Source: Anaerolineales bacterium (lineage in GTDB: Bacteria > Chloroflexota > Anaerolineae > Promineifilales > Promineifilaceae). From it: a DNA stretch of 39,240 nt. The stretch is from positions 1 through 39,240 of the forward strand of contig WTJY01000362.1 in assembly GCA_011524645.1 (NCBI GenBank). Direction: 5' to 3'. The notes beneath the pieces were generated by a model, which was not told the DNA's origin, did not search any database, and worked only from the letters and a program-made list of their open reading frames with translations. Below, piece by piece: positions 1 to 39,240 of this stretch. The position numbers were made by a program, and so were the translations under genes. Numbering within the stretch: position 1 is the stretch's first letter; every line of letters begins with the position of its first letter.

Positions 1-94
1 GGGAATGACAATCGTTAATTGATCAACTCCCACCAAATCCGACAGGACTAGAAATAATTGAGCGATCAGCCCGAGATATTTTTAATTCAAGCAA

Positions 95-212
95 CAAATT
101 TACCTTAAAGGCAAATTATTTGTCACAGAGGTCTAAAAATGGCGAAGGTATTGCAAATTTACCTCAATGGCAAAACTGTTGTCATATATGCCTAAAAATG
201 GCGAAAGTATTG
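95..212. repeat. Two 59-bp tandem units (four ~29.5-bp sub-repeats)
   Basis: Bases 95-153 and 154-212 align without gaps over 59 bp with 11 mismatches (about 81 % identity). Each unit splits into two related halves of the form CCTaAAAATGGCgAA-GT-TTG, starting near 102, 131, 161 and 190 (spacing 29, 30, 29). There is no spacer structure, so it is not CRISPR-like. It lies just past the 3' end of the pnkp gene. The remaining bases 1-94 are AT-rich and I see nothing else in them. Confidence 0.75.
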
Positions 213-227
213 ATTTACGCGGGTAAT

Positions 228-2792
228 TTATAATCGTGGATCGATCGGCTCGCTCTCCAAAGCGAGCACACCAAAGACACATTCATGCACCCGATACAGC
301 GGTTCTTGGCGGACAAAACGCTCAAGGGCTTCGATGCCAAGGGCGAATTCACGTACGGCGAGAGACCGTTTGCTACCAAGACCGCGCGAGCGTAGCCGTT
401 GCAGGTTTTCCGGTGCGGTATATTCTGGGCCATAGATGATGCGCAGATATTCACGGCCGCGTGATTTGACGGCCGGTTGTATCAACCCTTTCCTGTCCCG
501 TACGATAAAGTCAAGCGGTTTGACAACCATCCCTTCCCCCCCTGTGGCGGTGAGCTCGGTCCACCAATCGATTGCGGCCGTGCAACTATCTAAATCGGTC
601 ACATCGACGACTTTATACGGTGTAGCCAACAACAATTCGGAGTCTTGGGCACAGAGCTGGGCGATTGTATCCATGTGCCAAACATGATTCTGATCAACAT
701 GAACCTTTTTCTCTGTCGCTAAAATATGGAAAGGCGCCAACTTAAAATCAGACAGCTCATTGACCGGCCAGCAGTAATGACTATAGGCGGTGACATATTG
801 CTCAGTCATCGTTTGGCGGGCTTGGTATTGCGCCAATAATGGTGCCATTTCTTCATTTTGTGCGGCCGCTTGGCTCAGTAAATTGACCGCTTCACCTAGA
901 CCCGCTTGCGCGGCTGCGCCTACTGCCGCGTATTGCTCATGCAGTAGAGACTGGGCTTTGACTGACCATGGCATCAGTTCACAGTCGAGACAAACCCATG
1001 TTGTATCAAATTGCTCCCACCAGTTAGCGGCTGTGAGCGCAGCTTGTAAGCGGCCGAGAAACGCGCTTTCTAAGGCGCGATCATTAAAAAAGCGACGCCC
1101 AGTACGGGTATAGCAAATACCCGATTCGCCGGTGGTGATCCCGAAGCGATCTTGAGTGGCTGTGGCATCTTTACAGATGATCACAATGGCGCGGGACCCC
1201 ATATGTTTTTGCTCACAGACCACTTGGGGCACCCCTAATTTGCGATAGTAAGCGAGCGCTTCTTGAGGATGTTCGAGCATGCCCGCTTTTTGGCTTGTTT
1301 CAGAGGGGGACATGGTCGGTGGCAGGTAAATCAACCATTTGGGATCGGCCGCAAACCGGCTCATTACTTCGAGCGCGGCGATGCTGTTTTCCTCCCGAAT
1401 CGTAATGTTTTTGCGCAGACGGGTTGAAATGATCCGTTTACCGCTGACATCTGCCATGCGAAGCAAGTCATCTTCTTGCTGTTGTAAGCTGAGAATCGGA
1501 GCGATTTCGTCCTCTTCTAAAAACGGCTTGGCCGGTTCCGCATACATGTGAGCGGCCGGAACGGAAACCAATTCCTCTTCGGGATAGCGAAGCGCGGTTA
1601 GACGGCCGCCAAAGACACAGCCGGTATCGATATTGATCGTTTTGTTGAGCCATTCCGGTTCCGGAATCGGGGTGTGCCCATAGACGACCATAGCCCGGCC
1701 GCGATATTCAGTGGCCCAGTTATAGCGTACGGGGAGTCCGAACTCATCGATTTCGCCGGTAGTTTCCCCATAGAGGGCGAAATCACGCACTTTGCCGGAG
1801 CCACGCCCTTGTAATTCTTCACGCATACCGGCATGGGCGACGACGAGCTTGCCGTCATCTAACACATAGTGGCTGACAAGAGAGCGGAAAAACGCTTTGA
1901 GTTCGGTGATATATGCTTCTTTCCCCTCGGCCGGTAAAGCATCGATTTCCGCCATCGTTTGCTGTAAGCCATGCATGATACGTACGTTTTTGCCGTTGAG
2001 TTTGCGCAGTAGCTTGACATCATGGTTGCCGGGAACGCATAGGGCGGTTTCGGCCGTGACCATGTCTCGCACAATTTCGATTGTGTCGAGAATCCGTGGC
2101 CCGCGATCTACCAAGTCGCCCACGAAGACCGCTTTACGCCCTTCGGGGTGGCGATAGGGAGCTTGCTTGTCTTCCTTCGTGTAGCCAAGATCGGCCAGCA
2201 ACAACTCTAACTCGGTCGCACAGCCATGAATATCACCGATGATATCGAATGGACCATGTTCCTCTTTTTTGTTGTTCCACAGCGGTTGCCTCTCAATCAA
2301 CACCGCCTCGACCTCTTCCGGGGTTTTGAGCTGATAGATATAGCGAAACCCTTCCCGTTTGAGATTGCGCAAGGAGCGGCGAAGCTGTTGGCGGTGGCCA
2401 CGAATGACATGACGGCCGAAATGGCGATCCGGCCGGTTTGTTGTTCGTTCCCAACAGACATCCTCGGACATGTTGAGGACGATGGCGACCGGCAAGACAT
2501 GGTGCTCACGGGCCAAATTGAGCAACTTTTGACGGGATTCTTTTTGTACATTGGTCGCATCGACGACGGTCAGATGGCCGCGCTTCAATCGCTTAGCGAC
2601 GATATAGTGCAACAGTTCGAAAGCATCTTTGGTCGCTTCTTGGCTATTTTCATCATTGTCTACTAAACCTCGGCAAAAGTCAGAGCTAATGACCTCAGTC
2701 GAAAGGAAGTGGGTGCGCCCAAATGTTGATTTACCGGAGCCTGACGCCCCAATGAGGACGACAAGGGAAAGTTCTGGCATTTTTATTTGCAT
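228..2792 (-). CDS. pnkp: Polynucleotide kinase-phosphatase-ligase (bacterial Pnkp)
   Basis: This is the end-healing and sealing enzyme of the bacterial Pnkp/Hen1 RNA-repair system. It phosphorylates 5'-OH ends, removes 2',3'-cyclic phosphates and, with Hen1, ligates cleaved RNA such as ribotoxin-cut tRNA. All three modules are visible in its 854 residues. The N-terminal kinase has a P-loop, GASGSGKS, at 15-22. The central metallophosphatase has GDIHG 186-190, GDLVDRG 225-231 and GNHD 255-258. The C-terminal adenylyltransferase carries the KHMG motif with its candidate nucleophile K529. Full length matches the family. The start ATG follows AGGAGA, and the gene lies 12 bp after hen1 on the same strand, so the two are almost certainly co-transcribed. 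Thirteen CGGCCG palindromes fall within it. Confidence 0.95.
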   Translation of the reverse strand: MQIKMPELSLVVLIGASGSGKSTFGRTHFLSTEVISSDFCRGLVDNDENSQEATKDAFELLHYIVAKRLKRGHLTVVDATNVQKESRQKLLNLAREHHVLPVAIVLNMSEDVCWERTTNRPDRHFGRHVIRGHRQQLRRSLRNLKREGFRYIYQLKTPEEVEAVLIERQPLWNNKKEEHGPFDIIGDIHGCATELELLLADLGYTKEDKQAPYRHPEGRKAVFVGDLVDRGPRILDTIEIVRDMVTAETALCVPGNHDVKLLRKLNGKNVRIMHGLQQTMAEIDALPAEGKEAYITELKAFFRSLVSHYVLDDGKLVVAHAGMREELQGRGSGKVRDFALYGETTGEIDEFGLPVRYNWATEYRGRAMVVYGHTPIPEPEWLNKTINIDTGCVFGGRLTALRYPEEELVSVPAAHMYAEPAKPFLEEDEIAPILSLQQQEDDLLRMADVSGKRIISTRLRKNITIREENSIAALEVMSRFAADPKWLIYLPPTMSPSETSQKAGMLEHPQEALAYYRKLGVPQVVCEQKHMGSRAIVIICKDATATQDRFGITTGESGICYTRTGRRFFNDRALESAFLGRLQAALTAANWWEQFDTTWVCLDCELMPWSVKAQSLLHEQYAAVGAAAQAGLGEAVNLLSQAAAQNEEMAPLLAQYQARQTMTEQYVTAYSHYCWPVNELSDFKLAPFHILATEKKVHVDQNHVWHMDTIAQLCAQDSELLLATPYKVVDVTDLDSCTAAIDWWTELTATGGEGMVVKPLDFIVRDRKGLIQPAVKSRGREYLRIIYGPEYTAPENLQRLRSRGLGSKRSLAVREFALGIEALERFVRQEPLYRVHECVFGVLALESEPIDPRL

Positions 2793-2804
2793 GTTATGTC
2801 TCCT

Positions 2805-4220
2805 TTATGCTGTTCCAAGTCGGGTGAAAACGCCCATTTGGCTGGGTGCACCCACGGCCGGATCTTCTGGACCGAGAGGCAAAAAGCGCACCGCATAGCC
2901 GTGCCGGTTGGCGACTTGTTCGGCCCATGTGGCGAATTGGGCGCGGGTCCATTCAAAGCGATGGTCTCGGTGTCTGAATTGACCGGCCGGTAATGATTCG
3001 AACAACACATTGTATTCTGCGTTGGGGGTGGTCATGGCGACCAATGCAGGGCGTGCATGGCCGAAAAGAATGCGCGAAAAAGAATCGAGACGGGATTCAT
3101 CTAAATGCTCGATTACTTCAACGACGGCCGCTGCATCAAACCCTTGCAGACGATTATCTTTATAAGTTAATGAGCCATGTAGTAGCTTGATACGATCTTT
3201 TTGATGAATCGGCAAGCGGTCCAAGCGGAGACGACTTTGCGCCATTTCTAGGACCCGATAGGAAATATCGAGCCCTACAATTTGTTGAAACTGTTTTTCA
3301 CGCAGTAGCTTGCCGAGCAAACGCCCTTCGCCACAGCCTAGGTCTAAAACGCGCTGAGCGCCACTCCCTTTGAGGACCGCTAAAACGGTATTGAGCCGTT
3401 GCTCGTGCAGGCTAAGTGGCCGTTCAAGTTTGTCTTCTTCCGCTTGTTGGGATTCATCAGTCGTCTCTTGGTCTGTTGTGCCATCGGCGATAAGCAAACG
3501 GGCCAGCGCGTCTTGGGTGAGTGAGCGATGGAAACGCAAATAACGTTGCGTAATCAGCTCTTTTTCCGGATGCTGGCTGAGCCACCGTTCCCCTTTTTCC
3601 AGCAATTTTTCGACTTCATGCTGGCCGACATAATAATGCTTAAAGTTGTCGAGTACGGGAATGAGCACATAGAGATGAGATAACAGATCAGCTAAACGAA
3701 CGGTGGCACGCAAATCGAGGGTCAAGTAGCGACTTTGACCCCAGTCAGGAAAATCGGGATCGAGCTGATGCTCTGTTAATTCGATTTCGTAGCCGAGCGG
3801 TTCAAATAGACGGCGTAAAAGTCTTCCTTTGGAGTTGTCTGGCACGGCCGTTACCCGCACTTCGAGCGGAATGGGGGTGTCGGCAAGCTCTTGCCGATCT
3901 TTGCTTCGGCCGTTGAGTGCGGTGCCATAGACTTGCGAAATCGCGACACTCAAAAATGAAGATGCGGCATACGGCCGGTCATTGACATACTGTTGTAGCG
4001 TAAACCCGCTGTCTTTTTTGCGCCCTTTGCCACGGACCAATTGGATCGGATCGATGTCGAGTAACAACACGGCCGTGCATCGCTCTTCTGTCGTTTCCGT
4101 AAAAAACACATGGGCTTGCCCGACTGCGAGCTTAAAGCTCTGTTGCCGTGCTGGATGTTTGTGTAAAAGATAACCTAAATCGGTTGCTGGTGAATGTGTG
4201 GTTGTGATTTTTAATAACAT
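2805..4220 (-). CDS. hen1: Hen1 3'-terminal RNA ribose 2'-O-methyltransferase
   Basis: Hen1 methylates the 2'-OH at the 3' end of broken RNA before Pnkp seals it, which makes the repaired RNA resistant to a second cut. The 471-residue protein has the bacterial-type N-terminal region that works with the Pnkp ligase (about 1-245), a Glu/Gln-rich linker and a C-terminal SAM methyltransferase. Motif I is VLDLGCGEGR at 291-300. The metal-binding signature is EVIEH (E368, E371, H372) followed by FRHRDHRFEW around 415-424. The start ATG at 4220 has no clear Shine-Dalgarno sequence and lies within one arm of a long inverted repeat (4219-4307), so its translation may be conditional. It sits downstream of a GbsR-like regulator and upstream of pnkp. 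Confidence 0.95.
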   Translation of the reverse strand: MLLKITTTHSPATDLGYLLHKHPARQQSFKLAVGQAHVFFTETTEERCTAVLLLDIDPIQLVRGKGRKKDSGFTLQQYVNDRPYAASSFLSVAISQVYGTALNGRSKDRQELADTPIPLEVRVTAVPDNSKGRLLRRLFEPLGYEIELTEHQLDPDFPDWGQSRYLTLDLRATVRLADLLSHLYVLIPVLDNFKHYYVGQHEVEKLLEKGERWLSQHPEKELITQRYLRFHRSLTQDALARLLIADGTTDQETTDESQQAEEDKLERPLSLHEQRLNTVLAVLKGSGAQRVLDLGCGEGRLLGKLLREKQFQQIVGLDISYRVLEMAQSRLRLDRLPIHQKDRIKLLHGSLTYKDNRLQGFDAAAVVEVIEHLDESRLDSFSRILFGHARPALVAMTTPNAEYNVLFESLPAGQFRHRDHRFEWTRAQFATWAEQVANRHGYAVRFLPLGPEDPAVGAPSQMGVFTRLGTA

Positions 4221-4307
4221 TTGTGGTTTTGAATGCGCTACGACTAGAGGGCAGTCATGTGCATAGACTTTGTGTGCGGTTCCAATATAAAGTTCAAAAC
4301 CGCAAAT
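4219..4307 (-). promoter_or_regulatory. 15-bp inverted repeat enclosing the hen1 start codon
   Basis: The arms are 4219-4233 and 4293-4307. They pair at 14 of 15 positions around a 59-nt interior. Read on the minus strand the first arm begins just after the regulator stop codon, and the second arm runs into the hen1 ATG. A transcript reading through from the regulator gene could therefore hide the hen1 start. Both arms contain GTTTTGAA, so a protein-binding operator pair is the alternative reading. Confidence 0.6.
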
Positions 4308-4316
4308 CTTAAATCT

Positions 4317-4874
4317 CTAGTCCCAGCTATTGTCTTTTAGTTCAAAAGGGCTAGTCATATCGAAGTTGTTGGCATCTTCGCTGGCGACGACACTCTGGAG
4401 CATGATCTGGGCGAATTCAAAGAATGCCTGTAGATCGGCGACCCGTTCCATGTAATAGACAGATAGCTCTTGCTCTTCCGGTGTGAGTTCACCTTCCGCT
4501 TCGGCCGCTTTAAGCTTAGCGACACTGTCCCCGAGCACTTGTAGGGCGGTTTGGACTTCGCGCATTTCGCGGCCGCCCAACACATTGCGGATCACGGTCC
4601 ATAAATCGCTTTCGGCCGCATAATATTTTTTACGTTCGCCACGGACCCAAACCTCTTTGGCCATGCCCCAACGTTCGATCGAGCGCATATTCATGCTGAC
4701 CGATCCTTTGCTAATTTGTAGTTGTTCTGCCAAGTCATCAAGCGACATCGGGTCTGGATTCAAAAGGAGCGCTCCATAGAGACGACCCATGACATCACTA
4801 AACCCGAAAAATCGGGCCAAACGGCCGAGCCCTGCCACCGTACTTTCATTGACAGCTGCTAAATTTTCGTTCAT
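4317..4874 (-). CDS. GbsR/MarR-type winged-helix transcriptional regulator
   Basis: Predicted DNA-binding regulator of about 185 residues. The N-terminal winged-helix segment includes LDDLAEQLQISKGSVSMNMR (recognition helix) and WVRGERKKYYA (wing). It is followed by a helical C-terminal part typical of GbsR-like proteins. I chose the ATG at 4874 because AGGGAA precedes it by about 6 nt; an in-frame ATG at 4898 would add eight residues. It lies 96 bp upstream of hen1 on the same strand, so it probably controls, or is co-transcribed with, the RNA-repair genes. The effector is unknown. Confidence 0.8.
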   Translation of the reverse strand: MNENLAAVNESTVAGLGRLARFFGFSDVMGRLYGALLLNPDPMSLDDLAEQLQISKGSVSMNMRSIERWGMAKEVWVRGERKKYYAAESDLWTVIRNVLGGREMREVQTALQVLGDSVAKLKAAEAEGELTPEEQELSVYYMERVADLQAFFEFAQIMLQSVVASEDANNFDMTSPFELKDNSWD

Positions 4875-4900
4875 TGACGTTCCCTTTTGTATATTCAATT

Positions 4901-4911
4901 CGTTTTGAACG
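4901..4911. promoter_or_regulatory. Small palindrome CGTT-TTG-AACG upstream of the regulator
   Basis: An 11-bp interrupted palindrome lies 27 bp ahead of the likely regulator start. It shares GTTTTGAA with both arms of the inverted repeat at 4219-4307, so it is a candidate autoregulatory operator. It is short, and no decisive -35/-10 pair was assigned beside it. Confidence 0.4.
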
Positions 4912-4946
4912 ATGATACCAAATTCTTGGTTGTGGAACTACAAGTT

Positions 4947-5022
4947 GGTAGGGATAGGGGATGGGGTCGCAACCGTCAGAAGTCAACATGATGATTAATT
5001 TGCTATCAATGCTATCCCTACC
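4947..5022. repeat. 11-bp perfect inverted repeat GGTAGGGATAG / CTATCCCTACC
   Basis: The arms are 4947-4957 and 5012-5022, between the divergent regulator and dnaN genes. The AGGGATAGGG-type sequence resembles other short-repeat hairpins in this window (for example 16104-16141). Confidence 0.55.
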
Positions 5023-5051
5023 CTTCGTCCCTATCGAAATAACATGCATGT

Positions 5052-5132
5052 GGGATAGTACAACAAAACTTTTGACTCTAATGTTAATATTTGTTATACT
5101 GAAACGGTGCGGGATAGTACAACAAAACTTTT
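5052..5132 (+). repeat. Identical 22-bp direct repeats bracketing the dnaN promoter
   Basis: Two perfect 22-bp copies beginning GGGATAGTACAACAA occupy 5052-5073 and 5111-5132, 59 bp start to start. The first overlaps the -35 hexamer and the second begins about 11 bp past the -10, so they resemble a pair of operator sites around the dnaN promoter. Confidence 0.75.
5072..5100 (+). promoter_or_regulatory. Sigma70-type promoter for dnaN
   Basis: TTGACT (5072-5077) and TATACT (5095-5100) are separated by 17 bp. The predicted start is near 5107, giving a leader of about 90 nt before the dnaN ATG. Confidence 0.75.
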
Positions 5133-5198
5133 CTGTCCACTCCTTATCGAAATCGAATCAAAATCCGCTATGGGCGTAATCGCGAGGTTAATTTAGAA

Positions 5199-6335
5199 AT
5201 GAAGGTCACTTGTTTGCAAGAAAATCTGTCAAAAGGGCTCAGTATTGTGAGCCGTGCGGTGAGTACGCGATCTACTTTACCGGTTTTGGCCAATGTGTTG
5301 CTGGCGACCGATAACGGCCGTCTTAAACTTTCGGCAACCAATTTGGAAATTGTTATTACCTGCTGGCTCGGTTCTCAGGTCGCTGAAGATGGGGCGGTTA
5401 CGGTTCCGGCTCGGACATTTAGTGATTTGGTCAACAATTTGCCACCAGAACCGATTGATCTGACGCTTGATGAAACGACACAAACGCTGAATTTAGATTG
5501 CAAAAATTCTAAATCAAACATCAAAGGGATCGATTACCATGAGTTTCCATTGGTGCCAGACCCAGATAATGACGGCCGTGTTAAAGTCAACGGCCGGATT
5601 TTGAAAGAGATGATCAGCCAAGTTGCGTTTGCTGCGGCGACTGATGACACTCGGCCGACTTTGACCGGTATTATGACTAACTTTGAAGAGAGCACCGTTA
5701 CGATGGCGGCTACCGATGGTTTTCGGTTGTCGGTTCGTAAAGCGCCTCTTGATCAGCCGGTTCCGGCCCCATTCCAAGTCATTATCCCCGCCCGTTCCCT
5801 AAACGAAGTCGCGCGTGTGATCAGTGATGATATGGAAGAAATTTTCATCAGCATTCCCGAAGGGCGGAACCAAGTGATCTTCGATATGAAGAGCGTGGTG
5901 ATTATTTCCCAATTGATCGATGGGGCGTTCCCTGACTACACGGCCGTTTTGCCGAAGAAGCAAATGACCCGCACCGTGCTCAATACGGGTGAACTGATTC
6001 GCGCTTGTAAACGGGCCAATATTTTCGCCCGTGAAGCGAGCCATACCGCTCGGATTCGGATCGAAGCAGGGGATGAAATCACCCCCGGGAAAACGACTAT
6101 TACCGCGACTAGTTCAGAAACGGGTGATAATGAAGCGCAATTGGATGCGAGTGTTTTAGGTGATGGGATTGAAATCGCCTTTAATGTGAAGTACATGATT
6201 GAGGTTTTGAATGTGATGAACACCCCTCAGGTGGCGATTGAAACAACGACTTCGATGGAACCGGGTGTCATAAAGCCGATTGATGAGGACACCGATTTTG
6301 TTCATGTGATTATGCCGATGCACTTCGGACAGTAA
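5199..6335 (+). CDS. dnaN: DNA polymerase III beta subunit (sliding clamp)
   Basis: DnaN forms the ring that tethers the replicative polymerase to DNA and docks repair and replication factors. The 378-residue length fits the family. The N-terminus MKVTCLQENLSKGLSIVSRA, the central GFRLSVRKAPL segment and the C-terminal VIMPMHFGQ (canonical VMPMRL-like end) are characteristic, and all three clamp domains are covered. The start is supported by GAGG upstream and a good promoter at 5072-5100. dnaA is not next to it here. Its own terminator lies at 6421-6458. Confidence 0.97.
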   Translation: MKVTCLQENLSKGLSIVSRAVSTRSTLPVLANVLLATDNGRLKLSATNLEIVITCWLGSQVAEDGAVTVPARTFSDLVNNLPPEPIDLTLDETTQTLNLDCKNSKSNIKGIDYHEFPLVPDPDNDGRVKVNGRILKEMISQVAFAAATDDTRPTLTGIMTNFEESTVTMAATDGFRLSVRKAPLDQPVPAPFQVIIPARSLNEVARVISDDMEEIFISIPEGRNQVIFDMKSVVIISQLIDGAFPDYTAVLPKKQMTRTVLNTGELIRACKRANIFAREASHTARIRIEAGDEITPGKTTITATSSETGDNEAQLDASVLGDGIEIAFNVKYMIEVLNVMNTPQVAIETTTSMEPGVIKPIDEDTDFVHVIMPMHFGQ

Positions 6336-6420
6336 GCTATATTATTTTGCAAGAGATGCGTTGAGCGTTTCGTCGCGAGATTGTCAGGCATCACAATAGT
6401 TTCTGTGGTGATTGCAGATA

Positions 6421-6458
6421 AAAAGGATGATTTGGTGCTAAGCTAAATCATCCTTTTT
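6421..6458 (+). terminator. Rho-independent terminator after dnaN
   Basis: A 13-bp perfect stem (6421-6433 with 6445-6457) has an 11-nt loop and ends in a run of T. Confidence 0.85.
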
Positions 6459-6568
6459 CGTTGTGATATGACGTGTGTAGTTTTGTATACGTGTAGGGCT
6501 GGGTGGCTGGCCATGACCCTTACTTTTTTGCCAGACTCACCCATAATTCCAGCCATCTTGTCCATGCT

Positions 6569-6617
6569 TCTGTCAATTGGATAGCCTATGGGCAGGACGG
6601 CCGGTTGACAGATTTTT
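6569..6617 (+). other. Inverted repeat with T-run in the dnaN-aminotransferase gap
   Basis: TCTGTCAA (6569-6576) pairs with TTGACAGA (6605-6612), directly followed by TTTTT. The 28-nt interior is G/C-rich and includes CGGCCG. It could be a weak terminator or attenuator ahead of the PLP-enzyme gene. Apart from this and the dnaN terminator I see nothing in 6336-6686; no B12-box riboswitch was found. Confidence 0.4.
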
Positions 6618-6686
6618 CTGCGATGCTGGAGAATAATTTCCCAGTCGCCGCAGCCCCTAAGTGGGTATCACAAATATTTTAGACCC

Positions 6687-7784
6687 ATGAACTACTCGTT
6701 TTTACGTTCCGCGATTGCACATATTCCCCACGCCTATCACGGCGCAATCGATTTTGCTGAATTAGAAGATTGGGGGATCCCCCCTGATGATATTTTAGAT
6801 TTCAGCGTGAACTCGAATCCGTTCGGCCACCCTGATGTGATTCATGCTGCATTAGCGACCGCGCCATTTCACCGCTATCCGGATAAAGCCTGTTTGGCAC
6901 TGCGGCGGGAGATTGTCTCCCATTTAAAGATTGATTCGATCGATTCGGTTTTGGTTGGAAATGGCACGGCCGAGCTGCTTTTTTTAATCTGCTTTGCTTG
7001 TTTAGAACCGGCCGACTCAGTCCTCGTGTTGGCTCCTACATTTGGTGAGTACGGCCGGATGGCTCAACTGATGGGGGCCGATGTTGTTGAATATCATGCA
7101 CAAGAGCGAAATAATTTTGTTTGGGAGCCGGATGTACTCATGGCGCACCTTGATCAGCATCGGCCGAAACTTTGTTTTCTATGCAATCCGAACAACCCGA
7201 CAGGTCAAGTGGTTGCCACTTCCCAGATCATCGCGTGGGCCGATGCGTATCCGCAAACCCTGTTTGTCATTGATGAAGCCTATCTCAATTTTGTGCCTAA
7301 TTTGGCGAGCGTGTGCCACGATAGGCGGCCGAACCTGATTTCATTGCGTTCGATGACCAAAGATTATGCGGTTGCCGGTTTGCGTTTGGGGTATTTAGTT
7401 GGTGAGCCGAAACTGGTTCAAGGTATTGCTGCGGGACAAGTCCCGTGGAGTGTGAATGAATTGGCGCAGACGGCCGGTGTTGCTGTCTTGCAGGCCCATG
7501 ATCAGTTTGTGGCCGATTGGTCTAGGTTGTGCCAGACCACAGCCAAGTTTCAGGATGGACTGCGTGAGCTTGGTTTTGCTCCGCTGTTTTCACACACACA
7601 TTACTTTCTATTACCTGTGGCTAACGGCCGTGCCTTTCGTCAACATATGTTACGTCGTAGAATCCTTGTTCGTTTGGCTGAATCGTACCACTTGCCCCAG
7701 ATGGTTCGTGTTTCTACCCAAATACCTGAGATGAATGAACGCTTCTTAGCGGCTGCGGCCAAGTGGGGGAAATCGGCTGTTTAG
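6687..7784 (+). CDS. PLP-dependent aminotransferase, CobD/HisC family
   Basis: Fold-type I PLP enzyme of 365 residues. DILDFSVNSNPFG near the start, CNPNNPTGQVV in the middle and SMTKDYAVAGLRLGY with the Schiff-base lysine K225 place it among histidinol-phosphate aminotransferases and L-threonine-O-3-phosphate decarboxylases. The opening (HGAIDF...IPPDDILDFSVNSNP) looks more like CobD, which makes the aminopropanol phosphate arm of cobalamin, than like typical HisC. No cobalamin or histidine genes are adjacent, so the choice stays open. The RBS is weak and the upstream gap carries an attenuator-like inverted repeat. Confidence 0.85.
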   Translation: MNYSFLRSAIAHIPHAYHGAIDFAELEDWGIPPDDILDFSVNSNPFGHPDVIHAALATAPFHRYPDKACLALRREIVSHLKIDSIDSVLVGNGTAELLFLICFACLEPADSVLVLAPTFGEYGRMAQLMGADVVEYHAQERNNFVWEPDVLMAHLDQHRPKLCFLCNPNNPTGQVVATSQIIAWADAYPQTLFVIDEAYLNFVPNLASVCHDRRPNLISLRSMTKDYAVAGLRLGYLVGEPKLVQGIAAGQVPWSVNELAQTAGVAVLQAHDQFVADWSRLCQTTAKFQDGLRELGFAPLFSHTHYFLLPVANGRAFRQHMLRRRILVRLAESYHLPQMVRVSTQIPEMNERFLAAAAKWGKSAV

Positions 7785-7832
7785 ATAAAGGGGATGGGGG
7801 GGGAAATCTGCCGTGAAAAAACGAAATTGCCG

Positions 7833-7861
7833 TTGACGCTAATATAGTTCTGTTGTATTCT
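7833..7861 (+). promoter_or_regulatory. Candidate promoter upstream of the HTH-ftsZ genes
   Basis: TTGACG (7833-7838) and TATTCT (7856-7861) are 17 bp apart. This is the better-spaced of two candidates in the gap. The other is a perfect TATAAT at 7931-7936 whose -35 region is overlaid by DnaA-box-like sites. Confidence 0.5.
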
Positions 7862-7909
7862 TGCAATTCCCTCAATTGTTGTATTAACCCGCATAAAAAT
7901 CGATTAATT

Positions 7910-7973
7910 TGTGGATATTGTGTGGACAAGTATAATAAATATCCCAGTAATGGAGCAAAGATACTGTGGATAA
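7910..7973 (+). promoter_or_regulatory. Cluster of three DnaA-box-like sites
   Basis: Three same-orientation sites are visible: TGTGGATAT (7910-7918), TGTGGACAA (7921-7929) and TGTGGATAA (7965-7973). The third is the exact complement of TTATCCACA and the other two differ from it at one position each. Start spacings of 11 and 44 bp are multiples of one helical turn. A TATAAT at 7931-7936 lies between the sites and the surrounding gap is AT-rich. This may be a DnaA-controlled promoter for ftsZ or part of an origin. Confidence 0.65.
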
Positions 7974-8021
7974 GCTGAGGATATTTGAACAAGTGCAAGC
8001 TTAGAAGCAATAAAATAACTT

Positions 8022-8240
8022 ATGCCGATTGGAAAACAATCATTACTGGATCAATATTGCGATGTAGGTGAAGTGAGTGAACGGCTTAATATTCACCAAG
8101 AATCAGTACGGCGTTTGATTCGCCAAGGCAAATTGCCTGCAATCAAATTCGGGAATAAATGGCTGGTAGAAAAGTCTATGCTAGAGCAATATGCCAGCCA
8201 TTATGATCCACGGCCGGGTAATAAAACGACGCTTCTATAA
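8022..8240 (+). CDS. Small excisionase/MerR-type helix-turn-helix protein
   Basis: A 72-residue protein consisting of one winged HTH: DVGEVSERLNIHQESVRRLI then RQGKLPAIKFGNKWLV, the layout of the excisionase-family DNA-binding domain (HTH_17). Despite the family name there is no integrase or attachment site nearby. It sits 47 bp upstream of ftsZ and behind a DnaA-box cluster, so a chromosomal regulatory role is more likely than phage excision. The target is unknown, and no strong Shine-Dalgarno sequence precedes the ATG. Confidence 0.8.
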   Translation: MPIGKQSLLDQYCDVGEVSERLNIHQESVRRLIRQGKLPAIKFGNKWLVEKSMLEQYASHYDPRPGNKTTLL

Positions 8241-8287
8241 AAATAAGTAAGCAGAAAAAAATTCCAAGCACTGGAGAGGATTAGAAA

Positions 8288-9460
8288 ATGCAACGACCAT
8301 CAGATTTAGAAAACTTCGCGCGGATTCGTGTTGTTGGTGTGGGGGGCGGCGGTAACAACGCCGTTAACCGCATGATCGACGCGGAAGTAACCGGTGTTGA
8401 TTTTGTGGCGGTGAATACCGATTCACAAGCTTTACTCTTATCAGAAGCTCCTACACGTGTGAGGATCGGCGATAAATTGACCCGAGGCCTTGGTGCAGGT
8501 GGTAATCCTGAGCATGGTGAAAAAGCGGCCAATGAATCGATCGACGAGTTGTATGATGTAATCGATGGCTCAGACATGGTTTTCGTAACGGCCGGTATGG
8601 GGGGCGGAACCGGAACCGGTGCTGCGCCTGTTGTGGCCAAAGTTGCCAAAGAAATGGGGGCGTTGACGGTCGGGATCGTCACCAAACCATTTATGTTTGA
8701 GGGGTCACGCCGCTCAACCTCTGCGGAACAAGGGATCGAACGTCTACAAGAACATGTCGATACTTTGATCGTTATCCCCAATGATCGTTTGCTTGAATTG
8801 ACCGACCGTCGCGTCTCTTTGACCGATTCGTTCAAACTTGCAGATGATGTCTTGCGTCAAGGGATTCAAGGGATTAGTGAATTGATTACGATCCCGGGCT
8901 TAATCAATCTTGACTTCGCTGACGTTCGCACCATCATGAGTGGTGGTGGCGCCGCGCTTATGGCGGTCGGTGTTGGTGAAGGGGAAGAGCGCGCTCAAGT
9001 TGCTGCGGAACAAGCGATCAATTCTCGTTTGTTGGATGTCAGCATTGATGGGGCGAAAGGGATTCTCTTTAATGTAACCGGTGGTCCTGACCTTAGCTTG
9101 TACGAAGTGAATCAAGCGGCCGCGATCATTCGCGAAACGGCTCATCCAGATGCCAATATTATTTTCGGTGCGGTTATTGATGAAAATATGGGTTCATCGA
9201 TTCGCATCACTGTCATCGCCACCGGCTTTGAACGGGATCAACAGGTGCGTCGGCAGCGACTTCATCAACAGATGAGCCGCCGCCCCGCAACACGTCGTGA
9301 AAGCAGCCAACCTGTGGCACGCCGGGAAAGCAGCCAGCCACTGCCTCCACCGACCCAATCACCACGGCGACAAGAACAAGAAGTTGGGGCGGGTAGCTCG
9401 CGCTCTTCCCGTTTTTCTCCCAACGACTTAGATATTCCCGCGTTTCTGCGGAAACGTTAG
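8288..9460 (+). CDS. ftsZ: Cell division protein FtsZ
   Basis: FtsZ is the tubulin-like GTPase that builds the division ring. Its 390 residues carry the GTP-binding GGGTGTG loop at 105-111, the preceding [14 protein letters not shown] segment, and the NLDFADV synergy-loop motif that completes the GTPase site of the next subunit. A basic, Ser/Pro/Gln-rich linker with a repeated ARRESSQP-like unit ends in the tail [12 protein letters not shown], the peptide that docks FtsA/SepF-type partners. GGAGAGG precedes the ATG. No mur, ftsQ or ftsA genes are adjacent, so it lies outside the usual dcw cluster. A strong terminator follows. Confidence 0.98.
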
Positions 9461-9522
9461 TCACGAACTAATTTCTCGTTGTGCGACTGCTCCTCGTGCA
9501 ATGAATGCATCCTCTCTGCTTG

Positions 9523-9559
9523 CGCCTCCTGCCCCGCTCTGGGCAGGAGGCGTTTTTTT
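9523..9559 (+). terminator. Strong rho-independent terminator after ftsZ
   Basis: A perfect 12-bp G/C-rich stem (9523-9534 with 9541-9552) has a 6-nt loop and is followed by seven T. Confidence 0.95.
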
Positions 9560-9683
9560 GTGGGGAAGAGCGGTAATCAACCTTCCCCAGCCCTTCCTGA
9601 TAGGAGGGGAGCAAATCCAATTAGACCGTTCGTCTTGGCGAAGGTATTGTTAAAACTCATCATAGCTTTAAGGAGATATTCCT

Positions 9684-9977
9684 ATGTCCCTATTTGTCCT
9701 AAACTACCAATATTGCGAAGGGTACTTAGAAAAACGAACCCCTTATCGTCAAGATCATTTTGCACATGCGACTAAATCAATCGATGCTGAGCAGTTGATT
9801 GTCGCTGGGGCGTACGCCAATCCGGCCGATGGGGCCACGCTGATTTTTAAGAATATTGATGATCCGGCTGTGGTGGAAGCGTTTGCGCAAAACGACCCTT
9901 ATACCACCAATGGCATTGTCACAGGCTGGACGATTCGTGAGTGGACGGTTGTGGTCGGCGCTGAGCTGTTTGAGTAA
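9684..9977 (+). CDS. YciI-like (YCII-related) small protein
   Basis: A 97-residue protein of the YCII family, a ferredoxin-like alpha/beta fold. The segments RQDHFAHATKSIDAEQLIVAG and FAQNDPYTTNGIVTGWTIREW match the family, including the His-Asp pair thought to form the active site. Some members are hydrolases or dehalogenases, but most have no known reaction and none can be assigned here. AAGGAGA precedes the ATG. It is a single gene between the ftsZ terminator and the glycine riboswitch. Confidence 0.85.
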   Translation: MSLFVLNYQYCEGYLEKRTPYRQDHFAHATKSIDAEQLIVAGAYANPADGATLIFKNIDDPAVVEAFAQNDPYTTNGIVTGWTIREWTVVVGAELFE

Positions 9978-9984
9978 AGGGAAC

Positions 9985-10053
9985 AAAGAAAAGCAAAAGG
10001 AAAAATGGGGGATTGTGCGTGTGCTATTCGTCATTTGTCGTTCGTTACTCGGC
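9985..10053. repeat. Heptameric short repeats ahead of the glycine riboswitch
   Basis: Four consecutive degenerate 7-mers (ATTCGTC, ATTTGTC, GTTCGTT, ACTCGGC) fill 10026-10053. They are preceded by a purine-rich stretch (about 9985-10011) that resembles the complement of the TTTTGCC-type heptads at 15009-15050. Confidence 0.5.
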
Positions 10054-10095
10054 ATCTGTTTGTTTTCTTGCCAAATTTTGCGGTTGGGCATAAAC

Positions 10096-10101
10096 TATAA
10101 T
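10096..10101 (+). promoter_or_regulatory. -10 element (TATAAT) upstream of the glycine riboswitch
   Basis: A perfect TATAAT lies 20 bp before the first aptamer. No convincing -35 hexamer stands at the usual spacing. Confidence 0.45.
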
Positions 10102-10120
10102 CATAATTTATGCTGTAGCA

Positions 10121-10305
10121 ACGGCCGTTCGAGAGAGAATCTGTCAAATAAGATAGATCGCCGAAGGTGCAAATCGAATGTGAAACTCTCAGGCAAAAGG
10201 ATCGTTCGGCCGTGTCGCTTCTGAAAAGACCTCCAAATTAGGAGGCACCGAAGGTGCAAATCAAGTAAATTTTCTTGATGAATCTCTCAGGTTAATGACA
10301 GAAGG
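10121..10305 (+). ncRNA. Tandem glycine riboswitch
   Basis: Two successive glycine aptamers share the conserved landmarks GAGAGA, GCCGAAGGTGCAAAT and CTCTCAGGCAAAAGGA in the first (about 10121-10213), and GCACCGAAGGTGCAAAT and TCTCTCAGG in the second (about 10214-10305). The first P1 helix pairs ACGGCCG with CGGCCGT. Glycine-bound tandem aptamers normally act on glycine-cleavage genes, which is what follows (gcvH, gcvP). The 3' end merges with a terminator hairpin, so control is by transcription attenuation. Confidence 0.93.
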
Positions 10306-10349
10306 CAGGCAAGCTAACCAAAAAACATGGTTACTTGCCCGCCTTTTTT
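10304..10349 (+). terminator. Riboswitch expression-platform terminator
   Basis: The stem GGCaGGCAAGcTAACC (10304-10319) pairs with GGTTAcTTGCCcGCC (10329-10343), then six T. It overlaps the closing strand of the second aptamer, as expected for a switch in which glycine binding prevents termination. Confidence 0.9.
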
Positions 10350-10384
10350 GTTTATTAGGATCAAGATAACGTGGAGGTTATCAA

Positions 10385-10768
10385 ATGACAAATATTATCG
10401 ATGGTTTGTTGTATTCAAAAGAAGATGAATGGTTGAAAGTAGATGGCGACGAAGCCTTGATCGGCATTACCGATTTCGCCCAAAACCAATTGTCTGACAT
10501 CGTATTTGTAGAATTACCAGAGGCCGGTGAGTCTTTTGAGTCTGGAGATCAATTCGGCACAGTCGAGTCGGTCAAAGCGGTGGCAGAACTTTATATGCCA
10601 GTGGAGGGGGAAGTCATCGGGGCCAATGAAGAGCTTGAAGATGCACCCGAATTGCTTAATAGTGACCCGTATGGGGCATGGATTGCCAAGTTCACCCTGA
10701 GCGATAAGAGCCAGCTTGAAGGGCTGATGGACGCAGCGGCGTACCGTGCTTACTGCGACAAGCGTTAG
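10385..10768 (+). CDS. gcvH: Glycine cleavage system H protein
   Basis: Lipoyl carrier of the glycine cleavage system. It shuttles the aminomethyl group from the P protein to the T protein and is reoxidised by the L protein. The 127-residue length is standard, and the lipoylation site lies in GTVESVKAVAELYMP with K64 as the lipoyl lysine. GGAGG precedes the ATG by 7 nt. It is first in the operon behind the tandem glycine riboswitch, with gcvP 108 bp downstream. gcvT is not in this window. Confidence 0.97.
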   Translation: MTNIIDGLLYSKEDEWLKVDGDEALIGITDFAQNQLSDIVFVELPEAGESFESGDQFGTVESVKAVAELYMPVEGEVIGANEELEDAPELLNSDPYGAWIAKFTLSDKSQLEGLMDAAAYRAYCDKR

Positions 10769-10876
10769 AATCCGATAAAACAAAGATATGAATCATGCGA
10801 CTGCGGGAGCATGGCCTCTGTTGAGGTGTGTTTTGTGTTCCCAACTGACGAATGATAATAAATCCAGGAAATAATC

Positions 10877-13771
10877 ATGTTACGTGAAGCGAATCCACAA
10901 GAATCAAATAACCAACTCGATCTGCTCAATATGACAGATCAATTTGAAGGGCGGCACAATGGCTTAAGTGATACCGATATCGCCCAAATGTTAGAAGCAC
11001 TTGAAGTTAAAACGATTGATGAATTGATCGACCAAGTGGTTCCGAGCCATATTCGTATCGACCGGCCGCTTAATTTACCGGCCGCTCTGAGTGAATCAGA
11101 AGCGTTGGCCGATATGCGAGAACTAGCGGACAAAAACAAACTTTTCCGCTCTTATATCGGGATGGGATATGCCAATACGATTACCCCCGGCGTGATTTTG
11201 CGCAATATTTTGGAAAACCCCGGCTGGTATACGCAATATACACCTTATCAAGCGGAAATCGCCCAAGGGCGGATGGAAGCGTTGATCAATTTCCAAACGA
11301 TGGTGATGGAATTGACCGGTATGGAAATCGCCAACTCTTCTTTATTGGATGAGGCTACTGCGGCGGCCGAAGCGATGAGCATGGCGTATGCGGCACGGCC
11401 GCGTAAATCGACCGCTAATCGATTCTTTGTCTCTGACTTGTGTCACCCCCAGACGATCGATACGGTGATTGCACGTGGAGAGCCTTTGGGGATCGAAGTG
11501 GTGGTGGGGAATCATCAAACGATTGCGTTAAGCGATGAGTTCTTTGGCACATTGGTCCAATATCCGGCGACAGATGGCTCTGTGCTTGATTATGAAGCGT
11601 TTTGCGCGGCGACCCACGAGGTCAAAGCGTTAGCGGTGGTCGCTGTCGATTTGTTGGCACTGACTTTGCTACGTGCACCGGGGGAATTTGGGGCTGATAT
11701 TGTTGTTGGCAATACCCAACGATTTGGTGTCCCATTCGGTTTCGGTGGGCCACATGCTGCGTTCTTAGCGACCCAAGAAAAGTATAAACGGATCATCCCC
11801 GGCCGGATTATCGGTGTGTCTGTCGATGCGGACGGCAAACCGGCGATGCGGTTGGCGATGCAGACCCGTGAGCAGCATATTCGCCGTGAGAAAGCGACTA
11901 GCAATATCTGTACGGCGCAGGTCCTTTTGGCGGTAATCGCGTCTATGTATGCGGTTTATCATGGGCCAGATGGCTTGAAACGAATCGCGCAACGGGTGCG
12001 TTTGCTGACCGGCATTTTGGCGCAGGCGTTGGTCGATGCGGGGTATACGCTGGCCAGCCGCGATCTGTTTGACACGATTAAAATCGAGTCTGGGCCGAAA
12101 ACGGCGGCTGAGATTCAAACGGCCGCCCTCGCAAATGAAATTAACTTGCGTTACTACGAAGATGGTGGCGTGGGGGTTTCTTTGGATGAGGCGGTGACCA
12201 CGGCCGATCTCGCTGATCTGTTGAGCTTGTTTGGCTGTGCGGCTGCGCCAGTTGAATCATTGGCGACCCAAGTCGCCTTGGGGTATGACACCCCACATCA
12301 ACGTGAATCTTCATTTATGGATCATGAAGTGTTCCACAGCTATCGCACCGAAACGGAGATGTTGCGCTACATTTATCGCCTGCAAAGCAAGGATTTGTCG
12401 CTGGTTCACAGCATGATTCCGCTCGGCTCTTGTACGATGAAGCTCAACGCGACCACCGAAATGATTCCGGTCACTTGGCCTAATTTTGGGCAAATCCACC
12501 CGTTTGCTCCCTTGAATCAGGTTGAAGGATATTTAGAAATGTTCGGCCGTTTAGAAGGTTATTTGGCCGAAATCACCGGCTTTGATGCGGTTTCTTTGCA
12601 ACCGAACTCAGGTGCACAGGGGGAATATACCGGTCTGTTGACGATTCGGGCGTTCCACTTGGCCAATGGGGACGATCATCGCCATATCTGCTTAATTCCC
12701 AGCTCGGCGCACGGGACCAATCCTGCGAGTGCGGTGATGGCGGGGATGAAAGTGGTTGTGGTGAAATGTGACGATAACGGCAATATTGACGTTGACGATT
12801 TGCGTGCGAAAGCGGAAAAACATAGCGAAAACCTTTCCTCGCTGATGATCACCTATCCATCGACACACGGTGTGTTTGAAACGGCGATTGCCGAAATTTG
12901 TGACATTATTCATGAACATGGTGGTCAAGTTTATATGGATGGGGCGAATATGAACGCCCAAGTTGGGTTGACCAGCCCCGGATTGATCGGCGCGGATGTT
13001 TGCCATTTGAACTTGCATAAGACGTTCTGTATTCCACATGGTGGTGGTGGCCCTGGGATGGGACCGATCGGGGTGAAATCTCATTTGGCACCGTTCTTGC
13101 CGGGACATGCTGTCATCGATAATGGAATCGGTGAGCAGGCGATTGGGGCGGTTTCGGCCGCACCGTGGGGCAGTGCCAGCATTTTGCCGATTTCTTATGC
13201 GTATATCCGCATGATGGGGGCGGAGGGGCTGACCCAAGCGACCAAGATTGCGATTTTGAGCGCGAACTATATTGCGACCCGCTTAGAACCCCATTTCCCT
13301 GTTCTCTATCGTGGTGAAAACGGCTGGGTGGCTCATGAATGTATTTTGGATACACGGCCGGTTAAGGAGTGGGCGACCGTTGATGATTTCGCTAAACGGC
13401 TGATGGACTATGGATTCCATGCGCCGACGATGTCTTGGCCGGTGGCGGGGACGTTGATGATTGAGCCGACTGAAAGCGAGAGCAAAGCGGAGTTGGATCG
13501 CTTCTGTGATTCGATGATCGGGATCGGCGCGGAGATTGCGGCCGTGGCGGCCGGTGAATTGGATGGGGAGAGCAATCCATTGAAGCATGCGCCCCACACG
13601 GCCGAAGTGATCGCAGGGGATTGGGACCGGCCGTATAGCCGTGAACAGGCGGCGTATCCGCTGGCGTGGGTCCGTGAGCGGAAGTTCTGGCCGAGTGTGT
13701 CGCGGGTGGATAACGCGTATGGGGACCGGAATTTGGTTTGTACGTGTGCGCCACTTGAGGACTATATGTAA
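10877..13771 (+). CDS. gcvP: Glycine dehydrogenase (decarboxylating), P protein
   Basis: PLP enzyme that decarboxylates glycine and passes the aminomethyl group to lipoyl-GcvH. At 964 residues it is the fused single-chain form rather than the split gcvPA/gcvPB form. Landmarks are [16 protein letters not shown] in the first half, [16 protein letters not shown] in the second, and the PLP-lysine segment [19 protein letters not shown] with K715. The ATG at 10877 follows AGGA; an in-frame Met 18 codons later is a possible alternative. It lies downstream of gcvH in the riboswitch-controlled operon and contains fourteen CGGCCG palindromes. Confidence 0.97.
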
Positions 13772-13997
13772 TACGTTTAGTCGGGGGAGCCTCCGCACTT
13801 TTCTACACACGTTGCATGCCATAGCAGAGAGCTTAATCGCTCTGACACGAAACCGCTTAACACTCTAAGCCTATTGTGGTTGATTTTCTCAATACTGATT
13901 TTCCACTCTCATGTCGCACCCTTTTTGCCGCTATGGGTGTGGTGCACGGTGTTCGATTGTGCCATAATTCCATCTCTACTCTTTACCCTCTACCCTT

Positions 13998-14906
13998 ATG
14001 GCTATACAACTTGCTCAAATTTTCTTCAATGTCATTACACCGGTATTCGCCTTGGTTCTGATCGGTTATTTGGCTGGCCCGCGTTTGGGTTTGGATGCAC
14101 GCACTTTGTCTCGTTATCCCTACTTTATTCTGATTCCGGCGTTTATTTTCGATGTGATTAGCCGGATTGAGATCGAAGCGGGGTTAGCTGTGCGGATGAT
14201 GGCGTTTGCGGTGGTAGTGCATATCGCGTGTGCTGGTATGGCTGCTTTGCTGGCGTGGATGTTGGGACGGCCGCCCCAAATGATCGCCGCCTATGTTTTG
14301 CTTGCGACGTTTGGCAATGTCGGTAATTTCGGTTTGCCAATTATTGAATTTCATTTAGGACCGGACGCGATCGGGGTTGCGACGATCTACTTTTTGGCGA
14401 TTTTAGTCATCGCTTTTGTGATTTGTGTGGCGGCCGCTAATTGGCAGACCGGTGGCAGCTTTGGTGCGATTTTGGCGGTGCTAAAAACACCCGCTTTGAT
14501 CGCGGTGGTACCGGCCGTGCTCGTCAATCTCTCTGGCTGGGAGCCACCCTTGATGATTTATCGGATTAGTGGGTTGCTGGGTGGGGCGATGGTGCCTACC
14601 ATGCTGGTGGCACTGGGTGCTCAACTGTCAGAAATGAAGCGGATTAATGTCGATTGGGATGTCGTCTTCGCCAGTAGCGTCCGCTTGATTGGCGGGGCTG
14701 CATTGGCTATTGCACTCGCTGGTGTGTTTGGACTTGATGGGATTGAGCGTGGCGCAGGGATTTTTCAATCGGCGATGCCTGCGGCCGTGTTGACCTCAAT
14801 TATTGCGCTTGAATATGACCTCATCCCTGATTTTGTTACGAAATCGGTTCTTTTTTCGACGCTGGCTAGCGTGATTACATTGACCTTGTTGTTGGCGATT
14901 GTGTAA
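13998..14906 (+). CDS. AEC-family (auxin efflux carrier-like) membrane transporter
   Basis: A 302-residue hydrophobic protein with about ten predicted membrane spans in two inverted halves. The opening QIFFNVITPVFALVLIGYLA and the loop TFGNVGNFGLPIIEF are typical of the AEC family, whose bacterial members move organic acids or amino-acid-derived anions. The substrate cannot be inferred. It stands alone, 226 bp after gcvP, and I see no structure in that gap. The short 5' region has no strong Shine-Dalgarno sequence. Confidence 0.85.
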   Translation: MAIQLAQIFFNVITPVFALVLIGYLAGPRLGLDARTLSRYPYFILIPAFIFDVISRIEIEAGLAVRMMAFAVVVHIACAGMAALLAWMLGRPPQMIAAYVLLATFGNVGNFGLPIIEFHLGPDAIGVATIYFLAILVIAFVICVAAANWQTGGSFGAILAVLKTPALIAVVPAVLVNLSGWEPPLMIYRISGLLGGAMVPTMLVALGAQLSEMKRINVDWDVVFASSVRLIGGAALAIALAGVFGLDGIERGAGIFQSAMPAAVLTSIIALEYDLIPDFVTKSVLFSTLASVITLTLLLAIV

Positions 14907-15008
14907 AGGGTTTTGTGGTTGCCCGAAGAGAGAAAAACGGCGGCTTGGTTGCTGGTAAATCGAACTAGATTAGCCGTTTGTCTATCCCTTGCGTGCGACA
15001 TGGGGGAA

Positions 15009-15050
15009 TTTTGCCTTTTGCCTTTTTCCTTTCCCCTTTTGCCTTTCCCC
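15009..15050. repeat. Six consecutive heptads (TTTTGCC/TTTTTCC/TTTCCCC type)
   Basis: In the 362-bp gap 14907-15268, bases 15009-15050 divide exactly into TTTTGCC, TTTTGCC, TTTTTCC, TTTCCCC, TTTTGCC and TTTCCCC, and then run into poly-C. This is the form of the heptameric short tandem repeats known from cyanobacteria. The rest of the gap holds only the AGGAGG ribosome site of the next gene. Confidence 0.75.
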
Positions 15051-15268
15051 CCCCCTTCGTTTGTGCGAAATGCGCAGAAAATTCCCTTAGAAGTGGCAAG
15101 AATGATGATTTTTTTGCCGTGTTATTTCCTTTCCGTCACAATTAATTTAATTGGCAAACGTCAAGATTGTTTCGTTGTTATCATGAGTTGCTTTGTGGTG
15201 GATTGGAGGCTCAGTAGGTTTACCATATAGGCTCTCAATAGGCTATTTGTTTTTCACAAGGAGGAACC

Positions 15269-16087
15269 ATGTCTGTAGAAATTTCATCTCAATTTGGTGG
15301 CCAAGGGGGCCAAGAATTTATCATCCATTTGCAAGAAGATTCAGAACGCATTGTGGCTATTCAAGGCACGGCCGGAGATTTCGTGGATGCTTTTCAAATC
15401 ATTTCACTGAACGCTGCCGGACAATACAGTGAACTTGACGTTGTGGGTGGCTCTGGCGGCCAACAGTTTTTGTTCGAACTTAATGATGGGGAATATTTGA
15501 CCGGAATTAGTGGCCGTTATGCTGGTTTTATCGATCAAATTCAATTCCATACGAACCTTCGCACTTCTCCAATTTATGGGGGGGCTGGTGGTCAGAAATT
15601 CGCGCTTCATGCTCCGGCTGGGGCAGAAGTGGTTGGATTTGCGGGCCGTGCCGATTGGTATATCGATGCGATTGCGATTGTGACACGTCCTTTGGCTGCG
15701 CCCAGTGTAGTTGAAACCGCGACTGAAGCGGTAACCAAGACGATTGTCGCTGCGCAAGAATTGGTTGCTGAGAAAGTTGCCGATGTCAAAGAAAAAGCGG
15801 CCGAAGTCGTTGCTGCCGTGCGGGAAGCGAAACCGAAAGATCTGCAAAAAATCGAAGGGATCGGCCCGAAAATCTCCCATATTTTGGTTGAAAATGGCAT
15901 CCCTGATTTGGCCGCCTTGGCGGATACCCAAGTTGATAGCTTGAAAGGGATTCTTAAAGATGCCGGATCACGCTATAAATTAGCCGATCCGACAACTTGG
16001 CCAGAACAAGCCAAGGTTGGTGTCGATGAAGGGATGAAAGCGTTGAAAGCGTTTCAAGCGAAGTTGAAAGGTGGAAGACGCAAATAA
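15269..16087 (+). CDS. Three-fold jacalin-like beta-prism fused to a helix-hairpin-helix domain
   Basis: A 272-residue protein with an unusual pairing of domains. Residues 1-141 contain three similar units, each opening with GGxGGQxF (10-17, 60-67, 104-111) and ending in a G-x-x-G....hDxhxh strand (about 26-46, 75-95, 119-139). This is the layout of a jacalin-related mannose-binding-type beta-prism with clear three-fold symmetry. Residues 145-190 are an Ala/Glu/Lys-rich helix or coiled coil. Residues 190-265 form a helix-hairpin-helix region (LQKIEGIGPKISHILVENG) of the kind found in predicted flap-endonuclease-like DNA-binding proteins. There is no signal peptide, so it is probably cytoplasmic. 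AGGAGG precedes the ATG. Ligand and role are unknown. Confidence 0.8.
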   Translation: MSVEISSQFGGQGGQEFIIHLQEDSERIVAIQGTAGDFVDAFQIISLNAAGQYSELDVVGGSGGQQFLFELNDGEYLTGISGRYAGFIDQIQFHTNLRTSPIYGGAGGQKFALHAPAGAEVVGFAGRADWYIDAIAIVTRPLAAPSVVETATEAVTKTIVAAQELVAEKVADVKEKAAEVVAAVREAKPKDLQKIEGIGPKISHILVENGIPDLAALADTQVDSLKGILKDAGSRYKLADPTTWPEQAKVGVDEGMKALKAFQAKLKGGRRK

Positions 16088-16103
16088 AGAGGTAGGGACT
16101 GAG

Positions 16104-16141
16104 GATAGAGATAGGGAGGAACAGATTTCCTATCTTCTATC
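16104..16141. repeat. Short-repeat hairpin (GATAGAGATAGG / CCTATCTTCTATC)
   Basis: The arms are 16104-16115 and 16129-16141, with one bulged base. It is built of repeated GATAG units and sits between the lectin/HhH gene and its terminator. Confidence 0.5.
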
Positions 16142-16198
16142 GATAGCACGTTCGTTTTCTCTTATTTTTGCATCAACAATTTAATAAAAAACAGCTAG

Positions 16199-16243
16199 AA
16201 AGTCTCCCAAAAGCTATCACGGTACTTTTTGGGAGACTTTTTC
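16199..16243 (+). terminator. Rho-independent terminator after the lectin/HhH gene
   Basis: A 14-bp stem AAAGTCTCCCAAAA (16199-16212) pairs with 16227-16240, then TT-C-TTTT. It separates the lectin/HhH gene from the mevalonate cluster. Confidence 0.85.
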
Positions 16244-16300
16244 TTTTAAAAAGAGGGTAATTCTATTCATCACCAACCTGATTATTTGGAAAATTGAGTT

Positions 16301-17611
16301 ATGACCAATAAAAGTTCTCGTTTCCCCGGCTTCTATAAATTGAGCGTTGCGGAGCGAGTTGAGAAAGTAATCGAATGGGCCGATCTAGGCTCCGATGAAG
16401 AAGCTGTTTTGCTGGGGGCCGGATTGACCGCTGAGCAAGCGAGCAACATGATCGAGAATGGAATCGGGACACATGCCTTGCCATTGGGGGTGGCGGTTAA
16501 TTTTATGATTAATCAGCGCCACTATTTGATCCCGATGGCGGTGGAAGAGCCGAGCGTTTTGGCGGCCGTTTCGAATGCGGCCAAAATGATTTATGCGGGG
16601 GGCGGGTTTACCGCGACCGCAACCGAACCGGTGATGATAGGCCAAGTGCAAGTGCTCGATATGCCCGATTTAGACACGGCCGTGCAAGCGATTCATGACA
16701 ATCGGGAATTGCTGATGGAGATCGCCAATAGCACCAGCCAGAACATTGTGCGACGGGGTGGTGGCGCACGTGATGTGATCGCTCGGCCGTTCCCTGAAAC
16801 GGCTGTTGGCCCGATGTTGGTTGTGCATTTGCATTATGACTGTCGGGATGCGATGGGGGCCAACGCGATTAACACGGCCGTCGAAGCGATGGCGACGACG
16901 ATTGCCGATTTGACCGGCGGCCGGACCAATTTACGAATCCTGTCTAATTTGACCGATCAGCGGACCGCGACGGCTACTTGTACGATTCCGGCCGAGGCGT
17001 TGGCGCCGAAGGGAATGGACGGCCGTGAAGTAGCCAAACGGATCGCTGAAGCGAACGCATTTGCGGTGGTGGACCCGTATCGGGCGGCGACCCACAACAA
17101 AGGGATCATGAACGGCATCGATGCGATCTGTATCGCTACCGGCAATGACTGGCGTGCGCTCGAAGCGGGGGCCCATGCGTATGCGGCCAATAGTAGTCGG
17201 TATGGCTTCGGTCAATATTCTTCTCTGACCGATTGGCACGTCGATGACAATGGGGACCTCTATGGGGAGATCACCTTGCCTTTGGCTGTCGGAACTGTTG
17301 GTGGGGCGACCAAAGTTCACCCGACCGCCCAAGTGGCACTGAAGATTTTGCAAGTTGAATCATCTGGTGAACTGGCCCAAGTGATGGCTTGTGTCGGTTT
17401 GGCGCAGAATTTAGCCGCGATTCGTGCCCTTGCGACCGTTGGGATTCAAGCGGGACATATGCGGATGCATGCGCGTCAGGTCGCTATGGCGGCCGGTGCG
17501 ACCGGACCACTGGTTGATGCGATCGCTCAATTATTGGTCCAAGAAAAAAATATTCGAATTAACCGAGCAACTGAGTTGCTCGAGACGATGACTAAAGCAA
17601 CAGTTTCGTGA
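16301..17611 (+). CDS. mvaA: Hydroxymethylglutaryl-CoA reductase, class II
   Basis: Interconverts HMG-CoA and mevalonate, the committed step of the mevalonate route to isoprenoids. The 436-residue protein is of the class II type first known from Pseudomonas mevalonii: [19 protein letters not shown] at the start, [17 protein letters not shown], and catalytic candidates E83 (VEEPS), K267 ([10 protein letters not shown]), D283 (ATGND) and H386 (AGHMRMHAR). The genes downstream make its substrate, so a biosynthetic direction is more likely than mevalonate degradation. It opens a same-strand cluster with HMG-CoA synthase, a thiolase homologue and DUF35. Confidence 0.95.
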
Positions 17612-17617
17612 CGAGCG

Positions 17618-17658
17618 ACGAGTGACGAGTGACGAATATGTTCTCACTCGTCACTCGT
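17618..17658 (+). repeat. Heptad hairpin between the HMG-CoA reductase and synthase genes
   Basis: A perfect 15-bp stem (17618-17632 with 17644-17658) is made of repeated TGACGAG heptads and has an 11-nt loop. It lies in the 88-bp gap inside the cluster and resembles a REP-type mRNA-stabilising element. A similar one follows the next gene. Confidence 0.75.
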
Positions 17659-17699
17659 TATTCGTAATTCATCATGTAACTTTGTTTTTTGGAGAAACA

Positions 17700-18782
17700 A
17701 TGACAACGTTGGAACAAAACAACAAGGATGAAACACTCCTGCGGCCGGTTAATCCGGTTGGGATCGTGGGATACGGGGCGTATGTCCCCCGCTATCGCAT
17801 TGAAGCGACTGAAATTTCCCGCATGTGGACCGGTGGCAAAGGTGGGGTCCCGATTAAAGAAAAAGCGGTCAACGGACTCGATGAAGATGTCACCACTATG
17901 TCGATTGAAGCGGCACGGAACGCCGTGAATCGCTCACAAGTGAACCCGCACGACATTCGTGCGGTATGGGTCGGGAGTGAAAGCCACCCATATGCGGTAA
18001 AGCCGACCAGCACCATTGTCGCCGAAGCGATCGGCGCAGTGCCTAATACCCAAGCGGCCGACTGGGAATTCGCTTGTAAAGCGGGAACTGAAGCGATGCA
18101 AGCGGGGATCGGTTTGGTCGGTAGCGGTATGGGGAAATACGCCTTGAGTATCGGCATGGATACCGCCCAAGGGCGGCCTGGTGACGCGCTAGAGTACACC
18201 GCTGCGGCCGGTGGTGCGGCGATTATGCTGGGACCTGCGGCGGAAGCGGCCGTGGTCATCAATGCCTCCTTCTCTTATGTAAGCGATACCCCTGACTTTT
18301 GGCGGCGGGCCCATGCCCAATACCCCTCGCACGGGGACCGCTTTACCGGTGAACCGGCCTATTTCAAACATGTGATCGGTGCTTCTGAAACACTCATGGA
18401 AAAGATGGGGCGTACAGCGGCCGATTATCGCTGGGTGGTGTTCCATCAGCCCAACGCGAAATTCCCGATGCGGGCTGCAAAAATGCTTGGCTTCCAGCCG
18501 GAGCAATACGAAGCCGGCTTGCTCAGTCCACGGATCGGCAATACCTATTCCGGTGCGGCGATGATCGGTTTGACCGCTATTCTCGATGTTGCCCAAGCGG
18601 GTGATCGCATTTTAATGGTCAGCTACGGCTCCGGCGCGGGATCAGACGCCTTTGACTTAGAGGTCACTGAAAAAATTGACGAAATTCGGGATCGTGCCGC
18701 CAAAACAGAAGATTATATCGCGCGGCGCAAACTGATTGATTATGCAACCTATGCCCGTTTCCGGGACAAACTGAAGGGATAA
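17700..18782 (+). CDS. Hydroxymethylglutaryl-CoA synthase, archaeal type
   Basis: Condenses acetyl-CoA with acetoacetyl-CoA to HMG-CoA. The 360-residue protein matches the archaeal branch: [14 protein letters not shown] near the start, [29 protein letters not shown] with catalytic C126, DTPDFWRR and [11 protein letters not shown] with H249. The catalytic Cys and His are both present, unlike in the neighbouring thiolase homologue. I chose the ATG at 17700 behind GGAGA; an in-frame GTG at 17622 would start inside the heptad hairpin and add 26 unrelated residues. In archaea this enzyme forms one complex with thiolase and a DUF35 protein, and the same neighbours occur here. Confidence 0.95.
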
Positions 18783-18850
18783 GGAGTGACGAATGACGAG
18801 TGACGAGTGACGAATAAACGGCTCGTCACTCTAAACTCGTAGCTCGTCAC
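18783..18850 (+). repeat. Heptad repeat and hairpin between synthase and thiolase genes
   Basis: Tandem TGACGAG/TGACGAA heptads fill about 18787-18815. GAGTGACGAG (18799-18808) pairs with CTCGTCACTC (18823-18832). It is the same repeat family as 17618-17658. Confidence 0.7.
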
Positions 18851-18859
18851 TAAAACATT

Positions 18860-20008
18860 ATGACAGTAGCAATTGTAGGATTAGGACAAACATCTGTAGG
18901 TGAGCATTGGGATGTCTCTTTGCGTCATCTCGCGTGGCAAGCGATTGAACGAGCGTTAGACGACGCCGCCACAACTGATATTGATGCCCTGTATGTGGGA
19001 AACATGTTGGCGAGCAAATCGAGCCACCAAGACCATCTGGGAGCGCTGATCGCTGATTATTCCGGCTTGCGTGGCGTAGAAGCGGTCGCTGTAGATGCGG
19101 GTGAAGCATCTGGCGCGGTGGCGATGCGCCAAGCGGTACTGGCTGTGATGAGCGGGCAGATTCGGACCGCGCTGGTGGTCGGTGTTGAAAAAGCGACCGA
19201 TCAGACCGGTAGCGAATCGTTGTCTTCTCAATCGACCGGTTTGGATGCAGACTATGAAACGGTTCATGGGTTGACCCCGGCCGCGATGGCGGGGCTGATG
19301 ATGCGCCGTTATATGCATGAAAACGAAGTGGGTGTGGCTGAATTTGCAAACTTTAGTGTGAACGCCCATGCCAACGGAGGAAAGAATCCGCTGGCGATGT
19401 TCCGCAACCGTTTTCGGGCGGAGAAATTTACCAAAGCGCCGCTGGTGGCCGATCCGGTCTCTTTGTTTGATGCCTCTCCTGTCGGGGATGGGGCGGCCGC
19501 TGTGGTGATTACTTCGCAAGAACGAGCGATGGATATGGTGCCTCAGCCGGTGCGGGTTAGCGGTTCGGCCGTAGCGACCGATGCGTTCGCTTTGGCGGAT
19601 CGGCAAAATCCGCTGTGGCTTAAAGCGGTGGAACTCAGCTCCGAACGTGCTTTGCGGCAGGCCGGTTTAGCGATCGAAGATGTCAATTTATTTGAACTGC
19701 ATGATAGCTATACGATTATGTCTACGCTGGCACTTGAAGCGATGGGGCTTGCTGATCCGGGGCGTGGCTGGAAGCTCGCGGCCGAAGAAAATATTTTGGA
19801 CGGCCGTTTACCGATGAGCACATTTGGTGGCTTGAAAGCACGTGGCAACCCGTTGGGGGCGACCGGTATCTATCAGATCGTTGAAGTGGCTCATCAACTG
19901 CGCGGCTCGGCCGGTGCCAACCAAGTGGCGGATGTCAAAGTCGGCTTGGCGCAAAATATCGGGGGGACAGGCGGAACAGCTGTGACCCATGTGCTACAGA
20001 TCGATTAG
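18860..20008 (+). CDS. Archaeal-type thiolase homologue lacking the catalytic cysteine
   Basis: 382 residues, co-linear with archaeal acetoacetyl-CoA thiolases: AIVGLGQTSVGEHWDVSLR, IDALYVGNMLAS, LFDASPVGDGAAAVV, FELHDSYTIMS (H281), GGLKARGNPLGATG and NIGGTGGTAVTHVL. The usual nucleophile motif EAACASGG reads DAGEASGA here, putting Glu82 where the acyl-accepting Cys belongs. The GHP motif reads GNP, so its His is Asn330. The protein contains no cysteine at all. Conventional thiolase chemistry is therefore unlikely. It may be a structural partner of the HMG-CoA synthase next door, or carry out a non-thiol reaction as ketosynthases with a replaced Cys do. The frame is open and full length, which argues against simple decay. 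Confidence 0.9.
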   Translation: MTVAIVGLGQTSVGEHWDVSLRHLAWQAIERALDDAATTDIDALYVGNMLASKSSHQDHLGALIADYSGLRGVEAVAVDAGEASGAVAMRQAVLAVMSGQIRTALVVGVEKATDQTGSESLSSQSTGLDADYETVHGLTPAAMAGLMMRRYMHENEVGVAEFANFSVNAHANGGKNPLAMFRNRFRAEKFTKAPLVADPVSLFDASPVGDGAAAVVITSQERAMDMVPQPVRVSGSAVATDAFALADRQNPLWLKAVELSSERALRQAGLAIEDVNLFELHDSYTIMSTLALEAMGLADPGRGWKLAAEENILDGRLPMSTFGGLKARGNPLGATGIYQIVEVAHQLRGSAGANQVADVKVGLAQNIGGTGGTAVTHVLQID

Positions 20009-20195
20009 GGTTGCACTATTCGTCTTAATTGACGAAATGATAACAGAAAAATATCTGCCAGCTTAGAGTTGATAGCTTTTGATAGCTCTTTTTCGGGGAT
20101 TGAAAGCTTCTGATAGGCCGATTTTGGCATAATTTTCACCGTACAGTGAAATTTTTCGATTTTTCGATTGTTAAATTCGATAGGAGATTCAAAAC

Positions 20196-20552
20196 ATGCA
20201 AGTCGCAAAACATTGGCGTATGAAAGCGCAACGGTACTATATGGGACAAGACGGTGTGGCTCCCGCCACAACAACACAACAAAATGCTGAAGATTTTCAG
20301 TTTAACGGCCGTGGTGAAATCTATTCTTATAGCACCGTTTATGATGCCCCTGCTGGGTATGAAGGGCAAGCTCCTTACACGGTGGCCTTGGTAAAATTAC
20401 AAGAAGGGCCATTGGTAACTGCGCAATTGACCGATATTGATGAAGATGAATTGCGTATCGGGTTGCCGGTTGAAATGACCACCCGTAAGCTTCTGACCGA
20501 AGGGGAAGAAGGGATGATTGTGTATGGCTATAAATTTCGCCCTTCGTTTTAA
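20196..20552 (+). CDS. DUF35 OB-fold acyl-CoA-binding protein without zinc ribbon
   Basis: 118 residues. The region GRGEIYSYSTVYDAPAGYEG, APYTVALVKLQEGPLVTAQL and the C-terminal MIVYGYKFRP match the OB-fold half of DUF35 proteins that bridge thiolase and HMG-CoA synthase in archaea and share the CoA site. The N-terminal rubredoxin-like zinc ribbon of typical members, with four Cys, is replaced by a Cys-free stretch (about 12-35). GGAG precedes the ATG. The 187-bp gap upstream contains a small inverted repeat (ATTTTCAC/GTGAAAT, about 20132-20152) and TTTTTCGA repeats, so this gene may have its own promoter. It closes the cluster. Confidence 0.88.
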   Translation: MQVAKHWRMKAQRYYMGQDGVAPATTTQQNAEDFQFNGRGEIYSYSTVYDAPAGYEGQAPYTVALVKLQEGPLVTAQLTDIDEDELRIGLPVEMTTRKLLTEGEEGMIVYGYKFRPSF

Positions 20553-20580
20553 GCTGTAGACCCCTCTAAACTAAAATCAA

Positions 20581-20620
20581 AACGGCGGTGTAGATTATTT
20601 GATCTACACCGCCGTTTTTT
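20581..20620. terminator. Terminator at the end of the mevalonate cluster
   Basis: A perfect 15-bp stem (20581-20595 with 20602-20616) is followed by T on the plus strand. An A-rich left flank makes it usable in both directions between convergent genes. Confidence 0.9.
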
Positions 20621-20645
20621 GTTTAGAGCTTGTATTGTGCCTGTG

Positions 20646-21617
20646 TTACTGCGTGGTTTCCCAAGTTTGGTCGGCGACTTGACCCCGTTCGCCGAGTAAA
20701 CCGATTTCAATGTCATTAATCGTGACCAAAACACCGGAAGCGTTGCCGGTGCGGATATTGACAAAGTCATTGGCGGTGTAGTTTTGGATGTCTCCCTGAT
20801 CCGCTTGGCCTTCAAAGAGGACAATATCATCGGCGGTGACGCGGAGCCACGTGCGGTTTTCGACGATTTCTATCGTCATATTGATCACTTCGATGGTCGC
20901 GGGTAGCGGATTGCGGGTCGGTTCGGGGGCGATAAACTGGACTTGGCCGTTTTCACTTTGTTCGACGGCGACTGTGCCGCCTGTGGTTCGGCCGGTCGAG
21001 ACGATCAGTTCTGTGGTGGTGAGCACTTCGCCGCCGGTAAGCTCCGGATCGGCTGCTAAATTATTGACGATTACCGGATCGGCTGCGGGTTCTTCTTCCG
21101 CGTTGAGTAGAATCTCGCTAACGGCATCGACCAACGAGCGATTGGCATTGTCGCCCAAAGCGAATGGGATGAGGCGCCAAAGGAGGAGGCCGCTAAAGAT
21201 GATGAGGGCGAGAATGATGACACGGCCGACCCAGTCCCCACCTTGTTCCGCTTCTTCACTCCCATTGGAGACATCGGCGTTCATGTGGTTGAAAAAGGTG
21301 CCGGTTTCCGGCTCTGGCAAGACGGCCGAGGCCAATTGTGGGGGGGCTTTAATTTCTCGGATAGCGACCGGTTCTTTCGGCCGTAAGGTTTTGAGAACTT
21401 CGTACCGTTCGAGTAGCGGGTCCGCTTCTAGATCGAGATGACGGGCGTATTTGCGCAGATAGCCACGAATATGGGCGGGTGAAGGTAGGGCGTCATATTG
21501 CCCTTCTTCCATCGCTTTGATGAATTTAGGCGTGATCCGAATTTTTTCATAAACCTCTGCGTGGGAGAGCCCTTTCGCTTCCCGCGCATCGCGTAAGATA
21601 TTGCCGATTTCGTCCAA
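20646..21617 (-). CDS. RodZ-like protein: HTH, single membrane span, DUF4115
   Basis: 323 residues in the RodZ layout. A cytoplasmic XRE/Cro-type helix-turn-helix (ILRDAREAKGLSHAEVYEKI) occupies about 1-70. One membrane span lies at about 131-153. A Thr/Glu-rich linker leads to an extracytoplasmic beta domain of the DUF4115 type at about 240-320. RodZ proteins couple the cell-shape machinery to the membrane; whether this organism uses MreB cannot be seen here. The start codon is TTG at 21617, supported by AGAGG upstream. It follows rplI on the same strand behind a terminator-like hairpin. Confidence 0.88.
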   Translation of the reverse strand: MDEIGNILRDAREAKGLSHAEVYEKIRITPKFIKAMEEGQYDALPSPAHIRGYLRKYARHLDLEADPLLERYEVLKTLRPKEPVAIREIKAPPQLASAVLPEPETGTFFNHMNADVSNGSEEAEQGGDWVGRVIILALIIFSGLLLWRLIPFALGDNANRSLVDAVSEILLNAEEEPAADPVIVNNLAADPELTGGEVLTTTELIVSTGRTTGGTVAVEQSENGQVQFIAPEPTRNPLPATIEVINMTIEIVENRTWLRVTADDIVLFEGQADQGDIQNYTANDFVNIRTGNASGVLVTINDIEIGLLGERGQVADQTWETTQ

Positions 21618-21663
21618 ATTTACCTCTTGTCACCTCAATATAGTCATCTCAACTATATAAATT

Positions 21664-21707
21664 AAAAAGAGATTGACAACTAAATCGGTGATCTAGTCAT
21701 CAATCTC
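21664..21707 (-). terminator. Terminator after rplI (minus strand)
   Basis: The stem 21694-21707 pairs with 21669-21682 (two non-Watson-Crick positions) and is followed on the minus strand by five T. It is nested inside a second, perfect 11-bp inverted repeat (21645-21655 and 21719-21729), which could form a competing structure before the rodZ-like gene. Confidence 0.7.
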
Positions 21708-21741
21708 CAAGGATTTTTTAGTTGAGATGTGGTTTTGTGGC

Positions 21742-22308
21742 TTATGCTTCCGCTTCGACCGCGTCTTCAACCGCATCAACTGTGTCTTCGACCGCATCTT
21801 CCGTCGCTTCTACATCTTCTGCGTCTTCGGCCGCTTCGTCAGTCGTGCCCTCTGCTGGGTTTTCTGGCAATACTGCAACACGAATGATTGCTTGGAATTC
21901 CGCATCAAGGCGGACCGTAACTGGGTGGTTCCCCAATTGGCGAATCGCTTTGCCATCGACGCTAATTTTCTTGCGATCGATTTCTAAGCCCATTTCGCTT
22001 TGCAATTTTTCTGCGATTTCGCTGGTGGTGATAGAGCCGTACAAACGTCCTTTTTCACCAGATGCGGCGAGGAAAGTCAAAACGGTACCGTTGAGGCGTT
22101 CGGTCAAGGCTGCATATTCTTTGCGTAGTTGTTCACGACGCGCGGCCGCTTGAGCGATCCATGTTTCGGCTTGGCGCAAGGCACCATCTGTAGCTGGAAT
22201 AGCGAGCCCTTGGGGGATGAGGTAGTTCCGGCCGTATCCGGCCGCTACTTCAAAAATCTCGCCAGCATACCCCAAATTGTCTACGTCTTTTTTAAGCAAG
22301 ACTTTCAT
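21742..22308 (-). CDS. rplI: Ribosomal protein L9 (bL9) with acidic C-terminal tail
   Basis: Large-subunit protein with the usual two globular domains and long connecting helix. The N-terminal MKVLLKKDVDNLGYAGEIFEV and AAGYGRNYLIPQGLA are diagnostic. Typical bL9 has about 150 residues. This one has 188 because of a roughly 37-residue tail made almost only of Glu, Asp, Ala, Val and Thr, which is very unlike the basic body. AGGAG precedes the ATG. The usual neighbours rpsF, ssb and rpsR are absent. In the 310-bp divergent gap to the next gene (22309-22618) I see only a short inverted repeat (TGGGAc...tTCCCA, about 22540-22561) and the SD of the lipoprotein gene. Confidence 0.96.
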   Translation of the reverse strand: MKVLLKKDVDNLGYAGEIFEVAAGYGRNYLIPQGLAIPATDGALRQAETWIAQAAARREQLRKEYAALTERLNGTVLTFLAASGEKGRLYGSITTSEIAEKLQSEMGLEIDRKKISVDGKAIRQLGNHPVTVRLDAEFQAIIRVAVLPENPAEGTTDEAAEDAEDVEATEDAVEDTVDAVEDAVEAEA

Positions 22309-22618
22309 GATCTGTTATCTCCTTTTGATTGACGCAACAACCGTGTCATGTTTATAGAAAGGGTTGAGAAAGGGCGACATAAAAACAGGCGCCAAGCGCA
22401 ATCAATTCACAATCTTTAGGTTTTAATTTCTAGTATAAAGGGATGTGCAGTTTGGTATAACTGCGACTGTTAATGCTACCAAATCACGGGGAAATTAGCA
22501 AAAAGTGGCGCAATGTACAGGCAAATAATAAAGATTGCGTATGGGACAAATTTTTAGTTCCCAACATAATTGGAAACAATAACGATTTAGCCACTTATTT
22601 GCCTTTGGAGAATCACAT

Positions 22619-23899
22619 ATGAAACGATTATTTTTCTTTGCTGGGTGTTTGATTTTTGTGTTGTGTGCCTGTGAGTCGGCCGAGACAGAACAGGCTGTGC
22701 CGACAGAAGCATCAGTTGCTGAAACAGCAACTGATCCCACGGTCGAGCTTGTGGAACCCACATTAGAACCGGCTGAGCCAACTGGTGAAGCTACCCCGAC
22801 TGTGGCCGTGGGGGCATCGGCTGTACCAGATGAGGAACTTACGGCCGACTTATCTACGCCGACAAGCATACCGGAGCCAACGGCAGAACCTACGGCCGAG
22901 GTTGTAGATGAGCAGGTTGTAGATGGGCCACCCGAATTTGGAAACATTCGTTTTGCGACTGAGCCAAATGGGGAGTCTCAAGCGATTTTTCCGCCGGGGA
23001 CGCAAGAGGTTTATGCGCTGTGGGATTATATGGGGATGACGGCCGAAATTGAGGTGCGACGTAAGTGGCGCTGGCCGAACGAAGCGTTTGAACGAGCGGA
23101 GGTGTGGGATGTTACGTCGTATGGTGTAGAGGGCACGGTCGATGATATTTTTATTTATGACTATGAAAGCGAGCAAGGATTAGAGCAAGGGCTGTATAGC
23201 TTTGATTTGTTTATCGATGGCTTGTGGGCGGGTAGCGCTTCGTTTTATGTGCATGGGGATGAGCGTGTGGTTGATCCGGTAAGCGGCCGCGTGGCTTATG
23301 CTGATAACATGTCACAATTGATCGTGGAAGAGGCTGATGGGTCTGTTTTAGCGACTCTGAACGGATTTGAGTTTGAAAATTTGGTTTGGTTGCAGGACGG
23401 TCGCTATTTGATGTATCGTGAAGTGGATCGGCGTGAGTATGTGAAGACCCTGGTACCGTGGGCGATTGTGAGCAATAGTTGGTTGTTTAATCCGGACACA
23501 GGATCTGTCGCTCTTTTGGGGCAAAGATTGGGACATGAGCAGTTCACGAGCGATCTGCGGTATTTGGCGGCTGAACGTGGTTCAGGGTTTGCTGATGCGT
23601 GTGGGATTGATTTGGTTTTGCAGTTTTCTATGTTGAATGAAAATAGGGTGGTAGTGGCCGCGTATGAACCGGCCGATTTTGCCGGTTTTCCGGCCGATTG
23701 GACCGTTGGCTATTACCCTAAAAACGGTTATTGGGAAAGTGATACCGATTTTGTGGTCGATATTGCGGTACTGTGTGATCCTTTTTCTGTGACGGGAGAA
23801 GTCGATGAAGAGGTGGAAAAGAGGAAAGGGGTGTATCGTTTTTCGCTTGATACGTTGCAAGCGGAGCGGATTGGGGATTTACGGGAAGAGACTGAGTAA
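22619..23899 (+). CDS. Predicted lipoprotein with Pro/Glu/Thr linker
   Basis: A 426-residue exported protein of unknown function. A signal peptide ends in a lipobox-like LCAC with C18 as the probable lipidated residue (Cys at -2 is atypical). Residues about 20-105 are low-complexity Pro/Glu/Thr/Ala, a surface spacer. Residues about 108-215 form a beta-rich domain (FGNIRFATEPNGESQAIFP). The rest resembles WD40-like/TolB-type strand repeats (ATLNGFEFENLVWLQDGRYL), but too weakly to name a family. GGAG precedes the ATG. It is the only plus-strand gene between the rplI region and the long minus-strand block. Confidence 0.75.
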   Translation: MKRLFFFAGCLIFVLCACESAETEQAVPTEASVAETATDPTVELVEPTLEPAEPTGEATPTVAVGASAVPDEELTADLSTPTSIPEPTAEPTAEVVDEQVVDGPPEFGNIRFATEPNGESQAIFPPGTQEVYALWDYMGMTAEIEVRRKWRWPNEAFERAEVWDVTSYGVEGTVDDIFIYDYESEQGLEQGLYSFDLFIDGLWAGSASFYVHGDERVVDPVSGRVAYADNMSQLIVEEADGSVLATLNGFEFENLVWLQDGRYLMYREVDRREYVKTLVPWAIVSNSWLFNPDTGSVALLGQRLGHEQFTSDLRYLAAERGSGFADACGIDLVLQFSMLNENRVVVAAYEPADFAGFPADWTVGYYPKNGYWESDTDFVVDIAVLCDPFSVTGEVDEEVEKRKGVYRFSLDTLQAERIGDLREETE

Positions 23900-23946
23900 G
23901 TGGCAGGAAATTGAGCCCTGCGGTTATCAGCGCAGGGCCACGATCT

Positions 23947-25146
23947 TTATGTTTTTAGATCGAGTGCTTTTTGTCTCATCGCGTAGAGGCGGCTACGGGG
24001 TTCCTCGGCCGTGGCGATTTTGAGCGCGGAGTCGATTGTATCAAGGGCGCGATCAGGGAATTTGAGTTTGAGATACGCTTCGGTGAGGCGGAAATAGTAG
24101 CGTAGTTCTGTGGGGGCACCTGCTTGAGCGCGGCGCCAATGGAGGGCGGCTGTGGCCCACATGCCGCGTTTGACATAACGCTCGGCGGCCGCGTGAGCCC
24201 GTGATGGTGCGGTGGAACCGCGCAGGTCTTTGTTGAGCCGTGCATACATCCAGATGGTATCACGTGAGAAATCGGAGGCGATGACAAATGCGCCGTAGAA
24301 GAAACCGACGGCGGCCGCAGTTCCCTGTAACATCCGCAGGGCATATCCGATGAGTCGTACAAAGCCACCATATAAACCGGCGATTGGGGTTAGGAGAATG
24401 ACTGAGGCACGGCCGCGAAATATTAGGGTGAATGAGGGGAACATTTCGGCCGTAAATAGAAGCAACAAGACGATGAATAGACATGTCTGAGCGATGAGAT
24501 ACGGCCAAAAGAAACGACGATAGACCAGAGGGGTTAGAATGAGGAAAATCGGGACAAAGATGCCATGAGCGAGAACAACATCAAATGGCATGCGATTCAT
24601 TAGGTCGATGATGACTTGGCCCAACATGAGTTGGGATAAGCTGAGGACGAGAATCCAGTAGACGTGAAAATTGTCGGATGGTTTGCTATAGGTTAGGATT
24701 TTTTTGCGCAATGATCGCCGGCAGTTGTCACATCTTTTTTGCCCCGTTTTGACTTCGTGAGCACAGTAAGCACACATTTTGATTTGGTCGGCATGTGTCC
24801 AGACATCATCGAAGTTTGAATAGCTTTGGAAGCCGATTTTGGCCGAAGAATCGGGTGGTTTTTGCCAATCTTCGGCGGTTAGCTCGGTTTCTTTTTGTCG
24901 GTTCTGAATTTTAAGTAACCGGACCCGTGCTTTTTTATTATCGGGGTTAATTGTGAGTGCATTTTGTAAGGCGATTATGCGATCTTCGTCATTATCGACA
25001 ACAACGCTTAGCCACAGCCATGCTAGCTCGTGTTGGTCATCTAGTTCAACTGCGGCGGTGAGTAGTTGCAAGGCACGGACTTTGTTGCCCGCCCGAATCA
25101 GTCGGATCGCTTCCTTTACTTGAGAATCTACGTTTGCTCGGCCCAT
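23947..25146 (-). CDS. TPR / zinc-ribbon / multi-span membrane protein
   Basis: About 399 residues. The N-terminal helical repeats (KEAIRLIRAGNKVRALQLL and following TPR-like units) occupy about 1-95. A double-CxxC zinc ribbon (CAYCAHEVKTGQKRCDNC) is followed by five or so membrane spans, then a C-terminal TPR pair (AAERYVKRGMWATAALHWRR). Function unknown. I chose the ATG at 25146, where the TPR region begins; a longer frame to 25290 would overlap the pspA gene. It follows pspA on the same strand with a hairpin between, and no Shine-Dalgarno sequence is evident. Confidence 0.7.
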   Translation of the reverse strand: MGRANVDSQVKEAIRLIRAGNKVRALQLLTAAVELDDQHELAWLWLSVVVDNDEDRIIALQNALTINPDNKKARVRLLKIQNRQKETELTAEDWQKPPDSSAKIGFQSYSNFDDVWTHADQIKMCAYCAHEVKTGQKRCDNCRRSLRKKILTYSKPSDNFHVYWILVLSLSQLMLGQVIIDLMNRMPFDVVLAHGIFVPIFLILTPLVYRRFFWPYLIAQTCLFIVLLLLFTAEMFPSFTLIFRGRASVILLTPIAGLYGGFVRLIGYALRMLQGTAAAVGFFYGAFVIASDFSRDTIWMYARLNKDLRGSTAPSRAHAAAERYVKRGMWATAALHWRRAQAGAPTELRYYFRLTEAYLKLKFPDRALDTIDSALKIATAEEPRSRLYAMRQKALDLKT

Positions 25147-25180
25147 GATGTTGTGTGTGTTTGTGTGTAATGAAATAAAT

Positions 25181-25206
25181 AGAGACGCAAATATTTTTGC
25201 GTCTCT
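25181..25206 (-). other. Hairpin between pspA and the TPR membrane gene
   Basis: AGAGACGCAAA pairs with TTTGCGTCTCT around a short AT loop. There is no clear T-run on the minus strand, so it may be a weak terminator or a processing or stability element. Confidence 0.5.
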
Positions 25207-25222
25207 ACGGAGATAAGTCTGA

Positions 25223-25969
25223 CTAAAATTCGTCGCTAAAACCGAAAGATGACACGTCCTCTTGGCTTTCTTCGGCCGCTGCTGGGGCACTTTCTTGCAA
25301 CCCGAGGCGACGTTTGCGCTCTTCTAACTGCAAATCTAATTCTGCCGCACCAAGCGCATCGTCCATTTGGTTATCCAAGTTGCCCGCATACATTTCGCTT
25401 TGGGCGGTAGCTCGGTCCAAACGGCCGCGAATCGATTCTCCGATACGAGCGATATCAGCATCACCAACGCCGGTCAAGTCGTCCAAGCTCTTGATCGCTT
25501 TAACTGTCTTTTCTTTCGATTTTGCTAGCTTGAGGAGGGCTTCTAATTCACGTTGTTCCTGGCGGATGGTGCGTAGTTTCGCTTGAAGTTTGAGGCGGGC
25601 GTTGAGTAGGGCGTCGTACTCTCTTTTTTGGCGTACCCATTGTTCGTGATACCGCTCTTGCATCTCTTGCAAGGTGTTCACTTCTGATTGAGCGGCACGC
25701 GCTAAATCATTTTTCCCTTGCATCAGAAATGTATCGATATTGCGATCCATTTGTTCCGCTTTCTTTTTGTACTCTTTGTACTTTCTTTCAAGGCTTTTGA
25801 CCTCGCCACCGACGGTTGCGGCCGCATCTTCAAGCTCGCGCAAATTTTTCTCAGCGTCACGTATGTATTGTTTCAAGACGCCGATTGAGTTGTTTTCGAG
25901 TGCTTTGTCAACCATCGAATGTAGATTGGCTGAAATTAGCGTTTTTGTTTTTTCTAGCAAAGAAGCCAT
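25223..25969 (-). CDS. pspA: PspA/IM30 family membrane-stress protein
   Basis: 248 residues, almost wholly coiled coil, starting with an amphipathic helix (MASLLEKTKTLISANLHSMV). ALENNSIGVLKQYIRDAEKNL and the Glu/Lys/Arg-rich helices match PspA/Vipp1/IM30 proteins, which assemble into rods or rings on damaged membranes. No pspF, pspB or pspC homologue is nearby. It is followed by a membrane protein on the same strand, which fits a membrane-maintenance unit. The extended C-terminus (about 215-248) is Ala/Glu/Ser-rich. Confidence 0.9.
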   Translation of the reverse strand: MASLLEKTKTLISANLHSMVDKALENNSIGVLKQYIRDAEKNLRELEDAAATVGGEVKSLERKYKEYKKKAEQMDRNIDTFLMQGKNDLARAAQSEVNTLQEMQERYHEQWVRQKREYDALLNARLKLQAKLRTIRQEQRELEALLKLAKSKEKTVKAIKSLDDLTGVGDADIARIGESIRGRLDRATAQSEMYAGNLDNQMDDALGAAELDLQLEERKRRLGLQESAPAAAEESQEDVSSFGFSDEF

Positions 25970-26083
25970 GTTTGATCTCCTAATTTATCCAGACTGATAT
26001 TTGTTGTGTGTCGATTGATCTCTAACATATTACGTTATAAATCCCCTTGTCGTCAATTGTTCTAGTCACAAATTTGTATTCTT

Positions 26084-28459
26084 TTATGACATGTCGTAAT
26101 AGGGGAGTGTCACGTAGAAGGTATCGGGCATAAAACGGCCGTCATCACGCAAGCCGTATTTAAATATGAGTGAGCTTTGGTGAATATCGATGAGCCAAGA
26201 GGCGATTTTGAGGGCGGGGGCGTATTCTGATAAGTTGAGAATTTCATCAGAATCATCTGATTCTAGAATAATCTCAAACTTTTTAGCCAGTTCGGCCGAG
26301 ATATTGCCGCCATCTTGCCAAAGTTTCAACTGGTAACCATCTTCTGTATCACGGCCGTAGCAATAAAGATTGTGCCCTCTATTTTGTAAACCTGTTTGGA
26401 GTAGCAAGCCGAAAATGCGATTAAATGCATGAATAAATGGGGTTTGATCAATGCGAATCGGTTTGGTTTGCTTGGCCATGTGCAAGACCAGTTTTAGCTG
26501 ATCCGTTTTTGCCAGTCGATGTTTGCGATACGCATCTTCAAGAATAAAGTTGATGTCATAGAGTGGATAGGCACGGTTCTTAAAGGCGTTGGCGGTCTCG
26601 CCGGTTCGTAGCTCCGCTAAAGCGATGAAATCTTCGACTAAGGTGCTGATTTGCTGACTGCCCTGCTGAATAGCGCGTAAAGAATCTTTGAGCTCGGCTG
26701 ATGTGTTGACCCCTTCCATGCTATCGGAAAGGGATTGGGAATATTTGTTGACCGAGGTGAGTGGTACACGAAATTCCGGCCGGAGCAAATTAAGGATATC
26801 TTGTTTGAAATGCTCAAAGCTTTGTTGGGAGGATGCTTGGCGCTGGAAGTAACGATCAAGCTGGCTGGTGATTAGAGACACGAGTTGGTCACTATCATAT
26901 GGCTTTCGAATATATTCTTCTGCGCCTAAGCTCAGTCCTCGATGTACTTCTTTATGCTCTGTTTTCGCGCTAAGGAAAATAAAGGGGATATGAATCCAAG
27001 CTTCATTTTTTCGGATCTCTTGAATCAGTTCATACCCGTTCATATTTGGCATCATAATGTCTGATATGATCAGGTCCGGTTTACGCTTTTTGACTTTTTT
27101 GAGGGCTTGTAGACCATCTGGCGCCGTTTCGATATGGAGCTTGTATGGGCCCCAATAAATACGCAAGAGGTCATGTAGACTATCGAGGAGGGTCGTATCA
27201 TCTTCGACGAGCAAGACGTGTGCATTGCGACGATGCTGCGTATTTCCCGGTCTGGCTTTTTGGCTTCCTCGGACTTTTCTGGCGGTGGGGAGAACGAGGG
27301 TGAAATCGCTTCCCTTTCCTTCTTCGCTTTGCAGTAGAATCTGCCCGTTGTGCGCTTCTGCGATTCCCTTGGCGATTACTAGCCCTGCGCCAGACCCTTG
27401 TTGTTCATAGTAATCGCGATTGTATTGGTAGAAAACTTCAAAAATCGCTTCTTGTTGGCTCGTGGGGATACCGATTCCTTCATCTTTGATATGGATATAG
27501 ATGTGACTGTCGACTTCTTCGGCCGTGATTGTTACCGATGCTTCTTCCCCATTTCGAATTTTATAGACTGAGAATTTGATCGCGTTTTCAACGAGATGAT
27601 AAACGGCGGTTTCAATCTGTTCCGCCACCCCGATTACCGGTGACAAGCTCGCGAGCTGTAACTCTATAGGGATATTGAACTTTTGAGCTTCCGCTTCAAG
27701 CTTGCTGACCGCGTCTTTGATGAGAAGTTGGATGCTAGAAATTTCGACCGCTTTTTTGTCATAAAAGCGCCTCATCTCTCCCAATCTGACATCCATAACG
27801 AGAATTAAATCTTCGACTAGATCGATTAAGCGATCACAGCCACTTTGAATCCCCTTTAGATAGTCCTCCATATGTTGTACATCGTCATAGACGGACAAGC
27901 TTTCATAAAGCATATCGTAATAGGCGGTGACATAGGTCAGTGGTGTGCGAAACTCATGATTGATCAATTGGAGGATTGATCGTTTGAGTTTGGACATGTT
28001 TTGATTACGAACCGCCTGTAATTGGAGAGATCGGCGCAGTTGAGACTCGACCAAATCCATCAGTTCTTCACTGTTGAAAGGCTTGGTGATGTATAGTTCT
28101 GCCCCGCTTAGGCGACCTTGGCGAATATCTTTTTTATTTCCCTTCGCTGTGAGAAAGATAAATGGAATATGGACCCAACGTTCGTCCGCTCTGACCGCAT
28201 TGAGAAAGGTGTAACCATCCATTTGAGGCATCATAATGTCTGAGATGATGAGATCTGGGGTGATTTTTTCGAGCTTTTGCAGGCCAGCATGACCATTGTC
28301 GGCGATATGGACAACTGTTTCATACCCGACATCCCCTATTTCAAGTAAATCGCGAATCCCTTCTTGAAGAGATAAATCATCTTCAACAATTAAGATATTG
28401 ACCGAAGAGGGCAAAGTTTGTTGCGGTGATGGGGTAAGGGATGGCATAAGTGGATTCAT
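26084..28459 (-). CDS. Hybrid histidine kinase with duplicated REC-HK modules
   Basis: 791 residues built as receiver, kinase, receiver, kinase-like. REC1 (about 21-140) has phospho-acceptor D74 in ISDIMMPQMDGY. HisKA1 has H168 in LINHEFRTPL, and HATPase1 has N292, DEGIGIP and GSGAGLVIAKG. REC2 (about 413-535) has D467 in ISDIMMPNMNGY. The second kinase half copies the first, but the H-box reads LRPEFRVPL with Pro561 in place of His, and no N or G boxes are recognisable. No membrane span or output DNA-binding domain is seen, so it is a soluble signalling hub. It starts 9 bp after the preceding gene's stop, so the two are probably co-transcribed. Confidence 0.88.
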   Translation of the reverse strand: MNPLMPSLTPSPQQTLPSSVNILIVEDDLSLQEGIRDLLEIGDVGYETVVHIADNGHAGLQKLEKITPDLIISDIMMPQMDGYTFLNAVRADERWVHIPFIFLTAKGNKKDIRQGRLSGAELYITKPFNSEELMDLVESQLRRSLQLQAVRNQNMSKLKRSILQLINHEFRTPLTYVTAYYDMLYESLSVYDDVQHMEDYLKGIQSGCDRLIDLVEDLILVMDVRLGEMRRFYDKKAVEISSIQLLIKDAVSKLEAEAQKFNIPIELQLASLSPVIGVAEQIETAVYHLVENAIKFSVYKIRNGEEASVTITAEEVDSHIYIHIKDEGIGIPTSQQEAIFEVFYQYNRDYYEQQGSGAGLVIAKGIAEAHNGQILLQSEEGKGSDFTLVLPTARKVRGSQKARPGNTQHRRNAHVLLVEDDTTLLDSLHDLLRIYWGPYKLHIETAPDGLQALKKVKKRKPDLIISDIMMPNMNGYELIQEIRKNEAWIHIPFIFLSAKTEHKEVHRGLSLGAEEYIRKPYDSDQLVSLITSQLDRYFQRQASSQQSFEHFKQDILNLLRPEFRVPLTSVNKYSQSLSDSMEGVNTSAELKDSLRAIQQGSQQISTLVEDFIALAELRTGETANAFKNRAYPLYDINFILEDAYRKHRLAKTDQLKLVLHMAKQTKPIRIDQTPFIHAFNRIFGLLLQTGLQNRGHNLYCYGRDTEDGYQLKLWQDGGNISAELAKKFEIILESDDSDEILNLSEYAPALKIASWLIDIHQSSLIFKYGLRDDGRFMPDTFYVTLPYYDMS

Positions 28460-28468
28460 AAGATTTTG

Positions 28469-30334
28469 TTATTCCTCGTGTTGCAATGACCAGACAGAAA
28501 TATCACGGATTTGCCAATCTCGGCCGTTGTCATCAAGGGCGCGAAAAGTGATCTCGGTTAAGCCTGCTGGGATGGGGGTCCAGTGTGAGCGGAATGAATT
28601 TTGTTCTCGTGTGTAAGGGGCTCTCATCGCTTGTTGCCAAGTTTCTCCGCCGTCAAAGCTTAATTGTACTTCATCGGATAAGGCCATGAAGCGCAAATAG
28701 CTGTTTTCGGGAGCAGGTGCGGCGAAGGTTAACGTCCTGTCGGTGCCACGATTGACATATCGTTGCGTGGCGGGAATGATGGTAAACGGCCGTGCCGGTT
28801 CTATCGCAATATTATCCCATTCCCAGCTGTTTGGGGTACATTCGCCACAATCTTGGGTGGGGACAAATGAATGATGTGCAAATTGAACCACCCCCATATC
28901 CCAATCGAGTGGGGTATCAAACGAACGGTCAACCCACCATGCGTCATGTTCGGGCAAGCCGAACTGAACTTGATCTTGGTTGAGAGTTAAGCGATAGCGC
29001 CCCATGACACCACGTGTGGTATCGAGATATTCATCATAGGTGAAATTAGCGGTGTTGATTTCGACTTCACCCTCGGCCGTGAACTGGCGCACAATGAAGC
29101 GTTCCCCTTGGCCGAGATTGAGTTGGATATGGAGACCACGCGCGGGGGGGCCATTTAAGTCGGCAACCCAGCCGAGTGTGGGGAGTTGGATATGATCATG
29201 ATACGGGGTAATCCAAATATCGACCCAGTCCCGATGGCTCGTGCGGGTGGTGCTTAGCTCGAATGATAATTCGGCCGTGCCATTTGAAAAGTCGATTAAT
29301 TGATTGGGGGTTAGGGCCACGGCCGCATATTCGAGCCCATTAATCGCGGTGATCAGCCGGTCGTTACATTGATAGACACCATCTTCGATAAATTCAATGC
29401 GATGGGTTGTCTCTGGGTTTTGGCAGTTGGTGTCGTATATCCCATTAACCGGATTAAAATCATCGATATAGGTCCATTCCCGCGTATGAATGGTGACATC
29501 CCATGTGCTTGAAGGTCGCCACGGAGTAGGTTGGTCTGGCGATCCGGCAAATGATTCATTAAAAACGGCCGCTTCACTTGTGGGTTGTTCAAGTTGGGTT
29601 GAGTGGGTGTATGGCTCGGCCGCTTCGGCAAAACTGGTCGCTTGGTTGGGGAGCAATAAGGTGAGTAAGCCCAAAACCAGTGCGATTCCCAGCATAGCGA
29701 CGAAAACCGCGCCGCTAATTAGGATCGTATAAATCGGATTCGAGCCACTATCGCTTTGAGCGCGGAGGGCGCGTATCGCTGTAATGAGCGATGTCCCGAT
29801 AATAATGAGGCTGAGTAATTCAATGGCGGAGCTTAAGGTGAATTGCCCAAAAATGTTGGTATAGAGAAAAGCATCTACATAGTGGAACGAAACCGCGCGG
29901 ATGACGACAAATAAGAGCAAGGTCAGTAGCCCCAAAAAGGTTAGCCAGTGGCGACGGAGTGATTTGCGTAAGATGAAGGCTAGAACCGCGATAGAAGTCG
30001 TGCCGGTGCAGGCGACAAAAATGATAAAGACGAACTGGATCGCGCGCCGGTCGCTGTACCATCCTTGGGTACGAGAGATTTCACGGCCGATTTGGGACAA
30101 CAGCGTCTGTATATCGAGCTGTTTGTTAATGCCAAGAAGAAATAGTAAAAAGGCGACCAACACCCACGCCGCAATTTGACGACGCCGATGTTCAAGCCCT
30201 TTTGCTTGCCATAAACGGAACGCATAGACGGTACAAATAATAGTGACGACCAAATAAGCTAAGACGGTGAGCCACCCCAATGGGGTTGGATCGCCGATGC
30301 CCGGCCGCCAACGAATCGCTTCCAAAATTTCCAT
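28469..30334 (-). CDS. Multi-span membrane protein with large beta-rich outer domain
   Basis: 621 residues, no family recognised. The first 235 or so contain about six membrane spans. The remainder is probably extracytoplasmic: a concanavalin-like beta region (FNESFAGSPDQPTPWRPSST, later AELSFELSTTRTS and GLHIQLNLGQGERFIV) and a final Ig-like part with VQLSFDGGETWQQAM. Such proteins often bind surface carbohydrate or act as sensors. It is directly upstream of the soluble hybrid kinase on the same strand, so it could be the sensory input for that kinase; this is inference from position only. Confidence 0.7.
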   Translation of the reverse strand: MEILEAIRWRPGIGDPTPLGWLTVLAYLVVTIICTVYAFRLWQAKGLEHRRRQIAAWVLVAFLLFLLGINKQLDIQTLLSQIGREISRTQGWYSDRRAIQFVFIIFVACTGTTSIAVLAFILRKSLRRHWLTFLGLLTLLLFVVIRAVSFHYVDAFLYTNIFGQFTLSSAIELLSLIIIGTSLITAIRALRAQSDSGSNPIYTILISGAVFVAMLGIALVLGLLTLLLPNQATSFAEAAEPYTHSTQLEQPTSEAAVFNESFAGSPDQPTPWRPSSTWDVTIHTREWTYIDDFNPVNGIYDTNCQNPETTHRIEFIEDGVYQCNDRLITAINGLEYAAVALTPNQLIDFSNGTAELSFELSTTRTSHRDWVDIWITPYHDHIQLPTLGWVADLNGPPARGLHIQLNLGQGERFIVRQFTAEGEVEINTANFTYDEYLDTTRGVMGRYRLTLNQDQVQFGLPEHDAWWVDRSFDTPLDWDMGVVQFAHHSFVPTQDCGECTPNSWEWDNIAIEPARPFTIIPATQRYVNRGTDRTLTFAAPAPENSYLRFMALSDEVQLSFDGGETWQQAMRAPYTREQNSFRSHWTPIPAGLTEITFRALDDNGRDWQIRDISVWSLQHEE

Positions 30335-30492
30335 GAGTGTAGATTAACCATTCCCCTTAAAATGGACAAGTGTTGAACCCTGTTTTCCTATTAAGTTGGG
30401 CTGTTCTGCATTGAAAAAGAGCGTATGTAGGTGAGTCTCTTGCTTCTTTTTGTGAATTGTTTGTTTCTGAACGGTATTTAACCCGCCAACCG

Positions 30493-32322
30493 CTATTCGC
30501 TTTTTAAATAATGGGTGTCGCTTCGCTCGATATAAGCCAGTGACTGATGGCGGAAATAGGTATCGTAGAGTTCCGCATAATGCCCTTCTTGTTCGAGGAG
30601 TTCTTCGTGGCTTCCCTGTTCCAAGATATCCCCTTTAGACAAAACCACAATACGGTCACAAGATTTTACGGTCGATAGGCGATGGGCGATGACGATGGCG
30701 GTTGTTTGTTTCATGATGAGATCGAGGGCTTGCTGAATTTGCGATTCAGTGAACGGGTCAACGCTGGCGGTCGCTTCGTCAAGAATAAAGACGCGGGGAT
30801 TGTGGATAAGAACCCGCATGAGGGCGACAAGCTGGCGCTGCCCCATAGAAAGCATACTGCCTCGCTCGCCGACTTGGCTTTCTAGACCATCAGGCAATGA
30901 TTGTAGCCACTCACCCTCACCGATCCGGTGGGCCATTTCCAAGATTTCTTGGTTAGAGGCATCGGGACGGCCGTAGCGGATATTGTCGGCCACGGTGCCA
31001 TCAAACAAGAACGGCACTTGGGTGACGATCCCTAGCTCGCGCCGGAACGCTGTTAGATCGAGAGAGCGAATATCACGGCCGTCTATGGTGATTTCTCCCC
31101 CTTGAAATTCGTAGAAGCGGGCGACCAATCTAATGATACTCGATTTTCCTGCACCGGTATGCCCGACAAAGGCGACACTTTCGCCTGGCTGGATCGTTAG
31201 GGTGAAATTGGGCAAGACTTGCTCTTGTTCTGTATAGCGAAACTGAACATTTTTGAAGCCGATTTCCCCTTGTAGGTTGGCGATTTTTTCATTGTTGTGT
31301 TGGACTACGCTCGAGTCGGTATCGATGAGGGCGAAGACACGCTCGGCCGCTGATAAACCTTGTTGGAATTGGCTCCAGAACGAGGCTGCATTGATGAGCG
31401 GAAACCAGAAGCGGTCAACGGTTTGCATGAACAGAACCCAGCTGGCGATGCTAATTAGCCCCGCAATGGCGGAACGGCCACCGAAGTAGAGCAATCCGGC
31501 CGACGCGAATCCGGCTAAGACATTGAGTACCGGAAAAATGTTGGCCAATACAAAGCCGCGTTGCACATTGAGACGATAGGATTGCCGATTTACATCAGCG
31601 AACTCTTCATAGATAAATTGTTCTTGGCGGAAATTTTTGGCCACACCGATACCGGTTACCGCCTCTTGAATCGATTTGTTGACCTCGCCTAAGGCGCGAG
31701 AAGATTGGCGGGTTACGGTTCGAGCCAAGCGACGAAAGCCGAGTGCTGTAAAAATAACGAGCGGGGCGATCGCCAGCAAAACAAAGGTTAAACGCCACTC
31801 AATTGAAAAAAGATAAGCGATCAAAATGAGGGCGACGGCGAGCTGATTGATGACGTCGAGGGCGAGGGTAACTACTTGGCCAAACTCATCGGTGTCGCCG
31901 GTGATCCGGCTGACAACACGGCCGCTATTAAATTCATCATAAAACGAGAGGTCTTGCTGAGCGGCCGCTTCAAAGGCGTCTTGGCGCATTTGCAGAACGA
32001 TATCGGCGATCATGGTGACCGAGGTTTGGCGACGCACCCAATTGACGAGCCAAGTGGCGACCCCGATAAAAAAGGCGCCCCCGACCAAGAGCGGAATAAT
32101 GGTGCCCTGATTGCCGGACTCTGATTCGAGTTGATTCACCCCACCGGCAATGATAAATGGCAGTGCTGCACCCAGTAGGGCGATTAAAATAGTGGTCACG
32201 ATGACGATGTAAAAGCGCCGTTTATGTTGCGCGAAATAGCTCCAAATCCGCTGGACCAGTTCGCGATCACTATATTGTCGATCATATGCCTCCGCTTCGA
32301 GGCCACGCATGATTGCTGCCAT
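30493..32322 (-). CDS. ABC exporter, fused permease-ATPase half transporter
   Basis: About 609 residues. The N-terminal six-span exporter domain (IVIVTTILIALLGAALPFII onward) is followed by an ATPase with Walker A GHTGAGKSS, signature LSMGQ and Walker B VFILDEATASVD. It belongs to the multidrug/lipid-A type half transporters that dimerise; the substrate is unknown. The signature has Met in the usual second Gly position, which is tolerated in this family. I chose the ATG at 32322 (AGAGAAG upstream); a TTG 15 codons earlier at 32367 is the alternative. No partner half transporter is adjacent. The 158-bp gap downstream and the gap upstream show no clear elements. Confidence 0.9.
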   Translation of the reverse strand: MAAIMRGLEAEAYDRQYSDRELVQRIWSYFAQHKRRFYIVIVTTILIALLGAALPFIIAGGVNQLESESGNQGTIIPLLVGGAFFIGVATWLVNWVRRQTSVTMIADIVLQMRQDAFEAAAQQDLSFYDEFNSGRVVSRITGDTDEFGQVVTLALDVINQLAVALILIAYLFSIEWRLTFVLLAIAPLVIFTALGFRRLARTVTRQSSRALGEVNKSIQEAVTGIGVAKNFRQEQFIYEEFADVNRQSYRLNVQRGFVLANIFPVLNVLAGFASAGLLYFGGRSAIAGLISIASWVLFMQTVDRFWFPLINAASFWSQFQQGLSAAERVFALIDTDSSVVQHNNEKIANLQGEIGFKNVQFRYTEQEQVLPNFTLTIQPGESVAFVGHTGAGKSSIIRLVARFYEFQGGEITIDGRDIRSLDLTAFRRELGIVTQVPFLFDGTVADNIRYGRPDASNQEILEMAHRIGEGEWLQSLPDGLESQVGERGSMLSMGQRQLVALMRVLIHNPRVFILDEATASVDPFTESQIQQALDLIMKQTTAIVIAHRLSTVKSCDRIVVLSKGDILEQGSHEELLEQEGHYAELYDTYFRHQSLAYIERSDTHYLKSE

Positions 32323-32608
32323 AAAAAATCTTCTCTTGGTTACTTGAATTAAATTTGGGAAGTTCAACCTTATTGTTGATCTCTTGTTCTTTTAAGTCAA
32401 TCGCTCCTATTGATTGCTGATTTATGTGGATGGTTTGTGACTATGCAGGTGACCTAGCTTTGAAAAAGAGAAAGAGACGCTTCGCTTAGAGTAAGGGGAT
32501 ATTCATTCTGCGCTATAAACTTGGGAACTGTAATGGCGATACCCCCTGACTCTCGCGCTAGCGTTTGCTCTTGACTAAAAGTTGGCATTTGAATCGTTAC
32601 GAAGTTTT

Positions 32609-33700
32609 TTAATGATGCTCAATCGTAACCTGATGGCCCATCGCTTGAATTTGTCGCTGTAGTTCGGTCAAGGATTTGGTGGTTGCGCCACGATCATAAC
32701 CGATTTCGAAGTGGACGGTATCTCCCTCAAAATGGGAGTCGATCGCATTGAGATTGATGCCCAAATCGTCAAATGGCTTGAGAATATCCCGTAATAAGCC
32801 AATGCGATTTTGGGTTGATGAGATGGTGATGGAACGTCGTTCAAGGTTGGCTAATCTTTCTAAGGTGACGATTCCTTGCCGGTTCATACGTTTCATATAG
32901 TCGTCGGTCAATTCGCTCTGTTCATAGAAAGAGGCGAATTTATCGGTCATGACTTGTAAATCTTGCAATGGGGCATGTTGTAAAGCGATCATAAGCCGGT
33001 GATAGATTTCGCGCCCTTTTTCTTGTTCGAGGAGTTGTCCGATAATGGCGGCCGATAAGCTCGGGTTTTGGACCATGACACGCCAAAAGCTGAGGTAAAA
33101 GAGCTTGAAGTTGGCGGTTGCGACGCTTGTTAGTAGATCGAGATCAAGCCCAAGCTCGGTAAAGACGGCCGAGACCATGCGTAAGACCAAATGGGGGACG
33201 AGTTGCAAGACCGCCATTAATTCATCATGATCGGCGATAGAGGCGACATCCTTGATATTCATTTCAGCTTGATTGTAAAGCTCTTGGGCTAGCTGGGTCG
33301 CGCGATCTGGGTTACGGCCGTAGGGGATGAGCAATACGTTTTGGTTTTTCCACGGCTGGTCCGCTTTACAGAGCGGATGGGTGGCGCAAATGCTGGCCCC
33401 TTGCCGGTCTAGAGCGATAAACGGCTCGTCGAGCATCGTTTTAATCGAACTGTTTTCCAGAATGACAAATTGTGAAGCATCCGGCCGTGCCGATATCTTT
33501 TGCAGAATATCGACCACCACATCTAATGGGAAAACGGTGATATAGAGTTGTTTGCAACTTTCCAGTATTTCATCGAGTGAGAGGCTTTCTGGCAGGCTTG
33601 GGTCGCAAATCAAGGTGTTGTAGCCTAGCTCTTGAAAATAGTGATCGACAACACGGCCGATTGCGCCGCCGCCGCCGATAATTCCGATCTGTTTGGTCAT
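32609..33700 (-). CDS. tyrA: Prephenate dehydrogenase with ACT domain
   Basis: Oxidatively decarboxylates prephenate to 4-hydroxyphenylpyruvate in tyrosine synthesis. 363 residues: NAD(P)-binding GIIGGGGAIGRVVDHYF at the start, the ATHPLCKADQPW segment typical of TyrA, a helical dimerisation region, and a C-terminal ACT-type domain (RSITISSTQNRIGLLRDIL) that probably senses an amino acid. No other aromatic pathway genes are present. The region upstream of the ATG contains an inverted repeat (33712-33762) and no strong Shine-Dalgarno sequence. The 286-bp gap 32323-32608 between its stop and the ABC exporter start shows nothing recognisable. Confidence 0.88.
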   Translation of the reverse strand: MTKQIGIIGGGGAIGRVVDHYFQELGYNTLICDPSLPESLSLDEILESCKQLYITVFPLDVVVDILQKISARPDASQFVILENSSIKTMLDEPFIALDRQGASICATHPLCKADQPWKNQNVLLIPYGRNPDRATQLAQELYNQAEMNIKDVASIADHDELMAVLQLVPHLVLRMVSAVFTELGLDLDLLTSVATANFKLFYLSFWRVMVQNPSLSAAIIGQLLEQEKGREIYHRLMIALQHAPLQDLQVMTDKFASFYEQSELTDDYMKRMNRQGIVTLERLANLERRSITISSTQNRIGLLRDILKPFDDLGINLNAIDSHFEGDTVHFEIGYDRGATTKSLTELQRQIQAMGHQVTIEHH

Positions 33701-33711
33701 GATTAGGGGGC

Positions 33712-33762
33712 TAGGGGCTCAGATTGGCTTTCCTTTATAAGTAGGAAGCACCGGAGCCCCTA
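33712..33762. repeat. Inverted repeat between dcd and tyrA
   Basis: TAGGGGCTC (33712-33720) pairs with GAGCCCCTA (33754-33762), with a second inner pairing GCTTTCCT/AGGAAGC. It fills the 70-bp gap just ahead of the tyrA start and lacks a T-run. Confidence 0.5.
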
Positions 33763-33770
33763 AAAACTAG

Positions 33771-34325
33771 TTAGATGCGAGGCAAGACAATTGTCTCTTG
33801 GCGTTGGTATTTGCCTTTGCGGTCTGCGTATGAGACATCGCAGGGTTCATCCCCTTCAAAGAAGAGAACTTGAGCGATCCCTTCAAAGGCATAAACTTTG
33901 GCGGGTAAGGGTGTGGTGTTGGAGATTTCTAAGGTGACATATCCTTCCCATTCCGGTTCGAAGGGGGTTACATTGACGATTAATCCGCAACGTGCATAGG
34001 TCGATTTTCCGATACACATGGTGATGACATTGCGTGGGATGCGGAAATATTCGGCCGTGCGGGCCAATACAAATGAGTTCGGCGGGATAATGCAGACATC
34101 CCCTTTGAAGTCTACAAAAGATTCTGGTACGAAATTCTTGGGGTCTACCATTGCGGAATGGACGTTGGTGAAAATCTTAAATTCGTCGGTCACCCGAACA
34201 TCGTATCCATATGAAGAAACACCGTAAGAGATAACCCCTTCACGGACTTGTCCATCCACAAATGGCTCAATCATTTTTTGTTCTAATGCCATTTTGCGAA
34301 TCCAGTTGTCAGCTTTTAAGCCCAT
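33771..34325 (-). CDS. dcd: dCTP deaminase
   Basis: Converts dCTP to dUTP (some relatives go directly to dUMP) for thymidylate supply. 184 residues with [16 protein letters not shown] near the start, the nucleotide-binding [24 protein letters not shown], and [21 protein letters not shown]. The size matches the trimeric dCTP deaminase family. I chose the ATG at 34325 because a strong AGGAGG stands just before it; an upstream in-frame start at 34418 would overlap the ABC ATPase gene. Confidence 0.95.
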
Positions 34326-34402
34326 TTGACCTCCTCTAGTCAAATTAATGTGATTTTTATATACCTCTATTGTACCGTGGAAAACGGGAAGTGGGGGAGG
34401 CT

Positions 34403-35440
34403 CTACGCTAAAACCCAAAGCTTTTCTGGTGGCAAGCGGAGCGAGACGGCCGCTCCGTGGGGAAAATCGACATGGCTATTGACGATGACGGTGAGCGGAA
34501 TGTTTTCGATGGTGACCTGTAGCCGGGTGTGTGTGCCCCGATAAAGGCGGTGTGTCACCTTGGCGGTGACATGATTATCGGCCGGTGTGAGCGGGGTAAC
34601 CAGCTCGATATGCTCCGGCCGAATGGTGATTTGGGCCGATTTTTGTTCAGCGTGGTTGATATGAAGCTCTATTTCGCTGTGGTCGAGTTGGAATCGGCCG
34701 TTCTGGATGACACCGGTTAGTAGGTTTTCATTGCCGAAAAATTGAGCGATTTCTGCGGTGCGCGGCCGGTCGTAAAAGTCGCGTGGTGGGGCGAATTGCT
34801 GTAACTTACCCGCAAACATCAAGCCGACTTGGTCGGCTAAAATGACCGCTTCTTCTTGATCATGGGTCACAAAAACGGTGGTAAGCTCTTTTTCACGCTG
34901 TAACTGCAAGATCAGTTCCCGCATTTCATCCCGTAGATGGGCATCAAGATTTGAAAGTGGCTCGTCAAGGAGCAAAACTTCCGGTTCAATGATGAGGGCG
35001 CGGGCTAAGGCGATACGCTGTTGTTGGCCACCGGACAGCTCGCGCGGCCGGCGATCCCCATAGCCGGGAAGTTGCACTTGCTCTAACATTTCGGCGACCC
35101 GTGTGGCGATGGTTGCTGCGGAAATCCCACGCATTTTTAAGCCGAAGCCGACATTGTCAGCCACGGTCATGTAGGGGAACAGCAGATGGTTTTGGAATGC
35201 CATGACCGCGCTACGTTGCTCGGCCGGTACGGTGGTGACATCACGGCCGTTGAACAGAACGCGCCCACTTGTCGGGTTTAGGAGCCCAGCGATCATTTTG
35301 AGCGTGGTGGTTTTGCCACAGCCACTCGGCCCGAGCAGAGCGGTAATCTGGCCGCTGGGGATCGTTAGATTTAATTGATGAACTGCGATGTGCCGGCCGT
35401 CGTAAGTCTGGCGTAAATTTTCGAGCTGAACAACTGTCAT
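34403..35440 (-). CDS. ABC importer ATPase (MalK/UgpC/PotA-like), orphan
   Basis: 345 residues. Walker [11 protein letters not shown]-loop [16 protein letters not shown], signature [15 protein letters not shown], Walker [13 protein letters not shown] and H-loop VTHDQ are all intact. A C-terminal TOBE-type beta domain ([11 protein letters not shown]) is typical of carbohydrate/polyamine importers. No permease or binding-protein genes are nearby, so it may serve several importers encoded elsewhere, as MsmK-type ATPases do. It ends 77 bp before the dcd start on the same strand. Confidence 0.9.
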
Positions 35441-35856
35441 GAACTACTTTTAGGGGGAGTTAAAGGGAGATAAATGGTAAATGTCGATCCTTTCTGCTAT
35501 CGGTTTTCGATTTTGATTTGCCTGTCTATCACAGGGCAATCTTGTTTAGCAAGCGTGAACTTTAGTCTTGTCTCTGAATGGGAATCAGTATGTATTATGT
35601 ATTTGCCGAATTGATCGATATATCCGCATCATGATAGACGGTGTCATTCGCGCCGATTGGAGATAAATCAAACGTATCGTTAATGAACGGAGGTGAATGA
35701 TAGCCATAGAATTGTCAAGAATAAGTTATGGTCACGTTTGACTTGTCACGGCCGGTTTATCATGCTACTTATTTGGGCGAAGGTGTTGGCTAATATGATT
35801 ACCCGTTTTTGATTCTCGTCAACTATCGATTTTGGCAAAGACATCTTTTGTTGGAA
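35441..35856. other. Gene-free stretch between the ABC ATPase and the bactofilin-like gene
   Basis: About 415 bp with no supportable gene on either strand. I see one 8-bp inverted repeat (TCAAACGT near 35668 and ACGTTTGA near 35737), one CGGCCG near 35749, and AT-rich sequence that should hold the promoter of the ABC ATPase gene. No -35/-10 pair was convincing. Confidence 0.4.
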
Positions 35857-35890
35857 TAAAAAAGGCGCACCCCATCAAAAGGATGCGCCT
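35857..35890 (-). terminator. Terminator after the bactofilin-like gene (minus strand)
   Basis: On the minus strand AGGCGCATCC (35890-35881) pairs with GGGGTGCGCCT (35873-35863), followed by TTTTTT. Confidence 0.85.
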
Positions 35891-35923
35891 AAGACACAGA
35901 AACAGGAAGGAGAAATGAATTGA

Positions 35924-37081
35924 TTAAAAGTCGATCGGATTGTCTTCCACTTTTTGTGGGTCAACGATGATGTTGGGATAAGGTTGACGGCCGAATTTGG
36001 TTAAAACGACCCCGCCTACACCGATCATGACTGTGGCGAATGTGATCAAACTGTTGGGAAAACATGGGATCAGGGCCAGCAAGCCTAAGCCGAGCGTAAT
36101 GGCGGCGGTGCCAACGGCCGTGAGTTCTGGGCTACGCCATTTGCGGGCTGGTAGATGATCGACTAGGCGTTCGCCTGCCCAAGCACCGATTGCGGTTAAA
36201 CCAAGGGCCATTGCACCCAAGTAAGCCAAGACACCGGCGATGAGGATCGGAATGCCCAAGATGCCGACACAGATAAAAATGAGTACGGCCGTGAGCGCGG
36301 CGATAATGGCTAAACCGGACGGGATGGCGATCATGCTTAGGAAACCGATACCGGCGCTTGCGCCCGTTTCCCCTTCTACCGCATCTCGGACCAGAGAAAG
36401 TCTTTGAGGGACAACAGTGGCGATGGAATAGGCGATACCACCCATGACGATTGCGTAAAAGATCGCTTCAACTAAGCGAGCGATAAATCCTGGCTCATCA
36501 TAGTTATAGTCATCGTAATTCCAATCCCCATCAGGACCGAAGCTTTCACTGTTCCACTCACCGGTTTCTGGATTATAGGGAAGGAGTTCATCTGGGTTTG
36601 GCGGCCCATCGGTGATGGAGTTTGCTAGCTGGCTGTAATCGAAATCCCGTACAAAGCTGTTTAGCATTGGGCTGTCTAGTGTCAAGGAACAGCTAATCGT
36701 TTTTTCGTCATGTTGATCGACAAATTTGCCGCCAAATAAAGCACAGTCTCCACTTAGGAAGCCGCTATCAGAGATGGAAACATCGCCACCAAAGATGACA
36801 AGGTCCCCATTGATGGTACCTTCAATTTCGATATCGCCACCGAAAACAGCGACATCTCCATTGATCGTCCCCTCCATTTTGAGATCGCCGCCAAAGACAA
36901 CGACATCACCGCTAATAAGGGCTCCTTCTTCTATAACCGTATCTTCATAAAGGGTTAGGTCATTATAAATCGTTTCGTCTGATTCAATTTTTTGAGCGGG
37001 GGGATCGGCAAAAGCGGCCGTGGGCCACATCAGGGTCAGCATAAACAAACCTAGGGTTGTGAATAGTCCTAGACGCTTCAT
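35924..37081 (-). CDS. Bactofilin-like beta-helix protein with membrane domain
   Basis: About 385 residues. A signal peptide probably ends near AFA (23-25). Then comes a stack of strand repeats of the form GDVxVFGGDxxxEGTIN with a period of about 18-20 residues (about 55-130), the pattern of polymer-forming bactofilin domains. An Asp/Tyr/Pro-rich linker (about 165-205) leads to four or more hydrophobic spans. Ordinary bactofilins are short and cytoplasmic, so an exported, membrane-anchored version is unusual. The ATG at 37081 behind GGAGAAG is preferred over a GTG at 37096. It follows an ECF sigma/anti-sigma pair on the same strand and may belong to that regulon. Confidence 0.8.
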   Translation of the reverse strand: MKRLGLFTTLGLFMLTLMWPTAAFADPPAQKIESDETIYNDLTLYEDTVIEEGALISGDVVVFGGDLKMEGTINGDVAVFGGDIEIEGTINGDLVIFGGDVSISDSGFLSGDCALFGGKFVDQHDEKTISCSLTLDSPMLNSFVRDFDYSQLANSITDGPPNPDELLPYNPETGEWNSESFGPDGDWNYDDYNYDEPGFIARLVEAIFYAIVMGGIAYSIATVVPQRLSLVRDAVEGETGASAGIGFLSMIAIPSGLAIIAALTAVLIFICVGILGIPILIAGVLAYLGAMALGLTAIGAWAGERLVDHLPARKWRSPELTAVGTAAITLGLGLLALIPCFPNSLITFATVMIGVGGVVLTKFGRQPYPNIIVDPQKVEDNPIDF

Positions 37082-37139
37082 AGTGTTCTTCTCCACAGGC
37101 GATATGCCTGTTTTTGCAAATTAACTGGGGGATTGTGAT

Positions 37140-37227
37140 GTGGCTTTGTTGACAGCAATGCCACACCGTAAGTGAAGATTTGAGCGATGTAACCCTGGAT
37201 TTCGCATGGCGCGAAATCGCTCAAATC
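37140..37227. other. Two hairpins between the anti-sigma and bactofilin-like genes
   Basis: GATTTGAGCGAT (37177-37188) pairs perfectly with ATCGCTCAAATC (37216-37227), with an inner TTCGC/GCGAA pairing. TGTGGC/GCCACA forms a smaller hairpin at about 37140-37165. Neither is followed by a T-run on the minus strand, so they may be processing sites or an operator. Confidence 0.6.
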
Positions 37228-37241
37228 GAAGATTGTTATGA

Positions 37242-37808
37242 TTAAGAGCGGGCGATGACGACCGTCCGCGTGGTTAAACGGTTATAAATGCCGGACCACA
37301 AGGTGACTGCGCCGGTCATAACCAAGAAAATACCGATCGATGCGGGGTTTTGCGTCAGTGCTGTACCCCAATTAGTCAGCACTTGGAAAATCGCATTGCC
37401 AATGACACCGGCCATTTGGGAGATCGCTTGGAATGAGGTTAAAGGATCTGCTATTGAGAAATTAGCGAAGAGGATGGCTAGCCCCATAAGTGGGACCGTT
37501 CCGAGCAACAACACAAGCGCAAAGGCCAAAGCGACCGCCCACCTCCTGAGGGAGATATCGGGCAATCGCAAGACAGTTTGTTCCGTAAAAGCGGCCGATG
37601 GTTTGGCCGTTGGGGCATCGGTTAGCCACGAATCGATTACCTGCATCGAGCGCCATTCCGCATTGAGTTCTGGGAATTTACGCAAGTAGATACGGAATTG
37701 TTTGCTCTGTGTTGAATTCAAGTTGCCATCGAGAGCATCCATCATCAACGCATATGCTTCTTCTAATTCTGCTGCGTGGTTGTCTGTGTTGTTGTTTTGA
37801 TTACGCAT
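37242..37808 (-). CDS. Probable anti-sigma factor, membrane protein
   Basis: 188 residues. A soluble N-terminal region (about 1-90) reads like an anti-sigma domain: EEAYALMMDALDGNLNSTQS, then FPELNAEWRSMQVIDSWL. It lacks the His-Cys-Cys zinc motif. Two hydrophobic spans follow (about 92-118 and about 155-178). The role is inferred from position, since it lies 42 bp after the ECF sigma factor gene with AGGA before its ATG. It could instead be an unrelated membrane protein. Confidence 0.65.
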   Translation of the reverse strand: MRNQNNNTDNHAAELEEAYALMMDALDGNLNSTQSKQFRIYLRKFPELNAEWRSMQVIDSWLTDAPTAKPSAAFTEQTVLRLPDISLRRWAVALAFALVLLLGTVPLMGLAILFANFSIADPLTSFQAISQMAGVIGNAIFQVLTNWGTALTQNPASIGIFLVMTGAVTLWSGIYNRLTTRTVVIARS

Positions 37809-37850
37809 GGAGAATGAAATCCTTTTGTTCGATCAAATTATTTACCCAAA

Positions 37851-38534
37851 TTATTTGCCCAAGCCCATATCGACACCCACTTCTGCCAATTGGCGGCGGG
37901 CACGGAAAAGGCGAGACTTAATCGCGCTGACACTAGTGTCCATTGTTTCCGCAATCTCATCGTAAGGCATGTCGTACCAATAGCGCAAAATAACCGCTTG
38001 GCGATAATCCTCAGGCAAAGATTGTAAGAGTTCTTGTACCATGACTTCCCGTTCGCGAGAAACCGCTTGTCCTTCAGGTCCTTTGTTTTTCTCTGACATG
38101 AGAGATGGATGGGACGGAAGGGGCTCATCGATCGAGAGCAAGATAGCGCGACGCTTACGGATGAGGTCGATACAGTAATTCGATGTAATTGACAGCATCC
38201 AGGTGCTAAATTTGTGAGCTGGATTGTAGCTGTCAAGGCGGGTGTATGCGCGGATAAACGCTTCTTGGGCAGCTTCTTCTGCTTCACGTGAATTGTTCAG
38301 CATGCGATACGCCAAGTTGTAGACAGGGCCTTGGTATGCTTCGATGAGCTGGCCAAAGGCGGTCTTGTCACCTTGGCGGGCAAGAAGAAGCCAATGCGCT
38401 TCTTTTTCCGCTTGTGTCATTTCCGGAGAGCTGGTTTTGCTGGTCACTTTAGGGGAGTATATCCCAAAAAGTGTGGAGCTCGATCCAGAATTTTGCATCA
38501 TTGTTTGTAACCCTTTTGCAACTGCTTGTACCAT
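37851..38534 (-). CDS. ECF-type RNA polymerase sigma factor
   Basis: 227 residues. Region 2 (FGQLIEAYQGPVYNLAYRML, then AQEAFIRAYTRLDSYNP and FSTWMLSITSNYCIDLIRKR) and region 4 (LQSLPEDYRQAVILRYWYDM, then IAETMDTSVSAIKSRLFRAR) are complete, as in RpoE/SigW-type factors. About 40 extra N-terminal residues precede region 2, so initiation at a later Met is possible; AAGGA lies about 11 nt before the chosen ATG. It is the first gene of a unit with the anti-sigma-like gene and probably the bactofilin-like gene. Confidence 0.92.
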   Translation of the reverse strand: MVQAVAKGLQTMMQNSGSSSTLFGIYSPKVTSKTSSPEMTQAEKEAHWLLLARQGDKTAFGQLIEAYQGPVYNLAYRMLNNSREAEEAAQEAFIRAYTRLDSYNPAHKFSTWMLSITSNYCIDLIRKRRAILLSIDEPLPSHPSLMSEKNKGPEGQAVSREREVMVQELLQSLPEDYRQAVILRYWYDMPYDEIAETMDTSVSAIKSRLFRARRQLAEVGVDMGLGK

Positions 38535-38712
38535 CGTTTGTTGTTCCTTGTGTTTACACTATAGTCTGTTTGAAACCACAGTTAATTGCTTATACGGAAG
38601 GTGTAACAAAAAAGTTGCAAGGAAAATCTGAAAAAGTTGTGACAAAGTGATGAAGATTTCTGTTTATAGGATAAATGGGCTATGCAATAGGGGGCTTTCG
38701 TGGCTGAAATTT

Positions 38713-38732
38713 GCCAATCACCGATAATTGGC
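38713..38732. promoter_or_regulatory. Short inverted repeat GCCAAT...ATTGGC
   Basis: Arms 38713-38718 and 38727-38732, between the sigma factor gene and the RHS remnant. It is a possible operator or hairpin with little to support a specific role. Confidence 0.3.
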
Positions 38733-38764
38733 GAGCGAACTTGATGCCGAGTTGAATCGTAAAA

Positions 38765-39240
38765 CGCTACGACCGATCCACTGGTCAACTTGCGGCCGTG
38801 CGCGAACACAATCGTAATGGCTCTGTGTATATCACAACAGCCTTGCTGAAGTTGAGATGTTTGGTGTACTGATCCAGCTCAATGGGACCAATCTGCCGAC
38901 GCTTGCTGAGGTTGAGGTTTTTGAAATGAGTGCTGTGGTGAGCGATGTCGATGCGACTATGATTGTTGTGCGAGCTTGGTTGTGGACAGCACCGGTGTGG
39001 TTGTAGACCACCAGCGGTTCCGGCCGTTTGGGGAACGGGAAACGGCCCCCAGCACAGAGATCACGGAACGGGGCTTTACGGGGCACCATGAAAACCGAGA
39101 TATTGGGCTGACTTATATGAATGCGCGGTTCTATGTCCCTTACGCGAACCGTTTTCTCACTCCCGATATTATTATACCAAATCCAATTGACCCTCAAACT
39201 TTTAATCGCTACAGCTACGTTCACAATAATCCTGTCCGCA
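38765..39240 (+). pseudogene. Decayed RHS/YD-repeat gene, runs off the window end
   Basis: Recognisable coding pieces lie in three different frames. At 38765 onward one frame reads RYDRSTGQLAAV, a YD-repeat. At 38818-38920 the next reads SLAEVEMFG and then GTNLPTLAEVEVF, like the end of discoidin/fucolectin domains. From about 38976 another frame reads LVVDSTGVVVDHQRFRPFGE and then FTGHHENRDIGLTYMNARFY, with FNRYSYVHNNPVR at the window end, the hallmark of the RHS-associated core. Stops separate the pieces, so the 5' part is broken. Only the core frame is open to the edge and may continue to a toxin-like tip outside the window. Confidence 0.7.

Follow-up and report, generated by a model that had tools for sequence, protein, structure and literature searches.

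What a sugar-binding type of fold and a helix-hairpin-helix (HhH) domain do together in one bacterial protein is the question raised by a gene of the window, i.e., the whole stretch of 39,240 nucleotides from an Anaerolineales bacterium that was analyzed in this study. The lectin-HhH gene spans positions 15269..16087 (+), stop codon included, and encodes 272 amino acids (aa). A Shine-Dalgarno-like AAGGAGG (15258..15264, +) lies a short distance 5' of the ATG, and a terminator-like inverted repeat with a T-rich end (16200..16239, +) was read by eye from the sequence; it is absent from the list of the repeat scan because its loop exceeds the length permitted there. The gene is flanked by genes for an AEC-type transporter (Pfam Mem_trans) and an HMG-CoA reductase, the latter opening a set that also includes an HMG-CoA-synthase-like gene, a thiolase gene, and an OB-fold (ChsH2_C) gene. 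No glycan or granule genes directly adjoin it based on the open reading frame (ORF) list and Pfam, and the neighborhood of lectin-HhH proteins was not conserved between genera in the loci compared. In a related locus from Chloroflexaceae bacterium SL_3_2 (L034), the ORF directly upstream of the lectin-HhH gene (3293-3871) presumably belongs to the Uma2-type nuclease family, judging by its look.

The first part of the protein (aa 7-137; 15287..15679, +) was identified as a jacalin-type beta-prism by Pfam (PF01419, 82.6 bits with the threshold at 22, E=4.7e-23), an AlphaFold2 model, and Foldseek. The model, which like that of the tail was built from a two-sequence alignment of the window protein and its L034 relative, showed a beta-prism I fold with three Greek keys at pLDDT 67-94 across ten-residue blocks. 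Mannose/glucose lectins were the nearest solved folds in Foldseek, with banana lectin foremost (E 1.8e-14, TM (target) 0.83). Repeat analysis located three GG loops at aa 10-14 (15296..15310, +), 60-64 (15446..15460, +), and 104-108 (15578..15592, +), and the alignment placed an Asp at all three sites: Asp40 in GDFVD of site 1 (15386..15388, +), Asp89 in AGFID of site 2 (15533..15535, +), and Asp133 in DWYID of site 3 (15665..15667, +). The strict GXXXD motif is found at site 1 only. The GG loop and the Asp of GXXXD are reported to be involved in mannose binding (PMC4059138), and banana lectin is described as precipitating glycogens and other branched alpha-glucans (PMC6272006). Beta-prism I, GG loops, and sugar-site Asp residues are held in common with jacalin-related mannose/glucose lectins such as banana lectin, griffithsin, and ZG16p; unlike these, the window protein is bacterial and predicted to be cytoplasmic, carries a fused HhH tail, and keeps the strict motif in a single site.

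The prism is built from three similar units, as had been claimed from the sequence: GGQGGQEF, GGSGGQQF, and GGAGGQKF begin at aa 10, 60, and 104, and the unit-versus-unit identities (14/34, 14/38, and 14/38) were each equalled by none of 2000 shuffles. The units are equally alike within the window protein (36/36/36% in global alignment), and unit 1 shares 36% with its own units 2 and 3 versus a mean of 31% with its counterparts in other proteins. A recent triplication, which the original prediction had read from this symmetry, is not supported: for 32 of the 33 repeats in 11 fused proteins, the best match was the same-position repeat of another protein over the protein's own paralogous repeats, so the triplication is older than these 11 proteins.

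The C-terminal HhH module (aa 186-272, hairpin GIGPK at aa 197-201; 15824..16084, +) was delimited by Pfam, an alignment of tails, a tail model, and structural matches. The Pfam match to HHH_5 (PF14520, aa 190-227) was marginal, scoring 27.2 bits with the threshold at 27. Modeled alone, the tail reached pLDDT 85.5 and had no Foldseek match at E 0.001; in a structural second look, the HhH of Pol theta/Hel308 scored highest (Z up to 10.1), followed by NusA AR2 (Z 8.0) and the RadA N-domain at Z 7.5. Middling Z values are frequent with small helical models of this kind, and folds missing from the lists are no evidence of absence. The model and these matches agree on a helix-hairpin-helix fold. 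Structure prediction had been named in advance as the possible refutation of the two-fold architecture, and it gave a prism for the first half and HhH for the second, in agreement with Pfam, Foldseek, and the structural second look. The two halves are joined by a linker rich in Ala, Glu, Val, and Lys (15698..15826, +). It had been described as an Ala/Glu helix; the Ala richness holds (29% over aa ~145-187), but the helix drawn by the model is of low confidence (pLDDT < 50) and is not established.

The lectin-HhH protein lacks an export signal and begins at the first prism strand, from which we infer that it is cytoplasmic, as had been supposed. A Met stands 9 residues before the first GG in all 11 fused proteins, and in seven of them no more than 16 in-frame codons precede it, a stretch too short to encode a signal peptide.

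The search for the same domain order retrieved 11 proteins from two class-level lineages, comprising the finds of the genome draws and L034. The pairing that had seemed odd is therefore not a one-off, and the odd part is the tail. In the family of the window, a jacalin domain was present in nine of 52 genomes, eight with the tail and one (G017) without. The class draw yielded a jacalin domain in 12 of 298 genomes, of which G017, G049, G182, G187, G301, and G329 showed no tail next to it; the phylum draw yielded five of 400 genomes, all five with the tail. In the tree of jacalin domains, the 11 fused domains fell on one side and eight unfused domains on the other (support 96/94). L034 grouped in this tree with genomes of its own phylum, which points to Chloroflexota for the window's genome as well. 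Ten of the 11 jacalin-linked tails formed one clade (100/99), with the truncated, long-branched tail of L040 outside, although its constraint inside the clade was not rejected (p-AU 0.39); an earlier tree with nine jacalin tails held all nine together (67/98). Since the fused jacalin domains group together and ten of 11 tails form a clade, the fusion would most simply be a single old event passed on as a unit. No full-length relative was found in phage and plasmid collections (80% query coverage in none of five plasmid records), and no relative in viral contigs. A photosynthetic reaction-centre chain (8yy9_O) was considered as a relative and set aside, with E values of 0.022 and 0.46 only; a literature search combining RC-LH1 and HhH returned nothing.

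The pairing itself is already on record. A 2017 review lists HHH_5 among the partners of jacalin (PMC5536079), the same Pfam pairing as in the window protein, named by abbreviation only in the legend of Fig. 1 and not taken up in section 6 of that review. No discussion of the lectin-HhH protein or of the spread of its tail was found in the literature searched, subscription papers being largely outside its scope.

Our leading interpretation, to which we assign a probability of about 0.4, is a cytoplasmic tether resembling PhaH, with a lectin head that would hold an intracellular glucan or mannan, perhaps glycogen, on the nucleoid. The jacalin-type head would use two or three GG-loop/Asp sites to bind a polymer of the mannose/glucose type, and an HhH tail of the PhaH kind would bind the nucleoid regardless of sequence. 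The protein could thereby hold the polymer, with glycogen as the first candidate, along the chromosome for spacing and for sharing at division. This reading is drawn from the PhaH layout, the likeness to banana lectin, the Asp residues kept at sites 2 and 3, the glycogen-recognition proteins of congeners, the Lys- and Arg-rich linkers, the basic character of jacalin-linked tails, and the presence of a further tail on a wax ester/TAG synthase.

PhaH of Caulobacter crescentus is the best-studied relative of the tail. According to a 2025 review (PMC13052382), it is a granule-to-nucleoid tether, with an N-terminus on poly-3-hydroxybutyrate (PHB) granules and an HhH C-terminus on DNA nonspecifically, and it spreads the granules along the nucleoid. 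Both proteins share a layout of head, linker, and C-terminal HhH, with tails homologous by profile. In the NCBIfam PhaH model (NF045508), aa 143-249 of the window protein, partly linker, matched profile positions 123-229 of 234 (E 8.2e-7), consistent with a PhaH-type C-terminal HhH tail; the tail alone gave no match at E <= 1e-3. The whole-protein score was 29.4 against a cut-off of 250 bits, and a jacalin head takes the place of the PHB-binding phasin N-terminus. A literature search for tethers between glycogen granules and the nucleoid through HhH, CBM48, or lectin domains found nothing pertinent besides this review in the portion of its matches that was listed (12 of 45).

Additionally, three of four congeners encode a glycogen-recognition head (AMPK1_CBM/CBM48, recognized by Pfam in L052 and L053 and by BLAST in L054) attached to a tail of this family through linkers with 48-53% Lys+Arg. 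These proteins resemble the window protein in combining a carbohydrate-binding head with this tail, and differ in head fold, in the Lys-rich linker, and in the position of their tails, which lie outside the jacalin-tail clade. Within the genus of the window, the tails on ribosomal L4, CBM48, and NuoB form one clade (100/93), so the tail passes from gene to gene among related genomes. That jacalin simply took the place of CBM48 on an unchanged tail within this genus is contradicted both by this separate clade and by the grouping of the window tail with other jacalin tails; the jacalin head may have replaced the CBM48 head functionally.

The charge of these regions bears on DNA binding in both directions. 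The 11 jacalin-linked tails had a mean net charge of +1.3 versus -3.25 for 61 other tails (Mann-Whitney p 1.5e-5, uncorrected for relatedness), and the lectin linker of G020 contains 40% Lys+Arg. In six genomes of one genus, by contrast, the linkers between head and tail are 191-320 aa long with net charges of -45 to -76, so DNA binding is not favored there. The acidic middle region was observed in L035, L036, L037, L038, L039, and L042, and gave no Pfam match in the copies of L047 and L049, the two that were scanned.

A glycogen-synthase-type gene occurs in all nine jacalin-bearing genomes of the family; as it is nearly universal there (45 of 52 genomes), its presence discriminates little. 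In one fusion carrier (G652, 99% complete), the search for a PF08323 glycogen synthase gave no match at E <= 1e-10, and the G345 and L034 genomes had weak PF08323 matches only. Given G652, glycogen could be the general ligand only if it is made in another way. The original prediction had also offered modified DNA or a nucleotide sugar read jointly by both halves, for which we found no positive evidence; a tether between sugar polymer and DNA, which resembles the polysaccharide-DNA contacts that it likewise mentioned, is better supported than such a composite ligand. If the tether interpretation is correct, carbohydrate stores would be positioned on the bacterial chromosome as polyester granules are, by a single kind of tail whose head, lectin or CBM48, can be exchanged.

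The tail is also found far from any lectin. An alignment of 26 tails defined a module of ~85 aa with the signatures IEGIGPKI and TWPEQA, which matched in 49 of 52 genomes of the family (E <= 1e-6) and in 65 of 160 genomes of the class that were at least 90% complete (E <= 1e-18). Its partners by profile include ribosomal L4 (in the window's own genome), L20, L21, and S16, the complex I subunits NuoB and NuoI, the ATP synthase gamma subunit, and a wax ester/TAG synthase, and many further carriers were judged by eye to be proteins with one transmembrane segment; partner frequencies are not representative, as 20 further regions were taken per search and most were picked because a returned locus adjoined a long ORF. 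NuoI was assigned by profile in L150. L145, L147, and L141 resemble NuoI in sequence; the first two matched nothing beyond two-cluster ferredoxin domains, and L141 gave no NCBIfam match at 1e-20. NCBIfam models themselves matched the 26 tails at E <= 1e-3, namely those for NuoE (22 of 26), L21 (22 of 26), PhaH (18 of 26), and S2 (17 of 26). Because this mobile tail is carried by many unrelated proteins, the HhH half says little about the ligand of the lectin.

We observed individual carriers with the tail on L4 (L002), L20 (L056), S16 (L099), L21 (L105 and L151), NuoB (L096-L098), and NuoI (L150), and within one genus the tail rides on different proteins in different species. No literature on the tail of L21 was found. 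Four ATP synthase gamma subunits (L157, L158, L159, and L160, from genomes G212, G136, G057, and G109, respectively) end in the HhH tail, an odd site for a domain of DNA-binding type.

This range of partners brings in the main alternative, which we consider somewhat less likely than the tether: the tail may be a protein-docking module, comparable to the NusA AR domains, through which complexes that bear it meet one another or a shared partner. The lectin would then join ribosome- or membrane-associated assemblies, where it would read a precursor or a protein that is glycosylated. For the tails on ribosomal, respiratory, and ATP synthase subunits, docking fits as well as DNA binding, and it is consistent with the many carriers with one transmembrane segment, with NusA AR2 among the nearest folds, and with the net acidic charge of most tails in the wider family. 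However, the equally near RadA N-domain and Hel308/Pol theta folds belong to DNA-handling proteins, the jacalin-linked tails exceed the rest in basic charge, and the HhH of PhaH is reported to bind DNA (PMC13052382).

A broader and, in our judgment, unlikely variant of the tether is that the HhH tail serves as a general nucleoid address tag hopping between genes, bringing ribosomes, complex I, ATP synthase, membranes, and lipid, polyester, and carbohydrate stores to the chromosome; the lectin-HhH protein would then be the carbohydrate form of this tag, a 'glyco-phasin' that does for polysaccharide what phasins do for polyester. With the tether proposed above, the role of the tail on ribosomal proteins, complex I, and the ATP synthase gamma subunit becomes testable.

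It is improbable that the lectin head has drifted away from carbohydrates to another role and that the protein is a scaffold. Such drift would agree with the strict GXXXD of the window protein at site 1 only and with the replacement of the site 1 Asp in five of the 11 fused proteins (four Asn and one Tyr; Asp in the other six). The Asp residues of sites 2 and 3 are nevertheless kept in 11 of 11 proteins across the two class-level lineages, and several relatives retain GWYID at these sites.

Least probable is a sensor of sugar-modified (e.g., glucosylated) foreign DNA, in which HhH would hold the DNA and the lectin read the sugar with a TIR effector in some genomes: an EAD7-TIR-FGE gene, whose TIR resembles defence TIRs, is the divergent neighbor of the lectin gene in three of six genomes of one genus (L046, L047, and L048) and is located within 1 kb of it in L049, but it is ~8.5 kb off in L045, the contig ends in L050, it was not seen in the window, L044, L034, L116, or L117, other neighbors are common to these loci too so that plain synteny may account for it, and the lectin has neither a PADLOC match nor a viral relative.

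The neighbor in question is an EAD7-TIR-FGE-sulfatase fusion, identified by Pfam in L047 (6734-8260) and by sequence likeness in L046 (9363-11039), L048 (4812-6335), and L049 (9961-11658). In addition, the window itself encodes a Pnkp (kinase-phosphatase-ligase)/Hen1 pair by Pfam (228-2792, -, and 2805-4220, -), a bacterial RNA end-repair system, and the methyltransferase part of the Hen1-like ORF also matches PADLOC mad2.

Follow-up and report, generated by a model that had tools for sequence, protein, structure and literature searches.

A thiolase-fold protein without its nucleophilic cysteine in the HMG-CoA synthase operon of Chloroflexota

The thiolase superfamily includes members whose nucleophilic cysteine is replaced. 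Among these are ketosynthase chain-length factors and KSQ domains, which are ACP-dependent and have structural or decarboxylase roles; KSQ domains additionally require conserved Gln and His residues. The archaeal complex of thiolase, HMG-CoA synthase (HMGS) and a DUF35 protein is read as a channelling device that drives the unfavourable thiolase step. All three subunits of the archaeal complex contribute residues that bind CoA (PMC6392133). A related assembly, PhlABC, contains an HMGS-like protein (PhlA) that lacks the Cys as well as the Glu and to which no more than an assembly role is ascribed (PMC6392133). Here we consider a stretch of 39,240 nucleotides (the window) from an Anaerolineales bacterium, contig WTJY01000362.1, whose mevalonate operon encodes a Cys-less thiolase homologue.

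The mevalonate operon of the window

The genes are arranged in the order HMGR-HMGS-thiolase-DUF35 (Table 1), and profile matches to the three partners agree with the archaeal-type mevalonate cluster proposed in an earlier, sequence-only reading of this DNA. The third gene encodes the thiolase-fold subunit, denoted THL in the following. Its translation confirms the residues noted in that reading: Glu82 (VDAGEASGA) and Asn330 (ARGNPLGATG) align with Cys and His, respectively, in both Pyrococcus furiosus 7YVY and the Methanothermococcus complex thiolase 6ESQ, His281 is kept (FELHDSY; codon CAT, 19700-19702), and the gene has no Cys codon. The same two entries are the best PDB matches by sequence, with 7YVY first and 6ESQ chain A second (236 bits). 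An AlphaFold2 single-chain model (pLDDT 89.5, pTM 0.92) has 6ESQ chain A as its top structural match (Z 61.6, rmsd 1.2 A over 379 residues), a comparison that concerns the fold of the single THL chain. We use the term Cys-less for proteins in which the nucleophile Cys is replaced, irrespective of other Cys; since proteins of the Cys-less clade described below have 0-3 Cys, the total absence of Cys from THL is nothing special by itself.

Table 1. Genes and catalytic codons of the operon (positions in the window)
Feature	Positions	Strand	Remarks
HMG-CoA reductase, class II type, 436 aa	16301..17611	+	Pfam HMG-CoA_red 373 bits; NCBIfam TIGR00532 398 bits
HMG-CoA synthase (HMGS), archaeal type	about 17700..18782	+	TIGR00748 546 bits, match from residue 46
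Cys-less thiolase-fold subunit (THL), 382 aa	18860..20008	+	E82 for Cys, N330 for His, H281 kept
THL codon 82, GAA (Glu)	19103..19105	+	nucleophile Cys position
THL codon 330, AAC (Asn)	19847..19849	+	GHP His position
DUF35 OB-fold subunit, 118 aa, without zinc-ribbon cysteines	20196..20552	+	Pfam OB_ChsH2_C 76 bits

A sequencing error, which the sequence-only reading had raised together with the possibility of intact close relatives, is rejected: Glu and Asn recur in an independently assembled Ardenticatenaceae MAG (L046, 74% identical to THL), and Asp, Glu, Asn, Gln or Gly occupy the nucleophile site in dozens more genomes. The gene is also no pseudogene, being full length, without internal stops and with dN/dS far below 1.

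The HMGS of the window keeps Glu120, Cys152 and His275 (residues counted from GTG 17622), and its best PDB match is 6esq_I (448 bits). We note that seven matches to a ACTCGTCACTCGT-type 7-base tandem repeat are found on both sides of the HMGS gene, at 17611-17658 and 18789-18815 (chance expectation 0.04). The GTG at 17622 lies inside this repeat, and the in-frame ATG at 17700 is therefore the likelier start. The DUF35 protein (best PDB match 6esq_E, 86 bits) has lost all four zinc-ribbon cysteines and contains no Cys at all. Upstream of the operon, positions 15269-16087 encode a 272-aa protein with a jacalin-like lectin domain and a helix-hairpin-helix domain.

Distribution and constraint of Cys-less copies

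Cys-less operon copies are widespread. Within the family of the window, all 40 genomes read carry a Cys-less copy in an HMGR-HMGS-thiolase-DUF35 operon; position 82 is mostly Asp but also Glu, Asn or Gln, and position 330 is Asn in nearly all. Further Cys-less operon copies occur in five families of the same class (f2, f5, f12, f13 and f14, with Gly/Phe, Asp/His, Gly/Asn and other combinations), whereas in seven (f3, f4, f7, f8, f9, f10 and f11) the operon copy still has both Cys and His. Outside the class, four families (f61, f25, f35 and f64) share the gene neighbourhood of the window operon and a DUF35 protein without zinc ribbon; their thiolases read EAAGASG, with His281 replaced by Thr, Ser or Cys (once His) and Asp (once Asn) at position 330. 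The first three of these families we take to be relatives of Roseiflexus, Chloroflexus and Herpetosiphon. A copy from f24 (L230), likewise outside the class, combines Gly/Asn with a DUF35 protein that keeps the ribbon. Operon thiolases are intact in Myxococcota, Calditrichota, Gemmatimonadota and Acidobacteriota. Taken across operon copies, position 82 is D, E, G, Q, N or T, position 330 is N, F, H or D, and H281 is lost in several lineages.

HMGS adjoins the Cys-less gene on the same strand in 58 loci of at least 7 kb (some genomes occurring twice), and all four genes are present in 40 of the 64 Cys-less loci of at least 7 kb, six of the 64 being distant Ltp2-like matches. The catalytic Glu, Cys and His of HMGS are kept in 131 of 131 loci. 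Of 82 loci with a Cys-less thiolase, 60 still have the zinc ribbon of DUF35, versus 27 of 27 loci with an intact one (some genomes counted twice). The remaining 22 of the 82 loci, which include L019, L046, L052, L056, L190, L231-L236 and L238-L243, have lost it, compared with none of the intact loci; this second partner also seems to be decaying.

In a maximum-likelihood tree computed with the catalytic columns removed, the Cys-less operon copies of Anaerolineae form one clade (37 rows, support 100/98). Stand-alone Cys-containing copies form a separate clade (100/99) that also takes in a single intact operon copy. The intact thiolase of L227 (genome G232, f11), where the gene order is HMGR-HMGS-DUF35-thiolase, groups with the stand-alone Cys copies and possibly links the operon and stand-alone lineages. 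Archaeal-type thiolases with Thr for Cys (RAATATG) and both His kept make up a third clade (100/100); they too are stand-alone and are found in other genomes from several Chloroflexota families (L139-L153, L177, L183, L189 and L237). Once other families are added, two main Cys-less clades appear; a single origin of all Cys-less copies is neither established by the tree nor rejected by the AU test (p 0.5).

THL is under strong purifying selection: pairwise dN/dS is 0.03-0.14, compared with 0.02-0.13 for the intact stand-alone thiolase and 0.01-0.11 for HMGS. The Anaerolineae Cys-less clade keeps 78 of the 95 positions that are near-invariant in intact homologues. Constraint is lost at 13 positions, namely 82, 124, 125, 127, 140, 254, 283, 284, 291, 330, 332, 371 and residue 2, the last at the alignment end. 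These include the nucleophile and GHP sites and neighbours of the HD motif; judged from thiolase anatomy, 124-140, 254, 291 and 371 probably also line the active site. New invariant residues of the clade are few (e.g. Ala83, Gly117 and Pro230); among them, Ala83 alone is next to the nucleophile. The Cys-less lineages as a whole share no newly invariant active-site residue.

Acetoacetyl-CoA supply and the role of the subunit

Every one of the 46 genomes that have a Cys-less operon copy encodes a classical thiolase elsewhere (PF00108, E <= 1e-40), consistent with the earlier suggestion that a separate canonical enzyme accompanies this form. Among 15 genomes with an intact operon copy it is missing in six (G349, G037, G304, G136, G382 and G232); the contrast, 46/46 versus 9/15, gives a Fisher p of 9e-5 with relatedness ignored, and, as the six genomes come from only three families, it reflects few lineages. 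The genome of the window harbors two classical thiolases, an AtoB-like protein with both catalytic cysteines (L172; VNKVCGSG and CLGGG) and a FadBA pair (L173). It also encodes mevalonate kinase and (di)phosphomevalonate decarboxylase side by side (L171), and no DXR match was detected in it; mevalonate therefore appears to be its isoprenoid route.

We consider it likely, with a probability of roughly three in four, that THL is a former thiolase that persists as a non-catalytic subunit in an archaeal-type HMGS/DUF35 complex, the complex being fed external acetoacetyl-CoA. THL would then lack thiolase activity, be seated in the complex and depend on other thiolases for acetoacetyl-CoA. In the solved complex CoA sits at the interface of HMGS, DUF35 and thiolase, and HMGS therefore very probably depends on the thiolase fold both to assemble and to hold acetoacetyl-CoA. 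After a separate enzyme, a classical thiolase, had taken over the supply, selection on the nucleophile would have lapsed, and the active site would have drifted while the remaining fold stayed; HMGS would be the working enzyme, with THL completing the assembly and the CoA site. At the level of sequence, a structural or CoA-binding role with acetoacetyl-CoA from another thiolase appears well supported by the family-wide conservation, the relaxation centred on catalytic positions and the classical thiolase in every Cys-less genome. This part of the sequence-only reading is supported; its other option, a non-thiol reaction, fits poorly with the heterogeneity at 82, 330 and 281. There are points against this explanation: the classical thiolases could serve beta-oxidation only, some Cys-less copies keep both His281 and His330 and may have weak residual CoA chemistry, and the dominance of Asp and Glu at position 82 in the window's family could hint at a lineage-specific role. 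The broader statement, that such a pseudoenzyme sits at the core of the thiolase/HMGS complex in the essential mevalonate pathway of much of Chloroflexota, with the CoA site kept for loading external acetoacetyl-CoA, and that a channelling enzyme has become a scaffolded HMGS, possibly more than once, we hold to be only slightly more probable than not.

Alternatively, THL might pair with a Cys-containing paralogue encoded elsewhere, in the manner of a ketosynthase and its chain-length factor, forming a half-active heterodimer in the complex. Most genomes of the window's family as well as f2 and f5 genomes indeed have an intact stand-alone archaeal-type thiolase, forming the separate clade described above, and having no HMGS or DUF35 adjoining it might borrow the operon partners. 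The neighbourhoods of two stand-alone copies, L136 and L196, were inspected for a clue to function and none was found. However, the genome of the window (94.8% complete) contains no second archaeal-type thiolase, and our search found no intact archaeal-type copy in the Roseiflexus-, Chloroflexus- or Herpetosiphon-like genomes with a Cys-less operon copy. Obligatory pairing as a general rule is therefore rejected, and a heterodimer is an unlikely explanation for THL.

The subunit might also have gained a non-thiol acyl-CoA reaction. One candidate is a retro-aldol cleavage as in Ltp2 and Sal, another the decarboxylation of malonyl-CoA, for which KSQ domains and the Trypanosoma SCP2-thiolase-like protein serve as models. 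Cys-less thiolase relatives with DUF35 partners do catalyze aldol cleavage, and TbSLP decarboxylates malonyl-CoA, though very slowly (PMC12329534); the mostly acidic residue at position 82 in the window's family points in the same direction. We nevertheless regard a new reaction as improbable, because the substitutions are heterogeneous; moreover, the gene stays with HMGR and HMGS, where decarboxylase or aldolase chemistry has no use. Finally, THL might still make acetoacetyl-CoA, but by an atypical route: the acyl group could be carried by a different residue, or the condensation could take place directly on the cysteine of the neighbouring HMGS. The retention of the gene in the operon would be accounted for, and HMGS has an acetylatable Cys near the shared CoA site (PMC6392133). 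The lack of a conserved alternative nucleophile, the replacement of His330 by Asn, Phe or Asp, and the additional thiolase that accompanies the Cys-less form in every genome make this route very improbable.

If a large share of Chloroflexota has indeed lost the thiolase chemistry while retaining the architecture, channelling cannot be the sole reason for that architecture, and the natural variants would allow a direct test of what the thiolase fold contributes structurally to HMGS. The label acetyl-CoA acetyltransferase is probably a misannotation in such mevalonate operons, a point of relevance to pathway reconstruction and engineering.

Comparison with known systems

In the searchable literature, which leaves most subscription papers out of reach, we found no report of thiolase/HMGS complexes in Chloroflexota or of a thiolase pseudoenzyme. 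The parts of the complex are known; the loss of thiolase chemistry, in much of a phylum, within a conserved thiolase/HMGS/DUF35 operon seems to be the undescribed part. The sequence-only reading had gone further and suggested an undescribed system, which is too strong given how clearly each of the three partners is related to the solved Methanothermococcus complex (6ESQ). All three subunits of the window are homologous to those of this complex, the THL model superposes on its chain A, and the active-site residues of HMGS are kept. The differences are the replaced Cys and GHP His of the thiolase, the loss of the DUF35 zinc ribbon in the window, a close relative and the Roseiflexus/Chloroflexus-like genomes, and a probable external source of acetoacetyl-CoA.

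Cys-less members of the thiolase superfamily offer further comparisons. The Sulfolobus tokodaii protein ST0096 (PDB 4YZO, annotated as thiolase-like protein) likewise has an archaeal-type thiolase fold with the nucleophile Cys replaced, in its case by Ser, but is only 28-31% identical and keeps the GHP motif. A KSQ-type decarboxylase differs in that the operon copies have no single fixed residue at position 82 and do not uniformly keep His at position 330. The steroid aldolases Ltp2-ChsH2(DUF35) and Sal-Shy(DUF35) (PDB 6OK1, 9MYR; PMC12329534) also combine a thiolase fold without nucleophilic Cys with a DUF35 partner. However, THL has HDSY in place of their catalytic YDHF or YDCY motif, and its neighbours are HMGS and HMGR rather than a hydratase; matches bearing YDHF (L062-L067) are only 29-30% identical to THL. 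Membership in this group is therefore rejected.

The PhlABC Friedel-Crafts acylase (PpATase, PDB 5M3K) shares the architecture of HMGS-like, DUF35 and thiolase-like subunits, in which one of the condensing enzymes has been inactivated, PhlA having Gly in place of Cys, and seems to be retained for the sake of assembly (PMC6392133). Its product and pathway are different, and the roles are exchanged: in PhlABC the dead subunit is HMGS-like and the thiolase-like subunit is active, whereas the window would present the reverse.
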